The position numbers and the translations under genes are program-made. The notes under the pieces are model-generated. The model saw nothing but the letters and a program-made list of their open reading frames with translations, was not told the DNA's origin and did not search any database. A stretch of 64,000 nucleotides of DNA from Paenibacillus andongensis. GTDB lineage: Bacteria > Bacillota > Bacilli > Paenibacillales > NBRC-103111. The stretch lies in NCBI RefSeq assembly GCF_025369935.1, contig NZ_CP104467.1, positions 1,681,001 to 1,745,000 on the forward strand, given 5' to 3'. Shown here in pieces: positions 1-64,000 of the stretch; within the stretch, counting starts at the first letter, position 1, and the number at the start of each line of letters is the position of its first letter.

Positions 1-795
1 GTTCGCTTCATTCGTGAACACATTGAATATCAATTCGCGAAGTTCAAGCGTGAACCAGACCGCAAAGATTACCTGACATTCGTTATCGGTGGAGCAGGGT
101 TTACTGGCATCGAGTTCATTGGTGAACTTGCTGACCGTATTCCACAGCTTTGCAAAGAGTTCGACGTAGATCCTTCCCTTGTGAAGATTTATAATATTGA
201 AGCAGCTCCAACGGCGCTACCTGGATTTGATCCAGAGCTTGTTGAGTATGCGATGAAAGTGTTGACTGACAAAGGCATTACTTTCAAAATTGGCACAGCA
301 ATTAAAGAATGTACACCTGAAGGTGTGCTGATCGCTGGTGATGAGTTCATCAAAGCAGCTACAGTTGTTTGGACAGGCGGTATCCGCGGTAACCATATGC
401 TTGATGAAGCTGGCTTCGAAACGATGCGCGGCAGAATTAAAGTCGATGAGTACCTGCATGCACCTGGGTTCGATAACATCTATGTTGTAGGTGACTGTTC
501 TATCGTGATGAACGATGAAGGCAGACCATACCCTCCAACAGCTCAAATCGCTATGCAGCAAGGTGAAGCTGTTGCGCACAACCTGATTGCTTCCATTCGC
601 GGTTCGCAAATGAAAACTTTCAAATACTCCAACAAAGGTACAGTTGCTTCCTTAGGTAAAGGTCAAGCTATCGGTATTGTTGGTTCCCGTAAGCTCAAAG
701 GTAACGTTGCAGCCATGATGAAAAAAGTGGTTGATATGAGATACCTCTACATTATCGGCGGTATTCCACTAGTTATACGTAAGGGACGTTTCTAG
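1..795 (+). CDS. ndh: Type II NADH dehydrogenase (NDH-2), 5' end outside window
   Basis: The reading frame is open from base 1, so the N-terminal part lies outside the window; about 264 C-terminal residues are present. Near the start is a Rossmann nucleotide motif, [11 protein letters not shown], the NADH-binding site of NDH-2 flavoproteins. Further on, VVGDCS followed by [12 protein letters not shown] is the second FAD-contacting block of the family. NDH-2 is a peripheral membrane FAD enzyme that passes electrons from NADH to menaquinone without pumping protons. The closest Bacillus relatives are Ndh/YumB, and a YuiB-like gene follows nearby, as in Bacillus. Any FAD-binding GxGxxG at the N-terminus cannot be checked here. 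The call is firm; which paralogue it is remains open. Confidence 0.9.
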
Positions 796-822
796 TCATC
801 ATTATTTAACGGGGGGATCGCC

Positions 823-1104
823 ATGCGGCACTGCAGTGTCCAAGTAAGAGGACTTCTTACCCGGGATGAACTGGATCGTTACCATGCCCTGATCGAGGTC
901 GGTCACTTTTTAGAGACTGAGAAACGCTATGATCATGTAGCTGTTGTGCAAAAGGAAATTGATATCCTTATTCTTCCCGCAATTGAACGATTGAAGGAAA
1001 AAAGTCGTCAGCGTGACCGAGATACCGAAGAGTATCTAGCCCGCAAAGCTCAGATGGAAGCCGAATTAGCGGCTGCTCTGCGTGACGACGACGATGAGGA
1101 TTGA
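823..1104 (+). CDS. Small hypothetical protein with acidic tail
   Basis: 93 residues with a good Shine-Dalgarno (GGGGGG at 811-816) seven bases before the ATG. It starts 27 bases after ndh and is closed by a terminator, so it is probably co-transcribed with ndh. I do not recognise the family. Residues about 15-75 are charged and helical in character (many E, K, R, L), compatible with a short coiled coil, and the end is strongly acidic (DDDDED). There is no signal peptide, membrane segment or metal motif. It is probably a cytosolic soluble protein. No function is assigned. Confidence 0.75.
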   Translation: MRHCSVQVRGLLTRDELDRYHALIEVGHFLETEKRYDHVAVVQKEIDILILPAIERLKEKSRQRDRDTEEYLARKAQMEAELAAALRDDDDED

Positions 1105-1115
1105 TTGTATGATAA

Positions 1116-1153
1116 GAAAGCTTTGCTCCTCATTGAGCAAGCTTTCTTTTTTT
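1116..1153 (+). terminator. Intrinsic terminator after the ndh operon
   Basis: GAAAGCTTTGCTC pairs with GAGCAAGCTTTC (one bulged base) around a 6-base loop, followed by seven T. It lies 12 bases after the stop of the small gene. Confidence 0.85.
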
Positions 1154-1225
1154 GCTTCATTCACCTTCAAGGGCTGTTTACCCTCTTTCAAAAATGTGCA
1201 CAATGTTGATTGTATGTAGTTATAC

Positions 1226-1256
1226 AAAAAGAGTGAAGGACATGGTCCCTCACTCT
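1226..1256 (-). terminator. Intrinsic terminator of hemQ
   Basis: On the minus strand AGAGTGAGGGAC and GTCCTTCACTCT form a 12-bp stem with one mismatch and a 3-base loop, followed by five T. It sits 11 bases beyond the hemQ stop. Confidence 0.8.
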
Positions 1257-1267
1257 TACGTTATATC

Positions 1268-2014
1268 TTAAATTTGAATTAATTTTACAAATTTATCAGG
1301 TGTCAGCAGGTTGCCGACATAGAAGTCGCCGAACTCACCGAAACGTGCGCTCACTTCGTCGAAACGCATTTCATATACGAGCTTTTTGAAATGAAGAGGA
1401 TCATCGGAGAACAGGGTTACGCCCCACTCCCAATCATCGAGTCCTACGGAACCCGTAATGATTTGTTTGACTTTACCTGCGTATGTTCGACCAATCATGC
1501 CATGGCTGCGCATCATCGTTTTGCGATCTTCGGCAGGCAGCATGTACCAGTTGTCATTGCCTTCGCGACGCTTATTCATCGGATAGAAGCAGATGTGCTT
1601 CGATTTAGGCAGGATAGGCTTCAAGCGGGCTTGAATTTCCGGATCTTCCGAAGGATCCACGCCTGGCTTAGCTAGGTAACTGCTTAATTCTACAATGGAT
1701 ACGTAGGAATAGACCGGGATTGTAAAAGCGGCGAAGCTTGATTTATTAAACGTATTTTCCAATTCATTCAGTTCTTCAAGCGTTTCGCGCATTTGCATGA
1801 ATACAAAGTCGGCTTTCTGACCAACGATGCTATAAACGGCAGTACTGCCTAGTTTATCGTTCTCGAATTGCTGCCACTGGGACAGGAATGTATTCAGCTC
1901 GTCCGTTGCATGCTTACGCTCCTGCGGGGTTGCGGCATGCCATGCGTTCCAGTCGATCAGACGGAAATCATGGAGCGCATACCAGCCTTCAAGGGTTTGT
2001 ACGGCTTCACTCAT
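1268..2014 (-). CDS. hemQ: Coproheme decarboxylase HemQ (chlorite dismutase family)
   Basis: 248 residues. HemQ performs the last step of the Gram-positive coproporphyrin-dependent heme pathway: two oxidative decarboxylations of coproheme III propionates to give heme b, in the cytosol as a homopentamer. The catalytic Tyr of the family lies in the FYPMNKRR motif (Tyr144), and the proximal heme ligand is His171 in RSHGMIGR; both match Tyr145/His172 of the Geobacillus enzyme. The reading frame extends upstream to an ATG at 2030-2032, but that ATG overlaps the GGAGG ribosome site, so I choose the ATG at 2012-2014 (MSEAVQ). It is monocistronic, with its own promoter and terminator. HemQ supplies heme for respiration, which fits ndh and sdh nearby. 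Confidence 0.95.
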
Positions 2015-2049
2015 TGGTTTTCCTCCATTCAAGGGCTAATATCCCCTAC

Positions 2050-2078
2050 ATTGTATCCAATTCATGGGGAAAGGGCAA
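2050..2078 (-). promoter_or_regulatory. Probable sigma-A promoter of hemQ
   Basis: On the minus strand TTGCCC (2073-2078), a 17-base spacer and TACAAT (2050-2055) lie about 35-65 bases before the hemQ start. Confidence 0.6.
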
Positions 2079-2120
2079 ATGAACAAAGGGTGAAGAGGGA
2101 AATGTTCAATTTGTGTACAC

Positions 2121-2149
2121 TTTACCTGCGACATTTCGTGGATTACAAT
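2121..2149 (+). promoter_or_regulatory. Possible sigma-A promoter of the YuiB-like gene
   Basis: TTTACC, a 17-base spacer and TACAAT. The -35 is weak, but placement upstream of the 2206 start is reasonable. It is divergent from the hemQ promoter. Confidence 0.4.
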
Positions 2150-2205
2150 TATAAGGAAGTCAGATAGATGAACGGGCTTCTTACATTGCTAAGGGGGAAC
2201 ATACA

Positions 2206-2490
2206 TTGTTACAAATGGTCATTGCCACTGTCTTAATGGTAGTGTTATTTTTTGGGATCGGGTTTATTTTGAATATGCTAATGAAAACAACATGGTTTCC
2301 ACTCTATGCTTTTATAGCTTTGGTTATCGGTGTTGTTATTTATGGTTCAATAGGAGAGGCGTCTTTTCTTTCCAGCGGAGATAGTTTTACAATTGTTGAT
2401 ATTGTTCCGGCTATCGGTGGCTTGGTTGGCGCTATTTTAAGTGGATCGGCCATTAAAGCGCTGAGGATTAGAGGCTTCAAAATGTTTTAA
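2206..2490 (+). CDS. YuiB-like small membrane protein
   Basis: 94 residues with three hydrophobic segments (about 5-25, 31-50 and 65-85), so an integral membrane protein. The start is TTG: AAGGGGG at 2191-2197 is spaced correctly for TTG at 2206 and less well for the ATG nine bases on. It resembles YuiB of Bacillus, a conserved membrane protein of unknown role, often found beside an NDH-2 gene; here ndh lies 1.4 kb upstream. No catalytic motif is visible. The family assignment is by sequence impression and gene neighbourhood, and the function is unknown. Confidence 0.7.
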   Translation: MLQMVIATVLMVVLFFGIGFILNMLMKTTWFPLYAFIALVIGVVIYGSIGEASFLSSGDSFTIVDIVPAIGGLVGAILSGSAIKALRIRGFKMF

Positions 2491-2565
2491 GGTTCTCATA
2501 GAAATAGGCAGAACTGGTCACGATAAGGTTGAGTTACCTAATTTGACCTTACGGAGGAGACTATT

Positions 2566-3441
2566 TTGCCTTTGGCTCTTGTGAACGGAACCCAATTGTA
2601 TTATGAGATTACGGGGACTGGCACCCCAATCGTCTTTATTCATCCACCTTTATTAACGTCACAGACTTTTGCTTATCAAAGAGAGCGGCTTTCGGACCAT
2701 TTTCAAGTCATTACTTTCGATATCAGGGGGCACGGCGCGAGCAAGTCGTCAGCACGTACATTTAGCTATGCGCTTATTGTTGAAGATATAAGACAGTTGC
2801 TGGATTACCTGGGTATTGAAAAAGTGTTCCTGTGCGGCTATTCGACAGGTGGCACCTTAGTGCTGGAAGCGCTCCTCACATATCCGAAACGCTTCCTTGG
2901 GGGAATCGTAGTTAGCGGGATGTCTGAATTAACAGATCCTTATAATAAAGGCAGGGTTTGGCTCGCAGTGCAGATGGCCGGTTCTGGTCTCTTTATGAAT
3001 TTGTTGAAAAAATCGATTGCCATTGGGAATGCGGATAATGCGGCTACTTATCACGAACTGTACCAAAGCTCCGTTAGCGATGATGCAAAAATTGTGAAGC
3101 CGTATTTTGAACAGTCACTTACCTACAACTGTACCCGCCGTCTCCGGGGCATCCATCATCCGATCCTACTGATTTATGGTCAAAAGGACCGTGCATTTAA
3201 GCGGTATGCGAACATACTCCATGAAGAGCTGCCGCATAGCTCCCTCTATTTCATCAAGGATGCTAAGCATCAAATCCCGCTTAAAAACCCTTCAAAGATG
3301 AATGACTTGATCCGCCTCTGGGCGGACAGTCTGGATGATCATCAGACACAGCGAATACTGTTGGACTTAGCGATTGCAAAGAAGCTAAATCCGGCTTTGT
3401 ATGGTGAGGATACCCATGAAACTCAGCTGCCACTTCATTAA
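2566..3441 (+). CDS. Alpha/beta-fold hydrolase
   Basis: 291 residues, TTG start with GGAGG at 2553-2557. It has the classic alpha/beta hydrolase plan: HPP at the oxyanion turn (about 26-28), FDIRGHG (51-57), nucleophile elbow GYSTGG with Ser93, acid Asp208 in YGQKDR, and His235 in DAKHQIP. A complete triad predicts an active esterase, lactonase or related hydrolase. There is no signal peptide or membrane segment, so it is cytosolic. The substrate cannot be told from sequence. It stands alone, 75 bases after the YuiB-like gene on the same strand, and may be read from that promoter, since no terminator is obvious between them. Confidence 0.88.
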   Translation: MPLALVNGTQLYYEITGTGTPIVFIHPPLLTSQTFAYQRERLSDHFQVITFDIRGHGASKSSARTFSYALIVEDIRQLLDYLGIEKVFLCGYSTGGTLVLEALLTYPKRFLGGIVVSGMSELTDPYNKGRVWLAVQMAGSGLFMNLLKKSIAIGNADNAATYHELYQSSVSDDAKIVKPYFEQSLTYNCTRRLRGIHHPILLIYGQKDRAFKRYANILHEELPHSSLYFIKDAKHQIPLKNPSKMNDLIRLWADSLDDHQTQRILLDLAIAKKLNPALYGEDTHETQLPLH

Positions 3442-3743
3442 AACCAACCGGTAGCTTGAAGAGCTTGTTGATTAAACTCAACTGGCTCTATTTTTATATC
3501 CAAAAATCAAGGGTAATTTATCCGCCGCAAGGTTCGTAATGCTTATAAAAACATGCTGGAAGTACAGTCTAACAGCTAATTTGTCGGAATCTGACCATCC
3601 GAAAGGTTGGTTTTTTCATTTTAGGTAATATTATCTTTCTCTCTGAGATACCAAGCGTGTCGATTTTTGTGGTAGACTAATAGAGAGAAACCGAGAAGCT
3701 TACATAGCTGTAATTGGTTGAGGCAGGATGGTGCTGTAACGGA
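3442..3743 (+). other. Intergenic region before dnaB
   Basis: About 300 bases without a convincing gene on either strand. I see no clear terminator and only weak promoter-like strings near 3660-3690. It presumably holds the dnaB promoter. Confidence 0.4.
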
Positions 3744-5264
3744 ATGAGAATGACGAATATGCTGCATTTCACCGAGAACCACAGGTTTTGTGTGAACCGT
3801 GAGTTTTCTTTGAGCAGTCTGGATTATAAAATGTTAGCAATGATGTATCAACCTATGATTGGCGGATTGGCGATTAGTCTCTATCAAGCTCTCTATCTGC
3901 AGATGAGTGCAGAAAAAGTCGGATATTCGCCTCTGGAACAACAGCGAAAGCTGTTTCTACTACTCGAGCTTGAGCAGGGGGAGCGAGGACGCAAATATCT
4001 AATAGAGCAATCTTCGAAGCTTGAAGCCATTGGGCTCCTGCAGACAACTCGCAAATTTCTGCCGGGCGAAGAAGACTATGTCTTCGTATACACCTTGTTC
4101 CCCCCGCTTGGCCCCAATGAGTTTTTCCGCAATCAGCATTTGACTCTTCTGCTCCGCGATAAGGTCGGTAAGTTCATGCTCCTATCCCTTCGGGAAGAGC
4201 TGCTCTCGCCAGAGCCGGAAGAGTGCCGTGACGCGAGTGAAGAGAATCTGTCTGTACCGTTCTATGATCTATTCCGCCTCAATACCCAGGTGGTCGACTA
4301 CGAACTAGAGCAAGCCCTGTATGAGGCCTCGGCCAGTAAACAGGGAGAGGCTCGGATGGACGTGACAACCAAAGGATTCCAGTATGCGGATATTATTATG
4401 AGGTTCCCGCGAGGGGCGAGCAATCGAGTTTTTGTTGAGGCTCTCAAGCATAAACCGGATCAGATGGCTGCGATTAATATTGTGGCGAAGAAGTATAACC
4501 TATCACTTCAGGAAACATGCCGTTTGCTGGATGAGGATGGCGCATTCACCGAAGAGGGCGAACTGCAGATGGATCTTATGCAGTATAATGCGAATCTGTT
4601 CTACCGACAGAGCAAGAAGCGGGATGAGGAACGAGAGCGAACGTTGTCCAGGTCGGAAGAGAAGTCTCAAGGTGAAGCGAACGAGGATATGCTAGACACG
4701 TCTGGAGACAAGTCAGTCGAAATGGCTTATTACTTAGAAGTGCCGCAGCAGCTCCGCGGCGAATGCACAGATCATCAATACAATTACATTATGCGAAATG
4801 AGCCGTACACGGCAGTTCTGAAAATGTTCTTCACTCAGGGCTCCATTCCGGACGGTGTACTTAATATATTTGAGAAGATTGATTTGAATTATAAATTGAA
4901 AGAGGAAGTCATTAATGTTTTGATCCACTTCCTACATATCGACCGCCGCTCGTGGGCTAAGTCTTCGATTGAAGCGGTCGCATCGGATCTGCTGGGCAAG
5001 CAAATTGCCACTTACGAACAAGCCGTGGAATACGTGCGTGAGAAAATCAGCTACAAACAGAAGGCCGCTTCCAAAGTGGAGGCCGCTAAAGCTAGCGGCG
5101 GTTCTGTAACGAGAGGTCGACAAGGCAAGACGCAGAAGCCTCATATTCCGATCGTAGTGCCGGATGCCGGGACAGCGGCTGCTTCGAGACTGACGGATGA
5201 AGAGCTGGAAGCCGCAAGAAGGATGGCGCAGAAGCTGGACGAGCGCTTTAATCGGAAGAGCTGA
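3744..5264 (+). CDS. dnaB: Replication initiation and membrane attachment protein DnaB
   Basis: About 506 residues. This is the Bacillales DnaB, unrelated to the E. coli helicase of the same name. With DnaD and DnaI it loads the replicative helicase at oriC and at restart sites. Seen here: the N-terminal block REFSLSSLDYKML, MYQPMIGGLAISLY typical of the family, a DnaB/DnaD-like middle part around residues 330-420 (YNYIMRNEPYTAVLKMFF), a charged linker and a basic C-terminus. dnaI follows immediately, as in Bacillus. The start is uncertain: TTG 3714 has no ribosome site, whereas ATG 3744, 3750 and 3759 all lie behind weak G-rich sequence. I chose 3744. Confidence 0.92.
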   Translation: MRMTNMLHFTENHRFCVNREFSLSSLDYKMLAMMYQPMIGGLAISLYQALYLQMSAEKVGYSPLEQQRKLFLLLELEQGERGRKYLIEQSSKLEAIGLLQTTRKFLPGEEDYVFVYTLFPPLGPNEFFRNQHLTLLLRDKVGKFMLLSLREELLSPEPEECRDASEENLSVPFYDLFRLNTQVVDYELEQALYEASASKQGEARMDVTTKGFQYADIIMRFPRGASNRVFVEALKHKPDQMAAINIVAKKYNLSLQETCRLLDEDGAFTEEGELQMDLMQYNANLFYRQSKKRDEERERTLSRSEEKSQGEANEDMLDTSGDKSVEMAYYLEVPQQLRGECTDHQYNYIMRNEPYTAVLKMFFTQGSIPDGVLNIFEKIDLNYKLKEEVINVLIHFLHIDRRSWAKSSIEAVASDLLGKQIATYEQAVEYVREKISYKQKAASKVEAAKASGGSVTRGRQGKTQKPHIPIVVPDAGTAAASRLTDEELEAARRMAQKLDERFNRKS

Positions 5265-5318
5265 CGGTTAGTGTCGATGGAACAACGTACAAGAGAATTA
5301 TAAGGAGGTGCAGGAAGC

Positions 5319-6269
5319 ATGGATTCCCTGTCTCACTTACTCAAATCAATGCCGCAATCCGAATGGAGACGGAAGGCAGAAGCGAAAATTAAAGTTGTCA
5401 TGGACGACGTCCTAGTTCACAAATTTCGTCAAAAGTATCCATTCGTCGATGACTATACTATTAAGATTAATATGAACAAGCTTTATCAATATGTGACAGA
5501 GTACAAAAACTGTTCCAACTGTCCAGGTTTAGAAAACTGTCCCAATGATATGACAGGACATTATACGATGTTAACAGCCGACTCCGTCAATGAAAAACCG
5601 TTTGTTCATGAGGAGAAGGTTGCTTGCAAGAAGTTCAACGCGAAACAGCTGCAGGATGCCATAAACGGCCGAATCCGCACCTTTCACGTGGATCCGCGGA
5701 TGATCTCGCGCAGCTACTCGTTTGGAGATATCCTTGAAACGGATCTGGATCGGGCGAAAGCCGTTATGCAAATTAACGACTATGTCAGCCTGACGATGGA
5801 AGAAGGACTTCAGACTAGAGGACTCTACTTGTCAGGATCATTTGGAACGGGGAAGACGTTCCTGATGGGCTACATGCTGCACCAGCTGGCCAAAGTCGGT
5901 ATGACAGGTGCAATTGTCTATATGCCGGATTTTGCCGAGGACTTGAAAGGAATGTTCCAAGAGCCCTCCAAACTGAAGGAAACGATTGATCTACTAAAGG
6001 AAACGGATCTGTTAGTTTTCGATGATATTGGCGCGGAGAATTTGAATCCGTGGCTGCGAGATCATGTTATTGGCGCTATCGTGAATCATCGCATGAATCG
6101 TAAGCCGACCTTTTTCACGTCCAATTATGCGCTCTCTGATTTGGAGAAGCATTTCAGCTTCACGAATAAAGATGGTGACGAAGAGTACAAGGGACAGCGG
6201 ATAATGGACCGCATTCGTCCTTTCGTCGATGTGGTTGTGGTAACTGGTACGAACAAGCGTGGGAAATAA
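5319..6269 (+). CDS. dnaI: Primosomal protein DnaI (helicase loader)
   Basis: 316 residues with a strong AAGGAGG. DnaI is the AAA+ ATPase that loads the hexameric replicative helicase with DnaB and DnaD. The N-terminal helicase-binding domain carries a zinc site of Cys65, Cys68, Cys74 and Cys103. The C-terminal ATPase has Walker A GSFGTGKT (173-180), Walker B LLVFDDIGAE (231-240) and a sensor-1 strand around FFTSNYA. The length matches Bacillus DnaI (about 311). It lies 54 bases after dnaB with a terminator directly behind, so dnaB-dnaI form one operon. Confidence 0.96.
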   Translation: MDSLSHLLKSMPQSEWRRKAEAKIKVVMDDVLVHKFRQKYPFVDDYTIKINMNKLYQYVTEYKNCSNCPGLENCPNDMTGHYTMLTADSVNEKPFVHEEKVACKKFNAKQLQDAINGRIRTFHVDPRMISRSYSFGDILETDLDRAKAVMQINDYVSLTMEEGLQTRGLYLSGSFGTGKTFLMGYMLHQLAKVGMTGAIVYMPDFAEDLKGMFQEPSKLKETIDLLKETDLLVFDDIGAENLNPWLRDHVIGAIVNHRMNRKPTFFTSNYALSDLEKHFSFTNKDGDEEYKGQRIMDRIRPFVDVVVVTGTNKRGK

Positions 6270-6271
6270 CA

Positions 6272-6308
6272 AAAGCTGTGCAGATGCGTTCATCTGTACA
6301 GCTTTTTT
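6272..6308 (+). terminator. Intrinsic terminator after dnaI
   Basis: AAAGCTGTGCAGATG and CATCTGTACAGCTTT pair over 15 bp (one wobble) around a 4-base loop, followed by a T run. It begins three bases after the dnaI stop. Confidence 0.9.
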
Positions 6309-6421
6309 ACATTATTGCTTCTTCAACAACTCTAATTCAGCGGTCACATTTTCAATCATTTGCACGAATGGCGTTAATTCCTGAGCACTTGCAGCTTACC
6401 GCCTATAAAAAGCACGGCATG

Positions 6422-6455
6422 AAAAAAACCGCTTCGCACCAAGTGCAAAACGGTT
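6422..6455 (-). terminator. Intrinsic terminator of the 47-residue gene
   Basis: On the minus strand AACCGTTTTGCAC pairs with GTGCGAAGCGGTT around a 3-base loop and is followed by T residues. It is 21 bases past the stop of the small membrane protein gene. Confidence 0.75.
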
Positions 6456-6476
6456 CTCTTCCAGGCTTGGACATTC

Positions 6477-6620
6477 TTATTTCATAACTTGAATCACGGT
6501 TGCAATGGCTGCAATTACAAACAAAAAGCCAAAGAAAACGCCAAAGCCAATGCCTACATCCATGAAATCATTGCGCGGTTCTTCATACACGTGAAGCTCA
6601 GGGTGTTTAGGATCGCTCAT
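6477..6620 (-). CDS. Small single-span membrane protein, 47 residues
   Basis: A short gene on the minus strand. A GGGGGG Shine-Dalgarno precedes the ATG at 6618-6620, and a terminator follows. The protein begins MSDPKHPELHVYEEP, has an acidic/polar N-terminal half and one hydrophobic stretch of about 22 residues rich in G, F, I and A, then ends IQVMK. This predicts one transmembrane helix with the polar N-terminus on one face. I do not know a named family. The ribosome site, terminator and amphipathic design support a real gene. It could be a small subunit or regulator of a membrane complex, but nothing in the neighbourhood says which. Confidence 0.72.
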   Translation of the reverse strand: MSDPKHPELHVYEEPRNDFMDVGIGFGVFFGFLFVIAAIATVIQVMK

Positions 6621-6753
6621 GTGGTTACCCCCCAACGTCCGACATTCGTATGTTTAAGCTTAGTATACCCAAATTCGTCGAAAGTTGTAAAGCTTATCAA
6701 AGTGACAATTATGCAAACAATAAAAGATAGCAGCGGAAAGGTTGAAATAAGAC

Positions 6754-6785
6754 TTGACTCTAACATTAGTGTCATGGTTTACAAT
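6754..6785 (+). promoter_or_regulatory. MerR-type operator-promoter
   Basis: TTGACT (6754-6759), a 20-base spacer and TACAAT (6780-6785). A dyad at 6755-6774 (TGACTCTAA and its near-complement TTAGTGTCA) fills the spacer. A long spacer holding a dyad is how MerR-family activators work: they twist the overlong promoter. The gene just downstream encodes such a regulator, so autoregulation is likely. Confidence 0.78.
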
Positions 6786-6830
6786 GAAATCATCCTTACT
6801 TGATCAAGGAAAAGGAAAAAGGTGAAGGCC

Positions 6831-7214
6831 ATGCGGATTAGTGAGTTATCCAAGCTTACCGGAGCCAGTATTCGTTCTTTGCGGTATTATGAGGCGAAAG
6901 GGCTAATCGCAACACAGCGTGAAGAAAACGGATATCGGGTATTCAACCAGATGGCTGTTGAGCGCGTGAAGACTATTCAGTTTTATTTGAGCTTAGGCTT
7001 TACGACCGAACAGATTGAAAGCTTTCTGAACTGCGTCATGAAAAATCAGGAGTCTATGTGCGATGATTTGCTGCCACTCTACACAGAGAAGCTCGAAGAA
7101 ATCGAACAACAGATGAAGATGCTGCAGCTGCTGCAAGCGAATTTGAAGGATCGTATTGCTTATATCGAGCAGCAAAGACTTCAGGGGCTGCCTGTAGGTT
7201 TACCTGCTAAGTAG
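6831..7214 (+). CDS. MerR-family transcriptional regulator
   Basis: About 127 residues. The N-terminal winged helix carries the MerR signature (ISELSKLTGASIRSLRYYEAKGL), then VERVKTIQFYLSLGFTTEQIESFL, and a C-terminal antiparallel coiled coil (EEIEQQMKMLQLLQANLKDRI). I prefer the ATG at 6831, placed after AAAGGTGA; an in-frame GTG at 6822 is the alternative. Two cysteines (in NCVMKNQESMC) sit in the effector region, but there is no clear metal-binding loop, so a multidrug- or stress-type inducer is as likely as a metal. The long-spacer promoter directly upstream suggests autoregulation. No obvious target gene adjoins it; trxA downstream has its own promoter. Confidence 0.88.
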   Translation: MRISELSKLTGASIRSLRYYEAKGLIATQREENGYRVFNQMAVERVKTIQFYLSLGFTTEQIESFLNCVMKNQESMCDDLLPLYTEKLEEIEQQMKMLQLLQANLKDRIAYIEQQRLQGLPVGLPAK

Positions 7215-7249
7215 ATCCATCTTCAACTTTTTGCTAACTTATGGCTTGG

Positions 7250-7277
7250 TTGAAATGACCCACTGGTGTGGTATACT
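7250..7277 (+). promoter_or_regulatory. Probable sigma-A promoter of trxA
   Basis: TTGAAA (7250-7255), 16-base spacer, TATACT (7272-7277), with the trxA start 79 bases further on. Confidence 0.6.
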
Positions 7278-7355
7278 TTACATGTTGACGTTCATCGGTA
7301 GCTAGGTACTACTTGATGTTATAAATCAAATCCATTCTTAGAAGGAGGAACTATC

Positions 7356-7670
7356 ATGTCAATCGTGAATGTTTCTGATAACAGCTTTAAAACCGAAGTT
7401 GAAGGAGAAGGTACAGTACTTGTAGACTTCTGGGCACCTTGGTGCGGACCTTGTAAAATGATCGCTCCCGTTTTGGAAGAGCTTGATAAAGAAATTGAGT
7501 CCTTGAAAATCGCAAAAGTAAACGTGGATGACAATCCAGAGTCTGCTGCTCGCTTTGGCGTTATGAGTATCCCAACATTGATCGTTTTCAAAGACGGACA
7601 GCCTGTTGATAAAGTGGTTGGCTTCCAATCCAAAGAAGCGCTGAAAAATGTTGTTTCTCGTCATCAATAA
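7356..7670 (+). CDS. trxA: Thioredoxin
   Basis: 104 residues, standard thioredoxin length. The redox site is WCGPC (Cys30, Cys33) and the cis-proline is in SIPTLIVF. Thioredoxin reduces protein disulfides in the cytosol and is itself reduced by thioredoxin reductase. There is a strong GGAGG before the ATG. The gene is monocistronic, with its own promoter and a strong terminator. In many Bacillales trxA lies next to uvrC, as here, which supports an ordinary chromosomal location. Confidence 0.97.
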   Translation: MSIVNVSDNSFKTEVEGEGTVLVDFWAPWCGPCKMIAPVLEELDKEIESLKIAKVNVDDNPESAARFGVMSIPTLIVFKDGQPVDKVVGFQSKEALKNVVSRHQ

Positions 7671-7702
7671 TTTGTTACAAACTAGAAACAATTGTTCGTG
7701 AG

Positions 7703-7744
7703 AAAAAGCTCTTTTTCTGCTATGCTGAAAAGGAGCTTTTTTTT
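7703..7744 (+). terminator. Intrinsic terminator of trxA
   Basis: AAAAGCTCTTTTTC and GAAAAGGAGCTTTT pair with one mismatch around a 9-base loop and run into eight T. Confidence 0.85.
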
Positions 7745-7880
7745 GTTTTCCGAAAAAGGGGAGCGTTTATAAAAATGGTGACTACTGCGTCGAATATGTT
7801 GTACGAAATACAACAATTGTTCGTGCAGAACTTAGCTGGGAAATATGGAATGAGTTTTTGTGTGAGAGGAGATTGGATGC

Positions 7881-9845
7881 ATGACCGAGCATGAGCATGA
7901 GGACGCTGGAGTCCGCGAACAGAGTTTGGAAGTAATTAAACACAAGCTGAGCTTATTACCGGATAAGCCAGGTTGTTATATTATGAAAAACCGCGAAGGT
8001 ACCATCATATATGTGGGAAAAGCAAAAGTTCTTAAGAATCGTGTGCGCTCCTATTTCACAGGGAGTCACAGTGCGAAGACGCAAAAACTAGTCAGCGAAA
8101 TCCGCGACTTTGAATATATAATTACCTCCTCCAACATGGAGGCATTGATTCTAGAGTGTAATCTGATTAAGCAGCATCATCCGCGGTACAACGTACTCTT
8201 GAAGGATGATAAAACGTTCCCTTACATCAAGATTACACATGAAGAGCAGCCGCGCTTAGAAGTCACGCGGCGGGTATTTAAAGATAAGGGCAAGTACTTC
8301 GGCCCTTATCCGAATGCCTTTGCGGCCCAGCAGACGAAGAAGCTGCTGGACCGGCTTTATCCGCTGCGCAAGTGCAAGACCATGCCCGAGAAAGTATGCC
8401 TATACTATCATATCGGCCAGTGTCTCGCGCCTTGCGAATTCGACGTATCTGCCGAGACGAACGAGCGGATGGTGCAAGAGATCAGTCGTTTCCTGAACGG
8501 GGGACACGACGTTATTAAAGAAGAGCTGACGGCCAAAATGCTGGCCGCAGCGGAGGAACTGAACTTCGAACGCGCCAAGGAGCTGCGCGATCATATCATG
8601 AACATCGACGCCGTGATGGAGAAACAGAAGATCACGACGGCAGATGCGCTAGACCGCGATGTGTTCGGTTACGCAGTCGACAAAGGCTGGATGGCTGTGC
8701 ACATCCAGTACATGCGGCAAGGCAAACTAATCGAGCGGCACGTCTCGCTGTTTCCGTATTACGGTGATGAATACAATGACTTCATCACCTATGTGACTCA
8801 AGTCTACAGCGACAATCCGGCGCTGCCGAAGGAGATCTTCCTGCCGACGATACCGGTACAGACGGCAGTTGCCCCTACTACTGCACCATCAGATGCCCTA
8901 CCTGATGCTCCCACTGAAGCCTCAATAGACACATCTGCCGAAGTCCCAGCAGAAGTTGTAGCTCAAGTTGAGGCTGAAGAGAAGGATGTCCGCGAAGCTT
9001 TGGAATCCTGGCTCAAGGTCAAGGTGCATATCCCGCAGCGAGGGCTGAAGAAGCAAATGGTCGATATGGCCAAAGACAACGCCCGCAATGCGCTGGATGA
9101 GAAATTCCGCTTGGTGGAGCGCGATGAGCGCCGCACAACCAAAGCGGTCGAGAATCTTGGAGAGTGGCTCGGCACGGGAACGATTCGCCGTATCGAAGCG
9201 TTCGATAACTCGAACATACAAGGGACGAATCCGGTTTCTGCGATGGTCGTCTTCGTGGACGGCAGGCCCGATCGTAAGGAGTACCGCAAGTACAAAGTCA
9301 AGACGGTCGTTGGGCCGGATGACTATGAAACGATGCGCGAGGTCATTCGTCGGAGGTACGAGCGTGTACTTAAAGACAATCTCACAATGCCTGATCTGAT
9401 CGTCGTGGACGGAGGGAAAGGGCAGATCTCAGCCGCCGTCGACGTGCTGGAGAATGAACTAGGCCTGTTCATTCCGATCTGTGGTCTTGTGAAAGATGCC
9501 AAGCACAAAACAGCGCAGCTCATGATTGGAGATCCCGCTGAAGTCGTGCCACTGCCGCGAGACAGCCAAGAGTTTTACCTGCTGCAGCGGATCCAAGACG
9601 AGGTTCACCGTTTCGCGATTACATTTCACCGCGAAACTAGGGCGAAGTCAATGGTTGTATCACAACTGGACGCGATTCCCGGCATCGGGGAGAAGCGCCG
9701 TAAGGCATTGCTTAAGCACTTTGGCTCTGTGCGCAAAATAAAAGAGGCTGAAGTTCAAGACTTCAAGCCTCTGGGTATAGGTGAGAAATTAGCTAGCGAG
9801 ATTCTCAAAGCGCTTCAAGGCGAGGCGGCGGCTCCCCAGGAATAA
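7881..9845 (+). CDS. uvrC: UvrABC excinuclease subunit C
   Basis: 654 residues. UvrC makes both incisions around DNA lesions in nucleotide excision repair. Domains in order: GIY-YIG nuclease at about 28-107 ([19 protein letters not shown]); a cysteine cluster (RKC, EKVC, GQC, APC) at about 159-181; UVR domain near 210-245; an RNase-H-like second nuclease with VDGGKGQ; and C-terminal helix-hairpin-helix motifs ([18 protein letters not shown]). Between the UVR and second nuclease domains, at about residues 325-364, there is a low-complexity insert rich in A, P, T and V, not part of the core fold. The 3' end overlaps the convergent CPBP protease gene by 41 bases. Confidence 0.97.
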
Positions 9846-11439
9846 GGGGACCCCGCCTTTTTCCATGCAGCCAGGCTAGCAGCAAGCCGATCAAACCAGG
9901 CAGCAGGATGTAGAAAATGCCAGCAAGCACATCGCTTACATGTCCGAGAGAGAAGAGGGACATCCCCATGAGGATGCTGTCCATGCAGGCATGAGCGAAA
10001 ACGGCGGTAATGAAACCATATTTGAGGAAGACATAACCTAGAATAATGCCTATGACGGTGACCTCGATTAGCCGAGTATAGACTGGATAAATGGGATACT
10101 GGGTATGACTGGCTGCCCAAATCACACTGGGAATGACAATTGCAATAAAGTTTGAGCGGAATAGCTTTTTGAATAGCATGATGCCGAGCAGTCGGTAGGT
10201 TGCCTCTTCAGATATGGCAGCAACCCAGGCCATAAGCGGGAAGAAGCGGGGTTCCACCATATTAAGAACAGAGTCGGACGGATCGTTCACAGACCAAACA
10301 TCGAAATTCACTTCACCTGTGTAAAAGAGCACCTGCTGAACGCCTAAGATGAAAAGAGCCAGTAAATAACCGCGCCCCATGCCGCTATAAACCTCAGTCC
10401 CAAATGAGGCCTCCTTCCAAGCTGGCCATTTCCGCTCCCCGATTGAATGCCACAATCCATTACCTGCTACTAAAGCTAGATATAGAGATATGCCGAGCAG
10501 CACAGTCACGACATTCATGAAAATAATAGCAGCCCATGTTGCGAAATCATCGTTCAGAACTCCACTCATAGACCTAAACGCAGGGTACATATTAAAGTTG
10601 TTGGTGATATAGATAGCTAAGAAAATGGCTGTCAATAGCAGGCCTCTGCTGAATTTCATATGTTTTCTATAGATGATGGCGAATACAATAGCGGCAATGG
10701 TCATGATGAGTGTGAAGCCCATGGAAATCCAAGTCATGATAGATGCGGAGCGATCCTGCTGATCAATCCAGAGTTTATGTGATGCAGGTAAGCTGAACTG
10801 CACGTTATAACCGGTCAGATTTTTATCATCGAAATCAACTCGTACTTGTAACTTTGCCTCACCGATTGGTTTTGTTTGCTTTTCATAAAATAAGGTCGTA
10901 CCGTGTGCTTGATCGACTTCGGCAGTCCGTTTATCTATGGGTGCAAAGTCATCAGGCTCAAATCCTTGCTGCCGAATTTCCTGCTTGGCCAAAATGTCTG
11001 CTTTCTGCTTACTAATGATTGCCTGATCGGAGGGATTCTGCCTTTCGCGCCATCCAATAACGGAAGCATTCGTGTAATTAATTTCAACTTCAAATTGTCG
11101 GTTGGTTTTGGTGTCTTCTACACTTACTTGATAATAATCAATGGGGTATCTTTCCCCATAGTCCTTCATATAGGCTTCTAACAAATGCTCTTTTTGCAAA
11201 TAACCGCTGCGGTCCTTCTTGGACTGATAAACAACATAAGTTTGCGGGTTACGCAAATCGTAGCGCTCACTTACAAATTGGGCTGCGCGATCAGCAGCCT
11301 GCTGCTTCGTGATAGAAGGATTGTCTGCTGCTGACGGTTCTTCGGTCCGAAGTCCGTATAATGTTGATATTCCTAAGTACAGAGCTACTCCAATGCATGC
11401 AAGCAAGAGGAGAAAACGATTCAATTTTGGCCTGATCAT
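9805..11439 (-). CDS. CPBP-family intramembrane metalloprotease with extracytoplasmic N-domain
   Basis: 544 residues. A signal-anchor helix (about 8-28) is followed by a roughly 200-residue outside domain (30-230) with PepSY-like character, then seven or so membrane helices. Protease motifs typical of CPBP (CAAX protease/bacteriocin-processing) enzymes are present: EEATYR with Glu411-Glu412 and Arg416, His445 in ASHTQ, and HACMD with His483 and Asp487. All key residues are in place, so it is probably active. Family roles include prenyl-protein-type cleavage, bacteriocin self-immunity and membrane-protein turnover; no substrate is evident here. Its 3' end overlaps uvrC. The large N-domain makes it longer than the usual 200-300-residue members. 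Confidence 0.85.
9824..9863 (+). terminator. Probable uvrC terminator inside the gene overlap
   Basis: GGCGGCGGCTCCCC and GGGGACCCCGCC form an imperfect G/C-rich stem followed by five T. The left arm is still uvrC coding sequence and the right arm lies inside the 3' end of the opposing gene. Confidence 0.6.
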
Positions 11440-11540
11440 AGTGAGTTCCCTTCTACTTTTTCGATTCTAAAATCACATCTTTCACGTTATCATAGTTTAA
11501 AAAGAAAGCCAATTTAGTGGTAAAGAATTCAAAACAATTA

Positions 11541-11652
11541 TATAATACCTATCAATTGGGTAACGTTCGGAATTTCTAAATAATAACGGGGGAACCCTAC
11601 CGTTAACGAATTGGGAATCCTTATGTCTTTTTTTGCAAACACAGGAGGCGCT
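11541..11652 (+). promoter_or_regulatory. ktrB promoter and structured leader
   Basis: TATAAT at 11541-11546, with only a weak -35, starts a leader of about 100 bases before ktrB. It holds a small hairpin (AACGG with CCGTT), the strings GGGGGAACCC and TTGGGAATCC, and a T run at 11631. In Bacillus, ktr genes are controlled by the c-di-AMP (ydaO) riboswitch; the two strings recall parts of its core, but the leader is too short for the full element. Confidence 0.35.
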
Positions 11653-13005
11653 ATGATAAAAAAAATGAACATTTGGCGGCTGACGCCTCCGCAAATTCTC
11701 GTACTCGGATTTGCTGCTATTATTTTCTTAGGAGCAGGACTTTTGACCCTTCCCTTTGCTTCTGCAACGGGACATTCCATTGCATTTATTGATGCGCTGT
11801 TTACAGCGACTTCAGCAACGTGTGTGACGGGTTTGGTCGTAGTGGATACTGGGAGTGCCTACACGATGTTTGGGCAGATCGTCATAGTGAGCTTGATTCA
11901 AATTGGCGGATTGGGTTTCATGACGATGGCAACTTTAATTGCTTTTGCCTTCCGTAAAAAAATCACGTTAAAAGAACGACTCGTTCTGCAAGAGGCTTTC
12001 AACCAAGGCAGTATGGAAGGTATCGTACGACTTATCCGTAAAGTTATTATTTATTCGTTATCGATTGAAGCTATTGCAGCCGTGATTTTCACGATTCGTT
12101 GGACGTTTGATTTGGGTTTTCCGAAAGCTCTTTACTTCGGGATTTGGCATGCCATATCCATGTTTAATAACGCAGGTTTCGATTTATTTGGAACTGTCGA
12201 TGCACCATTTGTTTCCTTTACAGCCTATGCCAATGATTTCGTGGTGAACTTCGTTGTAATGGCACTTATTGTGCTCGGGGGTATCGGATTCATTGTTATG
12301 TCCGATTTGATGGATTATAAGACGAAGAAGAAGCTATCCCTGCATTCCAAAGTTGTGCTAAGCATGACGGGATTTCTTATCGTGTTTGGAGCCCTTGTCA
12401 TCTTTATATTCGAATTTACAAATAACAGAACCATGGGTTCACTGGATATGGGAGGCAAAATATTAGCTTCTTTCTTTCAATCCGTTGCTCCGCGTACAGC
12501 CGGTCCGAATACGGTAGATATTGGAGCACTTCGCCAGGCTTCTCAATTTTTCATTGTCATTCTTATGTTTATCGGTGCTTCTCCCGGGTCAACTGGGGGA
12601 GGTATTAAAACAACTACTTTTACGATTCTAATTAGTGCTATAGTGACGATGATCCGTGGGAAAGAGGATATTGTCATTTTCCGTTATCGGTTGGCCAAGG
12701 ATCGTATTCTTAAGGCTATTACTTTAACAATGATGGCATTGTTTTTAGTTATTTTTGTCACTATGCTGTTATCGACAACAGAGGATGCGCAGTTATTGAA
12801 AATATTGTTTGAAGTGACATCCGCCTTCGGGACTGTAGGTTTGACTATGGGGTTGACACCTGAATTAACAACGTTTGGGAAGATCCTCATAAGTTTGACG
12901 ATGTTTGCTGGGCGTTTAGGACCCATCACACTAGCCTATGCTTTGCAGCCGAAGCAAGAAAAAGAACTATATAGATACCCAGAGGGTAAAATCACCATTG
13001 GATAA
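11653..13005 (+). CDS. ktrB: Potassium (Ktr/Trk-type) transporter membrane subunit
   Basis: 450 residues from the ATG at 11653, which follows AGGAGG; an upstream in-frame ATG at 11611 lacks a ribosome site. KtrB is the K+-translocating subunit, built of four M1-P-M2 repeats. The selectivity-filter glycines are visible in TCVTGL (about 58-63), FNNAGFD, PRTAGPN and TFGTVGLT. It forms a dimer gated by a ring of the cytosolic RCK subunit, encoded 14 bases downstream. It takes up K+, often coupled to Na+, in osmotic adjustment. It is first gene of a ktrB-ktrA-antiporter operon. Confidence 0.95.
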   Translation: MIKKMNIWRLTPPQILVLGFAAIIFLGAGLLTLPFASATGHSIAFIDALFTATSATCVTGLVVVDTGSAYTMFGQIVIVSLIQIGGLGFMTMATLIAFAFRKKITLKERLVLQEAFNQGSMEGIVRLIRKVIIYSLSIEAIAAVIFTIRWTFDLGFPKALYFGIWHAISMFNNAGFDLFGTVDAPFVSFTAYANDFVVNFVVMALIVLGGIGFIVMSDLMDYKTKKKLSLHSKVVLSMTGFLIVFGALVIFIFEFTNNRTMGSLDMGGKILASFFQSVAPRTAGPNTVDIGALRQASQFFIVILMFIGASPGSTGGGIKTTTFTILISAIVTMIRGKEDIVIFRYRLAKDRILKAITLTMMALFLVIFVTMLLSTTEDAQLLKILFEVTSAFGTVGLTMGLTPELTTFGKILISLTMFAGRLGPITLAYALQPKQEKELYRYPEGKITIG

Positions 13006-13019
13006 GGGGAACTACAAAC

Positions 13020-13682
13020 ATGAAGAAAAATCAATATGTCGTAATCGGGCTGGGTCGTTTTGGTGCCAGTATTTCCAAAGAACTCATAAACCTTGGTTAT
13101 GAAGTGTTGGGTATTGACAAAGATGAAGAAGTCGTTGATGAGCTGAGTTCTGTGCTTACCCATACAGTAGTAGCGGATGCGACGGATGAAGAAGTATTGA
13201 AATCATTAGGCGTACGTAATTTCGACTGCGCTGTTGTAGCCATTGGGGATGATATTCAATCGAGTATCCTGGCGGCCATTGTATTAAAAGATTTGGGGAT
13301 CAAAAAGGTTGTCGCTAAAGCATTGTCCGAATTGCACGGCAAAGTATTGAATAAGCTTGGTGTTGATCGTGTGATTTATCCGGAGCGAGATATGGGGATT
13401 CGTGTTGCACATCAACTGGTATCACCTAATCTCCTGGACTATATTGAGATTTCCAAAGAGTACACGATCGTGGAATTATCAGTCCCTAAGAATCTATGTG
13501 GCTTTGCTCTCAGGGAGTTAGATCCTCGTGCTAAGTATGGCTGCAGTATTGTAGCTATCAATAAACAAAATGGGATTATCATTGCACCAACCGCGGGTGA
13601 TATCGTGAATGAGAATGATGTGATGGTCATCATCGGAACCAACAACCAAATTGATAAGTTTGAAAGTGAAGTCATCGGATAA
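13020..13682 (+). CDS. ktrA: Ktr/Trk potassium uptake regulatory subunit (RCK)
   Basis: 220 residues. RCK_N Rossmann domain at about 5-125 with GLGRFG (nucleotide binding) and acidic DKDEE at the end of the second strand; RCK_C at about 135-218. The RCK ring binds ATP/ADP and, in several Firmicutes, c-di-AMP at the C-domain, to open or close KtrB. AAGGGG stands before the ATG. The stop codon TAA overlaps the start ATG of the antiporter by one base, so the two are translationally coupled; the RCK subunit could in principle also gate the antiporter. Whether it corresponds to KtrA or KtrC of Bacillus cannot be told. Confidence 0.94.
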   Translation: MKKNQYVVIGLGRFGASISKELINLGYEVLGIDKDEEVVDELSSVLTHTVVADATDEEVLKSLGVRNFDCAVVAIGDDIQSSILAAIVLKDLGIKKVVAKALSELHGKVLNKLGVDRVIYPERDMGIRVAHQLVSPNLLDYIEISKEYTIVELSVPKNLCGFALRELDPRAKYGCSIVAINKQNGIIIAPTAGDIVNENDVMVIIGTNNQIDKFESEVIG

Positions 13683-14932
13683 TGGAAAATACAACCTCGA
13701 TCCTAATTGAACATGTTCTTATATTACTTGTGCTTATTTTTGGGTTGGGTATGATATCTGGGAAAGCGGCGCAATGGTTGAAGCTTCCTGACGTTGCTTT
13801 GTTTCTCATTGCAGGTATGCTGGTCGGACAAGCCTTTCATTGGATTACTGAATCCAGCACATCTTTTACGAATCAATTCATTCTTGTCATTGGTTCTACC
13901 TTAATCCTATTTGATGGAGGACGAAATATTAGACTCTCTGGTCTGCGCAAAGTATGGCTTACTGTAAGTCTACTTAGTGTCCCTGGAGTTCTAATCACAT
14001 GCGGCGCAGTGGCGATAGTCGCCCATTTACTGCTGGATTTGCCTTGGTTATATGCTCTATTGCTGGGAGCGATTATCGCTTCAACAGATCCCGCAACCCT
14101 GATCCCAGTGTTTAAGCAAGTGAAGATCCGTCCGAAAGTACGTGAAACGGTTGAAAGCGAATCTGCTTTTAATGACGCGACCGCTTCGATTCTAACTTTT
14201 TCTTTATTAGCGATTATTCTTGGCACACAAGAGGTTTCTGTGACTTCAGGTGTCATTGATTTTGTGAAGACAGCACTGGGCGGGCTTCTTGTTGGTGCGG
14301 TCATTGGTTATGTGATGACGTTCCTGACAGCACATTTGAAATTGGGTCATCTAAGAGACTACGCAACGATAGCGATGGTTGTGACTTCACTAGGTGCTTA
14401 TATCGCGGGTGAAGCAATAGGTGTAAGCGGCTTTATGGCAACTTTTACAGCAGGATTGATCTGGGGGAATGCGCATACCTTTAAGCTGGAAATGAAGGAT
14501 AAACAGCTTGAAATGCATCATTTTTCAGAAAATATTACGGTCATCATGCGCATGCTTATTTTCATCTTACTAGGTAGTCAAGTGAACTTCCCATTAATCC
14601 TTGAGCATTTCTGGACAAGCTTAGGTGTTATCTTTGTATTTATGTTTATTGCACGCCCGCTTACGGTTCTGATCTGTACGTGGCCGGATCGTAAAGCGAA
14701 GTGGAAGCGAAATGAAATTCTGTTCATGTTCTGGGTTCGGGAGACAGGGGTTATACCCGCGGCGTTATCCGGAATGGTAGCTGGGTTGGGGGTTCAACAC
14801 AGTGATCTTATTGCCAGCGTTACGTTCATGGCCGTGCTTATAACCATTTTGTTTCAAGCAAGTACAACGGCTTATGTGGCGCGTAAATTGGGTCTTGAAA
14901 TAAAGCCGGGCGATCCCGACAACCATGATTAA
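13682..14932 (+). CDS. CPA1-family cation:proton antiporter (NhaP-like)
   Basis: 416 residues with about 12 membrane helices and almost no cytosolic tail. CPA1 hallmarks are present: ASTDPA (Thr135, Asp136) in the unwound helix and ESAFND (Glu160, Asn164, Asp165), the cation/proton site. It exchanges Na+ or K+ for H+. Lying in one operon with ktrB and ktrA, and coupled to ktrA by a one-base overlap, it probably serves K+ or Na+ balance together with the uptake system. K+/H+ exchange is my inference from this context; sequence alone does not fix the ion. Confidence 0.9.
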   Translation: MENTTSILIEHVLILLVLIFGLGMISGKAAQWLKLPDVALFLIAGMLVGQAFHWITESSTSFTNQFILVIGSTLILFDGGRNIRLSGLRKVWLTVSLLSVPGVLITCGAVAIVAHLLLDLPWLYALLLGAIIASTDPATLIPVFKQVKIRPKVRETVESESAFNDATASILTFSLLAIILGTQEVSVTSGVIDFVKTALGGLLVGAVIGYVMTFLTAHLKLGHLRDYATIAMVVTSLGAYIAGEAIGVSGFMATFTAGLIWGNAHTFKLEMKDKQLEMHHFSENITVIMRMLIFILLGSQVNFPLILEHFWTSLGVIFVFMFIARPLTVLICTWPDRKAKWKRNEILFMFWVRETGVIPAALSGMVAGLGVQHSDLIASVTFMAVLITILFQASTTAYVARKLGLEIKPGDPDNHD

Positions 14933-15024
14933 AAAAAATTCTTTGATCACCATTCGACTATTCAATTAATAAAATTGCGAGTACATTACCAACAAGAGAA
15001 TTTCTAACTGAAGGTGGACTCCCC

Positions 15025-15765
15025 ATGTATAAGGTATTAATAATTGAAGACGATGCCATGATCGGCGATATGGTCACCATGTATCTAAGTGAAGAAGGAT
15101 TTCATGTCGTAAGAAAGGCAAATGGGGCTGAAGGCATTGCAGCCGTCTCCCAGTTTGATCCAGATGTTATTTTGCTTGATCTGATGCTGCCTGATATGGA
15201 TGGTCTTGCCTTATGCAAACAAGTTCGGGAAACCTCGAAAATACCTATAATGATCCTCTCGATGAAAAATAAAGTCGTTGAACGCGTTAATGCGCTCGGG
15301 GCAGGTGCAGACGACTATATGTGTAAACCGTTCAGTATGCATGAAATGAGTGCGAGAGTCCATGCTCTTATTCGGCGCTCCAACTTGTATTTGAAATCGA
15401 GTGTGAATACTCGTCAAGTGACGGAAGCAGCAGTTGGGGGAGCAACGACAGCGGTATTAGAGGCTGTCTTGGATATCGATAAGAAGATTACGCTCAATCC
15501 GAATACGCGCTCTATGCGTGTTCATGGTGTTTTAGTAGAGACGACTTATTCGGAGTTCGAAATTATGAAATGCTTTGTTAATCATCCTGGTCGCGTATAT
15601 AGCCGGGAAGACTTACTGCAAACGGTTCGCGGATTTGACTGTTTAGTAACGGATCGGGCCATTGATGTACATATTGCTAACCTACGTAAAAAGATCGAGG
15701 ACAATCCCAAAGAACCTAAGTGGATTCGGACGGTTTGGGGTGTAGGATACAAATTTGTTTATTAG
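15025..15765 (+). CDS. OmpR/PhoB-family response regulator, orphan
   Basis: 246 residues. Receiver domain 1-120 with acidic EDD at 8-10, phospho-acceptor Asp52, and Lys in CKPFS; a linker of about 25 residues; then a winged-helix Trans_reg_C domain (TTYSEFEIMK, VTDRAIDVHIANLRKKIE, TVWGVGYKFVY). GGTGGA precedes the ATG. There is no kinase next to it. It follows the K+/cation operon by 92 bases with no terminator seen between them. It is a close paralogue of the regulator at 51397-52107: same layout, shared start KVLIIEDD and shared end of the wing. It could be phosphorylated by the kinase next to that paralogue. Confidence 0.93.
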   Translation: MYKVLIIEDDAMIGDMVTMYLSEEGFHVVRKANGAEGIAAVSQFDPDVILLDLMLPDMDGLALCKQVRETSKIPIMILSMKNKVVERVNALGAGADDYMCKPFSMHEMSARVHALIRRSNLYLKSSVNTRQVTEAAVGGATTAVLEAVLDIDKKITLNPNTRSMRVHGVLVETTYSEFEIMKCFVNHPGRVYSREDLLQTVRGFDCLVTDRAIDVHIANLRKKIEDNPKEPKWIRTVWGVGYKFVY

Positions 15766-15773
15766 AAAAAAAG

Positions 15774-15825
15774 AACCTCTAACCTCTGCACCTTTTAGGA
15801 TGCGTGGCATAGAGGTTTTATTTTT
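15774..15825. terminator. Bidirectional terminator between response regulator and LysR genes
   Basis: AACCTCTA and TAGAGGTT are the outer arms, with a further imperfect TGC/GCA inner stem; A-rich on the left and T-rich on the right, so it can serve both convergent genes. It begins eight bases after the regulator stop and reaches the LysR stop. Confidence 0.8.
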
Positions 15826-16714
15826 GTGTGGCGAAGTAATTGATCGCTTGCGTGATAAACTTCATAGACGCCATATTATCCGCTGTATGATCGGAGTAAA
15901 TGAGTGAAGTCGTTCGTTTCGTCTGTTCTAACTCGACTAAATTGCGCAAAATCAATTCATTATTACGAATTAAATCTTCACGTAAATAGGATCTTGGAAG
16001 CAAGGTAGCTGTTTTGCAAGTTGAAACGAGTCGGATAATGGCTTCGAAGGAGTCAATCTCCATTTGCACGTTGGGTAATATGGTATAACGGTTGAACAGC
16101 TCATCCATCAGAATGCGATACCAAGTGCCCTTGGAGAAGAGGATCATCGGCAATTCATTTAAGTCGTTCATTGTGATGGTGGATCGGTCGATAAGAGGAT
16201 GCCCCAAAGGAAGCACCAGACATAAGTGATCATCGAATAATGGCTCGCAATGAAGGCTGGAAGCATTAATCTGGGAAGCAACGATGCCGATATCCACTTT
16301 GTTTTCTTTCGCCATAGTAACGATCTCGTGCGTCTTACCTGTAAGCAGCTTAATTTCTGTCAGCGGGTAATCCTGCAAGTAATCTGTGATGAGATCCGGG
16401 AGCGTTGTTTGCAGCGTTGTCAGGCTTGCTCCTATCGTAATCGATGTGTGGCTGCCCGCTGCTTTGTAGGTTTGGATCGCTTGCTTGAACTTGCGTTCTA
16501 AGTGACGCAGTTCCAAGGCGTGGTCATAGCATATTTGACCGACTTTGGTCAGTTCCAGCCTTTTACCTTTTCGGATAAATAGTTCTACGCCCAGCTCTTC
16601 CTCTAGCTTCATTATTTTGCGTGAGAGAGCCGGTTGCGAGATGTTTAATAGCATAGATGCTTTATTGAGGCTTACTTGTTCGACAACAACTGCGAAAACA
16701 TCCAAGAGTTCCAT
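15818..16714 (-). CDS. LysR-family transcriptional regulator
   Basis: 298 residues from the ATG at 16712-16714, which follows AAAGGAG; the frame stays open for 36 more codons without a ribosome site. N-terminal winged helix with the LysR pattern (SLNKASMLLNISQPALSRKIMKLEEELGVELF), then a periplasmic-binding-like effector domain (TIGASLTTLQTTLPDLI). It is divergent from sdhCAB with a 288-base interval, the usual arrangement for a LysR protein and its target, so control of succinate dehydrogenase is possible. The effector is unknown; a sulfur- or carbon-metabolism signal is typical of this branch, but I cannot choose. Confidence 0.9.
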   Translation of the reverse strand: MELLDVFAVVVEQVSLNKASMLLNISQPALSRKIMKLEEELGVELFIRKGKRLELTKVGQICYDHALELRHLERKFKQAIQTYKAAGSHTSITIGASLTTLQTTLPDLITDYLQDYPLTEIKLLTGKTHEIVTMAKENKVDIGIVASQINASSLHCEPLFDDHLCLVLPLGHPLIDRSTITMNDLNELPMILFSKGTWYRILMDELFNRYTILPNVQMEIDSFEAIIRLVSTCKTATLLPRSYLREDLIRNNELILRNLVELEQTKRTTSLIYSDHTADNMASMKFITQAINYFATQK

Positions 16715-16897
16715 GCTTCTATCGACTCCTTTTGTGCTATCCATATGTGATTTAGTTATAAGTGTATATAAAAAAACGGCACTTCCATTATAAGCGTGAA
16801 AGAGGTACGATGTACATGTCACTTTTTATCCACATTTCTTGTACGAAGGTGTATAATCATTCACTGATTTGGCAAAATAGGCGTGGATGATTATGGG

Positions 16898-16926
16898 TTG
16901 ACGCTCGTTTGCGGCGAGAGTACAAT
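16898..16926 (+). promoter_or_regulatory. Sigma-A promoter of sdhCAB
   Basis: TTGACG, exactly 17 bases, TACAAT. The spacer contains the short dyad CTCG/CGAG. It lies 77 bases before the sdhC start and is divergent from the LysR gene. Confidence 0.7.
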
Positions 16927-17002
16927 GGTATGTGGCTTGTCTTGTCTGATCATGTCGGATAAATGATGAATGAATTTTTATGAGGGGGGAATTGGTTCAA
17001 TT

Positions 17003-17656
17003 ATGGGTAATTCGTATTACTTTCGAAAGATCCACTCTTTGCTTGGCGTAATTCCTGTGGGCTTCTTTCTTATTGAGCATTTGCTCACAAACTATGAAGC
17101 AACAAAAGGACCAGGCGCGTTCGTGGACCAAATTAACTGGTTAAACGGTTTGCCGTTAGTATTGCTCATGGAAATCGTGGGGATCTGGCTTCCGCTTCTT
17201 TACCATGCCGTTTATGGACTTTATGTGGCGTATCAAGCACGTAATAACGTATCGAGTTACGGGTATTTCCGTAATCAAATGTTCATGCTCCAACGGGTTA
17301 CAGGCGTTATCACGTTCCTGTTCGTTGCTTGGCATTTCTTCGAAACTCGTTTGCAGGTTGCCTTCGGTAACGTAGCGCATGAAGAGCTTGGTCGAACGAT
17401 GCACGATATTGCAACGAATCCGGTCATGTTCACGATCTATGTAGTAGGTATCGTTTCCGCTACGTTCCATTTCTGTAATGGACTTTGGTCGTTCCTAGTT
17501 AGCTGGGGGATTACAATTGGTCCGCGTGCGCAACGCATCTCTTCCATCATTTGGATGGCTCTATTCGTTGTCATGTCCGTGATGTTTATTATGTCTTTGA
17601 CTGCATTTACAGATACGCAATTTCAGCTTCCGGTAGAAGCGCATACGGGGAAATAA
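17003..17656 (+). CDS. sdhC: Succinate dehydrogenase cytochrome b558 subunit
   Basis: 217 residues, five membrane helices. It anchors SdhAB to the cytoplasmic membrane and carries two b hemes that pass electrons to menaquinone. Candidate heme-ligand histidines are in RKIHSLLGVIP, LLYHAVYG, VAWHFFET and ATFHFCNG, one near each expected helix. I take ATG 17003 (MGNSYYFRKIH), matching the Bacillus start; GAGGGGGGA lies 13 bases upstream. An in-frame ATG at 16970 precedes that ribosome site. First gene of sdhCAB. Confidence 0.95.
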   Translation: MGNSYYFRKIHSLLGVIPVGFFLIEHLLTNYEATKGPGAFVDQINWLNGLPLVLLMEIVGIWLPLLYHAVYGLYVAYQARNNVSSYGYFRNQMFMLQRVTGVITFLFVAWHFFETRLQVAFGNVAHEELGRTMHDIATNPVMFTIYVVGIVSATFHFCNGLWSFLVSWGITIGPRAQRISSIIWMALFVVMSVMFIMSLTAFTDTQFQLPVEAHTGK

Positions 17657-17672
17657 GGGAGGGTGAACAGAA

Positions 17673-19436
17673 GTGGCTAATTCAAAAATTATCGTCGTCG
17701 GTGGAGGCCTTGCGGGACTCATGGCGACAATTAAAGCAGCAGAGGCCGGAGTTCACGTGCAATTGTTCTCCTTGGTCCCTGTTAAACGTTCCCATTCCGT
17801 ATGTGCGCAAGGCGGCATTAACGGAGCGGTGAATACGAAGGGTGAAGGTGACTCCACGTGGGAGCACTTTGATGATACAGTATACGGTGGAGATTTCTTA
17901 GCAAATCAACCACCTGTTAAGGCTTTGTGCGATGCGGCTCCAGGCATTATCCATTTAATGGACCGTATGGGTGTTATGTTCAACCGTACACCAGAGGGCC
18001 TTCTGGATTTCCGTCGTTTCGGCGGTACTAAATATCACCGTACGGCATTCGCAGGCGCTACTACAGGGCAGCAGCTCTTGTACGCACTTGACGAGCAAGT
18101 ACGCCGCTGGGAAACAGCTGGTCTTGTAACGAAATTCGAGCATTGGGAGTTCCTAGGTTCCGTTCTCGATGATGATGGCGTATGCCGTGGGATTGCAGCT
18201 CAAGATTTGCGGAGCATGGAAATTCAAACATTCCCATCCGACGCGGTCATCTTGGCAACAGGCGGTCCTGGTATTATTTTCGGCAAAACAACGAACTCGG
18301 TCATTAATACAGGTACGGCAGCAAGTGCGGTTTACCAACAAGGCGTTAAGTATGCGAATGGCGAAATGATTCAAATTCACCCAACAGCGATTCCCGGAGA
18401 TGACAAGCTTCGCTTGATGTCGGAATCTGCGCGTGGTGAAGGCGGACGTATTTGGACATACAAAGACGGGAAGCCTTGGTACTTCCTCGAAGAGAAATAT
18501 CCGGCATACGGTAACTTGGTGCCACGTGATATTGCAACTCGTGAAATCTTCTCAGTGTGCGTAGACCAGAAGCTTGGTATTAACGGTGAGAACATGGTTT
18601 ACCTTGATCTTTCTCATAAAGATCCGAAGGAGCTTGATATTAAGCTTGGCGGTATTATGGAAATCTACGAGAAATTCATGGGCGACGATCCGCGTAAAAT
18701 TCCGATGAAGATTTTCCCTGCGGTTCACTATTCCATGGGCGGAATCTGGGTCGATTACAACATGATGACGAACATTCCCGGCTTATTCGCTGCAGGTGAG
18801 TGTGAGTATCAACATCACGGTGCGAACCGTCTTGGAGCGAACTCGCTCGTTTCGGCCATCTATGATGGGATGGTTTCCGGTCCTAAAGCGGTTGAATATG
18901 TCCGCGGCTTAGAGAAACATGCTGATGATACTTCCTCGATCGTATATGATCGCGAGAAGAAACGTCATACAGACCGTTATGAGAACTTGCTCAAAATGAA
19001 CAGCGGCACCGAGAATGCCTACGTTCTGCATAAAGAGCTTGGCGATATGATGAATGCTAATATGACGGTTGTTCGTTACAATGATCGTCTCGAAGATACG
19101 ATTGGTAAGATCAAGGATTTGAAAGAAAGATACAACAACATCAACATCACAGATACAGCTCGTTGGAACAATCAAGGGGTTGCGTTCACACGTCAGCTCT
19201 GGAACATGTTCGAATTGGCTGAAGCGATGACACTTGGCGCCTTGCTACGTAACGAGAGCCGCGGCGCGCATTATAAGCCAGAATTCACTGAGCGTGATGA
19301 TGAGAACTTCATGAAAACAACAATTGCCGATTGGACGCCGGAAGGTCCGAAAATCAGCTATGAAGATATCGATGTATCTTTGATTGCACCGCGGAAACGT
19401 GACTACTCCACGGAGAAGAAAAAGGGAGGACATTAA
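17673..19436 (+). CDS. sdhA: Succinate dehydrogenase flavoprotein subunit
   Basis: 587 residues, GTG start 14 bases after GGGAGGG. It oxidises succinate to fumarate with covalently bound FAD on the inner face of the membrane. FAD dinucleotide motif VVGGGLAGLMA (about 7-17); the FAD-linking histidine in RSHSVCAQGGI; active-site region HPTAIPGDDKLRLMSESARGEGG (split here by my reading into substrate-binding His and Arg); and ANRLGANSL near the C-terminal cap. Length is normal for the Gram-positive enzyme. It lies 16 bases after sdhC and two bases before sdhB, so it is tightly coupled in the operon. Confidence 0.97.
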   Translation: MANSKIIVVGGGLAGLMATIKAAEAGVHVQLFSLVPVKRSHSVCAQGGINGAVNTKGEGDSTWEHFDDTVYGGDFLANQPPVKALCDAAPGIIHLMDRMGVMFNRTPEGLLDFRRFGGTKYHRTAFAGATTGQQLLYALDEQVRRWETAGLVTKFEHWEFLGSVLDDDGVCRGIAAQDLRSMEIQTFPSDAVILATGGPGIIFGKTTNSVINTGTAASAVYQQGVKYANGEMIQIHPTAIPGDDKLRLMSESARGEGGRIWTYKDGKPWYFLEEKYPAYGNLVPRDIATREIFSVCVDQKLGINGENMVYLDLSHKDPKELDIKLGGIMEIYEKFMGDDPRKIPMKIFPAVHYSMGGIWVDYNMMTNIPGLFAAGECEYQHHGANRLGANSLVSAIYDGMVSGPKAVEYVRGLEKHADDTSSIVYDREKKRHTDRYENLLKMNSGTENAYVLHKELGDMMNANMTVVRYNDRLEDTIGKIKDLKERYNNINITDTARWNNQGVAFTRQLWNMFELAEAMTLGALLRNESRGAHYKPEFTERDDENFMKTTIADWTPEGPKISYEDIDVSLIAPRKRDYSTEKKKGGH

Positions 19437-19438
19437 TC

Positions 19439-20203
19439 ATGGCTGAGACACTAAGCGCACAAAAGACAGTGAAGTTTATCGTGACTCGTCAAGAGAGTCC
19501 AGATTCCAAACCTTATACCGAGGAATTTGAAATTCCTTATCGCTCCAATATGAATGTCATCAGCGGTTTGATGGAAGTACAGCGTAATCCGAAGAATGCC
19601 AAAGGTGACAAGACGACTCCTGTATGCTGGGAATCCAACTGTCTTGAGGAAGTATGCGGAGCTTGTTCCATGGTTATCAACGGTAAGCCGCGTCAAGCTT
19701 GTTCAGCTCTTGTTGATAAGCTAGAGCAGCCGATTCGCGTTGCTCCAATGAGCACGTTCCCTGTTATGCGTGATCTTGTTATCGACCGTGGGCGCATGTT
19801 CACTGCTTTGAAGAAAGTAAAAGCATGGGTTCCGATCGACGGTACGTATGATCTTGGACCAGGACCTCGTATGGCGGAGTCGAAGCGTCAATGGGCATAC
19901 GAGCTTTCCAAATGTATGACATGCGGCGTTTGTCTTGAGGCTTGTCCGAACGTGAACGACAAAAACTCCTTTATCGGACCATCCGCACTTTCTCAAGTTC
20001 GTCTGTTCAATGCGCACCCAACGGGTGAAATGAACAAAGACGAGCGTCTGGATACGTTGATGACAGATGGCGGTATTGAAGGCTGCGGTAACTCGCAGAA
20101 CTGCGTACGCTCCTGTCCGAAAGGCATTCCGTTGACGACTTCAATCGCAGCACTGAATGCAGATACAACGAAACATATGTTCAAAAAATGGTTAGGCGTG
20201 TAA
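19439..20203 (+). CDS. sdhB: Succinate dehydrogenase iron-sulfur subunit
   Basis: 254 residues. It carries electrons from the SdhA flavin to cytochrome b558. The [2Fe-2S] cluster ligands are in CWESNC-LEEVCGAC and the later Cys of PRQAC. The [4Fe-4S]/[3Fe-4S] ligands are in CMTCGVCLEACP and in CGNSQNCVRSCPKG. GGGAGG stands before the ATG. A terminator follows 18 bases after the stop, closing the operon. Confidence 0.97.
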   Translation: MAETLSAQKTVKFIVTRQESPDSKPYTEEFEIPYRSNMNVISGLMEVQRNPKNAKGDKTTPVCWESNCLEEVCGACSMVINGKPRQACSALVDKLEQPIRVAPMSTFPVMRDLVIDRGRMFTALKKVKAWVPIDGTYDLGPGPRMAESKRQWAYELSKCMTCGVCLEACPNVNDKNSFIGPSALSQVRLFNAHPTGEMNKDERLDTLMTDGGIEGCGNSQNCVRSCPKGIPLTTSIAALNADTTKHMFKKWLGV

Positions 20204-20221
20204 ACTCCGCTTAATAAGGAT

Positions 20222-20262
20222 AAAGCCCGATGCCCTGTTCTCCAGGGTGTTGGGCTTTTTTT
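20222..20262 (+). terminator. Intrinsic terminator of sdhCAB
   Basis: AAAGCCCGATGCCCTG and CAGGGTGTTGGGCTT form a long stem with a short loop, then a run of T. Confidence 0.88.
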
Positions 20263-20315
20263 CATGCTCGTGTATTGCTGTTGAAGATAAGTAACCACGG
20301 ATGTTAAGCTCACAG

Positions 20316-20350
20316 AAAAAGCCCATCAGGATGATCTCCCTGATGGGCTA
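20316..20350 (-). terminator. Intrinsic terminator of the 61-residue gene
   Basis: On the minus strand AGCCCATCAGG and CCTGATGGGCT form a perfect 11-bp stem with an 8-base loop, followed by T residues. Confidence 0.85.
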
Positions 20351-20365
20351 TGCAGGATTAAGAGG

Positions 20366-20551
20366 CTAGTCAGCGGGCAGGCTATCAGCTTGAGTGGCTG
20401 CTTGATTATTTATAGGGGAAATCAGGAGAGGATGCTCGGATAGGGGGTGTTCTTCTTGAATTTCAGAAGCAGAAGGCCCCGTAAATACAACAGGTTTAGG
20501 TGGAATAGGCTGATTATCTAACATGGTGATGTGGAAATGAATCGAGTACAT
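20366..20551 (-). CDS. Small hypothetical protein, 61 residues
   Basis: Minus-strand gene with promoter, ribosome site (ACGGAGGTG) and terminator all visible. The start is the ATG at 20549-20551; an in-frame GTG nine bases upstream is part of the Shine-Dalgarno. The protein begins MYSIHFHITML, then is rich in P, S, E and Q (PIPPKPVVF, EEHPLSEHPLL) with no hydrophobic helix or cysteines, so it is likely small, soluble and partly disordered. I recognise no family. The complete expression signals make it more convincing than its length alone would. Confidence 0.65.
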   Translation of the reverse strand: MYSIHFHITMLDNQPIPPKPVVFTGPSASEIQEEHPLSEHPLLISPINNQAATQADSLPAD

Positions 20552-20587
20552 CGTATACACCTCCGTTATAGTTGCTTTATATGTTAT

Positions 20588-20617
20588 ATATTATTACACA
20601 TGCAGCTATTTTGACAA
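20588..20617 (-). promoter_or_regulatory. Sigma-A promoter of the 61-residue gene
   Basis: On the minus strand TTGTCA (20612-20617), 18-base spacer, TAATAT (20588-20593), 37 bases before the ATG. Confidence 0.65.
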
Positions 20618-20643
20618 CCTATTATTTTTTTGTGTTATATATA

Positions 20644-20672
20644 TTGACATATAAGTCGGATGTAAGTATGAT
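20644..20672 (+). promoter_or_regulatory. Sigma-A promoter of the riboswitch-ABC operon
   Basis: TTGACA, exactly 17 bases, TATGAT: close to consensus. The transcript would begin near 20679 and run into the riboswitch. Confidence 0.8.
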
Positions 20673-20716
20673 TAAGACAAATGTAAGACATCGAAGTACC
20701 AACCTCATAGCAAACT

Positions 20717-20851
20717 TGTTTTCTAGGGTTCCGCGACAGAATGAAGGCTGTTGGTCAGGTCCAAGAGAAGACACACGGTGAGCTTCATCGTGCACACGGA
20801 GGGATAAAAGCCCGGGAGGATATCAGAATATGATATCGTTCCGGGTTTTTC
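20717..20851 (+). promoter_or_regulatory. ykkC-class riboswitch (guanidine-I-like) with terminator
   Basis: The leader carries the conserved pieces of the ykkC RNA in the right order: CTAGGGTTCCGCG at 20723, GGTCAGGTCCAAGAG near 20754, ACACACGGTGAG, then ACACGGAGGGATAAAAG and CCCGGGAGG. The last piece is also the left arm of an intrinsic terminator (about 20810-20851) that closes with CCGGGTTTTTC, so ligand binding can compete with termination. Known ykkC subclasses sense guanidinium (type 1), ppGpp or PRPP. The plain aptamer and the linked ABC importer favour type 1, which switches genes on with guanidine. Subclass needs covariance scoring. Confidence 0.88.
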
Positions 20852-20885
20852 TTTTTACCAGTACAAATGGAGAGGGAGAATCGGA

Positions 20886-21908
20886 ATGAGACAAAGAGTG
20901 GGTTTTCTGATGATGGCGTTGCTATTGATTTTTACAGTAGTTAGCGGATGTACGAGCAAAGGGGCAACAAGCTCAACAACAGGAAAGAGCGGAGAACCGA
21001 TTAAATTGGCACTTAGTCCATGGCCGGGTTGGTTTGTATGGTATTTAGTGAAGGAAAAGGGGTTCTTTGAAAAAAATGGGGTTAACGTTGATCTCGTTTG
21101 GTTCCCGGTGTATAGCGACTCCTTATCGGCATTGGCGTCTGGTAAAGTGGATGCGAACAGCCAAACTTTAAGCGATACGCTTGCTCCAGCAAGTAAAGGG
21201 ATTAAACTCAAAGCTGTACTGGTGAACGATAACTCCAACGGCGGAGACGGTGTTGTTGTGAAGCCAAGCATCAATTCACTGAAGGATTTGAAGGGGAAGA
21301 AAGTGGCGACTGAGCTGGGAACGGTTGATCATCTACTGATGCTAACCGCACTTGAAAAGGCGGGGCTTGCTGAGAAAGATGTCGCTTATACGAATATGAC
21401 GGTTAACGATGCAGGACCTGCTTTCATTTCAGGTAACCTAGATGCCGCGGTGCTATGGGAGCCATTCCTCAGCAAGGCGATTCAAGAGGGCAAAGGTAAG
21501 CTATTATTTTCCTCCAAGGATACACCGGGACTTATCCCTGATCTGCTAGTTTTTAAAGAAGAAATAACGAAGAACCGTCCGGAAGATGTGAAAAAAATTA
21601 TCAACGCTTGGTTCGATGCCTTGGATTATTGGAAGGCCAATCCAGAAGAGTCATTGAAAATTATGGCCAAAGCGGCAGAAACGCCGGTAGATGAATATAA
21701 AGCTGGCGTAGATAGCGTTAAAATTTTCCAACTTGAAGATAATGTGAAAGCTTTTCAAAAGGGTGATAACTTAGAATCCCTACAATTTACTTCGCAGAAG
21801 ACAGCTGAATTCTTGAAGGGATTAGATATGCTAACTTCCATTCCTAAGGCGGAAAGCTTCTTAGATGGACACTTTGTAGAAGAAGTACTGAAGGAACGGA
21901 AGAAATAA
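20886..21908 (+). CDS. ABC importer substrate-binding lipoprotein (riboswitch-controlled)
   Basis: 340 residues. Lipoprotein signal with lipobox VSGC (Cys22), then a Ser/Thr/Gly linker and an SsuA/TauA/NMT1-like binding fold (KLALSPWPGWFVWYLVKEKGFF, VDANSQTLSDTLAP, DAAVLWEPFL). By homology it would be called a nitrate/sulfonate/taurine-type binding protein. The ykkC riboswitch directly upstream argues instead for guanidine or a related guanidino compound as ligand or source. Ribosome site GGAGAGGGAG. First gene of a three-gene operon with the permease and ATPase. Confidence 0.88.
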   Translation: MRQRVGFLMMALLLIFTVVSGCTSKGATSSTTGKSGEPIKLALSPWPGWFVWYLVKEKGFFEKNGVNVDLVWFPVYSDSLSALASGKVDANSQTLSDTLAPASKGIKLKAVLVNDNSNGGDGVVVKPSINSLKDLKGKKVATELGTVDHLLMLTALEKAGLAEKDVAYTNMTVNDAGPAFISGNLDAAVLWEPFLSKAIQEGKGKLLFSSKDTPGLIPDLLVFKEEITKNRPEDVKKIINAWFDALDYWKANPEESLKIMAKAAETPVDEYKAGVDSVKIFQLEDNVKAFQKGDNLESLQFTSQKTAEFLKGLDMLTSIPKAESFLDGHFVEEVLKERKK

Positions 21909-21931
21909 CTACTGGAGAGCGAGGGCTCTAA

Positions 21932-22750
21932 ATGAACACCATGGTGAAAAAAAGGCGCAAATCAACGTTGTTTGCCATACGGGGCGATATTAGCCGTAGA
22001 ACCTATACATCCGGTGTCGTGCTCGTTGTTGTGATAGCTATGCTCTTCTGGAGTGTGCTCAGCTATGGCGACTTTGTGAATCGCACGTTCTTGCCTACAC
22101 CGGATCAAGTACTTCGTCAGTTTGCCGTTCAGCTGCAGAGCTCTGTATTCTGGAACCATGTTGGCATTAGTATATTTCGAGTAGGGGCGGGCTTTCTGCT
22201 TGCTTGTTTACTGGGTATTCCGCTTGGCATTCTGGCTGGGACGTTTCGCTTTGCAGAAGCGCTGCTCGTTCCTCCTACTGAGTTTATCCGGTATATGCCA
22301 GCGACAGCTTTCATCCCGCTTATTATGGTTTGGGCAGGGATTGGTGAATGGGCGAAGGTGATCGTCATTTTCATCGGCTGTTTCTTCCAGCTCATGCTGA
22401 TGGTTGCCGATAATACACGTTCGGTATCCAATGATTTGCTTCAAACCTCCTATACCCTCGGTGCGAACCGCTGGCAAGTCATAGAGAGGGTGCTTATTCC
22501 CGCTTTACTGCCGGATTTAATGAACACCATGCGATTAATCATCGGTTGGGCTTGGACATATCTCGTTGTAGCTGAGTTGGTTGCGGCTAGCAGCGGACTA
22601 GGGTTCTCCATTATGAAAGCGCAGCGGTTCCTCAATACGGATCTGATCTTCGTAGGAATTATCGCCATTGGCTTGCTTGGATTGCTAACGGATCGCACAT
22701 TTGCTTATTGTCACCGTAGATTTTTCCCGTGGCTGGAAGGAGGGCGTTAA
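21932..22750 (+). CDS. ABC importer permease (SsuC/TauC type)
   Basis: 272 residues with six membrane helices and a basic N-terminus (VKKRRKS). The cytosolic coupling loop lies in ASYTLGANR-like sequence, here QTSYTLGANRWQVIERVLIPALLPDLM, which contacts the ATPase. It belongs to the BPD transport family of the sulfonate/nitrate/taurine class. It starts 23 bases after the binding protein, and its stop codon directly abuts the ATG of the ATPase gene. Its substrate is inferred only from the riboswitch that governs the operon. Confidence 0.9.
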   Translation: MNTMVKKRRKSTLFAIRGDISRRTYTSGVVLVVVIAMLFWSVLSYGDFVNRTFLPTPDQVLRQFAVQLQSSVFWNHVGISIFRVGAGFLLACLLGIPLGILAGTFRFAEALLVPPTEFIRYMPATAFIPLIMVWAGIGEWAKVIVIFIGCFFQLMLMVADNTRSVSNDLLQTSYTLGANRWQVIERVLIPALLPDLMNTMRLIIGWAWTYLVVAELVAASSGLGFSIMKAQRFLNTDLIFVGIIAIGLLGLLTDRTFAYCHRRFFPWLEGGR

Positions 22751-23560
22751 ATGTTGCACGCTTTGAATATGGAGCCCTTTGATGATAAAGCTTTGGCTGT
22801 GAGTAAAATTACGGCGACGGATGTAACGAAGGTGTATAGCACTAAGAAATCTCAATTTGTTGCGCTGGATCGTGTTTCATTCCATGTGGATGCGCACGAA
22901 TTTGTAAGTTTTGTAGGTCCGTCGGGCTGTGGCAAGTCCTCTTTATTGAGGATCCTTGCGGGATTAGAATCGATGACGACTGGATCGCTCCGTATCTCCG
23001 GACATGAAATTGATGGTCCTGGCGCTGACCGTGGGATGGTATTCCAGTCGTACACTTTGTTCCCTTGGCTTTCTGTGAGGGAGAATATCGAGTTCGGACT
23101 GACGCTTAAAGGCGTTCCTTTATTCGAAAAGAGGGCCATTTCCGATCACTTCATGGAGCTTGTCGGGCTGCAGAAGTTCGCCAGATCGCTGCCGAAGGAG
23201 CTTTCGGGCGGCATGAAGCAGCGGGTCGCCATCGCTCGGGCCCTCGCGAACAATCCGGAAGTTCTACTGATGGATGAGCCATTCGGTGCGCTCGATCCGC
23301 AGACGAAGAATTCGATGCAGGAGCTGTTATTGCGGATTTGGGAAAAGGAAAAAACCACCGTCGTTTTCATTACTCATGACATCGAGGAGGCGATCTTTTT
23401 ATCGCAGCGCGTGTATGTGATGAAGGCGCACCCTGGAAGGATTCGCCAAGAAGTCGTGATTCCGCAAGGAATTCGGGAGAACTTGGATTGTAAAGATTCG
23501 GAGTCGTTTATTAAGCTGAAGAAGCAAATTATTTCGCTTATTGGGGATCATGAGGAGTAA
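22751..23560 (+). CDS. ABC importer ATP-binding protein (SsuB/TauB type)
   Basis: 269 residues. Complete ABC ATPase: Walker A GPSGCGKSS (about 56-64), Q-loop VFQSYTLFPW, signature LSGGMKQR, Walker B VLLMDEPFGALD and switch His in FITHDIEEA. Start ATG 22751 directly follows the permease stop, with GGAGGG in front. Last gene of the operon, followed by a stem-loop at 23605. It energises uptake by the upstream permease and binding lipoprotein. Confidence 0.94.
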   Translation: MLHALNMEPFDDKALAVSKITATDVTKVYSTKKSQFVALDRVSFHVDAHEFVSFVGPSGCGKSSLLRILAGLESMTTGSLRISGHEIDGPGADRGMVFQSYTLFPWLSVRENIEFGLTLKGVPLFEKRAISDHFMELVGLQKFARSLPKELSGGMKQRVAIARALANNPEVLLMDEPFGALDPQTKNSMQELLLRIWEKEKTTVVFITHDIEEAIFLSQRVYVMKAHPGRIRQEVVIPQGIRENLDCKDSESFIKLKKQIISLIGDHEE

Positions 23561-23604
23561 TCTGTAGTGAGTGTCGATAACGTAAGCAGAATAACCGAAA
23601 CAAA

Positions 23605-23652
23605 GGGGCTGTCCCACAAGTAGAACCGACTTGTGGATAGCCTCTTCTTTGG
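23605..23652 (+). terminator. Probable terminator of the ABC operon
   Basis: GGCTGTCCCACAAGT and ACTTGTGGATAGCC pair around a 7-base loop, followed by TCTTCTTT. The T tract is interrupted, but the stem is long. Confidence 0.65.
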
Positions 23653-23870
23653 CATGAATCGCGGATAATAAATTCTGGCTCAACAAGCAAATTTTCGGTA
23701 CTTTCAAACGCCAATATACGGATAATTAGGGCTTCATCCAAAGGATAAAATATTCTCTTTAATTTTTACTTTTTTTTCACATTTGCATCACAGTTCTATC
23801 ATGAAATTTTAGTATGGTGATAAAGAACGATTTGCCCAAATGAATAGAATTTGACGGAGGTTTCAATCCA
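23653..23870. other. Intergenic stretch with possible dispersed repeat
   Basis: No convincing gene. The string GGATAAT recurs (near 23664 and 23726, with a variant GGATAAA near 23740), and the stretch from the terminator to about 23745 has the look of a dispersed intergenic repeat. The remainder before 23871 is AT-rich and should hold the promoter of the RND operon; GACGGAGG is the ribosome site of the next gene. Confidence 0.35.
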
Positions 23871-25862
23871 ATGAGGAAGTACAGTTCATTCAACAGCATC
23901 ACAATCATCGCAGTCGTTACCGCAATAACCGTCACTATAACTGGTTGCAGTACGGCAGCAACAAGCACGGCTAAACCAGGGGCTAGCGGTCGTTCGGGAA
24001 CACGTCAAATGACGGTAGAAACACAGCAAGTCAAATTGTCAGACATTGGAGGCGGGCAAGTATTTACAGGCTCAATTACACCTGCTTTCACGACCAATCT
24101 TTCTTCGAAAGTCAACGGGCGCATTACATCTATGGATGTGAATGTAGGCGATCGTGTGAAAGTAGGACAAGCCTTGGCGCATATAGACACCACAGTGCTG
24201 CAGCAATCCGTTGAGCAATCTAAAAGTGATGTTGCATTAAGCCAAGCGCAGTATAGTAAAGTGGTTAATGATCAGTCCAATAGTGTAGCTTTGGCTCAAA
24301 AGGCTCTGGCTGTACAGCAAGCGGCTTACGAAAAAACGATCAATGATCAAAAAAACGCGGTTGCTTTGGCGCAAGCTCAACTTAACAACGCGATAGCTGC
24401 TCAGCAAAACTCCATCGAGAGTGCAAAACAAGGGGTTTCTAACGCCCAAGCTAGCTTTAGCAAAGCGCAGGCCGATGCGGCTACTGCCGTAACAGTTGCC
24501 CAAACGAACTTGAACTCGCAGCTGGATAGTCTACTTACAACACAGAATAACAATATAGATACCTACCAACTTAATGTGCAGCAAGCAGTTGCTGCCTACA
24601 ATACAGCAACAGATAAAGCTTCTGCGATGGCCAAGTTGCAGAGTGCGCAGCTTCAATTGCAGCAAGCACAGCAGGCTCAATATAAAGACACGCAGTCGGC
24701 TCAACAATCGCTGACAAACTTGCAAAATGCTCTTCTGACAGCTCAAAGCTCTCAGAGCGTGCAGGTAGCTCAAGAGTCTCTGAACGCTGCGCTTTTATCT
24801 TTGGCAAACACACAAGGGACGGCTGCGGCTCAGATTGAGCTTAGCCGGACACAATTCGCACAGTCGCAATCTTCGCAGGATATTGCGAAGAACACGGCAG
24901 AAGCTACGCTTGACCAATCCAAACAATCTCTGATGACAGCGCAATCCACGGATTCTGTACAGGTTAGCGCCGCTCAGCTGCAGCAATCTCAAATGAAATT
25001 AAAACTACTGAGCGAGCAGCTTCAGGACGGTGTGCTGACTAGTCCACTAGACGGAATTGTTAGCAATATTCTAGTACCTGTTGGACAAAATACAGGCCAA
25101 TCCGCGGTTATGTCTATTGCTTCCTTTGACCCGGTCATCGCAACCGTGAACGTATCCGAAGCATCCGTTGGTAAATTCAAAACGGGATTATCAATGTCCG
25201 TTAATGTGCCTACACTGAATAAATCGTTTGAGGGAACGGTATATATTGTCCATCCGACGATGGATGCTACTTCCAAATCGTATTTGGTTGACATTAAGCT
25301 GAAGGACGATAAGCATGAATTGCTGCCAGGCATGTTCGCAACATCGTCTTTGAAAAGCGAAGGCAAACAATCTATCGTCGTGCCAGCCGACGCTGTGCTT
25401 AGCCAACCAAGCGGCAACGCCGTTTTCATTGTAAAGGATGGCAAAGCCTCAAAGGTACTTGTGAAAATCGGCGTGATGACGAGCTCTTCTTTTGAAATTA
25501 CAAGCGGTTTGAATGTTGGAGACGAGCTTGTTGTGAAGGGTCAGGAGCTTCTCTCGGATAATGTGCCTATTCAAGTAGGTCAACCAGGGCAAGATGCAGG
25601 TGGCGCTGGCAAGGGGAATTTCCAAGGCGGCAAAGGTAGTCAAGGTGGACAAAGTGGTCAAGGAGGCCAAGGTAGTCAAGGTCAAGGTCAAGGTCAAGGT
25701 GGCAAAGGCCAAGGGCAAGGCGGACAGGGCCAAGGTCAAGGCAGACAAGGTCAAGGCCAAGGAGGCCAAGGAGGCCAAGGGAAATCCGGCGGTCAAGGTG
25801 GCGCAAAGCCGAGTCCAAACGGAGCTGATGCAGGCACTTCGAAAGCGGGGGCTGGACAGTGA
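23871..25862 (+). CDS. RND efflux periplasmic-adaptor-type lipoprotein (MFP)
   Basis: 663 residues, long for the family (usually 350-450). Lipobox ITGC with Cys26 anchors it outside the membrane. The barrel-sandwich lipoyl halves are VNGRITSMDVNVGDRVKVGQALAHID (about 80-105, here abbreviated to its key VGDRVKVGQ) and SPLDGIVSNILVPVGQ near 385. Between them lies a very long Q/A/S-rich coiled-coil hairpin (about 110-380). A beta-barrel/MP domain follows. The last 90 residues, from about 570, are nearly all G, Q and K in repeats. It couples to the RND pump encoded downstream, whose GTG start overlaps this stop codon by 4 bases. Confidence 0.9.
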   Translation: MRKYSSFNSITIIAVVTAITVTITGCSTAATSTAKPGASGRSGTRQMTVETQQVKLSDIGGGQVFTGSITPAFTTNLSSKVNGRITSMDVNVGDRVKVGQALAHIDTTVLQQSVEQSKSDVALSQAQYSKVVNDQSNSVALAQKALAVQQAAYEKTINDQKNAVALAQAQLNNAIAAQQNSIESAKQGVSNAQASFSKAQADAATAVTVAQTNLNSQLDSLLTTQNNNIDTYQLNVQQAVAAYNTATDKASAMAKLQSAQLQLQQAQQAQYKDTQSAQQSLTNLQNALLTAQSSQSVQVAQESLNAALLSLANTQGTAAAQIELSRTQFAQSQSSQDIAKNTAEATLDQSKQSLMTAQSTDSVQVSAAQLQQSQMKLKLLSEQLQDGVLTSPLDGIVSNILVPVGQNTGQSAVMSIASFDPVIATVNVSEASVGKFKTGLSMSVNVPTLNKSFEGTVYIVHPTMDATSKSYLVDIKLKDDKHELLPGMFATSSLKSEGKQSIVVPADAVLSQPSGNAVFIVKDGKASKVLVKIGVMTSSSFEITSGLNVGDELVVKGQELLSDNVPIQVGQPGQDAGGAGKGNFQGGKGSQGGQSGQGGQGSQGQGQGQGGKGQGQGGQGQGQGRQGQGQGGQGGQGKSGGQGGAKPSPNGADAGTSKAGAGQ

Positions 25863-28800
25863 AGTTAGCTAATTTCTCGGTTCATCGTCCAGTCACTATT
25901 TTCATGATGATGATCGCGCTGGTCATTGTGGGAGCCATTGCAATTCCACTTTTGCCAGTTGATCTTTATCCGAACCTAGAAATACCATCGGCCACGGTTT
26001 CTGTTTCATGGAGCGGCGCTTCACCAGGCCAGATTGAGCAGCAAATTACGAAGCCGATTGAAAATGCCATGGCGACAGTTGCTGGCGTAACGAGCATAAG
26101 CTCTAATTCGCGGACGGGTTCGGGCAATGTGACGCTGCAATTTAACTATGGAACGGATATTGACCAGGCGACATTAACGATGCGCGATAAATTGGACAGA
26201 GTGCGCAGGCAGCTTCCGTCCGATGCCGATGCGCCCGTTGTCTCCAGGGTCGATCCAAACAGTACGCCTATCATGACACTGGCACTCTCTGGGAAAACCG
26301 ATTTAGTGACGCTGCGTAATTTAGCTGATAACATCGTCAGTCCTGACGTTCAGCGTGCAGATGGCGTAGCATCCGTTGGTGTATCTGGCGGACGTGTTAG
26401 ACAAATTCAAATTCTCGTCGAGCCGAGCCGACTGCAGCAGTATAACATCTCTTTCAGCACCCTAGTGTCCGCTCTTGGAAATGATAACTCTTCCACAGAC
26501 GCAGGACTCGTTAATAAAGGTAAACAGCTAGTGCCTTTGCATATTGATGGTGAATTTAAATCCACCACAGATATTGGCAAAGTTCAGGTACAGCTGGGCA
26601 AGGGTCAAACGATCGCGCTAAGTGACCTTGGACAGATCATCGACACGTATCAAGATGTCACGTTGGAAGCGCGGAAAGACGGGGAAGCCAGTGTCAGCCT
26701 CTCGGTGCTTAAACAATCCGACGGCAATACGGTTTCCGTTTCCAGTAACATCCAGAAATCACTTCAATCTATTCAATCCAAGCTGCCTGAGGGCGTTCAC
26801 GTCGCTGTACTGAACGATACGGCCAAATTTATTCGCGATTCATTGAATACGGTCATCGAGCATACTTTGCTGGGCGGCGTGTTTTCCGTCATCATTTTGT
26901 TATTTTTCTTACGCAGCATAAGAGCGACGCTCATTATTGGCGTGGTGATCCCGATTTCGATCATCAGTACATTTAGTATGATGTATTTCGGCCATCAAAC
27001 GATTAATACCATTACCTTAGGTGGTTTGGCTCTTGGTCTGGGCTCACTTGTTGACTTTGCGGTCGTCGTACTGGAAAGTATTTTCCGCAAAAGGCACGAA
27101 GGACTCTCTCCGGAAGAAGCTGCAAAAATAGGTACCGCAGAAGTAGGAACGGCGGTTATGGCTTCTGCGCTGGCACAAATTGCTGTATTTCTGCCAACCG
27201 TATTTATTGGTGGCTTGGTTAAGCAATTTTTCTGGCCGATGGCACTCGTGGTATGTTTTTCCCATATTGCTGCATGGTTCGCGGCTGTAACATTAGTACC
27301 GATGCTTGCCGCCAAACTTCTGCGGGGGAAAGTCGATGAGGAACTGCCAAAAGGCAGATCATTCAATCCATTCATTTGGTTCGGCCGGGCTTTAAACCGC
27401 ACAACTGACTTGTATGGCCGATTGCTCCGTTGGTCTATGCTTCATCGGTGGATTATTATCTCCATTACTGTGCTGCTTTTTGCAGCCAGTGTGTATTCTG
27501 TTCGGTTTGTAGGAAATGAACTAACGCCTAAGACGGACCAAGGCCAAGTTAATTTAAATATCAACCTGCCGCAGGGGACAGATTTCGAAGTTACGAATCA
27601 AGTAGCAACTACGCTCGAAACGAGATTGAAAGACGTACAGGAAATCGATTCCGTTTTTACTTCCGTTGGTTCCGCTGGGGGCGGTGCTTTTCAATCCTCG
27701 GCAACGAACACGGCGAGTATTCAGATCAGGCTGAAACCGCTAAGTGATAGGAAGAAGAGCACAGATCAAGTCGCCGAACAAATTCGTGGACTCACAACTG
27801 GCTTTGCTGGTGCGCAAATTGGTGTCAGTATACCTTCTGGCGTTAGGCTTCCAGGTCTTGGCGGCGGTGGGAATTTTGGCGGTGGCGACATTCAGGTGAA
27901 TCTTTCCGGTCCCGACTTAACGATTTTGCAAAAGTTGGGTGACTTGGTTGCCCAAGAAATCAGTTCTGTAGACGGAACGCGTAATGTTCAAAATACACTG
28001 GATCGTTCGATCCCGCAATTCAATCTAACAATTGATCGTGATGCAGCTGCACACTACGGGGTTTCCCTGCGAGACGTTATGACGGCTTTGCGGACAGCCT
28101 ATCAGGGTAATGTCGCAACGCAATTTAAAACAGCGAGCTCACAAATCTCGGTTCTTGTGAAGTATCCGAACGATTTTACGAACAAGATTGAAAACTTCAA
28201 CAATATTACCATTAATACGACTGCGGGGACGGTTATTCCTGTCAGTCAGATTGCCAAGGTAGAGCCAGGCACAGGACCTGCGCAAATTCGCAGACAAGAT
28301 CAGAATCGGGTAGCTACAGTTCAGGCATCTGTTTTTGGAGCTTCGGTTGGGGAAGTATCTGCTCTGGTGAAACAGAAGATCGATGCCATTCAACCACCTG
28401 ATGGATATCAGTTAACGATGGGCGGTCAGCAGACAAGTCAAAATGATTCTTTTAAGAGCTTGTATTTGATCCTAATTCTTTCAGTCGTATTGGTTTACAT
28501 GGTTATGGCGAGTCAATTTGAATCGTTATACGGTCCATTTATCATCATGTTCTCTTTGCCGCCTACATTCATTGGGGCGATCCTTGGACTTGTCGTGACA
28601 GGTCGGACCATCAATATGAATTCGATTATCGGGATGATTATGCTGGTCGGTATCGTCGTGAACAATGCGATTGTTTTGATCGACTATACGAATCAACTGC
28701 GCGCCAAAGGAATGCCGCTCTTCGATGCCTTAATTGAAGCCGGTAAGGTGCGTTTACGTCCGATTCTCATGACGACGGCAACGACGGTGCTCGCGATGCT

Positions 28801-29011
28801 GCCTCTTGTTATCGGCTTTGGCGATGGGGCGGAGACACAAGCATCGATGGCGACAGTCGTCGCGTTCGGTTTAACCTTGTCCACACTTGTAACTTTAGTG
28901 TTGATTCCAGTTGTTTATACACTGCTTGACGGCTGGATGAACGGGATCAAAAAGAAATTCAAACGTAACCCTTCTGCAACGCAGGAGTCGGGAACGACAA
29001 TTTCGTTGTGA
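25859..29011 (+). CDS. RND-family efflux transporter (AcrB/SwrC type)
   Basis: 1050 residues; full RND layout with TM1 at about 12-32, a porter loop (33-330), TM2-TM6, a second porter loop and TM8-TM12. GTG start inside the stop codon region of the adaptor gene. In Gram-positives such pumps export amphipathic drugs or self-made lipopeptides (SwrC exports surfactin in Bacillus). The proton-relay sites differ from AcrB: TM4 reads LVDFAVVV (Asp399 kept, Phe400 where AcrB has Asp408), and TM10 reads VVNNAIVL (Asn935 where AcrB has Lys940). Other parts, such as VRLRPILMT, are standard. No outer-membrane channel exists or is needed. Confidence 0.93.
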   Translation: MKLANFSVHRPVTIFMMMIALVIVGAIAIPLLPVDLYPNLEIPSATVSVSWSGASPGQIEQQITKPIENAMATVAGVTSISSNSRTGSGNVTLQFNYGTDIDQATLTMRDKLDRVRRQLPSDADAPVVSRVDPNSTPIMTLALSGKTDLVTLRNLADNIVSPDVQRADGVASVGVSGGRVRQIQILVEPSRLQQYNISFSTLVSALGNDNSSTDAGLVNKGKQLVPLHIDGEFKSTTDIGKVQVQLGKGQTIALSDLGQIIDTYQDVTLEARKDGEASVSLSVLKQSDGNTVSVSSNIQKSLQSIQSKLPEGVHVAVLNDTAKFIRDSLNTVIEHTLLGGVFSVIILLFFLRSIRATLIIGVVIPISIISTFSMMYFGHQTINTITLGGLALGLGSLVDFAVVVLESIFRKRHEGLSPEEAAKIGTAEVGTAVMASALAQIAVFLPTVFIGGLVKQFFWPMALVVCFSHIAAWFAAVTLVPMLAAKLLRGKVDEELPKGRSFNPFIWFGRALNRTTDLYGRLLRWSMLHRWIIISITVLLFAASVYSVRFVGNELTPKTDQGQVNLNINLPQGTDFEVTNQVATTLETRLKDVQEIDSVFTSVGSAGGGAFQSSATNTASIQIRLKPLSDRKKSTDQVAEQIRGLTTGFAGAQIGVSIPSGVRLPGLGGGGNFGGGDIQVNLSGPDLTILQKLGDLVAQEISSVDGTRNVQNTLDRSIPQFNLTIDRDAAAHYGVSLRDVMTALRTAYQGNVATQFKTASSQISVLVKYPNDFTNKIENFNNITINTTAGTVIPVSQIAKVEPGTGPAQIRRQDQNRVATVQASVFGASVGEVSALVKQKIDAIQPPDGYQLTMGGQQTSQNDSFKSLYLILILSVVLVYMVMASQFESLYGPFIIMFSLPPTFIGAILGLVVTGRTINMNSIIGMIMLVGIVVNNAIVLIDYTNQLRAKGMPLFDALIEAGKVRLRPILMTTATTVLAMLPLVIGFGDGAETQASMATVVAFGLTLSTLVTLVLIPVVYTLLDGWMNGIKKKFKRNPSATQESGTTISL

Positions 29012-29078
29012 TAGTTGGAAAATATGCTTTCGAAGCCAGTTTTTCTGGCGAAAAACTCAAGTTAATGCTTACGAAGAT

Positions 29079-29105
29079 AGCTTTCCAAAGGAAAGCTTTA
29101 AGGAG
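29079..29105 (+). promoter_or_regulatory. Hairpin against the ribosome site of the RCC1-repeat gene
   Basis: AGCTTTCC (29079-29086), AAA loop, GGAAAGCT (29090-29097), then AAGGAG at 29100-29105. A perfect 8-bp stem two bases before the Shine-Dalgarno and without a T run; it may tune translation or stabilise the mRNA end. A second small hairpin (GCCAG/CTGGC) lies at about 29036-29050. Confidence 0.45.
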
Positions 29106-29112
29106 AAGGCTC

Positions 29113-31986
29113 ATGAAAACAATGAAACGTAACGTTTCCTTCTGGTTGTTAGGCTTTATGCTGCTTAGTGCCTTTACGGTTTTCTCAGGAGTTCCTGAGA
29201 AAGCTTGGGCGGACGCAAGCGTACCAGTCACTGGGACTGCCGATATCAAACCGTCTTCCATCCTTCAAATCAGTGGCGGAAAAGGCTTCACCGTTCTTCT
29301 CAAGAAAGACGGAACCGTGTGGACATGGGGAGACAATCTGCGGGGCAAGCTCGGATCGGGATTGAACAACCGCAATCAACCGACCCCGATTAGCGGATTG
29401 ACGAATATTAAAGCAATTGCGGTTGGGCAGTCCCATACACTTGCGTTGAAAGCGGACGGCACGGTCTGGGCTTGGGGGGAAAACACCTTTGGTCAACTTG
29501 GTGACGGAACCACGGTGGATCGCACTTCACCGGTTCAGGTTACGGACTTGACCCATGTGACGGCGATCTCAGCGGGTAATTTTCACTCCGTAGTGGTCAA
29601 AGATGACGGAACAGCCTGGAGCTGGGGCGACAATACGTATGGACAGCTAGGGGACAGCACGAATACAGCCCAAAAAAAGCCTGTTCAAGTCAAAGGCAAC
29701 ATCGTTTCTGTTAAAGCCATTGCCAGCGGCGCTTATCATACCTTGGCGATTGATCAAGATGGTGTCGTATGGGCGTGGGGAGACAACTATTTTGGAGAGC
29801 TTGGTTACGGATATGACCAAAATCGATTGAATACGCCTATCATGGTAACGAGCTCTTATTGGCATATTACGCAAATTGCGGCTGGTTTTGACTATTCCAT
29901 GGCGCTCAAAGATGATGGTACCGTGTTGACATGGGGACTCATGACATCTGATCCGAGCTCGATGTATAATGCCGTTAATTCGGGTACGGAAGAGCAGAAG
30001 CTGCCGCTGCTCGTAACAGGGCTGGACAACGTAACCCAAATCTCCGCCGGCACTTCTCATGCTGTTGCATTAAAGAAAGATGGCAGCGTGTACGCATGGG
30101 GGGACAATGCCTCAGGCCAATTGGGCGTAGGAACGGCTTATGATGGTAGAACGTGGAACCAAACGTTTCCTGATCATGTCGATGGGCTCCCAGAGATCAT
30201 TCGTATAGGGGCTGGTACCAATTTTACATTTGCCGTAGGGAAAGATGATAGCCTTTGGGCTTGGGGGAATAACAGTTACAGTCAGCTTGGTGACAAGACT
30301 TTGAATAACCAACCTGCTCCCATACAAATCCAAGTGAATACATGGATAAATCCACCGGTAATAAAGCCAGGTGAAGGTACGGTCATCATGAAGAGTCCTA
30401 AAGTACTCCCGCTTACAGCCGGAGAAAATGATACATTTGTCATTAAGAATAATCGTCTTTATGGTTGGGGAAGTAACACGTTCGGCCAACTAGGTGTGGG
30501 TTCGAATTCCTCTAAAATAGCACCAGAGCAACTGAAACTTGAGCAAGCAGTGGCCGTGGAAGCAGGCGACGCTCACACCGTGGCCGTCAAAGAAGATGGA
30601 ACCTTGTGGACTTGGGGGCAAAATTTCTTTGGCCAGCTGGGTGATGGCACAACGACGGCTCGGACTACACCTGCACAAGTCAATGCATTGACTGGCGTTG
30701 TTGCAGCAGCTGCAGGCAGCAATCATACAATTGCTCTGCTAAATAATGGTTCCGTTTGGAGCTATGGCGACAATACCTACGGACAGCTGGGCCATGATCG
30801 CTTGGCAGAGTCTAATCAAATTGTGCAGCTGTCGAATATCGTTGCAGTGGCGGCAGGCTCCAACTTCAATTTGGCTCTGCAAAATACAGGGAAGATTTGG
30901 GCTTGGGGAGATAATACGAGCGGACAACTGGGAGATGGCACTTTGGCCAGCAAACAGCAGCCCGTTGAAATTAATGGTGTAACCGGAGTGATCGCGATAG
31001 CCGCTGGGAAAAATTATGCCCTTGCGCTTAAAGAAGACGGAACCGTTTGGGCGTGGGGTTATAACGCTTATGGGGAGCTAGGCGATGGTACCATAACGAC
31101 ACAAACCAAACCAGTTCAAGTTAACGGTTTAATGAATATCAAATCCATTGCAGCCGGTACGTATCACAGCATAGCGATTAAAGACGACGGCACAGTCTGG
31201 GTTTGGGGCCAGAACTTATTTGGCCAATTAGGTGATGGTTCAAAAACCAATCAGAACAAACCAGAGCTTGTGAAGAACTTAGGCACTGCGGATACAGCAG
31301 CCGCTGGCGGGACTCACAGTATTGTGAAGTTGAAAGATGGCACCATTTGGTCATGGGGAGGCAACTACACGGGGCAGCTCGGTGACAACTCATTAACGAA
31401 TCGGAGCTTGCCGACTTTCATTAGTGGTTTAAGTGCTAATTTCAATGATCTTGCTGGTCATTGGGCCAAAGATTCGATTCTTCAAGCAGCAGAAAAAGGC
31501 TTCGTTGAAGGGTACAGTAACGGAAGCTTCCTTCCCGATCACACCATTACCAGAGCCGAATTCTTAAAACTAGCCGTTAAGGCCCTGAACGTGCCTGTAT
31601 CTACAGCCAGTACAGATCAAGCATGGTATCAGCCTTATGTAGACGTTCTACAAAATACGGGCATATTGCAAGCGGGTGATCTTCAAGCAAATTGGGATCT
31701 ACCGATTACTCGGCAGGAGATTGCGACGTTGGCCCTGCGCTTCGTAAGCCCTGAGCTACAAAAAATGAATACAGTTGTAAACCCCAATTTTGTCATGCTC
31801 GGAGCAGTGAACAAAGGGATTCTTCAAGGCTTAAACGCTGGAAACCTCGCTCAGGCCGAGGCGACAACCAGAGCGCAAGCGGTTATTGTCATTGAGCGGA
31901 TTTTGAAAGTTCAGCAGGGGATTAATCTTCCTGTAGACCCCTTAGCTGTCGAGCAAGCTAAACAGAGTTCTGGAAACAATAAGTAG
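29113..31986 (+). CDS. Secreted RCC1-repeat protein with SLH domains
   Basis: 957 residues. Signal peptide of about 34 residues ending AWA, then fourteen RCC1-type units, each marked by VWAWGDN..GQLGDG-like strings. Units 1-7 and 8-14 are separated by a proline-rich linker (INPPVIKPGEG...), which fits two seven-bladed beta-propellers. At the C-terminus are three S-layer-homology modules (LAGHWAKDSI; WYQPYVDVLQNTGIL; AVNKGILQG), which hold proteins to pyruvylated wall polymers. The frame opens at 29008, but the ribosome site places the start at 29113. It follows the RND genes by 102 bases without a terminator. Function unknown; surface binding or scaffold role is my guess. Confidence 0.9.
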   Translation: MKTMKRNVSFWLLGFMLLSAFTVFSGVPEKAWADASVPVTGTADIKPSSILQISGGKGFTVLLKKDGTVWTWGDNLRGKLGSGLNNRNQPTPISGLTNIKAIAVGQSHTLALKADGTVWAWGENTFGQLGDGTTVDRTSPVQVTDLTHVTAISAGNFHSVVVKDDGTAWSWGDNTYGQLGDSTNTAQKKPVQVKGNIVSVKAIASGAYHTLAIDQDGVVWAWGDNYFGELGYGYDQNRLNTPIMVTSSYWHITQIAAGFDYSMALKDDGTVLTWGLMTSDPSSMYNAVNSGTEEQKLPLLVTGLDNVTQISAGTSHAVALKKDGSVYAWGDNASGQLGVGTAYDGRTWNQTFPDHVDGLPEIIRIGAGTNFTFAVGKDDSLWAWGNNSYSQLGDKTLNNQPAPIQIQVNTWINPPVIKPGEGTVIMKSPKVLPLTAGENDTFVIKNNRLYGWGSNTFGQLGVGSNSSKIAPEQLKLEQAVAVEAGDAHTVAVKEDGTLWTWGQNFFGQLGDGTTTARTTPAQVNALTGVVAAAAGSNHTIALLNNGSVWSYGDNTYGQLGHDRLAESNQIVQLSNIVAVAAGSNFNLALQNTGKIWAWGDNTSGQLGDGTLASKQQPVEINGVTGVIAIAAGKNYALALKEDGTVWAWGYNAYGELGDGTITTQTKPVQVNGLMNIKSIAAGTYHSIAIKDDGTVWVWGQNLFGQLGDGSKTNQNKPELVKNLGTADTAAAGGTHSIVKLKDGTIWSWGGNYTGQLGDNSLTNRSLPTFISGLSANFNDLAGHWAKDSILQAAEKGFVEGYSNGSFLPDHTITRAEFLKLAVKALNVPVSTASTDQAWYQPYVDVLQNTGILQAGDLQANWDLPITRQEIATLALRFVSPELQKMNTVVNPNFVMLGAVNKGILQGLNAGNLAQAEATTRAQAVIVIERILKVQQGINLPVDPLAVEQAKQSSGNNK

Positions 31987-32021
31987 AGTTTGAGAATTAG
32001 AAAAGAACAGACTACGAAGAA

Positions 32022-32065
32022 GACCGTGACTTAGAGAGTAAATTCTCTAAACACGGTCATTTTTG
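32022..32065 (+). terminator. Intrinsic terminator after the RCC1/SLH gene
   Basis: GACCGTG and CACGGTC form the base, and TTAGAGA/TCTCTAA the upper stem, followed by ATTTTTG. Confidence 0.82.
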
Positions 32066-32153
32066 CTGCAACTTTACTAAGTAAAAATCGCTCATATCAC
32101 CACTCTCCCCTTGCCTCAGGATGAATGAAGATCTGACTAGACGACTTCTTGGT

Positions 32154-32915
32154 TTATTTCATAATCTGTATGATTTGATACACTTCGCGACCATCGCCAT
32201 GCAGTTTATTCTCTCTGCTCATCAGTTGAGAAGAACCATCTCCATCGAGAAAAATACCGTCAACTAACGGGCCAGTTTGCAAGATAGCGCTGCGAAACTG
32301 TTCTATGGTACAAGAAGTCGGCGTGACGATTAACCAGACATTGCCTTGGGTGTCATAGGCTGCTGCTGATCGGAGACGATTTTCATCATAAGCGGGCATT
32401 TCTTCGGCGATCATTTGAGCTTCCCATTCGATAGAATCCCCTAGTTTCATACTAACTCCGCCTTGCGCCCAATAGTGGTTGCGATCCGTGACTTTAAGCT
32501 CGCCCGCATGCTTGACGATTTGAACATTGAAGGCTCGCAGCGCTTCATCCCAGACGAGCGTACCGCGCGACACATCTGTATTATACCAACCGGTTCCGTA
32601 GTCATTGGCTTCTCCTTTGGCTGGAAGGTCGTTGGTTACAGCGATGCTGAGCAAATCGGCATTGTAAAAAAATCCGCCATTAATACCATATAAGCCTGTT
32701 TCAGTGACATTTTTCTCAATGGCTCTAAGCGCGATGTTCTCAGGCTTCGTTTTCAGCACATGAAGCTCAACACCATTGGTGGCGTGCAGTTTAGAGTAGG
32801 TATAGGCATGAGGTTTTTTACCAATTTCGATAGCCAAAGGGTATAACGCCATAGAAAGAAATAGGCCAAGAATGGGAAAAAAGAGCCATAATGCAAGTGG
32901 ACGATACTTTAGCAT
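32154..32915 (-). CDS. Phosphodiester glycosidase (NAGPA) family protein, membrane-anchored
   Basis: 253 residues. An N-terminal hydrophobic helix (about 7-30) without a clear cleavage site suggests a signal anchor with the domain outside. The NAGPA fold signatures are GINGGFFY (about 77-84) and FLDGDGSSQL (about 222-231). The family removes GlcNAc or similar sugars from phosphodiesters; in bacteria it is found with exopolysaccharide and wall-polymer genes, but substrates are mostly unknown. GGAGG precedes the ATG by 10 bases. It is divergent from the LacI-type gene, with 147 bases between, so control by that regulator is possible. Confidence 0.8.
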   Translation of the reverse strand: MLKYRPLALWLFFPILGLFLSMALYPLAIEIGKKPHAYTYSKLHATNGVELHVLKTKPENIALRAIEKNVTETGLYGINGGFFYNADLLSIAVTNDLPAKGEANDYGTGWYNTDVSRGTLVWDEALRAFNVQIVKHAGELKVTDRNHYWAQGGVSMKLGDSIEWEAQMIAEEMPAYDENRLRSAAAYDTQGNVWLIVTPTSCTIEQFRSAILQTGPLVDGIFLDGDGSSQLMSRENKLHGDGREVYQIIQIMK

Positions 32916-33062
32916 TCTTCGAATTCCTCCAATTAGACTAGGCGTACACGAATCTTTTCATTATAACGAATTACCGCAGGAATGCACAGATGATCGAAAT
33001 TTGACGAGCGATTTGCTTATCGATAAAATGAGTTAAAGCAATTCAAGAATGAGGGATTTCCT

Positions 33063-34121
33063 ATGAAGAGAAGTAAACAGCCCACCATTGTCGATGTGGC
33101 TTCTGAAGCGGGCGTTTCCATTGCGACGGTATCCAATGTTTTGAATCGGAGAAAGGTGCCGATGTCGCCGGAGACGATACGCAAAGTGGAGGAAGCCGTT
33201 GTACGGCTGGGTTATCGCCGCAATGTGATGGCAACGAACCTTAGTCGGCGTCGATCCTATGAGTTAGGGCTGATCATACCGCATTTCGGCGGCTATTATG
33301 GTCGATTTGCAGAGAAGCTGGAGCAGAAAGTACATCGATTCGGCTATCATTTATCGGTATTTTCAGCAGCGGGCATGGATCCAGTGATCGAGAAGCGTCA
33401 CCTGGAGCACTTGCTGCAGCGAAGAGTAGATGGTTTAGTGAGCCATGGTTTAGCGATGAGTATGGAATCGACCCAGCAGTTAGTCGGTGAGGGCACACCG
33501 CTGGTTATCTTTAATGGCTGGGGCTGGCCTAGCGAAATCGTCAAGCTGGCGGTTAATTTGGATTTCGCGAAGGCTTCGACGGAAGCTGTCCAACAATTCC
33601 TCGCAAACGGATGTCACTCCATTATTTATGCCGGCAGGCGTAAAGGGATGGGGGCCAATGACCAGCGCATTCAAGGGTTTATGGCAGGGCTGAGAGATAA
33701 TGCCAAGTCGACGGTACATGCTCTTTTGGATGCGGGAGAGCTTGGTATCGAAGGTATACTGGAGGAAGCTCTGCGTATAAGCGGCGATCACCGACCTATT
33801 GGCATCTATACCTTTAATGATGCGTTGGCGCTGGAGCTTTTAGCAGTGTGTCATGAGCGAGGCGTTCGCGTGCCAGAGGATGTGCAGTTGATTGGTATGG
33901 ATAATGAACTATTTTCTAAGGCTAGCTTTCCCTCTATCACAAGTTTCGAGATGCCAGTCGATCTGCAAACGAGCTTAGTTGCTGCTATTCTGATGCGGCA
34001 GATAGGTGAAGACTTGGACGAGGAGAATGTACAATTGCTTGATGAGCACCTGCCGCGTATTCACGGACATGAGCTATTCATTGATTTGGAGATGATTGTC
34101 CGGAAGTCTACATCAACATGA
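33063..34121 (+). CDS. LacI-family transcriptional regulator
   Basis: 352 residues. N-terminal LacI helix-turn-helix (TIVDVASEAGVSIATVSNVLN, residues 8-28; key VSIATVSNVLN) and hinge helix, then a periplasmic-binding-like effector domain (LGLIIPHFGGYYGRFAEKLEQ; GIYTFNDALALELLAVCHERGVRVPEDVQLIGMDN, of which ALALELL and VQLIGMDN are the typical strands). It senses a sugar or nucleoside, unknown here. Divergent from the NAGPA-type gene. No transporter adjoins it, so its targets may be elsewhere. Confidence 0.92.
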   Translation: MKRSKQPTIVDVASEAGVSIATVSNVLNRRKVPMSPETIRKVEEAVVRLGYRRNVMATNLSRRRSYELGLIIPHFGGYYGRFAEKLEQKVHRFGYHLSVFSAAGMDPVIEKRHLEHLLQRRVDGLVSHGLAMSMESTQQLVGEGTPLVIFNGWGWPSEIVKLAVNLDFAKASTEAVQQFLANGCHSIIYAGRRKGMGANDQRIQGFMAGLRDNAKSTVHALLDAGELGIEGILEEALRISGDHRPIGIYTFNDALALELLAVCHERGVRVPEDVQLIGMDNELFSKASFPSITSFEMPVDLQTSLVAAILMRQIGEDLDEENVQLLDEHLPRIHGHELFIDLEMIVRKSTST

Positions 34122-34168
34122 AAAGACCGTTATACTCTCGCTAAGATGAGAAGTATAGCGGTCTTTTT
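34122..34168. terminator. Bidirectional terminator between lacI-type and CDF genes
   Basis: AAAGACCGTTATACTCTC and GAGAAGTATAGCGGTCTTT form a long stem with an 8-base loop, flanked by A on the left and T on the right. It begins directly at the LacI stop and ends 13 bases before the CDF stop. Confidence 0.85.
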
Positions 34169-34181
34169 GGCTGAACCCTTA

Positions 34182-35147
34182 TTAGATTTGAAGCTCTTTT
34201 CTATTCGTTTGTCTTTGATGCTTCAAAAACTCTTTGCCATAATCCCCATGTGGATTAATGTCGGCATGCTCAATTTGGATGGTGGAGTGCTCGATGCCAT
34301 ATTTACTTTTCAGTGTTTCATTAATCGCAAGAATAACACAGAAAGGTTGTATGTTAGGATTGATGAACACATGTGCGGTTAAAGAGTAATGATCAGTCGA
34401 AACTGCCCACAGATGCATCTCATGCACATCTTCGACACCTTCAACATGCGCGATCTCACTGCGAATTTCATCTAAGTTGAAGCGTTCAGGTACTGACTCC
34501 ATCAGAATCAGGTAAGATTCTCGAATGATTTTGCTTCCACCAATGAAAATAATGCCGCCAATAACCATCGAAATCAGAGGATCGAAAAAGAGAAGACCTG
34601 TGTAATAAATGATAATAGAAGAGATAATAACACCCACCGAGCTGAGCAAATCGCCGAAAAAGTGCCACAGCGCGCTTTTCACATTCAGATTGTCCTCTTC
34701 TTTCACACTATTATGGAGAACCAATGTAAGCACAAGATTGACAACGAAACCGATGGAGGCAATTCCAAGCATAAGAGCCAGTTTAATCGGCTGCGGGTTA
34801 ATCATGCGTTGAATCCCCTCGATGAAAATTCCTAAAGCAATGATACAGAGGGCTAACCCATTCAGAAAAGACGCAATAATCTCAAACCGCAGGAAACCAA
34901 AGGTGAACCGCGCATTAGGCTGACGAGTAGCCAGCTTCAGAGCAACCATACTAAGTCCCAAAGCGATGACGTCAGAGATCATATGAGCAGAGTCGGACAG
35001 CAGAGCAAGGGAATTCGAGAGCACCCCGCCAACAATTTCTACGATAGTGAAAAAGGCGGTCAGTATGAGAGTCACCCATAACGTTTTTCTGGATTTGCTC
35101 TGTTCTTTCACATGATGAAGATGGTGATAGTCGTATTCGATACTCAT
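34182..35147 (-). CDS. Cation diffusion facilitator (zinc exporter, CzcD/ZitB type)
   Basis: 321 residues, six membrane helices, His-rich cytosolic N-terminus (YHHLHH). Transport-site residues are in TM2 (LLSDSAHMISD: Asp and His/Asp) and TM5 (HFFGDLLSS: His and Asp), the HxxxD pair pattern of zinc-specific members. The C-terminal metallochaperone-like domain carries VHEMHLWAVSTDHYSLTAH. It exports Zn2+ (possibly Cd2+ or Co2+) in exchange for protons. GGAGG stands before the ATG. It is monocistronic. Confidence 0.92.
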   Translation of the reverse strand: MSIEYDYHHLHHVKEQSKSRKTLWVTLILTAFFTIVEIVGGVLSNSLALLSDSAHMISDVIALGLSMVALKLATRQPNARFTFGFLRFEIIASFLNGLALCIIALGIFIEGIQRMINPQPIKLALMLGIASIGFVVNLVLTLVLHNSVKEEDNLNVKSALWHFFGDLLSSVGVIISSIIIYYTGLLFFDPLISMVIGGIIFIGGSKIIRESYLILMESVPERFNLDEIRSEIAHVEGVEDVHEMHLWAVSTDHYSLTAHVFINPNIQPFCVILAINETLKSKYGIEHSTIQIEHADINPHGDYGKEFLKHQRQTNRKELQI

Positions 35148-35184
35148 ACGGTTCCTCCTTATTTATAATTATTCTAATTAAACT

Positions 35185-35213
35185 ATTATATGCTAGACCT
35201 TCGTCAGGCGCAA
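35185..35213 (-). promoter_or_regulatory. Probable promoter of the CDF gene
   Basis: On the minus strand TTGCGC (35208-35213), 17-base spacer, TATAAT (35185-35190), 38 bases before the ATG. Confidence 0.6.
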
Positions 35214-35301
35214 CTGATTTTGTGTAAAGAGTATATGAAGAGAGTGAGAGGTCGTAATTGTAGGAGAAGGAGAAGGTATGAAAATAAAGCGCTTTCTAAT
35301 T

Positions 35302-35359
35302 TGTAACATAATTGAAATGTTTCTGTTATGGTTTCATAATGTTTAGGAGGTATTATAAT
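35302..35359 (+). promoter_or_regulatory. OmpR-type operator array and promoter, module copy 1
   Basis: Four hexamers at exact 11-base steps: TGTAAC (35302), TGAAAT (35313), TGTTAT (35324), CATAAT (35335), then GAGGTATTATAATAA with TATAAT at 35354-35359. Direct TGTAA-type repeats one helical turn apart are how OmpR-family regulators such as WalR (two repeats with 5 bases between) bind. The last unit overlaps the -35 position, which itself is poor, as in activated promoters. It drives the short RNA below. Confidence 0.65.
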
Positions 35360-35365
35360 AACCAA

Positions 35366-35423
35366 GACCCCCTTTTTAATATAAACTTTTGAACCCGGCC
35401 CCGTTGGCTGGGTTCCTTTTTTT
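35366..35423 (+). ncRNA. Candidate small RNA, module copy 1
   Basis: From a start about 7 bases after TATAAT, the transcript would be about 58 nt: a short CAAGACCCCC run, a U/A-rich single strand (TTTTTAATATAAACTTTT) and an intrinsic terminator with stem GAACCC/GGGTTC, inner GCC/GGC, loop CCGTT and seven T. There is no start codon with a ribosome site. A second copy at 47665-47724 keeps these blocks, and its stem changes in pairs. The C-rich, unpaired 5' region could pair with G-rich Shine-Dalgarno sequences, as in RoxS/RsaE-type RNAs. It could instead be an attenuator for the 35616 gene, but that gene has its own promoter. Confidence 0.6.
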
Positions 35424-35615
35424 GTTTGGGTACAAAGCAAGCGGGCTCATCGATTGGCTTTTTGCCAATACGCCTCGCGAAGCAAGACCAGCGCGATTAC
35501 ATTTAACACTTACCTTCCTAGTGTAGCCTGTTACACAACTTGCTTGTATTTCCTAATTTTGTAATATATATTAGGTCATGAGAGATCATTTTTTAAAATG
35601 AGAGGAGAGATTATT
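35424..35615 (+). promoter_or_regulatory. Leader region and promoter of the copper-amine-oxidase-like gene
   Basis: TTGCTT (35540-35545), 16-base spacer, TAATAT (35562-35567) form a likely promoter about 50 bases before the gene. Upstream is a small hairpin ATTGGC/GCCAAT (about 35453-35469) and otherwise nothing coding. AGAGGAGAG is the ribosome site. Confidence 0.5.
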
Positions 35616-36278
35616 ATGAAGAAAACAATAGTTTCGATTGTTGGAATTTCTATGATTTTCAGTGCGGCAGCAGGCGTATACGCAGGGGCGAATTTGCAGG
35701 AAATTAAGGCTTATTTGAACAACGATATTAAAGTAAAGGTAAACGGAAATGTCGTACAATTATTGGATGCGCAAGGTAATGTAGTAACTCCAATTACATA
35801 CGATGGAAGTACTTATTTGCCTGCTAGAGCTATTGCAAGTTCATTGAACGTAGCGGTGGATTACGATGCTGAATCAAATAGTGTTTTATTTGGTGAAAAG
35901 GTGGAAGGGATTCCGGTTAATGCAGATCAAACTTTTTATCAAGCAATTAAAGACCCTGACTTAACGAAATACAAAAGTAAGGATTATGGGGAAGTCATTA
36001 AAGATACGAAAAGTTCTGGATCGAATTTTACATTGGAACCAAATGGCAAGTATCAGAAACTTTATTTGCAAGTTGCTGCTATCGGTTCAGATGTAGAATT
36101 GAAAATTCAAGACAAGGATAGTAAACTACTTAAACAAGATACAGTGACAGTTAATGACGGATTAAAAACGATTGAGGTCAATATAGCTGGATTAGGCGAT
36201 GTTACAGTTATTTATTCATATAAAAGTGACGGTAAATCAGGCATTTTTGTACCTTTAACTACTTCTTATTACAAGTGA
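35616..36278 (+). CDS. Secreted protein with copper amine oxidase N-terminal-like domain
   Basis: 220 residues from ATG 35616; the frame opens six codons earlier but the ribosome site fits 35616. Signal peptide (KKTIVSIVGISMIFSAAAGVYA, roughly 24 residues, cleaved after VYA). Residues about 30-95 contain the copper-amine-oxidase-N/stalk pattern (VKVNGNVV, TYLPARAIASSLNVAVDYD, NSVLFG), a wall- or surface-associated module abundant in Paenibacillaceae. The remainder is a beta-rich domain of unknown role (YLQVAAIGSDVELKIQD). It has no metal or catalytic site of the amine oxidase itself, so enzymatic activity is not expected. Confidence 0.82.
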   Translation: MKKTIVSIVGISMIFSAAAGVYAGANLQEIKAYLNNDIKVKVNGNVVQLLDAQGNVVTPITYDGSTYLPARAIASSLNVAVDYDAESNSVLFGEKVEGIPVNADQTFYQAIKDPDLTKYKSKDYGEVIKDTKSSGSNFTLEPNGKYQKLYLQVAAIGSDVELKIQDKDSKLLKQDTVTVNDGLKTIEVNIAGLGDVTVIYSYKSDGKSGIFVPLTTSYYK

Positions 36279-36316
36279 CATATCAATAAAATCGCTTAAT
36301 TCATGCGAAACCAACT

Positions 36317-36371
36317 AAAAAGCTTCATGTATCAAGATCTATTCTACATCTTGAGCATGAGAGCTTTTTTT
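36317..36371 (+). terminator. Intrinsic terminator after the copper-amine-oxidase-like gene
   Basis: AAAAGCTTCATG pairs imperfectly with CATGAGAGCTTTT, with an inner CAAGAT/ATCTTG stem, followed by seven T. Confidence 0.8.
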
Positions 36372-36505
36372 AATTTCATCTGATGAAAACGAACATTCAT
36401 AGTTATTCTTTTCACTAGAAGAACAATGAAAAGCTTCCGATTACCAGATCAGCAAGGTATACTGGAAGTAACAGCTTATCTTTTTGGTTTTCATTCAATC
36501 ATAAT

Positions 36506-36520
36506 TTGCAAACGCATACA
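36506..36520 (+). promoter_or_regulatory. CcpA cre site (full consensus match)
   Basis: TTGCAAACGCATACA fits the cre consensus WTGNAANCGNWNNCW at every fixed position. It lies 78 bases before the sensor gene of the sugar-uptake locus, so catabolite repression is expected. Apart from this the 36372-36597 interval holds no gene that I can support. Confidence 0.6.
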
Positions 36521-36597
36521 TGAAGCAAATCATCCACATTGTTTACTCTCCACTATGATCGCAACACGGAATCGTGAAGGAAATGGGGATATTGACT

Positions 36598-38925
36598 ATG
36601 CTGTTCAAGAGAGAGAGAAGCGGTAATGTTAACGTTAACAAAGGAAGGCATCGCGTGTTTGCGCGAATTCTCGTTCCTTATCTTGTTTTTCTGATGCTGC
36701 CGATGATTATTGGCTGGGTCATTTATCAGAAGACGACGGCGCTAATCGAAAGCGAAGCAACCGCGAGCCATATGAACCTGCTGGAGCAGAGTAAAGATAT
36801 CCTTGATCGAAGATTGGAGGAAATCGCCTCGATTACTCAGCAGTTAGCGGCCGATACAAGGATTATGCGGTTTCAGTCTGTCACTGATCCTTTTGAGGGG
36901 ACGAATACGTACCGGATTTTGGATACGAATAAAAGCTTGTACGACTATAGGATGTCTAATAATTTCATATTTAATTATTATGTCTTATTCAAAAATAGTG
37001 AGATGGTGCTAACCCCGGGGGCTTCTTATTCGTTTCAGCATTTTTTTGATCGGGTAGCTCATTACAGTGAGCGTGATTATGCCTCATGGTATGACTTCGT
37101 CGCTAAGCAATTTCATACGCGCAAGACTTTTGCGTCTGAGGAGGTCGTCGTACAGGGTGTGCCCTATTCTATGCTGACGTATATGCAATCGCTTGGGTAC
37201 CCTGGTAATCCTCAGGGCGCTATTGCTGTCATGATTGACCAGAAGGAAATCCAGAAGCTGTTTCAAGGGCTGAACATTTCCGAAGGGGGATGGGCCTATA
37301 TTGTGGACGGAGAGGGGAAGATCATTAGCAAGTTATCGGCGAGTGAAGCCCCCTTACCGATCGAGATCGGCAATCTTATTGGCGATAAGGGAGTAATCGA
37401 GCAATCGCTGCAATCGAAGCAGATGATGATTACTTATACGAAATCCTCCTATAACGGTTGGACGTATCTGGTGGGAGAACCGACTTTTGTCGTACTAGAG
37501 AAGGTTCGTTATATTCAGAAAATCACTTTCTCTTTAACGTTCGTCTTTCTTGTCGTAGGTGTCTTTATCGCGTATGTGCTGGCTTATCGCAACAGTAAAC
37601 CGTTACGTAATATCGTAAACGTGATTCTGGAAAAAGGGGACGTCATCTCGCACCAGAGGGATGTCTTTGGATTAATCGGAGAAACGGTAACCGGTTTGTT
37701 CCACAATAACCGCAGGATGAAGTCTGAGATCGAACAGCAGGTTCCTTTGCTGAGGGCAGCCTATTTTCAGCGGTTATTGAACGGGCAATTTATTTCGGCA
37801 CGTGATGCAGATGCTTTGTTAAAGTATGTTGGTATGGATTTGCAGGGGTTGTCCTATCGGGTCGTAGTTGTTCATTTGCGAGGCTTCGATAACGGCTTTA
37901 ACGATGACCTGTTGGAAGAACTGGATATGAAGCGTTTGCTGGCCAAAGAAATGTTGATAAGGACGATCGATCAGGAAGGCTTTGTTTACGATATTGCGGA
38001 GGATCAGTTCGCGGTGCTTTTTTGCTATCGAGCTGAACAGTCGGAGCCCTACAAGGCGCCAATTGAACAGAAGTTGAAGGAAGTTAGTGAGGAGATGAAA
38101 AGCCAGTTAAAGCTAGTCTCCGTCTATGGTGTAGGCGGTTTATGTGATAGCCTTACCAGCATCTCCAGATCGTATGAACAGGCAAGAGAAGCATTGAACG
38201 TACAATTATGGAAAAATGAGAATGAAATCGTCTGGCATGACGAGCTCCCGACAGATATGAATAACTACTATTTTCCGCAGGATGTGGAGATCCGCTTAAT
38301 TAATTTGGCGAAAGCGGGGGACCATGCTGAGGTTCAGCATACGCTTGATGAGATATTCCATGAAAATTTCGAGCTGAGGCACCTTTCCTTCGCAGTTATG
38401 CAGTTGTTCTTGTTTGAAATGTGGGGAAGTCTGGTGAAGCTGCTGCCGCAAATGGAGCTCGATCAGCAGGAGGTTTACAAGCGCATCCAATCACTCAGCA
38501 GTGAGATAGACTCCTATGAAAATATGCGCAAAAATTATCAGTCGATCCGTGCAACCTATCAATGGATTTGCGAAAGTGTGAACGAGCATAAGAAAAGTCA
38601 AAATGTGCTGCTGATTCAAAGTATTCTTGGCATGCTGCGCAGCGCCTATATGGACAGTGAGCTTTGTCTGGATGTAGTGGCCGATCGGTTTCGCATCTCG
38701 AAAGTGTATCTGTCCCAATTTTTCAAAGAGCAAACGGGCATTAATTTCTCTGACTATCTGGAAAATCTGCGCATGGATCGGGCCAAAGATCTTCTCCAGA
38801 CAACGGAACTAACCATTCTTGAAATTTCCGATAAGGTTGGCTATAGTTCCTCTAATACGTTTTGTCGGGCATTCAAGCGGCTGAATGGCGTCAGTGCGAC
38901 CTCCTATAAGAAATTACACGGATAG
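36598..38925 (+). CDS. Membrane-bound AraC-type regulator with extracellular sensor domain
   Basis: About 775 residues. TM1 near 25-45, an extracellular dCache-like sensor (about 50-290), TM2 near 305-330 (FSLTFVFLVVGVFIAYVLAYR), a cytosolic middle region resembling a degenerate GGDEF, and a C-terminal AraC helix-turn-helix pair (DVVADRFRISKVYLSQFFKEQTG; LEISDKVGYSSSNTFCRAFKRLNG). This one-piece sensor-regulator is typical of Paenibacillus beside LplA/LplB/YtcP transporters, which it usually activates. I take ATG 36598, nine bases after GGGG; in-frame GTG 36574 and ATG 36583 are alternatives. The probable target is the ABC operon from 39088. Confidence 0.87.
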   Translation: MLFKRERSGNVNVNKGRHRVFARILVPYLVFLMLPMIIGWVIYQKTTALIESEATASHMNLLEQSKDILDRRLEEIASITQQLAADTRIMRFQSVTDPFEGTNTYRILDTNKSLYDYRMSNNFIFNYYVLFKNSEMVLTPGASYSFQHFFDRVAHYSERDYASWYDFVAKQFHTRKTFASEEVVVQGVPYSMLTYMQSLGYPGNPQGAIAVMIDQKEIQKLFQGLNISEGGWAYIVDGEGKIISKLSASEAPLPIEIGNLIGDKGVIEQSLQSKQMMITYTKSSYNGWTYLVGEPTFVVLEKVRYIQKITFSLTFVFLVVGVFIAYVLAYRNSKPLRNIVNVILEKGDVISHQRDVFGLIGETVTGLFHNNRRMKSEIEQQVPLLRAAYFQRLLNGQFISARDADALLKYVGMDLQGLSYRVVVVHLRGFDNGFNDDLLEELDMKRLLAKEMLIRTIDQEGFVYDIAEDQFAVLFCYRAEQSEPYKAPIEQKLKEVSEEMKSQLKLVSVYGVGGLCDSLTSISRSYEQAREALNVQLWKNENEIVWHDELPTDMNNYYFPQDVEIRLINLAKAGDHAEVQHTLDEIFHENFELRHLSFAVMQLFLFEMWGSLVKLLPQMELDQQEVYKRIQSLSSEIDSYENMRKNYQSIRATYQWICESVNEHKKSQNVLLIQSILGMLRSAYMDSELCLDVVADRFRISKVYLSQFFKEQTGINFSDYLENLRMDRAKDLLQTTELTILEISDKVGYSSSNTFCRAFKRLNGVSATSYKKLHG

Positions 38926-38959
38926 AATGCGGCACTATTGTGCCGTATTCTTTACTTTT
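38924..38959 (+). terminator. Probable terminator of the AraC-type sensor gene
   Basis: AGAATGCGGCAC and GTGCCGTATTCT form a 12-bp stem (one mismatch) with a 4-base loop, followed by TTACTTTT. It starts within the stop codon. Confidence 0.7.
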
Positions 38960-39007
38960 GCACATTTATTTAGAAGTGCACATGACTGAATCTTAATATT
39001 TGCACAT
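38960..39007 (+). promoter_or_regulatory. Direct repeats, candidate operator of the AraC-type regulator
   Basis: TTTGCACAT, AGTGCACAT and TTTGCACAT share GCACAT at 38960, 38978 and 39002. AraC proteins bind direct repeats, and this cluster lies between the sensor gene and the ABC operon. Confidence 0.45.
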
Positions 39008-39023
39008 GGAGAAAGCGCTTTCC
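39008..39023 (+). promoter_or_regulatory. cre-like palindrome before the ABC operon
   Basis: GGAGAAAGCGCTTTCC is nearly symmetric around CG, as LacI/CcpA operators are. It departs from the strict cre consensus at its outer bases. Confidence 0.45.
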
Positions 39024-39087
39024 AATTTACGGTGTGAGGCAATTTTTGTATCGTAAAGGTATCAATTGAAAGGGGGAGGAGCACACC

Positions 39088-40050
39088 ATGAAAGAGGTTG
39101 TCTTAACCAAAGCAAGCACGGGGGCAAGCAGTCGTCTACTGATTGTCGCAAGGAAGCAAATGAAGAAAAGTTGGCAACTGTATGCCCTGCTTGCGCTTCC
39201 AGTCATCTATGTCCTTGTGTTTAAATATTATCCGATGTACGGGGCGCAGATTGCCTTCAAGGATTATATTGCATCCAAGGGTGTTGCTGGGAGCGAGTGG
39301 GTCGGTATGAAGCATTTCATCCGATTTTTCAACTCTTATGAATTTGTGAAATTGATGAAAAACACGTTGATCATCAGCTTGTACAGCTTGCTTGCCGGGA
39401 TTCCGTTTCCGATTATTCTGGCCTTATCTTTGAATTATGTGAAAAACCAGGTGTTCAAAAAGTCCGTACAACTGATTACTTACGCTCCCCATTTTATATC
39501 CATCGTCGTGATGGTAGGGATCATCATAGAGCTGCTGGACCCCCGCAATGGACTAGTGAACATGCTGCTTGGTCAATTGGGCATGAAAACGATCAACTTT
39601 ATGGCCAAGCCGGAATATTTCAGTTCGATCTATGTCTGGTCTGGTATTTGGCAAAATGTAGGCTTTTCCTGCATCATTTATTTAGCAGCTTTAGCGGGTG
39701 TAGATCCCGCACAACATGAAGCGGCAGTCATTGATGGGGCAAGTAAATTTCAGCGCATGCTGCATATCGATCTGCCGAGCATCGTTCCGGTTATGATTAT
39801 TTTGCTTATTTTGAATACCGGTCATATTCTGGATCTGGGCTTTGAAAAAGTGCTGCTATTGCAGAATCCGCTGAATGCGCGCACCTCGGAAGTCATTGAT
39901 ACATTTGTGTACAAGGTCGGCCTTGCCTCCCAGGCGATGAATTACTCTTATTCCACGGCTATCAATTTATTCAAGTCAGTCATTGGTTTGATTTTATTAA
40001 TCTCGGTCAACCAAATAGCGAAGAAAGCTAAGCAGGAAAGCCTATGGTAA
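39088..40050 (+). CDS. Carbohydrate ABC transporter permease (LplB-like)
   Basis: 320 residues, six membrane helices after a basic N-terminus. The coupling loop is EAAVIDGASKFQRMLHIDLPS, with the EAA..G pattern (key EAAVIDGAS). The FKYYPMYGAQIAFKDY segment is typical of LplB of Paenibacillus/Bacillus, which imports complex oligosaccharides. AAAGGGGGAGGAG precedes the ATG. First gene of the operon, followed 24 bases later by the partner permease. Controlled probably by the sensor encoded upstream and by CcpA. Confidence 0.93.
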   Translation: MKEVVLTKASTGASSRLLIVARKQMKKSWQLYALLALPVIYVLVFKYYPMYGAQIAFKDYIASKGVAGSEWVGMKHFIRFFNSYEFVKLMKNTLIISLYSLLAGIPFPIILALSLNYVKNQVFKKSVQLITYAPHFISIVVMVGIIIELLDPRNGLVNMLLGQLGMKTINFMAKPEYFSSIYVWSGIWQNVGFSCIIYLAALAGVDPAQHEAAVIDGASKFQRMLHIDLPSIVPVMIILLILNTGHILDLGFEKVLLLQNPLNARTSEVIDTFVYKVGLASQAMNYSYSTAINLFKSVIGLILLISVNQIAKKAKQESLW

Positions 40051-40074
40051 GGCGGATAGAGGGAGGAAGTCATC

Positions 40075-40971
40075 ATGGAGCATGCTAACATTCGGGAAGC
40101 CAGCAATGACCGTTGGTTTAACGTGATCAATTACACGGTGCTTTCCTTATTTCTTATTATTGTGATGTATCCGCTAGTGTTTATTGTAAGCGCATCCTTC
40201 AGCAGCCCTGAAGCGGTTATCACGGGGAAAGTGTGGCTGTGGCCGGTTCAACCTACATTCGACGGTTATGCGGCTGTATTTAAACATAAGCTGATTTGGA
40301 GCTCGTTTCGCAATTCCGTCATTTATACGGTTCTGGGTACAGCCATCAATGTCGCATTAACGATTATGGCCGCTTATCCGCTCGCACGCAGAGACTTGTT
40401 TGGGAAAAACGTGGTCATGCTTTTACTGGTGTTCACCACCATGTTTTCCGGCGGGCTCATTCCGAGCTACCTGCTGGTCAAAGATCTCGGCATGTTAAAT
40501 ACGATGTGGTCGATGGTTTTGCCAGGGGCAATGAGTGTATTCAATGTCATTATTACAAGAACCTATTTCAAAACGACGATACCGGAAGAACTGCTGGAGG
40601 CTGCTCAGCTGGACGGCTGTAACGATTTTAAGTTTGTATGGAATGTCGTGATCCCGCTGTCTGGCCCGATCATTGCTGTCATTACCTTGTATTCGGCGGT
40701 AGGTTATTGGAATCAATATTTTAATGCGTTGATCTATTTGAAGCAGCCGAGTCTTTATCCATTACAGCTTGTACTTAGGGAAATACTCGTTCAAAATGAG
40801 GTAGATTCCGCTATGCTGACCGATCTGGGACAGGAAGCGAATCGGGAGGGTCTACGGGCACTGCTTAAATACTCTCTCATTGTCGTCTCGTCGCTGCCAC
40901 TTATGATAATTTACCCTTTTGTACAGAAGCATTTTGTTAAGGGAGTCATGATCGGTTCGTTGAAAGGTTAG
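40075..40971 (+). CDS. Carbohydrate ABC transporter permease (YtcP/LplC-like)
   Basis: 298 residues, six membrane helices. Coupling loop EAAQLDGCNDFKFVWNVVIPL (key EAAQLDGC). It forms a heterodimer with the preceding LplB-like permease. It has GGGAGGAAG before the ATG. The binding protein follows 51 bases on. Confidence 0.93.
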   Translation: MEHANIREASNDRWFNVINYTVLSLFLIIVMYPLVFIVSASFSSPEAVITGKVWLWPVQPTFDGYAAVFKHKLIWSSFRNSVIYTVLGTAINVALTIMAAYPLARRDLFGKNVVMLLLVFTTMFSGGLIPSYLLVKDLGMLNTMWSMVLPGAMSVFNVIITRTYFKTTIPEELLEAAQLDGCNDFKFVWNVVIPLSGPIIAVITLYSAVGYWNQYFNALIYLKQPSLYPLQLVLREILVQNEVDSAMLTDLGQEANREGLRALLKYSLIVVSSLPLMIIYPFVQKHFVKGVMIGSLKG

Positions 40972-41022
40972 TCATTCAATGAAAATTTTTCCAATGAAAA
41001 ATGCTGGGGAGGGTTCTTTTAG

Positions 41023-42678
41023 ATGAAAAAATGGATGGTCGTAAGCTTAGGGTTAGCCTTGGGTACAGTTTCGGTTTTAAGCGGTTGTTCAGATAAGGAA
41101 GCTGGGAAATCAGATGCACCACCTAAAGTAGCAGAGGATCGGGTGACAGCCGCGGGGCAATTACCCATCACGAATGAAAAAACGACCATAAAAGTACTTG
41201 TAAAGGGAAGCGCATTTGTTGAAGACTTTGCCACGAATGAATATACGAAGTACTTAGAGGAGAAGACGAACATTCATATCGTGTGGGATGTTGCCCCGGA
41301 GAAATCCGCGGTAGAAAAGCTTAATTTGGTGCTCGGAAGCGGAGATTTGCCTGATGTGATCATGGGTTTTGACGTTAGCCCTACACAACAGCTGATCTAT
41401 GGCAGCCAAGGCGATTTCCTCGATTTAAAGCCTTTTATCGATAAGTATGGCGTCGAAACCAAGAAGATGTTTGAGCAAGTTGAAGGAGTGAAAGATGCGA
41501 TTACAGCGCCAGGCGGTAAAATATACGGGCTGCCGCTTGTGAACGAGTGTTTCCATTGCTCCATGTCCCAAAAAATGTGGATTTATAAGCCATGGCTGGA
41601 TAAATTGGGGCTGGCTGTGCCAACGACTACGGATGAGCTGTACGAAGTACTGAAAGCATTTAAAACAAAGGATCCGAATGGCAACGGAAAAGCCGATGAG
41701 ATTCCACTTGCAGGTGCAGCGGTGGGACCAAACGTCAATATCGATTCGTTCATTATGAATGCTTTTACACTAAATCCTAACAATACCAACCGTTTGTTCC
41801 TCAATAACGGCAAGGTCGATGTGCCTTATAACAAGCAGGAATGGCGAGAGGGTTTGAAGTATCTGAACAAGTTGTATGCCGAAGGTTTGATCGCGCCGCA
41901 GTCCTTCACGCAGGATCGGGATCAAGCGAAGCAGATGGGGGAAAATCCTAATATTAATATATTGGGCGCAGCGGTAGCCCAGCATAACGGGACGTTTACA
42001 GCCTTCAACGGACCTAGCGGAAGATGGCTTGAGGTTACCGCCGTGCCAGTGCTCAAAGGGCCCAAAGGCTTGCAAGTTGCTCCGTATACGAACAGCGTCT
42101 CTCAAGGGCGCTACGTGATTACGAAAGCGAGTAAAAATCCGGAAGCTGCTTTCCGACTGGCTGATCTGATGTATACACAGGAGATGACGCTGCGTAATAC
42201 AGAAGGACGTCCTGATATTGAATGGAAAAATGCGGCTCAAGGCGAGCTCGGCATCAATGGCAAGCAGGCCATCTGGAAATATACCGACGCCAAGCTGCCG
42301 AATGTGCAAAATGTGAAATGGGCTCAAACCGGACCGTCTCTTAGAACGAATGATTTCCGCTTAGGCTTGGTCGCCGATCCGAAAAATCCATTGGAAGTCA
42401 TTTTGTACAATGAAACGAAAAACAAGTATGAGCCTTACAAGCAGAAGCTGGATACTTTCCTGCCACAGCTGTTCTTCACGAATGAGCAAGCGATGGAGCT
42501 AGCCGATCTCGAGAAGACGATTACCGATCATGTCAAAGAGATGACCGCTCGCTTCATCATCGGGGACGCAAGTCTGGAGAAAGATTGGGACGGCTACCTG
42601 AAAAACTTGGATAATATGAACCTGAAGCGTTATCTGGAAATTTATCAAGCTGCCTATGATGCGAAGAAGAAAAAGTAG
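41023..42678 (+). CDS. Extracellular solute-binding lipoprotein (LplA-like)
   Basis: 551 residues, the long type of family-1 solute-binding protein used with LplB/YtcP. Lipobox LSGC with Cys22. The fold is marked by TKYLEEKTNIHIVWDV, LGSGDLPDVIMG and PNGNGKADEIPL, the last an EF-hand-like calcium loop often seen in these proteins. It binds an oligosaccharide outside the cell. The operon has no ATPase gene, so a shared MsmX/UgpC-like ATPase encoded elsewhere must drive it. No glycosidase is next to it, so the sugar cannot be guessed. Confidence 0.92.
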   Translation: MKKWMVVSLGLALGTVSVLSGCSDKEAGKSDAPPKVAEDRVTAAGQLPITNEKTTIKVLVKGSAFVEDFATNEYTKYLEEKTNIHIVWDVAPEKSAVEKLNLVLGSGDLPDVIMGFDVSPTQQLIYGSQGDFLDLKPFIDKYGVETKKMFEQVEGVKDAITAPGGKIYGLPLVNECFHCSMSQKMWIYKPWLDKLGLAVPTTTDELYEVLKAFKTKDPNGNGKADEIPLAGAAVGPNVNIDSFIMNAFTLNPNNTNRLFLNNGKVDVPYNKQEWREGLKYLNKLYAEGLIAPQSFTQDRDQAKQMGENPNINILGAAVAQHNGTFTAFNGPSGRWLEVTAVPVLKGPKGLQVAPYTNSVSQGRYVITKASKNPEAAFRLADLMYTQEMTLRNTEGRPDIEWKNAAQGELGINGKQAIWKYTDAKLPNVQNVKWAQTGPSLRTNDFRLGLVADPKNPLEVILYNETKNKYEPYKQKLDTFLPQLFFTNEQAMELADLEKTITDHVKEMTARFIIGDASLEKDWDGYLKNLDNMNLKRYLEIYQAAYDAKKKK

Positions 42679-42699
42679 ATTTGATACAATCCGATAGAT

Positions 42700-42745
42700 G
42701 GGGTCGATAATCCAGAGAATTGCTCTGGAGAGTCGGCCCTTTTTT
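42700..42745 (+). terminator. Intrinsic terminator of the sugar ABC operon
   Basis: GGGGTCGA pairs with TCGGCCC at the base and TCCAGAG with CTCTGGA above, 5-base loop, followed by six T. Confidence 0.85.
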
Positions 42746-42790
42746 GAGATAGGATTTATATACACTTTGAAGTGACCGTGTGGTGGTAAG

Positions 42791-43000
42791 CCTGCAATTG
42801 TACATGCTTTTTTTCTTTGAATAGCTCCTATTCATAAATTCCTGCAATTGTGCAGGCTTTTGTGGTCCTTTTTACTACCAGGATGGAAAAGTCTGGAAAT
42901 TCCTGCAAATTAGCAGCCTTTTTCTCTTTTCAAACGAATTTAGCAAAAATCTCTGTACTTTCGCAGTAGTCCCTTACTAAGGAACCTGCAAATAATAATC
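42791..43000. repeat. Degenerate array of CCTGCA hairpins
   Basis: The 520 bases between the ABC operon and the MDR gene have no gene. They hold five related short units: CCTGCAATTGTACATGC (42791), CCTGCAATTGTGCAGGC (42841), CCTGCAAATTAGCAGCC (42902), CTCTGTACTTTCGCAG (42951) and CCTGCAAATAATA (42985), the first three followed by T runs. The second is a perfect CCTGCA/TGCAGG hairpin; the others look like decayed copies, 34-61 bases apart. 43000-43200 has only a weak stem near 43060 and the ribosome site AAAAGGAG. Confidence 0.55.
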
Positions 43001-43200
43001 GTATAGTTAGAATCCACATCACTCCCTCCCTACGCACTAAAGAATGGGATTACACCAAGGATCTGAGGCAAAGCCTAGGTTTTTTCTTGCATGGTACACT
43101 CCATCGTTGTTTTCGATAAAAAATCATTTCTTACGTCAAAGACGCCTCCAAGAAAAACAATTATATTGAAAATGAGTTCAATAAAAAGGAGTGCGTTGCG

Positions 43201-44211
43201 ATGAATAATAGGAAGGTTATGTTTCTCGGGCCATGGCAGGTTGAAACGGTGGAAGAGAAGTTCTCCCCACAGATTGGCGATCAGGAAGTTCTGGTTAGGA
43301 AGCTTTATACTTTAATCAGCCCAGGAACTGAATTGGCTATGCTGTCAGGGAACGAGGCTTGGTTCCCGATGCCGGGTATTCCAGGCTATGCGGCAGTAAG
43401 TGAGATCGTGGAAGTAGGGGAAGGAGTAACGGAGTTTAATTCCGGCGATATTGTTTTTCATTATGGGAACCACACGAAGTATGAGGTTGTTTCGATCAGA
43501 GGGACTTTTCTTAAAGTTCCGGAGAATTTAGATTTGAAATGGGTACCGTTTACTCGTATGGCGACCGTTGCAACGACTGCGATTCGTGTTTCGAATATTG
43601 AGCTCGGAGATTATGTAAGCGTAACGGGGCTTGGACTTATAGGAAATATGGCAGCTCAGCTGGCGCATTTGCAGGGAGCTACTGTGATTGGTATTGATTT
43701 ATCGGAAGAACGCCTACGAATTGCCGAGCAATGTGGTGTTATTCATGCTATAAGTGGTGGAAAAGGCAGCGTAAACGAACAGATTGCCGACATCACACGT
43801 GGAAAGGGTGTTTCAACCCATATCGAGGCTACAGGGGTGCCTCAAGTAGCTGTCCAAAGTCTTGAGTGGATCGCCAAATTAGGTGAGATTATTTTCCTGG
43901 GCAGTCCTCGAGGAGAATATAATGCGGATGTTACTGAAATTTTGAATTACTGCCATTTATATGGACGAGGCTGTATTACGTTCAAGGGAGCGCACGAATG
44001 GCGATTTCCAACCGAACCCAATGAGTTTGTCAAACATTCTTTGGTTAGAAACTCAAGTATCGTTTTCGAGCTGATGAAGCAGAAACGGTTGCAGGTTGAA
44101 CCTTTAATCAGCCATGTGCTGAAGCCGGAGGAAGCAAAGAAAGCTTATGAGGGTCTCCGTTTGCTTAAGGATAAGTACAACGGTGTTTTATTTGACTGGA
44201 GCGAGACATAA
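43201..44211 (+). CDS. Medium-chain dehydrogenase/reductase without the usual zinc ligands
   Basis: 336 residues. Two-domain MDR fold: GroES-like N-domain and Rossmann domain with GLGLIG (about 140-145) and acidic GIDLSEER for NAD(P) choice. Where zinc enzymes have the catalytic CGTD, this has SPGTEL, and the structural four-Cys lobe is missing, so it is not a zinc alcohol dehydrogenase despite the common database name. Likely an NAD(P)-dependent sugar or polyol oxidoreductase acting on the imported carbohydrate; that is inference from the neighbouring transporter and AraC gene. Confidence 0.82.
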   Translation: MNNRKVMFLGPWQVETVEEKFSPQIGDQEVLVRKLYTLISPGTELAMLSGNEAWFPMPGIPGYAAVSEIVEVGEGVTEFNSGDIVFHYGNHTKYEVVSIRGTFLKVPENLDLKWVPFTRMATVATTAIRVSNIELGDYVSVTGLGLIGNMAAQLAHLQGATVIGIDLSEERLRIAEQCGVIHAISGGKGSVNEQIADITRGKGVSTHIEATGVPQVAVQSLEWIAKLGEIIFLGSPRGEYNADVTEILNYCHLYGRGCITFKGAHEWRFPTEPNEFVKHSLVRNSSIVFELMKQKRLQVEPLISHVLKPEEAKKAYEGLRLLKDKYNGVLFDWSET

Positions 44212-44326
44212 GTCGTAAAAGAATAATTCATATTGGTATGTTAAGATATGGAAAACAGGAATACGCTTCAGTTATACTTTGAAAATCATGCAGTAGATCA
44301 TTATCATTCCGCAGGAGGGAAGTATC

Positions 44327-45202
44327 ATGGAGACTTGGATGAACAGCATCTCGCCATTCGTCAGAATGGTCAAAATTCATAAATCCTTCTCTCTGGCGGG
44401 TGAATGGATGGATTACGATCATGTGTATACCTATATCGAGCAAGGAGAAGCTGAGTTTTTTTTGGACGGGGTCAAATATCAAGTGAAGGAAGGAGACATT
44501 CTCCTTATACCTCCCTTCATGGCGCATATTATTCGCTCTACGTCAGAAGCGCCATTGATCCAATATATCTTTCATTTTGATTTGTATTATGACGAAGAAC
44601 GAAGCTCTTGGAAGGACCAAACGATTACTGAAGAGCGTAAAGCAATTGATAAAAAGGAGATGCAGCTAGCATCTACGATCCCAATTTCTCACCTGCAGCT
44701 GCCGGAACGGATCGAATTAAAGAAGAGATTCCTGATCATGCAGAAGGAATTTCTGGATAAAAGATCGGGTTACTCGTTGATCCTTAAGGGGATTTGTTTG
44801 GAATTGTTCGTTCTTTTTATGAAGGGACAAGTGGGCCATAACGATAAAGAAGGGAAAATGACCAAGGGCTGGGTGTTTATTGAAAAAACCATCCATTTGA
44901 TCAATGAAAGATATGGGGACCCTGAACTGGATAATCATACGATAAGTAAGCATGTCGGAATTTCGACCAATCACTTATCGTTTTTATTTAAAGATCAGCT
45001 GGGCATTACGATTCATAAATATTTGACCCATATTCGAATCGAGCAATCGAAAATAAGAATGATTGAAGGGAATCAAACCTTAACTGCTATTGCGGAGAAG
45101 GTGGGCTTTTCAAGCATTTATTTATTCAGCCGCTCTTTCAAGGCTACGGTCGGAGTTATGCCCAGCCAGTTTATGGCGATGAATTCCCAACCGAATCAGT
45201 AA
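44327..45202 (+). CDS. AraC-family transcriptional regulator with cupin sensor domain
   Basis: 291 residues. Cupin-like N-domain (EQGEAEFFLDGVKYQVKEGDILLIPPFMAH; key GDILLIPP and H) for a sugar effector, and a C-terminal pair of AraC helix-turn-helices (ISKHVGISTNHLSFLFKDQLG; IAEKVGFSSIYLFSRSFKATVG). GCAGGAGGG before the ATG. It follows the MDR gene by 115 bases on the same strand and is convergent with corA. It probably controls the MDR gene or the sugar locus. Confidence 0.9.
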   Translation: METWMNSISPFVRMVKIHKSFSLAGEWMDYDHVYTYIEQGEAEFFLDGVKYQVKEGDILLIPPFMAHIIRSTSEAPLIQYIFHFDLYYDEERSSWKDQTITEERKAIDKKEMQLASTIPISHLQLPERIELKKRFLIMQKEFLDKRSGYSLILKGICLELFVLFMKGQVGHNDKEGKMTKGWVFIEKTIHLINERYGDPELDNHTISKHVGISTNHLSFLFKDQLGITIHKYLTHIRIEQSKIRMIEGNQTLTAIAEKVGFSSIYLFSRSFKATVGVMPSQFMAMNSQPNQ

Positions 45203-45211
45203 GGAGGACTT

Positions 45212-46162
45212 TTATTTAAACCAGCCCTTTTTCCAAAACCAAGCGAACATGCCGAAACCAATTCCGAACATGATCACGAGAATGGCAAAATATCCCCCGT
45301 GCCACTTCAACTCAGGCATATAAGCGAAATTCATCCCATAAAGACCAGCAATGAACGTTAATGGCATGAAGATCGTCGTGATTACAGTCAATGTTTTCAT
45401 GATGGTATTCATTCGGTTCGAATTCAGGGAGATGTAACTATCCCTCATATCCGCCGTCATATCGCGGTTTGAATCAATCATTTCAGACAGCTTGAGCAGA
45501 TGATCATGAATGTCCGTGAAAAAGACGAGCTGCTCGCGAAGCTCGATTCGTTCTGTATTGATGACCCTATACAGCAAGTCACGCATGGGCACGATGGTGC
45601 GGCGTAATTTTAACAATTTGGCCCGAATGCCAAAAATATGTTTCATCAAGACTTCAATGGATTCGGCATCAAAATTGTTCTCGATTTCATCCAATTGATC
45701 TTCGATTTGGTAAACACTTGGGAAATATTGATCCACCAAATTATCAAGAATTAAATACGCCGCATAAATATGACCTTCATTCCGCAAGTGTTCTTGTTCT
45801 AAAATTCGGCTCCAAGCTTCCTCAATTTCTCGGGATTCATGCAAATGAAAGGTCACAATGAAATTGCTTCCCAGAAACATGTCCACTTCTTCAGCATCCA
45901 GTGTTAAAGCATTAATCCCATGCATCACAAAAAAGCTAACGTTCTCATAATGATCCATTTTCGGTCGTTGCAGTAAGAAAAAGCAGTCTTCTATGGCCAG
46001 CGGATGAAAGTGGAAATGATCCTTCAGATGCCGCGCTTCCTCTTCGCTCGGATTATGAAAGTCGACCCAATACCACTTCATGTTCGGGCCTAGAAGCTCC
46101 TCGAAGGGGACATTATGAAGCACATTGAAGTCCATGGTAACAGCAAGGGAACGAATCATCAT
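45212..46162 (-). CDS. CorA-type magnesium/cobalt transporter
   Basis: 316 residues. Large cytosolic N-domain with helical bundle, and two C-terminal helices linked by the YGMNF (GMN) selectivity motif, as in all CorA channels. It forms a pentamer and takes up Mg2+, in some members Co2+ or Zn2+. I take ATG 46162, five bases after AAGGAG; the ATG at 46180 overlaps the ribosome site region and is unlikely. It is convergent with the AraC gene with only nine bases between stops and no visible terminator there. Confidence 0.93.
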   Translation of the reverse strand: MMIRSLAVTMDFNVLHNVPFEELLGPNMKWYWVDFHNPSEEEARHLKDHFHFHPLAIEDCFFLLQRPKMDHYENVSFFVMHGINALTLDAEEVDMFLGSNFIVTFHLHESREIEEAWSRILEQEHLRNEGHIYAAYLILDNLVDQYFPSVYQIEDQLDEIENNFDAESIEVLMKHIFGIRAKLLKLRRTIVPMRDLLYRVINTERIELREQLVFFTDIHDHLLKLSEMIDSNRDMTADMRDSYISLNSNRMNTIMKTLTVITTIFMPLTFIAGLYGMNFAYMPELKWHGGYFAILVIMFGIGFGMFAWFWKKGWFK

Positions 46163-46225
46163 TAAAACTCCTTGGCTCATATTTTAACTGTTCAATTTTA
46201 CCATACATTAGTGAGAAGAAGAGGT

Positions 46226-46253
46226 AGTGCTTGTGTGAATTCACACAAGCACT
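46226..46253. terminator. Perfect 28-base palindrome at the end of the esterase gene
   Basis: AGTGCTTGTGTGAA followed by its exact complement TTCACACAAGCACT. The stop codon of the esterase gene lies in its right arm. T-rich sequence follows only on the plus strand, so it terminates plus-strand read-through better than the gene itself; it may also be a protein-binding dyad. Confidence 0.55.
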
Positions 46254-47512
46254 TTATTTATGGTTAGCGGATGAAGCGCATGGCTTTCATCCACATGCAC
46301 GAAGGCGTCGTACCGCCGAGCCATAAGAGAGGGAACATAGTTCCCTCTCTCATGGCCAGGGCGGTACACGACCCCGATGGCACGGTGCTTCAGCACCTCG
46401 TGCCCGAGAATCGGATCCTCCTTGCGCAGCAGGAGGATCTGATCATGCGCGCCAGCGCGATGCATGAGCTCCTCCCAGCTGCCTGGCTGGGCAGGTGGGA
46501 CTTGCATCGTCGCCATCGGCGCGCCCCAGGATGTCGCGGCGATGACCGTGCCGCGGTAAGTGCCGAAGCCGATGGCGAACACATCGGCTTCGCCGTGCGC
46601 TTCGCGCACGAGCTGGCCGACGTTCACCATGCCGTCGGCCATCATATCTGTTGCACGTGCGTCGCCGACGTGCGTGTTGTGCTCCCAGACGATGACTTTG
46701 GCGTCTGGGCCGTGATGGTCGGCGAGGCGGCGCAGCGCCTCGACCATGTGTCGGTCGCGGACGTTCCACGACTCCGCGTCGTGACGAACCATGGTGCGGT
46801 AGTAATCCTCAGCGTTCACAGCAACAAGCGCGTTCAATTCCGCGCTAAGAGCTGCTTCGCTGTCTTCTTCGTACCGCACGCGTTTCGCGTGAAGCGCTTG
46901 AAGCAGCTTCACGACCTCATCTTGGCAGCTTTCGCCATAAAAAGCCGCCGAAACCCCGTAATTTTGCCCCTCCTTCTCATAGGAGTCGAAGCACTCAAAT
47001 GCCTTCCGCGCCAGAGCTAATTGCTCGGGTGTGCCTTTTTCCTTTAAATAACGTTCGATCTCTTCTAGTGACTCCCATAAACTATAGACGTCCAGACCGT
47101 AAAACCCAACTCGCTCTTCCATCGGCTTGTCTGCATTGTGTTGGTTGAGCCACTCCATCAACTCCCCAACCTCCTCATTCGCCCACATCCAAGTCGGCCA
47201 GCGATTGAAAGTTTCCATAACCTCGCGGGAACTCGGCTTTGCATCCTTGTAATGCTTTACATAGCGGTTAACCTCATAACTGGACGGCCAGTCGCCCTCG
47301 ACGGCAATAAAAGAAAAACCTTTCTTTTCAATCAATTTACGGCTCAGCTCCATGCGCAGCTTATAAAATTCCGATGTACCATGCGTTGCCTCACCGAGTA
47401 AAACGTACTTCTTGTCTCCGATTGCTTCTACCAATACATCCAAATCTTCGGAGGTGCTCAGCCGCACAGCTTTTTGTCTAATGTGTTCCACAATGGCGTC
47501 TTCAACTTTCAC
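46241..47512 (-). CDS. Erythromycin esterase family protein
   Basis: 423 residues with GTG start eight bases after AGGAG; the frame remains open for 43 codons upstream without a ribosome site. Family blocks: VLLGEATHGTSEFY with catalytic-type Glu/His (about 34-47), VEGDWPSSYEVNRYV, YGLDVYSLWESL, VWEHNTHVGDARAT. The family includes the macrolide lactone hydrolases EreA/EreB and the succinoglycan-linked SuccA group. Most chromosomal Bacillales members have no shown resistance role, so a drug phenotype should not be assumed. The middle (about 46320-46900) is visibly richer in G/C than flanking genes. Confidence 0.85.
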   Translation of the reverse strand: MKVEDAIVEHIRQKAVRLSTSEDLDVLVEAIGDKKYVLLGEATHGTSEFYKLRMELSRKLIEKKGFSFIAVEGDWPSSYEVNRYVKHYKDAKPSSREVMETFNRWPTWMWANEEVGELMEWLNQHNADKPMEERVGFYGLDVYSLWESLEEIERYLKEKGTPEQLALARKAFECFDSYEKEGQNYGVSAAFYGESCQDEVVKLLQALHAKRVRYEEDSEAALSAELNALVAVNAEDYYRTMVRHDAESWNVRDRHMVEALRRLADHHGPDAKVIVWEHNTHVGDARATDMMADGMVNVGQLVREAHGEADVFAIGFGTYRGTVIAATSWGAPMATMQVPPAQPGSWEELMHRAGAHDQILLLRKEDPILGHEVLKHRAIGVVYRPGHERGNYVPSLMARRYDAFVHVDESHALHPLTINKVLV

Positions 47513-47600
47513 ATGTTTGACTCCTATTCCTAAAGATTTACATTCTGTAGTATGTACAAAAGTGCATACAAAAAAAGCCATTTGAACGGAATCGCTTTTT

Positions 47601-47658
47601 TGTAACACAATTGGAACATTCCTGTTACACTTCTCTAACATAGAAGAGGTATTATAAT
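47601..47658 (+). promoter_or_regulatory. OmpR-type operator array and promoter, module copy 2
   Basis: TGTAAC (47601), TGGAAC (47612), TGTTAC (47623) and TCTAAC (47634) again at exact 11-base steps, then GAGGTATTATAATAA with TATAAT at 47653-47658. Same arrangement as at 35302-35359. The array may also affect the divergent esterase gene. Confidence 0.65.
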
Positions 47659-47664
47659 AAACAA

Positions 47665-47724
47665 GACCCCCCTTTTTTAATATAAACTTTGGACCTGGCC
47701 CCGTTGGCTAGGTCCCTTTTTTTT
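47665..47724 (+). ncRNA. Candidate small RNA, module copy 2
   Basis: About 60 nt: ACAAGACCCCCC, then TTTTTTAATATAAACTTT and a terminator with stem GGACCT/AGGTCC, inner GCC/GGC, loop CCGTT and eight T. Compared with copy 1, the stem differs at two positions, each changed on both arms (A-T to G-C and C-G to T-A), so the hairpin is kept. The nearest downstream gene starts 157 bases later, and no read-through signal is seen. There is no ribosome site or open frame. Confidence 0.6.
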
Positions 47725-47880
47725 GGAGAAGGTTGGTTTCCGTCAGGAGGGGCTGGCTAGGGAAATTGTGAAGATTCAAGGTGTCTGGCTCGTCCTGGTG
47801 GACGACGGAGTGGTTTATCCTTTTGATAGCGTGGTAAAATGGGGAAGAGAACATGATTTGTTTGGAGAGGGGTCACACCA

Positions 47881-48375
47881 ATGAGTGCCGAAATCGAAAG
47901 AAAGTTCCTATTACACGCCTTCCCGGCGGCTGAACTGAGCAATAATGAAATCACGCTTGTATCAAAGCAGTACATTTATCAAACGTATTTGGCCTTTTCG
48001 GAGGATCAAGAAATCAGAGTGCGCCAGTTGGTGGATAGTTCTGGATTGTCGCATTTTACACATACGTTCAAATCGGGGCATGGCATGGTTCGGGAAGAGA
48101 TTGAATATAACATCTCGGAGCCTATATATAAGCAGCTGCTTGAACGAACCGGGTTAATCCCATTGGAGAAGATTCGCACCACGGTTGAAGTTCAGGGGCT
48201 CCATTTTGAAATTGATGAGTATAAACAAGTAGATCTCCTGGTGGTCGAAGTCGAGTTTCCCGATGTTGAAGCTGCGCGGCTCTTTAGAATACCTTCTTGG
48301 TTCGGGAGAGAGTTAGGAGCGGAGGAAGAATTCCGGAATAAGTCAATGTGGGTAAAGCTGCAGACGACACGATAA
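47881..48375 (+). CDS. CYTH-domain protein (triphosphate tunnel metalloenzyme)
   Basis: 164 residues. The family motif ExExK is EIERK (Glu4, Glu6, Lys8), followed by alternating charged strands (EIRVRQL, THTFKSG, VREEIEYNI, IRTTVEVQG, FEIDEYK, VVEVEF) that form the eight-stranded tunnel binding a triphosphate with Mg2+. Members are class IV adenylate cyclases, thiamine triphosphatases or tripolyphosphatases; Bacillus YjbK is a relative. GGAGAGGGG precedes the ATG. It stands alone and ends before a terminator. The activity cannot be told from sequence. Confidence 0.88.
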   Translation: MSAEIERKFLLHAFPAAELSNNEITLVSKQYIYQTYLAFSEDQEIRVRQLVDSSGLSHFTHTFKSGHGMVREEIEYNISEPIYKQLLERTGLIPLEKIRTTVEVQGLHFEIDEYKQVDLLVVEVEFPDVEAARLFRIPSWFGRELGAEEEFRNKSMWVKLQTTR

Positions 48376-48451
48376 GGTCAGTAGTGTTCGATTTCCTTAC
48401 AATTGGTTAATATCTCATCATGATAAACATCCATAAGACCAAGTTTATGAC

Positions 48452-48485
48452 CCAAGTGCGGTCAGCGCTTGGTTTTTTCGTTTTT
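48452..48485 (+). terminator. Intrinsic terminator of the CYTH gene
   Basis: CCAAGTGC and GCGCTTGG form an 8-bp stem (one wobble) with a 5-base loop, followed by TTTTTTCGTTTTTTT. Confidence 0.8.
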
Positions 48486-48641
48486 TTCAGAAGGCTTAAA
48501 GTGTTAGATTCATTAGCGAACTATTAGGAAAAATAATGTTTAGCTAAGATTTAAGATAGATGTTTAACAACAATTACAAAGTATGATGGATATACAGAAA
48601 TGATAGCTAACATTTTCAGGAATTGCGAGGGGGGGCCACCA

Positions 48642-49046
48642 ATGAACCTGATCCATTATTACCGCCAGCAGTTTCTCGAATTAATTTCTCAGTTCGAGCC
48701 CAATTGGGAAGAGGATCGTACCTATAGATTTGGGTTTCGTTGGAATTCGTATGCGAAGTCTTCTTTTAAAGAAATTTTTCAGATGACTCATTTTCCGAGT
48801 GAACCCTTGTACTTGGTGTATGCGATTGAACTTTCTGAAAAATATAAAAAAACGAATATTAGTGATGTAGTCAAAAACGCTTCGTCATCGTATGAGCTAT
48901 CCTTGTATTTGTTCTCGGATAAGATTTTGTTAACCTCCTGTGTTTCTATAGAAAGCCTTCAGCAGACAACATTAGGCTATGTCAACCAAGCACGAGGGGA
49001 ATTCATTGATCTTGTTTTCTCTGCGATTCAAATGCGAGTCAATTAA
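48642..49046 (+). CDS. Hypothetical protein upstream of the c-di-GMP protein
   Basis: 134 residues from ATG 48642, eight bases after GGGGGGG; the frame opens 14 codons earlier at 48600 before that ribosome site. I recognise no family. It starts MNLIHYYRQQFLELISQFEPNWEE, is rich in aromatic residues (Y, F, W) and is mostly polar, without signal peptide or membrane helix, so a cytosolic alpha/beta protein. It lies 37 bases before the REC-PAS-GGDEF-EAL gene on the same strand and is likely co-transcribed, so it may act with it. Confidence 0.65.
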   Translation: MNLIHYYRQQFLELISQFEPNWEEDRTYRFGFRWNSYAKSSFKEIFQMTHFPSEPLYLVYAIELSEKYKKTNISDVVKNASSSYELSLYLFSDKILLTSCVSIESLQQTTLGYVNQARGEFIDLVFSAIQMRVN

Positions 49047-49083
49047 CTGGCACTACGAATTCATAAGAATTTAGGTGATAAGT

Positions 49084-51252
49084 ATGAGAAAGTACCGGGT
49101 GTTAATCGTCGATGACTCCATCGTAATGAGAAATAGGATTGCGAATCTTTTTGAGCAAGATGAACAATTTGCAGTGGTAGGATTCGCGGTTAATGGTGCC
49201 AATGCGCTGGATAAAATTGTTGAGCTGCAGCCAGACCTTGTGACACTGGATGTAGAAATGCCCGAGCTCGATGGACTAGCTGCGTTGCGTCAAATTATGA
49301 CCTTTCATCCAGTGCCGGTTATTATGCTGAGCAGCTGCACGGAAGAATGTTCAAATGTTGCCTTGCAAGCTCTGGAGCTAGGGGCAATGGATTTTTTCCA
49401 AAAAGAGACACTATTCCAAAGAACACAGAATGCTCTGATAGAAGAAGAATTTCTATTACGGTGCAAAACTGCAATGAGGAAGAAACTGTTCCTACGGAAT
49501 GAGACGAGTATACTGGGGAAAGAGCAGTCGATCAAAATTCACTTGGAAATACTTACATTCCTACTGAAGATGGAGGAGGATATGCTGCATTTTCACGATG
49601 AACTGCAGGATCAAATCAAACAACAAAATGGACTTCTCGTTAAATTTCATCAAGAAGATCATAAATTTATCTATACCACGTGGCAGGGTTCACTATTTAA
49701 TCGGCTAGGTATCAAGGAGGATAATGCGGTAGGCAAGGATTTGTTTGCCATTTTCCCGAAAGATAAGGCGGGCTTCATGGCTCCCTATTATCAAGCAGCA
49801 TGGGACAAAGAAGAAGTCATTGATTTCGAAACGGAATGGCATGGTTATTATTACTTAACCGTTCTTCGTCCGATTAAACGAGATGGTGTCATTACAGAAG
49901 TCATTTCACTAACTGTAGATATCACGGAGTCGCGAAGCATGGAGGAGCGTATCCGCTATTTAATCCATCATGACCCTCTGACAGGCCTTCCGAATCGACA
50001 TGGGTTAAGTAAATGGATCGAGGACGCCATTGCGCAGCAGGAACGTTTTGCTGTTGTATTCGTGAATTTGGATCACTTCAAACTGGCTAACGAAACGTTA
50101 GGTCATGATACAGGGGACAGAATTCTTCAAGTTATGGCTCGCAGATTGAAAAATAGCACCATGATCAAAGATATTTCTGTTTTCAGAGTGGGCAGTGATG
50201 AATTTATTGGTTTGGTTAAGCACCGTTCGTTAGCTGAGCTTGAGGAGTTCGCCAATACCGTAGTTCAAACTATTAATCAGCCCATTCGTATCCAAGATCA
50301 TGAAATTTATATGTCTCCCTCGATCGGGATTAGCCAGTACCCGCAAGATGATAGTGACCCTGACAATCTGATTCGTTTTGCAGATATTGCTATGGAATAC
50401 GCGAAAGAACTGGGCGGGAATCAAGTTCAATATTTCAATTCACAAATTTATGCGAAAATTGAACGTCGAATTAAGATTGAAAAGCACTTGCGAAAAGCAT
50501 TAGAGAAAAATGAGTTTATTTTGGTGTACCAACCGCAAGTCAATCTAATAGAGAATCAGATCGTCGGATTTGAAAGTTTAATTCGATGGGAAAGTCCTGA
50601 ACTGGGGCGCGTATCTCCGCTAGAATTTATTCCTATCGCAGAGGAAACGGGATTAATCTACCCGATTGGAAAATGGGTTCTTAGAGAAGCGTGCAGCCAG
50701 AATAAGAGTTGGCAGGAGTTAGGTTTTCCCAAGGTTTCCATGGCTGTCAATTTGTCTTCTAAACAGTTCTATGATCAGTCTCTCAAAGATCAGATTAACA
50801 GCATACTTCAAGAGACAGGACTCGAACCGCAATATCTGGAATTAGAGATAACGGAAAGCATGACGATGGATGTTCAAGTCGCCTTAACGACTTTAAATAG
50901 TTTCAGAAACATGGGGCTGAAGATTGCTATGGATGACTTTGGAACGGGCTACAGCTCGCTCAGCTATTTGAAAGAATTCCCAATCCACCATTTGAAAATC
51001 GATCAGTCCTTTGTGAAGGATATTTCGGTTAATCCTACCAATGCAGCCATCGTAAATACGATCATTGCGCTAGCACGTAACCTAAAGCTAGTTGTGATTG
51101 CAGAAGGAGTAGAGAACGACGACGATTTAAAGATTCTGCAGGAATTTAATTGTGACACCGTACAGGGGTATTTATTTAGCCGCCCGGTAGAAGCAATTGA
51201 AGTACCCGAGATTTTTGATAGATTTGCATGCAATCGAATTGCGAATACATAA
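49084..51252 (+). CDS. Response regulator with PAS, GGDEF and EAL domains
   Basis: 722 residues from ATG 49084 (AGGTGAT before it; GTG 49075 is the other choice). CheY/CheB-like receiver with Asp56 and DD at 10-11; a PAS domain near 180-290; GGDEF domain with GSDEF at 370-374 in place of GGDEF; EAL domain with ESL at 497-499 and intact metal/catalytic parts (ITESM, DDFGTGYSS with Asp617-Asp618, EGVE). It should make or break cyclic di-GMP; the EAL half looks able to hydrolyse it, while the cyclase site is altered. Part of a signalling cluster with the OmpR regulator and hybrid kinase downstream. Confidence 0.93.
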   Translation: MRKYRVLIVDDSIVMRNRIANLFEQDEQFAVVGFAVNGANALDKIVELQPDLVTLDVEMPELDGLAALRQIMTFHPVPVIMLSSCTEECSNVALQALELGAMDFFQKETLFQRTQNALIEEEFLLRCKTAMRKKLFLRNETSILGKEQSIKIHLEILTFLLKMEEDMLHFHDELQDQIKQQNGLLVKFHQEDHKFIYTTWQGSLFNRLGIKEDNAVGKDLFAIFPKDKAGFMAPYYQAAWDKEEVIDFETEWHGYYYLTVLRPIKRDGVITEVISLTVDITESRSMEERIRYLIHHDPLTGLPNRHGLSKWIEDAIAQQERFAVVFVNLDHFKLANETLGHDTGDRILQVMARRLKNSTMIKDISVFRVGSDEFIGLVKHRSLAELEEFANTVVQTINQPIRIQDHEIYMSPSIGISQYPQDDSDPDNLIRFADIAMEYAKELGGNQVQYFNSQIYAKIERRIKIEKHLRKALEKNEFILVYQPQVNLIENQIVGFESLIRWESPELGRVSPLEFIPIAEETGLIYPIGKWVLREACSQNKSWQELGFPKVSMAVNLSSKQFYDQSLKDQINSILQETGLEPQYLELEITESMTMDVQVALTTLNSFRNMGLKIAMDDFGTGYSSLSYLKEFPIHHLKIDQSFVKDISVNPTNAAIVNTIIALARNLKLVVIAEGVENDDDLKILQEFNCDTVQGYLFSRPVEAIEVPEIFDRFACNRIANT

Positions 51253-51261
51253 GAATATGCT

Positions 51262-51302
51262 AACGCCATGATAGCGACTATCGTATCCGTGGCGTTTTTA
51301 TT
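51262..51302 (+). terminator. Intrinsic terminator after the GGDEF-EAL gene
   Basis: AACGCCA and TGGCGTT, with inner GATA/TATC, followed by TTTATTTTC. It separates this gene from the OmpR-kinase pair. Confidence 0.75.
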
Positions 51303-51396
51303 TTCATATTTTTGGTAAAAAATAGTGTAGACCTGCCATAATTCGACATATTATAATAGAGAAAAGAATCGAAATAGGTATAAAGGAGGGAATTTA

Positions 51397-52107
51397 GTGA
51401 TTAAGGTGCTTATTATCGAAGACGACATCATTATTGGACAAATGATAAGCATGTATCTTTCGGAAGATCAATTTGAAGTGAAGCAAGCGGTAAATGGTCA
51501 TGACGGTTTGCGGGAAATCGTTCAGTTTCAGCCTGATGTGATTTTATTGGATCTCGTTTTACCGGATTATGAGGGGCTAGAGCTATGCGGGGCTATTCGG
51601 GGACTAAGCTTGGTTCCAATAATTGTGATATCCACGAAAACAAACATTAAGGAGAAGGTAGAGGCCTTTAATATTGGGGCTGATGACTATCTTTGTAAAC
51701 CGTTTAGCATGCAGGAGTTAAAAGCACGGATCAAAGCTTCGCTTCGTATGGCGGACATTCAGATTCCTGATGGCGGTGTGTCGGAGGGGACAGAGTCAGA
51801 GTTACAATATCCCGACTTTACACTCGATGTAGAGCGTAGGTTGATTGTGATCAAAGATCAAAAAATTGATATTACCAACTCGGAATTTGAAATTATGAAA
51901 CGTTTTATTCACTATCCTGGCAGAGTGTTTAGACGTGATGAGCTTATAGATACTTTATATCGGATGGGCGAAATCGTGAATGATCGCGCCATTGATGTGC
52001 ATATTACGAATCTCCGGAGAAAAATAGAGCAGAATCCAAAAGAACCTCAGTATATTAAAACCGTCTGGGGTGTTGGTTATAAATTTGTGCATCTTTCAGC
52101 TATTTAA
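51397..52107 (+). CDS. OmpR/PhoB-family response regulator
   Basis: 236 residues, GTG start with AAGGAGGG. Receiver with EDD at 8-10, Asp52 and CKPFS; winged helix with ITNSEFEIMKRF, VNDRAIDVHITNLRRKIE and TVWGVGYKFVH. Directly upstream of the hybrid kinase (30 bases between), so it is the probable final phosphate acceptor from the HPt domain. Close paralogue of the regulator at 15025-15765. A promoter with TATAAT at about 51351-51356 precedes it. Its DNA targets are unknown; the 11-base repeats at 35302 and 47601 are candidates of the right kind. Confidence 0.93.
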   Translation: MIKVLIIEDDIIIGQMISMYLSEDQFEVKQAVNGHDGLREIVQFQPDVILLDLVLPDYEGLELCGAIRGLSLVPIIVISTKTNIKEKVEAFNIGADDYLCKPFSMQELKARIKASLRMADIQIPDGGVSEGTESELQYPDFTLDVERRLIVIKDQKIDITNSEFEIMKRFIHYPGRVFRRDELIDTLYRMGEIVNDRAIDVHITNLRRKIEQNPKEPQYIKTVWGVGYKFVHLSAI

Positions 52108-52137
52108 GGTGTGTAAATAACGATGAGGTGAATAGAA

Positions 52138-55100
52138 GTGCTCAAAGATCTACTGAACAATTTCTCGATACTAGCTGTCTTCATATTCTTGTCTATCGAG
52201 ATTTTCTATTCTCCTAGATTAAAAGCCGCATCGAGATGGAAATATCGTATAATAGCTGGTCTGATGCATGGGATCTATGGTGTCATTCTAACTTTTCTTG
52301 GCGTACATGTAACTGCAAGACATATATTGGATTTAAAAGCGATTGCCATTCTGATGGCTACTTTCATTGGCGGAGGAATTTCTGGTTTTATTGCTACAAC
52401 GATTATGATTATAGGCAGGACGCTGATAGATCCTTCTGTTTTCTTTCGAATTTCTACACTGGGACTGCTCATATTTGCGGTAACCGCGCTAACCAATCAT
52501 TATATTCACGGCTATTGGAGGAAATGGATATTATTTATTATGTGTCCTATCAGCGTCTTGTTCGTTGATATGGTGCTGATTTATCATATTCCTTTTGCCG
52601 AGCTAGTCATTCCAGCTTTGCTTCTGCATTTGGGAGGCGGCTTATTCGCAGCAGCGCTAATCCGTTATTTCTTAAGAGCAGAGGAGCTAAGGAGTCAGGT
52701 AAGACATATCCAACAAGAGTTATTGGATATTCTTCGGCTGCAGCCCGGCATTACATTTAAACTGAAAAAAATTCATAATCAATTCATTTTCTCCATGATT
52801 GATGGCCAGTTGTTGCGAAATGTTGGACTTCACCCGCAAGATTTAATAGATAAAAATATACAATTAATCAAAGCTTTTACCACTGAATTCACATCGGTTA
52901 TCATTGGGAAATTCGAAGAAGCATGGAAAGGGAACAAAGTTGCTTATGAGAATCAAATAAAGGGGAAGATCGCCTTTACTACCTTGCAGCCTGTCTTTGA
53001 AGGTGAGCAGGTGGTCGAGATCATCGGCTCTACGACTGATATTACAGAGAGAACGACAGCAGAGCGGCGTATTCAGGAGAGTGAAGCGCGTTATCGAATC
53101 CTCGTTGAGAATTCACAAGAAGGAATTCTTGGGTTCACGAAGGAAGGCGAGATTACCTCCGTTAATCAAATTGTTTCCCTGATGACCCATGCAACAACTG
53201 CGGATATGTTGGGCAAAAAAATAACCGAATTTCTCCCGGAAGCCGAGCAAATTCGTTGGGATTCCCATTTCCAAGAAGTCATCCTGAATGGTGGTAACGC
53301 ACGGTTTGAAATGAGTCTTCCGTCCTCTGAAGGTGCTCGAAGAGATTATTGTGTCACACTCTCGGCCTACCATGATGCAAGTGGTGAATTGGAAGGTATT
53401 GTTGGAACGGTACATGATTTCACAGAGGTCACCATGCGGCATGCCGCCGATCAAGCGAACCAAGCCAAAAGTCAATTTATAGCCAAAATGAGTCACGAAA
53501 TTAGAACTCCCTTGAACGGTATTATTGGCCTTTCTCAGCTTCTGGGGAAAACCTCGCTCTCCGACCATCAAAAGGATTATCTACATAAAATAAAATCTTC
53601 ATCCCATACACTGCTTGGCATTATTAATGATGTTCTTGACCTCTCCAAAGTAGAAGCGGGCAAACTCGAAGTAGAACGTACCAGCTTTCAGTTAGATGAA
53701 CTTCTCAAGGATCTCGCCAGTATACTAAGTGTCTTATCCGATAGCCGCCAGATCGAGCTTATTTTTAATACAGCAGCTGAATTGCCCAACCATATTCTCG
53801 GGGATCCGCTGAGACTGAAGCAAGTACTGCTTAATCTTTGCAGCAATGCAATCAAATTTACTTCAGAGGGCTATGTGATGCTCCAAATTGAGTTGGAACC
53901 ACATACGTCCAAAGAAGAAATAATGCTTAGCTTTACCGTAGAGGATAGTGGTATAGGCATATCTCCAGATCGGTTAGCCTTTATTTTTGATCCCTTTTCT
54001 CAGGCAGATGGATCTACGAGTCGTGAATATGGGGGAACTGGATTGGGGCTTACGATCAGCCAACATTTGATTGGGCTTATGGGTGGGTCTTTAGCAGCTG
54101 AAAGTGAATTGGGTAAAGGAAGCAGATTTACATTTACACTCCCTTTTCAAATCATAGAACTCGCTGATCCAGATGAATGGGATTTAACCAAAGAGCATAC
54201 GACGTATCAAGTTTTGCTGGTCGAAGATCATCTCCTGATGCGCAGCAGCTTACGGGACACTTTGGAGTCGTTCGCCTTAATCGTTTCGGAGGTGCCTTCC
54301 TGGATGGAGATGTTTGAACAGTTGAAGATGTTGGGATCCGATGGCAAGTACGATTGTATCCTGCTTGATATGGAAATTGAAGATATGTATGGCATAGATA
54401 CATGGCATACATTTATCGAGTCGATCCAAAGAGACCAAACGCTTGCTGTATGCTTAACTTCGCCGCTTGGCAAAGAAGAAATGCTGAAACTTCCGATTAA
54501 CGAAAGACCTGATGCCGTTATGGTTAAACCGATTTGCCGTTTAGAGCTTTATCAAACGTTGGATTCCCTGTTTAATCCGCACAACCAATCTCCAAGTAGC
54601 GGCATGTCTTTGCAAGCCAAGTCTTCCAGCGTTAGTAAGACAGGGCGAATTCTTCTCGTTGAAGATAATGAAATTAATCAGCAGGTTGCCATGGAGTTTC
54701 TAAAGGAGCAGGGATTTGAGATCACGTTAGCGGAAAATGGCCAGGAAGCCATTGAAGAACTGACAAGCGACGACGAATACGATTTGATTTTGATGGATAT
54801 ACACATGCCGATCATGGACGGTGTCGAAGCGACAGCGCACATTCGTCAGATCCCTAACTATATGCATATACCCATCATCGGACTGACGGCCAACGTTGTT
54901 AAGCAGGATCATGAAGATTATATCCGTTACGGCATGAATGATGTCATTAGTAAGCCTTTCGATATCAAACATCTCTTTAATGTGATTAGTAAATGGATCG
55001 AACCATCTGCATCAATAAGAGCTAGTCAGACGAAAGCAATCGATTTTTATAAGCATATTGAAGCTATAGATTGGCAAACTGCACTCGCCCGTCTAGAAGG

Positions 55101-55386
55101 AAAAGAAAGCATTCTAATCGTCATGCTTCAGCTGTTCAAGAAAAATTATACAACTTTTGTCGAGCAGCTAATGCAGAGTATCCTTGAGGAGGATTGGAAG
55201 GCTGTCAAAAGGGCTATCCATACGCTTATCGGAGTTGCTGGAAGTATTTCCGCAAATCGATTGCTTGAAGCAGCAAGCTACCTGGAACTTGCCATTTTGC
55301 AAAAAGATGATTTTCATGATCAACTTATTGAGGTGGCGGAGGAAATAGCGCGAATTACTACATTTATCCCGAATGAAGGCTCTTAG
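52138..55386 (+). CDS. Hybrid sensor histidine kinase with 5TM sensor, two receivers and HPt
   Basis: 1082 residues, GTG start after GAGGTGAAT. N-terminal five to six membrane helices (about 5-185) of the 5TMR-LYT type found in LytS; two PAS-like regions (about 200-300 and 315-435); HisKA with His453 in MSHEIRTPLNG; HATPase with NLCSNAIKF, DSGIGI and GGTGLGL; receiver 1 with Asp744; receiver 2 with Asp887; HPt with His1028 in AIHTLIGVAGS, where the common Lys is Ile. All phospho-sites are present, so a full His-Asp-His-Asp relay to the OmpR regulator upstream is plausible. The signal may concern the cell envelope, by analogy with LytS. Confidence 0.93.
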   Translation: MLKDLLNNFSILAVFIFLSIEIFYSPRLKAASRWKYRIIAGLMHGIYGVILTFLGVHVTARHILDLKAIAILMATFIGGGISGFIATTIMIIGRTLIDPSVFFRISTLGLLIFAVTALTNHYIHGYWRKWILFIMCPISVLFVDMVLIYHIPFAELVIPALLLHLGGGLFAAALIRYFLRAEELRSQVRHIQQELLDILRLQPGITFKLKKIHNQFIFSMIDGQLLRNVGLHPQDLIDKNIQLIKAFTTEFTSVIIGKFEEAWKGNKVAYENQIKGKIAFTTLQPVFEGEQVVEIIGSTTDITERTTAERRIQESEARYRILVENSQEGILGFTKEGEITSVNQIVSLMTHATTADMLGKKITEFLPEAEQIRWDSHFQEVILNGGNARFEMSLPSSEGARRDYCVTLSAYHDASGELEGIVGTVHDFTEVTMRHAADQANQAKSQFIAKMSHEIRTPLNGIIGLSQLLGKTSLSDHQKDYLHKIKSSSHTLLGIINDVLDLSKVEAGKLEVERTSFQLDELLKDLASILSVLSDSRQIELIFNTAAELPNHILGDPLRLKQVLLNLCSNAIKFTSEGYVMLQIELEPHTSKEEIMLSFTVEDSGIGISPDRLAFIFDPFSQADGSTSREYGGTGLGLTISQHLIGLMGGSLAAESELGKGSRFTFTLPFQIIELADPDEWDLTKEHTTYQVLLVEDHLLMRSSLRDTLESFALIVSEVPSWMEMFEQLKMLGSDGKYDCILLDMEIEDMYGIDTWHTFIESIQRDQTLAVCLTSPLGKEEMLKLPINERPDAVMVKPICRLELYQTLDSLFNPHNQSPSSGMSLQAKSSSVSKTGRILLVEDNEINQQVAMEFLKEQGFEITLAENGQEAIEELTSDDEYDLILMDIHMPIMDGVEATAHIRQIPNYMHIPIIGLTANVVKQDHEDYIRYGMNDVISKPFDIKHLFNVISKWIEPSASIRASQTKAIDFYKHIEAIDWQTALARLEGKESILIVMLQLFKKNYTTFVEQLMQSILEEDWKAVKRAIHTLIGVAGSISANRLLEAASYLELAILQKDDFHDQLIEVAEEIARITTFIPNEGS

Positions 55387-55519
55387 CGAATGGAACTGCT
55401 TATATCAATCTCAGATACAAACCTGATAATTCCAGCCATTGTTGAATGATGGCCTCGACAGTATGATGAAGGTAAGGAAAGACGTATTACTTTCACGTAC
55501 AGGAGAGGGGATAGCTGTC

Positions 55520-56263
55520 ATGTTTTTTAAGCAACAAGATCGTATGTCACCTATTACGGAAGAGCAGGTTGAGCAGTTCGAAAGAGATGGGTATTTGCTT
55601 ATTAAGAAAGGCTGCAGCAGCGATCTCATTGATGCCTTTAATAGACACATTTTTGATATTCGTAACCAAGCAGAAGTACCCAATTGGGCAGCCTGTGAAG
55701 AAAGCAAGAAATTCTCCCTGCGGTTGTTTAATCCCCACAAGTATGACAGCTTTTCTCGCCAAATGATGAAGCTTCCCGTCATCCGAGGTGCGCTAGCTCA
55801 ATTAATGGGCAGAGAGGCTAACTGTGTGCAAAGTATGTATTTCTACAAGGAACCGGGTTCACCGGGACAGGCTTCGCATCAGGACTACTATTACATCAAG
55901 AATGACCCCATGACGATGATCGCAGCTTGGATCGCATTGGAAGAGATCGTCGATATCGAAAATGGCTGCCTCTGGGTCATCCCTGGCACACATAAGCTTG
56001 GACTGCTGCCTCACGGTGCAGTGAAAAATATAGAAGAGCACGAATCATGGACCGACGAGACAGAAGGCGTAGACCTCAGCAAGCAAATCCCAGTCGAGAT
56101 GGAAAAAGGAGATATCCTCTTCTTTAGTGAGCTGCTCATCCATTCGTCCAATAAGAATCGAAGCAAGGACCGTTGGCGACGTTCCTATGTGTGTCATTAC
56201 ATTCGCGAGGATTCGTTTGTTACGCAGAGGGAAGATTTGCGAGAAAAATTTCCGTTGTATTAA
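55520..56263 (+). CDS. Phytanoyl-CoA dioxygenase (PhyH) family oxygenase
   Basis: 247 residues from ATG 55520, after GGAGAGGGG; the frame opens 27 codons earlier without a ribosome site. Fe(II)/2-oxoglutarate oxygenase site: HxD in SHQDYYY (His120, Asp122), distal His208 in LIHSS, and Arg in DRWRRSY for 2-oxoglutarate. The preceding KEPGSPGQASHQD is typical of PhyH proteins, which hydroxylate varied small molecules (for example ectoine or acyl compounds). The neighbours do not indicate the substrate. Monocistronic. Confidence 0.9.
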   Translation: MFFKQQDRMSPITEEQVEQFERDGYLLIKKGCSSDLIDAFNRHIFDIRNQAEVPNWAACEESKKFSLRLFNPHKYDSFSRQMMKLPVIRGALAQLMGREANCVQSMYFYKEPGSPGQASHQDYYYIKNDPMTMIAAWIALEEIVDIENGCLWVIPGTHKLGLLPHGAVKNIEEHESWTDETEGVDLSKQIPVEMEKGDILFFSELLIHSSNKNRSKDRWRRSYVCHYIREDSFVTQREDLREKFPLY

Positions 56264-56289
56264 GAGCGTGGATAACAACGTGATAACAA

Positions 56290-56340
56290 GAAAGCTAACT
56301 CTTTTTTCAGCTAAGGCTGGAAAGGGTTAGCTTATTTTAT
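56290..56340 (+). terminator. Intrinsic terminator of the PhyH gene
   Basis: AAGCTAACTCTTTTTTCAGC and GCTGGAAAGGGTTAGCTT pair over nearly their whole length with a 4-base loop, followed by ATTTTATTTATTT. Confidence 0.85.
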
Positions 56341-56499
56341 TTATTTGCACAAAGACAAGTTGTCATTCTAAGTAAAGTGAGACACAAATTAATTAATCAA
56401 AAATAACTATAACTAAACTCCCCAACTTACACATAAAGGAACTACATACCCTACATAGAAAAGTGTTAATAAGACTGAGAACTAGAAGGAGATAGATGA

Positions 56500-58008
56500 A
56501 TGGAAAATGAGTTGGAGAAATGGATCATAGAAGCAGATATAGCAAGTATGCAGCAAGCAATGAATACGGGGCGGGTTACTTCGGAACAATTGGTTCATGT
56601 ATATCTAACCCGCATAGAAAAGTACGACTCCATATTAAATACTATTCTAGAAATAAATCCAGACGCTATCGACATAGCTAAAGCTTTAGATGAAGAACGA
56701 AAAGTGAAGGGCAGTCGTGGATCCTTACATGGTATCCCTATTCTGCTTAAGGATAATATCGATACACACGATCGTATGCATACAAGCGCCGGTTCTATCG
56801 CATTAGCGGAATCCTTCGCAGCAGCCGATTCCTTCGTTGCAGATCAGCTTCGAGCGGCGGGGGCTGTGCTTCTTGGTAAAACGAATATGACCGAATGGGC
56901 AGGCTACATGTCAGGCGATATTTGGGCGGGCTATAGCTCAAGAGGTGGTCTCACCTTAAATCCTTACGGCCCTGGCGAATTATTCGTAGGCGGTTCAAGC
57001 TCAGGCTCAGCAGCAGCCACGGCAGCGAATCTAACAGCAGCGGCGATTGGAACGGAAACATCGGGCTCTATCATCAGCCCCTCCAGCCAAAATAGCTTAG
57101 TTGGCATTAAGCCAACGATTGGACTAGTTAGCCGAACAGGCATCATCCCACTTGCTCATAGTCAGGACACAGCGGGGCCTATGGCAAGAACGGTCAGTGA
57201 TGCAGCGATTTTGCTTGGCGCTTTAACCAACATGGATGAGCGTGATGTTGAGACGTTAGCTAGTAAAAGGCGTTCTTTCCAAGACTACACACCATTCTTA
57301 GACGCCAATTATTTGCAGCAAGCAAGAATAGGGATCCCGAGATTTTATTACAAACAATTAGACAATGCTCGGCTTGAAATTGTAGAGGCGGCTATCGCCG
57401 TTTTGAAACAAAAGGGTACTACAATCGTTGATCCGGTGGTGCTTCCATGTGAGCAGACGCCTTGGGATGGCAATGTCATGAGGTTTGAATTTAAGAAGGA
57501 TTTAAATGATTATTTAGCCCAGCTGTCCGGCTCAATTCCCGTACATTCTTTGGCAGATGTCATTGCCTATAATAAAGCACATGCAGATCAAGCATTGAAA
57601 TATGGGCAAGGGACCTTAATCTGGTCAGAGGAAACGAGCGGAACACTAACGGAACAAGCCTATTTAGACAGCAAAAAGAGGGATAAAGAGATGTCGCGTG
57701 AGCAGGGGATTGATCATGCATTAGAGGAGCATCAACTGGATGCACTCCTATTCCTAGGATTTGAGGGTGGGGCAGATCTTGCGGCAAGAGCCGGTTACCC
57801 ATCCATTACGGTACCGGGAGGGTATGCTGCAACGGGGATTATCGCACCGGGCGGGTATACAACGAAGGGACCACAAGGGATTACCTTTGTAGGAACGGCA
57901 TTTAGCGAACCCACTTTGATAAAAATTGCTTATGGGTTTGAGCAGGCAACGAAACATCGCATTCAACCCGAGTTAGCAGCTCTCTCGAATAGAGGTAAAA
58001 CAAAATGA
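56500..58008 (+). CDS. Amidase signature family hydrolase
   Basis: 502 residues. The Ser-Ser-Lys triad of the family is present: Lys84 in LLKDN, the cis-Ser in GGSSSGSA (164-171), and nucleophile Ser190 in TETSGSI. It hydrolyses amides; relatives include peptide amidases and GatA. GatA itself would be next to gatC/gatB, which are absent, and the length and the C-terminus (GGYAATGIIAPGGYTTKGP) suit a stand-alone amidase. No signal peptide is seen. AGAAGGAGAT precedes the ATG. Followed at once by a phosphotransferase remnant. Confidence 0.9.
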   Translation: MENELEKWIIEADIASMQQAMNTGRVTSEQLVHVYLTRIEKYDSILNTILEINPDAIDIAKALDEERKVKGSRGSLHGIPILLKDNIDTHDRMHTSAGSIALAESFAAADSFVADQLRAAGAVLLGKTNMTEWAGYMSGDIWAGYSSRGGLTLNPYGPGELFVGGSSSGSAAATAANLTAAAIGTETSGSIISPSSQNSLVGIKPTIGLVSRTGIIPLAHSQDTAGPMARTVSDAAILLGALTNMDERDVETLASKRRSFQDYTPFLDANYLQQARIGIPRFYYKQLDNARLEIVEAAIAVLKQKGTTIVDPVVLPCEQTPWDGNVMRFEFKKDLNDYLAQLSGSIPVHSLADVIAYNKAHADQALKYGQGTLIWSEETSGTLTEQAYLDSKKRDKEMSREQGIDHALEEHQLDALLFLGFEGGADLAARAGYPSITVPGGYAATGIIAPGGYTTKGPQGITFVGTAFSEPTLIKIAYGFEQATKHRIQPELAALSNRGKTK

Positions 58009-58018
58009 TGAATCTAAG

Positions 58019-58336
58019 GATGATGCTATGTATCATTGGTATGCGATGGATATTGTTGCAGCTCTTGCTGACGTGTTGGATAATACAGAGAGGGATTCCA
58101 GCAGTCAGGTAGAATGTTTTCTGAGAGGCTATACAGCGATTTGTCCATTAGACAAGCAAATGATAGAACACTTTCCAAAGTTCTTAAGGTTCTCTAAGCT
58201 CTATAGCTTTTCAAGAATCCTAACATCTTTGGAGGATAGTGATCTATCAAATACGCCACCATGGTATGCAGGATTGAGATTAAAGCTCATGACTGTGAGG
58301 GACGAAATGAGACTTGGTTTCAGCAAACCATGGTGA
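58019..58336 (+). pseudogene. C-terminal remnant of an aminoglycoside-phosphotransferase-like protein
   Basis: The frame reads DDAMYHWYAMDIVAAL, then a segment with FLRGYTAICPLDKQMIEHFPKFLRFSKLYSF and ends MRLGFSKPW. This matches the C-terminal third of APH/CotS-type kinases, where a metal-binding Asp (normally in DFDD) precedes YHWYAMDIA. The ATP-binding and catalytic HxD parts are missing; the frame begins right after the amidase stop codon. The ATG at 58028 could give a 102-residue protein, but it would lack the active site. A deletion that fused the amidase end to a phosphotransferase end is the simplest reading. Confidence 0.7.
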
Positions 58337-58371
58337 CCTACTGATCAGCAGCACACTAGGAGGATTACAAC

Positions 58372-58884
58372 TTGGAAATAAGGCGTTTATGGCAACAAGA
58401 TATACCGCATGTGCAAGCATTAATGATGGACGTGGTGTCACGTCTTCCATCTGATGAGCTTTATTCGATGGACCGCTTGGAGGCTCTATACGAATATGTC
58501 CAAGATAAAGGTGAGATGTACGGCACTTTTAAAGGAGAAAAGCTAGTTGCTTATACGGTCATCGCATTTCCCGGTCTAAGTGCCAGCAATCTCGGACGAG
58601 AGTTTGGAGTGCCGGAAGAAGAGCTGCCAAGAGTAGCTTCTCTAGAAGGATCCATTGTCCATGAATCGGTCAGGGGACAAGGGCTCCAACGGCATTTTCA
58701 TGCCTTGAGAGAGCAGCGGGCGCGGGAACAAGGTATGTTATACCTCTACGCAACCGTACATCCTGACAATGTAATAAGTCGGCAAAACTTAGAAGCAGCA
58801 GGCTTCACACTTCAATTCACCCGCCCGATGTATGGCGGCCTTCTAAGGCATTGCTATGCGAAGAAACTAGAAGTACTAGACTAG
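58372..58884 (+). CDS. GNAT-family N-acetyltransferase
   Basis: 170 residues with TTG start eight bases after AGGAGG. Acetyl-CoA binding motif A is VHESVRGQGLQRHFH (about 100-114; pattern RGQGLQ), followed by a later strand LYLYATVHPDN and SRQNLEAAGF, common at GNAT C-termini. The acceptor is unknown. It lies 35 bases after the phosphotransferase remnant and converges on the parB-like gene with four bases between stops. Confidence 0.87.
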   Translation: MEIRRLWQQDIPHVQALMMDVVSRLPSDELYSMDRLEALYEYVQDKGEMYGTFKGEKLVAYTVIAFPGLSASNLGREFGVPEEELPRVASLEGSIVHESVRGQGLQRHFHALREQRAREQGMLYLYATVHPDNVISRQNLEAAGFTLQFTRPMYGGLLRHCYAKKLEVLD

Positions 58885-58888
58885 TAGG

Positions 58889-59965
58889 TTATTGGCTAAC
58901 GGCAAGTTCTCTAACCTTTTTCCACGCATCCAAATGCTTTTCCAAATTACCGACTAAGGTATTGAGATCATTCAGAAATTGTTCCTTATCTTGAGCATCG
59001 ACGTCTAAGTCTTCAATTTGAAAATCATTAGATGCAGGAAATGCGTTAAGCATTTGCAAAAGTTTGGTTTGAATTGGGTTAGATAGTGGGTTAGATATTG
59101 GGCTAGTTGTTGAGCTTATTGTTGTACTAGTTGAAGCAGCAGAGAGCCCGTTTTGTATCGGCATTTCTGTTTTATTTTCTGAGACTGTTTCCTTGGATTT
59201 CTCCGCTTTCTCCGCTTTTGTCGGAGCTTTTGCAGCTGCAGGCTTGGCCCGTTCTGCCCGGTTGTTCTGAAAGACGGACCAAGTTTCGACCAGATCATGA
59301 CCTGTTTTATAGAGGAGTTTCCCTTTGGTGCTTTCTGAAATATCTTTATCTTTGAACATTCGAGCAATCTTTTTGACATCACTGACAGGCATTTCATCTC
59401 TAGCAATAATCAAAGCTAGCGGATCGCGGTGCTCAATAGGTAAATCTTTGATAGGCAGCAGCTGATCCTCGGTCAACTTGTCTTTTCGAATTTCTGTGCC
59501 GCTTACGATCAGTTTCTTGACTGAATTACCAAACTTTAACAAATCACATTTGTTTTTAATGTAAGTTTCAGGCTTGCCAAGTTTGCTAGAAAGGTATTTA
59601 ATAGAGGAACTGAATTTAGAATCATTCATAAGTTTATGGAAGGCCTCGGCTTCCTCAATGGGGGAAAAGCCTTCCCTTGTCAGATTCTCCGCAATCTGTT
59701 CTAAATAAATCTCCAACTCATCCGTTACGGTCGATACGATACAGGACATGGTAGGGCGTCCCAGCATTTTGCTAGCTTTATATCTCCGGTTCCCGTAAAT
59801 AATTTTGTACCGGTTGTCAGCAGTTGTTCTCACTTTAATCGGAGAGAGTAAGCCAATCTCCTCGATGCTTTTCATTAATTCTTGGAGCGCCTCTTCATCA
59901 AATTGATATCTAGGCTGATCCGTATCTTCGTCAATTAAATGCATGGGAATTTCATGTATATCCAT
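58889..59965 (-). CDS. ParB/Spo0J-family protein without a ParA partner
   Basis: 358 residues from ATG 59963-59965, eight bases after GGAG; ATG 59971 is too close to it. ParB/Srx CTP-binding domain: QPRYQFDEEALQELMKSI, GNRRYKA (58-64), ENLTREGFSPIEEAEAF (93-109); a central helix-turn-helix region (SSKLGKPETYIKNKCDLL); then a Lys/Ala- and Ser/Thr-rich linker (about 235-300) and a C-terminal helical domain. The chromosomal parB follows parA near oriC; here no parA is present, so this is a second, orphan member, perhaps a nucleoid-occlusion-like or plasmid-derived protein. Confidence 0.85.
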   Translation of the reverse strand: MDIHEIPMHLIDEDTDQPRYQFDEEALQELMKSIEEIGLLSPIKVRTTADNRYKIIYGNRRYKASKMLGRPTMSCIVSTVTDELEIYLEQIAENLTREGFSPIEEAEAFHKLMNDSKFSSSIKYLSSKLGKPETYIKNKCDLLKFGNSVKKLIVSGTEIRKDKLTEDQLLPIKDLPIEHRDPLALIIARDEMPVSDVKKIARMFKDKDISESTKGKLLYKTGHDLVETWSVFQNNRAERAKPAAAKAPTKAEKAEKSKETVSENKTEMPIQNGLSAASTSTTISSTTSPISNPLSNPIQTKLLQMLNAFPASNDFQIEDLDVDAQDKEQFLNDLNTLVGNLEKHLDAWKKVRELAVSQ

Positions 59966-60115
59966 ATTCATTTCTCCATTCGTTCAGGTTGTCCTTGGAT
60001 TATTATATAACAAAGAACAATATCGTGGTAATGCCATTCATGGTGTTAGATCGGAGGCAAGTCATGTTTACATATAAAATATTGGGATTTTGGCAGAAGA
60101 ATGGGAGTAAATAGA

Positions 60116-61381
60116 ATGGGATCATTAGCAAAACGCACCAAACTGCACTACGGCTGGATTGTTGTCCTGGTGACCTTCTTTACCTTGATTGTATCGGCGG
60201 GTATACGCTCGGTGCCCAGCATCTTTATGCTTCCCTTTGAAAAAGAGTTCGGATGGGGCCGCGCGGATGTATCTTCCGTTGTCTCCATAAATATTTTCTT
60301 GTATGGTCTTATGGGGCCTTTCTCGGCTGCATGGATGGAGCGGTTTGGTACCCGCCGGGTGGTGCTGATCTCCCTCATTTGCATCGCGGCCAGCCTTTCG
60401 CTGACACCTATGATGACGGCTTTGTGGCAGTTTGATTTGCTTTGGGGGGTCGTTGTGGGGCTTGGAACGGGTGCACTTGCCAATGTGCTCGGTGTAACGA
60501 TAGCGAATCGATGGTTCACTAAGAACAAAGGAGTGGTGGTTGGCATTCTGACAGCCAGCGCGGCGACAGGTCAGCTGCTATTTCTACCTCTTCTGGCTAA
60601 AATAACGGTGGACATCGGTTGGCGCTATGCCATTTATACAGCGATCGCTGTGATTGCGGTGCTAATCCCTGTTGTAGCGATCTGGATGCGCAATCATCCC
60701 TATGACATAGGTGCTGCTCCGTATGGGTCTGATCAAGTCGTCAAGCCTGCTGAATTCAAAGGCAACCTATTTATGACCCCTCTGCTTACACTACGAGATG
60801 CCAGTAAGAACAAGGCATTCTGGCTGCTTGCTGGGACGTTCTTTTTTTGCGGGTTCTCCACGAATGGGCTAATTGGTACGCATCTTATTCCCGCCTGTGG
60901 GGATTATGGCATTCCTGAAGTATCGGCCGCGGGATTGCTGGCGCTTATGGGCATCTTTGATCTGGTCGGGACGACGATGTCAGGTTGGTTGACCGACAGA
61001 TTCGACGGGCGTTGGCTGCTGTTTTGGTACTACGGGCTTCGCGGAATTTCACTGATTTTTCTCCCGCAAGCGCTCGGTTTAGGCTATACAGAGCTTCTTA
61101 TTTTTGCCGTTTTCTACGGTTTGGATTGGATTGCAACCGTCCCGCCAACCGTGAAGATTGCATCGGATGTTTTCGGCAAGGAGAAGGCAGGCATGGTTTT
61201 TGGCTGGATCGTAGTAGCACACCAGTTGGGAGCATCCTTTGCTGCCTATGAAGCTGGCCTACTAAGAGATTTACTAGGCAGCTATTCGCTACCTTTTCTT
61301 ATGGCGGGTTTTGTATGCATGATTGCTGCAATCATGGCTGTACGTATAGGGCGTACTGGAACAGCAGCCAGAGCATTGTAA
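60116..61381 (+). CDS. Major facilitator superfamily transporter
   Basis: 421 residues with about 12 membrane helices. I take ATG 60116, eight bases after GGGAG; ATG 60101 is in frame. The loop motif between TM2 and TM3 is ERFGTRRVV, the MFS signature A type. Overall pattern (HYGWIVVLVTFFTLIVSAGIRSVPSIFMLPFEKEFGW, key YGWIVV and FGWGRADVS) is that of the oxalate:formate antiporter/monocarboxylate-like group. Substrate unknown, probably an organic anion. Monocistronic. Confidence 0.88.
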   Translation: MGSLAKRTKLHYGWIVVLVTFFTLIVSAGIRSVPSIFMLPFEKEFGWGRADVSSVVSINIFLYGLMGPFSAAWMERFGTRRVVLISLICIAASLSLTPMMTALWQFDLLWGVVVGLGTGALANVLGVTIANRWFTKNKGVVVGILTASAATGQLLFLPLLAKITVDIGWRYAIYTAIAVIAVLIPVVAIWMRNHPYDIGAAPYGSDQVVKPAEFKGNLFMTPLLTLRDASKNKAFWLLAGTFFFCGFSTNGLIGTHLIPACGDYGIPEVSAAGLLALMGIFDLVGTTMSGWLTDRFDGRWLLFWYYGLRGISLIFLPQALGLGYTELLIFAVFYGLDWIATVPPTVKIASDVFGKEKAGMVFGWIVVAHQLGASFAAYEAGLLRDLLGSYSLPFLMAGFVCMIAAIMAVRIGRTGTAARAL

Positions 61382-61393
61382 ATTCGGACAACA

Positions 61394-61440
61394 AGAAGGA
61401 CTCAGCCCATATAGGCGAGGTCCTTCTTCTCATTTCATCA
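61394..61440 (+). terminator. Probable terminator of the MFS gene
   Basis: AGAAGGAC and GTCCTTCT with inner GCC/GGC, followed by a pyrimidine tract TTCTCATTTC rather than a clean T run. Confidence 0.5.
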
Positions 61441-61568
61441 TCCATTTTTTGCAAAGTAAAACTAATTTCAATAAAAAGATTGCATCGGAAGGTTTAGAGA
61501 TGAAATAATAGAGGTGATGATGTCGAATTGTGACATAAAACTTTTATATGACTTAGGAGTAGAGTAAC

Positions 61569-63884
61569 ATGAAAATGATTCAATACACGATAATAGCTCT
61601 AATTTTCGTCATATTAGTTTCATCGTCCGAGTTTGTTCTTACTAAGTATAAGGACTCTTTACTCCATGAGCTTGAAATTACGGAACAGTCCCAATTATCC
61701 TCGAGAGCATTGGCTTTACAATCCGTAATTGACCGTAATTTTAATATGATGGTAAGCCTTGAAGCTTATGTGAATGCGAATTTTTTACAAAACAAAAGCG
61801 ATAAAGAAGTCATGGACTACATTGCATCTCTTTATCTTGGCGCCCAGGGATCCACGTTTAATTTAATCATTGCGCCTAATGGCGTTATGAAGTTCGTGTA
61901 TCCGATACAGGGTAACGAAAGTATATACAATTGGGATCTATTGAAAGATCCCCGTGCCAGTATTCAACAGCAAATTTCAAAAGCTTTCCAAACTAAAAAA
62001 ATGACGATGGATGGCCCGTTTAAATTACTGCAAGGCATTAATGGTTTAGTCGCTCGAAAGCCAATCTATCAAGATGGTGTTTTTTGGGGCTTCGTATCTG
62101 TAGGTGTAAATCTGGATCAATTGCTTGTAGAAGCAGGGATCAAGAATAGAGAAGATACAGGAGATTTGCAGATTTCCATCCGCAATCCTGGAGAGCCTGC
62201 GTTCTATGGCGACGATTCTGTTTTTCAGGAAAATCCAATAATAGCCACTATTGAGCATACGGATATGAAATGGGAGATTGCTGCGCTGCCGCAGGCAAGT
62301 GCGGTTCAGAGCATTAGAGAGCAAATCATCTTAATACGCAGCTCTTTTATGCTTGTTCTGCTAATCGGTCTCATCTTTATCCTGTATATTCTTAGACAGC
62401 GGGATAAGTTATATCGAGCGGTAAATGAGCGCACACAAGAATTACAGTTTGCAAATGAAGATTTGACTGCTGCGAATGAAGAGCTTCTGGCAGGACAACA
62501 GGAACTGAACGATTCAACCAAACGATTGCTAGAATCCGAACAAATGCTATCCTACATGGCTTATCATGATGTTCTGACAGGGATACATAATCGAGCCCAT
62601 TTTCAAATGATCTTAAAAGAACAAATTGTACACAATGAAATTAATCGTACATCCCTTGCTATACTTTTCTTTGATTTGGATAACTTCAAGATGGTTAATG
62701 ATTCGCATGGTCATCACATGGGTGATCTGATGCTGCAGGAAGTTGCTAATCGGATTGGGCAATCGAACCTTTCCTATCATACGTTTGCCAGATTTGGCGG
62801 GGACGAGTTTGCCATTCTGATAGAAGATTGTTCAAGTGAGATGGAAATTCAGCTCTTCTGTGAACAATTAATAGATATCCTAAAACCGCCTTGTTTATTA
62901 TCGAATCGCTCTTTTTTCATTAGTGCCAGTATCGGTATCGTGCAGTATCCTTATGGAGGCGTGACTTGGGAAGCATTGCTCAAGAATGCGGATATAGCCA
63001 TGTACATTGCCAAAAAAGAGAGTGGCAGCTCATACAGCTTCTTTAATCAGCAAATGGCAATGAATTCCCTTTTAAAACTGGAGATGGGAAATCATCTGCG
63101 TCAGTCACTTGACCGGAACGAACTCGAAATTGTATATCAACCGCAGGTAGATTGTTTATTGGGCAAAGTTATTGGCGTTGAAGCACTCGTGCGTTGGAAT
63201 CATACGACCAAAGGTTATATTTCACCAGCTGACTTCATACCTCTAGCAGAAGAAATAGGTACAATTGCTAGTATTGGTGAATGGGTGTTAAGAGGCGCTT
63301 GCAAGCAGATGAAGGCATGGCACAGCGTGATGGTTGAACCATTAGCTATCTCGGTCAATCTATCGGTCAAACAGCTGAATGATGAGCGTTTTGTTGATAA
63401 AGTGAAACAAATTTTAGAGGAGACAGGCCTGGAAGCTAAGTATTTGGAGATGGAAATTACCGAAAATTTCGCCATGCAGGATGAACAGCTGGAAGCACTT
63501 AGCAAGCTTCGCCAGCTGGGGATTGCGATATCCGTCGACGATTTCGGTACGCATTACTCTTCTCTAAGTTATTTGAAAAGGTTCCCCGTCACCAAAATCA
63601 AATTGGACCAATCATTTGTCCGCGGCGTACAAACGGATGACAAGGATCGAGCGATGATCAAAGCGATAATTTCCGTAGCCAATTCGTTTCAACTGCAAAT
63701 TATTGCGGAAGGTGTTGAAACAGAAGAACAAGCCGGCTTTTTAGTCGCTAATGGCTGCAGTCAAATTCAAGGTTATTACTTCTTCCGGCCTATGACTGCC
63801 GAGCAAGCGCTGCCTGTCTTACAGGAATGTTTACACCCTAAGCTTGCCTTTCTTGAATCAAACCCTTCTGGCCATATTCAATAA
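61569..63884 (+). CDS. Membrane CHASE-GGDEF-EAL protein (cyclic di-GMP turnover)
   Basis: 771 residues. TM1 about 4-24; extracellular CHASE sensor (about 45-230; NLIIAPNGVMKFVYP); TM2 about 252-272; coiled coil (QFANEDLTAANEELLAGQQELN); GGDEF domain with intact GGDEF at 410-414; EAL domain with EAL at 538-540 and DDFGTHYSS at 657-665, where the usual Gly of DDFGTG is His662. Both halves keep their metal residues, so it could make cyclic di-GMP, break it, or switch. TAGGAGTAG before the ATG. Monocistronic with a strong terminator. Confidence 0.92.
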   Translation: MKMIQYTIIALIFVILVSSSEFVLTKYKDSLLHELEITEQSQLSSRALALQSVIDRNFNMMVSLEAYVNANFLQNKSDKEVMDYIASLYLGAQGSTFNLIIAPNGVMKFVYPIQGNESIYNWDLLKDPRASIQQQISKAFQTKKMTMDGPFKLLQGINGLVARKPIYQDGVFWGFVSVGVNLDQLLVEAGIKNREDTGDLQISIRNPGEPAFYGDDSVFQENPIIATIEHTDMKWEIAALPQASAVQSIREQIILIRSSFMLVLLIGLIFILYILRQRDKLYRAVNERTQELQFANEDLTAANEELLAGQQELNDSTKRLLESEQMLSYMAYHDVLTGIHNRAHFQMILKEQIVHNEINRTSLAILFFDLDNFKMVNDSHGHHMGDLMLQEVANRIGQSNLSYHTFARFGGDEFAILIEDCSSEMEIQLFCEQLIDILKPPCLLSNRSFFISASIGIVQYPYGGVTWEALLKNADIAMYIAKKESGSSYSFFNQQMAMNSLLKLEMGNHLRQSLDRNELEIVYQPQVDCLLGKVIGVEALVRWNHTTKGYISPADFIPLAEEIGTIASIGEWVLRGACKQMKAWHSVMVEPLAISVNLSVKQLNDERFVDKVKQILEETGLEAKYLEMEITENFAMQDEQLEALSKLRQLGIAISVDDFGTHYSSLSYLKRFPVTKIKLDQSFVRGVQTDDKDRAMIKAIISVANSFQLQIIAEGVETEEQAGFLVANGCSQIQGYYFFRPMTAEQALPVLQECLHPKLAFLESNPSGHIQ

Positions 63885-63892
63885 AGATCAGA

Positions 63893-63933
63893 AAAAAAAT
63901 CTCCCCCGCTGAAGGCAGCGAAGGAGATTTTTT
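63893..63933. terminator. Bidirectional terminator at the window end
   Basis: AAAAATCTCC pairs with GGAGATTTTTT, and GCTG with CAGC, flanked by A on the left and T on the right; it serves the EAL gene and the minus-strand gene entering from the right. Confidence 0.85.
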
Positions 63934-63938
63934 CTGTT

Positions 63939-64000
63939 CTAGAGTTGAACGATTTGTTTTTGTTTATTTTTAAAATAGACCCAATGTTTGAAGCCGATCT
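63939..64000 (-). CDS. C-terminal end of an unknown minus-strand gene
   Basis: On the minus strand the frame from the window edge reads IGFKHWVYFKNKQKQIVQL and stops at 63939-63941, six bases before the bidirectional terminator. The position before a terminator and the protein-like composition support a real gene end. Too little is present to name it. Confidence 0.45.
   Translation of the reverse strand, partial: IGFKHWVYFKNKQKQIVQL

Follow-up and report, generated by a model that had tools for sequence, protein, structure and literature searches.

In the window, by which we mean the whole 64,000-nt stretch of the Paenibacillus andongensis genome analysed here, two modules with the same ordered parts lie at 35302-35423 (copy 1) and 47601-47724 (copy 2), and a re-reading of the coordinates found both where the first-pass annotation had placed them. 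After its four hexamers, copy 1 carries in order the blocks GAGGTATTATAATAA, CAAGACCCCC, TTTTTAATATAAACTTT and GGCCCCGTTGGCT, and the later blocks of copy 2 are those of copy 1. The features are as follows (R1 is a covariance model of the RNA part alone):

35302..35340, + strand: copy 1 operator, four hexamers at 11-nt pitch (TGTAAC 35302, TGAAAT 35313, TGTTAT 35324, CATAAT 35335)
35351..35359, + strand: copy 1 -10 region TATTATAAT; TATTAT at 35351-35356 keeps the N10 spacing, TATAAT at 35354-35359 is an alternative
35364..35423, + strand: putative copy 1 small RNA, about 60 nt, with a predicted 5' end; R1 78.9 bits, whole-genome E 4.6e-15
35366..35389, + strand: copy 1 5' stretch GACCCCCTTTTTAATATAAACTTT, unpaired in the fold and kept across families; proposed target-pairing core
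35391..35423, + strand: copy 1 intrinsic terminator, arms 35391-35400 and 35406-35415, loop CCGTT 35401-35405, T run to 35423
47601..47639, + strand: copy 2 operator, four hexamers at 11-nt pitch (TGTAAC 47601, TGGAAC 47612, TGTTAC 47623, TCTAAC 47634)
47650..47658, + strand: copy 2 -10 region TATTATAAT
47665..47724, + strand: putative copy 2 small RNA, about 60 nt, with a predicted 5' end; R1 81.6 bits, whole-genome E 1.1e-15
47691..47724, + strand: copy 2 intrinsic terminator, arms 47691-47700 and 47706-47715, loop CCGTT 47701-47705, T run

The two copies share 81% identity in a BLAST search of the single-contig genome (7.64 Mb; query 1-124, E 9.2e-26). Their differences lie mostly in the drifted spacers outside the near-exact blocks, and the terminator stems differ by two compensatory pairs. 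The window has two occurrences of the loop block GGCCCCGTTGGCT (at most one mismatch), where 0.03 would be expected. No separate -35 was seen at the copy 1 promoter, and the terminator is the sole structure in both the minimum-energy and the centroid folds of the two window copies. The modules had been described as lacking an open frame, and indeed no plus-strand ORF of at least 60 aa overlaps either RNA. Mechanically called minus-strand ORFs overlap the modules at 35204-35440 (78 aa) and 46241-47641 (466 aa); the first ATG of the longer one, at 47641, is at the edge of the copy 2 hexamer array, so that the full-length ORF would cover the array, and its true start is probably further in than 47641. 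Each module has by its sequence the marks of a small-RNA (sRNA) gene, namely a promoter of its own, a strong intrinsic terminator and no same-strand ORF.

R1, which was trained on 39 sequences (about 38 of them from the genus), found seven family copies in this genome (E <= 5.3e-7), and the next match had an E of 0.02. All 30 genus genomes were matched both by BLAST with copy 1 alone and by R1, which gave 5 to 27 matches per genome. The samples of genus, family and order were nested: R1 matched 104 of 104 genomes of the host family (22 of 22 genera; 74 of 74 genomes beyond the genus) and, at E <= 0.001, 287 of 296 genomes of the host order (44 of 48 genera; 183 of 192 genomes beyond the family). 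Outside the order, 8 of 145 genomes passed R1 at E <= 0.001 (phylum sample of 149), and four of the eight matches look genuine, which puts the false rate of R1 at a few per cent; the outside-order loci L344/L354, L345, L347, L348, L350-L353 and L355-L357 were left out of the confirmed relatives. The 24 genomes of the order that were read closely had been chosen among prior matches, and their 24/24 gives no independent rate. Copy number per genome ranges from 1 to 27, with varied neighbours, and tandem copies about 150-195 bases apart were seen at G015:C10:115182/115334, G003:C34:44996/45167 and G280:C59:13391/13584.

Among the best 80 of at least 120 stretches with the RNA pattern, 78 are from Paenibacillus, one is from Fontibacillus and one from a Paenibacillaceae bacterium. 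The pattern by which the named copies were chosen demanded the C-run and CCCGTTG, so these copies are uninformative on those two parts. The copies counted below are 76 from 72 of the 80 named loci, 39 from 39 of 40 further named loci and, in other families of the order, 30 from 29 of 32 loci (L315, L339 and L340 were dropped by the tail filter). Many further copies with the array and the terminator, which the first-pass annotation had named as the sign of a family, were found in this genome and in others. Its author had known of no named family of this design, and no Rfam 15 entry matched the modules at the curated threshold when the window and 16 loci were tested, the best below-threshold overlap being ncr1241 (26.2 against 60 bits). 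In the open PMC literature on Paenibacillus sRNAs and on WalR together with sRNAs, a description of the family was absent among the matches listed. On the sequence evidence, the sRNA family is real and widespread, and it is uncatalogued. Two other RNA elements were noted in these scans, a Guanidine-I riboswitch in the window at 20712-20820 (+) (88.4 bits against a threshold of 63) and, below threshold, a T-box leader at L326 1649-1918 (72.3 against 93 bits).

The unpaired 5' stretch GACCCCCUUUUNAAUAUA is conserved across the RNA family. In other families of the order the G before the C-run is kept in 28 of the 30 counted copies and the AATATA-like part is found again in somewhat varied form, whereas the terminator and the loop change. 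Conservation is not confined to the promoter: GACCCCC..AATATA and a terminator accompany it in these other families as well. The loop block, which had been counted among the conserved parts, holds up near this genus, where alone the CCGTT loop is conserved, but it is changed in distant families, and the kept core is the GACCCCC stretch. Across 80 distinct aligned rows, 90.1% of the terminator stem is paired; double-sided changes number 193, whereas shuffles give 63.3 and none of 500 attains 193, and structures slid along the alignment score far below the true stem. Since the 5' stretch is kept while terminator and loop drift, the unpaired 5' stretch appears to be the conserved functional element; a promoter of its own supplies it, and the terminator that closes the RNA is free to drift. 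Promoter, covarying terminator, 5' stretch and many copies together support the initial reading of the modules as sRNA genes, and both are best regarded as putative free-standing genes for terminator-ended RNAs of about 60 nt. Terminators like that of copy 1 but without GACCCCC were seen at L064, L065, L066, L068, L070, L071 and L073, several with a similar A-rich stretch before them; this set is perhaps another RNA or decayed copies.

The family promoter consists of four hexamers at 11-nt pitch, N10 and a -10 box. When 69 regex-picked stretches were fitted to the array, 68 fitted and one was a false regex match, which was removed before the promoter profile was built; the test imposed the 11-nt pitch and N10 and chose among six offsets, so it measures fit and not free spacing. 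The majority consensus is TGTAAY (H1), TGAAAT or TGGAAC (H2), TGTTAY or TTTCAT (H3), NNTAAY (H4), N10 and the -10, from which some copies depart singly. The genus copies have a near-match first pair (TGTHAH-N5-WGNMAH) in 64 of 67 cases (three lack it), the named copies in 70 of 76 and the other-family copies in 23 of 30; a -10 stands no more than 22 nt away in 67/67, 75/76 and 30/30, respectively. The named copy L192 has lost the promoter array, and L324 and L325, from other families, have lost the first hexamer pair.

Over the whole genome, the four-hexamer array (at most two mismatches) occurs at 12 places, which are the seven sRNAs, two remnants and three others, against one place in the backwards control. 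The three others are two-mismatch sites, and nothing alike was seen at the two that were inspected. The operator is thus nearly private to these RNAs and their remnants in this genome (9 of 12 places). The remnants, which have the promoter and no RNA part (L301 and L302; G000:C1:3824895-3824933 (-) and 3841880-3841918 (-)), include one, L301, that adjoins an ORF resembling, by eye, a reverse transcriptase. A promoter-profile scan of 0.8 Mb of this genome gave no further site above 18 bits. Just beyond the window start, at G000:C1:1678476 (-), there is an operator-like array of 17.6 bits with TACAAT at the right spacing and, downstream, a small ORF (about 52 aa, starting with MIVYDIVLNGEIKETI). 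In the control with the reversed profile, two sites exceeded 16 bits and were as good as this one.

Head-to-tail hexamers at an 11-nt pitch beside a -10 box and without a -35 are typical of OmpR/PhoB-type activators, and TTHACA pairs are of the PhoP type. The WalR box is described as a direct repeat like TGTWAH-N5-TGTWAH (PMC4168254). This pair occurs in exact form in 12 of the 30 other-family copies, each time at the first-pair (H1) position, against 1/30 in backwards and 0/30 in reverse-complement controls. It is rare in the genus (2 of 67 copies; 10 of 76 and 4 of 39 named copies) because the second hexamer there is TGAAAT or TGGAAC, and the 76 named copies also give seven reverse-complement and two backwards matches. 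Over 0.8 Mb of this genome exact pairs are not enriched (11 against 13 backwards).

Four credible relatives of the family lie outside the order (L342, L343, L346 and L349), each with a TGTAAT-like pair (GTAAT and GGTAAT in L349), N10, a -10 and GACCCCCUC. At L342 and L343 the RNA is directly upstream of a YycF-type regulator followed by a WalK-type kinase (walR-walK) on the same strand, and at L346 a YycF-type regulator is one ORF downstream of the RNA; no walR was found within the short stretch of L349. The best NCBIfam models at these distant loci are YycF and WalK: at 319.6 and 329.2 bits the full YycF-type regulators fall a little short of NCBI's threshold of 340, the next models being 69-79 bits lower, a partial one scores 204 bits, and the kinases match WalK best although their sequences are cut by the locus ends. 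The family has relatives beyond its host order and is probably old: the position of three of them at or near walRK in distant Bacillota suggests an ancestral WalR-linked RNA that was later multiplied and dispersed in the order. A related RNA, at L344 (G316) and L354 (G359) of one genus outside the order, combines CCCCCC and TTCTTC with an ATATAC tail that precedes its terminator; a TTAACA..TGTTA element stands in front of it, and the four-hexamer array is absent.

Two findings speak for regulation of the modules, as first proposed: the operator, which in this genome hardly occurs elsewhere, and the three distant relatives near walRK. The regulator is probably WalR (YycF) or a very close relative. 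A possible though doubtful alternative gives the same sRNA family a different OmpR/PhoB-type activator, either PhoP or one specific to the lineage, through which it would answer phosphate or some other signal in place of cell-wall growth. PhoP sites, like WalR sites, consist of directly repeated hexamers at 11-nt pitch, a WalR-type hexamer read on the other strand gives TTTACA, an array next to the -10 also suits PhoP-type activators, and type-2 copies have TTTCAT and CTTAAT at the third and fourth places, which are not WalR consensus. Furthermore, this genome has exact TGTWAH pairs upstream of both pstS and a phoP-like gene, so that the consensus does not clearly distinguish PhoP-type from WalR-type boxes here, and our estimate for WalR was lowered slightly for this reason (the phoP-like protein scores 207.6 bits with YycF and 204.2 with PhoB, each under the cutoff, and is therefore named tentatively). 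Against this alternative stand the three relatives at or near walR and the near absence of TTHACA pairs (4-6 base spacers) from the sRNA promoters, with 0/67, 1/76, 1/39 and 0/30 in the genus, named, further named and other-family copies and none in reverse, although such pairs are present in the pst region and upstream of the phoP-like gene. PhoP is accordingly disfavoured.

The reading that we consider rather probable as a whole is that of a WalR-activated sRNA family, multiplied in the order, whose C-run pairs with G-rich ribosome-binding sites (RBSs). Two WalR dimers in tandem would occupy the four head-to-tail hexamers, immediately before the -10, and activate transcription without a -35; RNA polymerase would then make an RNA of about 60 nt from near AAGACCCCC to its own terminator. 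This RNA would carry the stretch GACCCCCUUUUUAAUAUAAAC, unpaired in its predicted anatomy, and the C-run may, by analogy, pair with G-rich RBSs and lower the translation of a set of mRNAs. Such pairing of C-rich unpaired motifs with RBSs is reported for sRNAs of Firmicutes (PMC4132741) and proposed for RsaE (PMC9266662).

Candidate targets were sought in several ways. A perfect complement of the C-run was rejected as the target, as it is not enriched: the 10-base complement AAAGGGGGTC occurs six times in the genome, five of these being the sRNAs themselves, and the control also occurs six times. GGGGG is found in the 20 bases before the start of 54 of 661 called genes and GGGGGTC before none of the 661, and the genes with a GGGGG RBS show no significant enrichment of a functional class, membrane and lipoprotein genes included. 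In a duplex ranking of 1149 pooled genes the top match proved an artefact, since it lay on the strand opposite to an sRNA gene, and the lowest p among 21 gene families was 0.004 (uncorrected). In a three-genome duplex test of 80 genes with orthologues in each genome, 6 keep -13 kcal/mol or lower in all three against a shuffled-RNA mean of 1.96, a count reached by 2 of 100 shuffles; at the remaining cut-offs between -10 and -15 the real count is attained by 8-19 of 100 shuffles, and no real gene is left at -16. The result is weak and only suggestive of conserved targets. The second of the 80 genes is sdhC (17003-17656), an FsrA-type target, which has a G6 run in its RBS (window 16984-16989) that is present in 23 of 23 orthologue rows (its own included), some of them at about 70% protein identity. 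This leaves sdhC (sdhCAB) as no more than a candidate target, and the G6 conservation may be mere RBS conservation.

The 3' tail of 16S rRNA is CACCUCCUUU, and the GACCCCCUUU stretch resembles it. An unlikely but wider reading is that this stretch acts as a decoy anti-Shine-Dalgarno which, released by WalR from many copies, would lower the translation of the whole class of mRNAs with a GGGGG RBS and couple cell-wall growth to the choice of proteins. In that case the essential WalRK system would possess an RNA arm of ancient origin. We also think it improbable that the C/U-rich stretch binds a protein (a chaperone or an RNase) in place of mRNA and that the RNA is a sponge; the strong conservation of a 5' stretch whose perfect complements are not enriched in the genome speaks for this, whereas C-rich motifs in sRNAs of Firmicutes are reported to pair with RBSs (PMC4132741).

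If the RNA acted in cis, it would be a terminated leader or attenuator of the downstream gene (walR in the distant genomes), from which the copies of the order would be derived. Its position directly upstream of walR on the same strand at L342 and L343 fits this, but we hold it to be very unlikely: the first gene downstream of the RNA in the named loci shares its strand in 47 cases and lies on the opposite one in 32, with no gene family common to most, and the folds of both window copies are the terminator alone. This genome has a walR-walK-like pair (walR at C1:7604286-7604975 (-), 54% identity to that of L343), upstream of which there is neither a family copy nor an exact WalR box. Highly improbable is the view that the modules are dispersed non-autonomous repeats that carry a promoter and a terminator about without function in trans, as their number of 1 to 27 among varied neighbours, the tandem copies and the two truncated remnants (one beside the reverse transcriptase-like ORF) might suggest, since they are retained almost throughout an order with a near-invariant 5' stretch and a covarying terminator, and a copy stands beside a gene for a CDF-like transporter in 18 of the 80 named loci (nearest gene in 16). 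CDF-like and hisS-like genes, both named by eye, are the recurrent neighbours in the named loci, and the others are mostly dispersed.

The WalR-activated, RBS-pairing family that we favour has parallels among known sRNAs. RsaE/RoxS, FsrA and IsrR of the Bacillales also have a C-rich unpaired stretch; their promoters and sequences are other than those of the present family, and the window and the 16 loci gave no match to any of them in Rfam. In RsaE, a UCCC stretch is proposed to reach the RBS (PMC9266662). The streptococcal csRNAs (CiaRH) likewise come in several similar copies per genome under a response regulator whose sites are directly repeated hexamers 5 bases apart; they are 87-151 nt long and proposed to block translation starts, and the CiaR box is TTTAAG-N5-TTTAAG (PMC8186281). 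In contrast, the family described here has about 60 nt, four hexamers, the conserved GACCCCCUUUU and up to 27 matches per genome, and the CiaR box is absent from all copy sets on both strands, single TTTAAG hexamers being present in a few. LhrC of Listeria is also multicopy and under two-component control, requiring LisRK, and pairs with RBSs through C-rich sites, of which three containing UCCC lie in loops and single strands (PMC4132741), whereas the window copies have one unpaired 5' C-run (GACCCCC), a CCGUU loop and no unpaired UCCC. As box, length and motif differ, the family belongs to neither csRNAs nor LhrC, which would by analogy be its nearest functional parallels.

The WalR (YycF) regulon has direct-repeat boxes like TGTWAH-N5-TGTWAH, which the first hexamer pair of the family resembles, exactly so in some copies, and relatives in three distant genomes lie close to walRK; the regulon members named in the relevant passages of PMC4168254 are protein genes. 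An sRNA link in the reverse direction is reported in S. aureus, where SprX targets walR mRNA (PMC9266662), and by term counts sRNAs are absent from the main text of a paper on WalRK of C. difficile. RNA-seq of P. riograndensis gave 27 intergenic sRNAs, three of them annotated through Rfam (PMC5670726), and the unnamed ones may include members of this family.

Bacteria for which the literature matches listed few sRNA studies would gain an sRNA family that spans an order, reaches 27 matches per genome and lacks an entry in Rfam 15. Its 5' stretch, long conserved yet without obvious perfect targets, is a puzzle. The family would tie an RNA output to WalRK, the essential regulator of the cell wall, and if this is true, WalRK acting partly through RNA would offer an angle on its essentiality.
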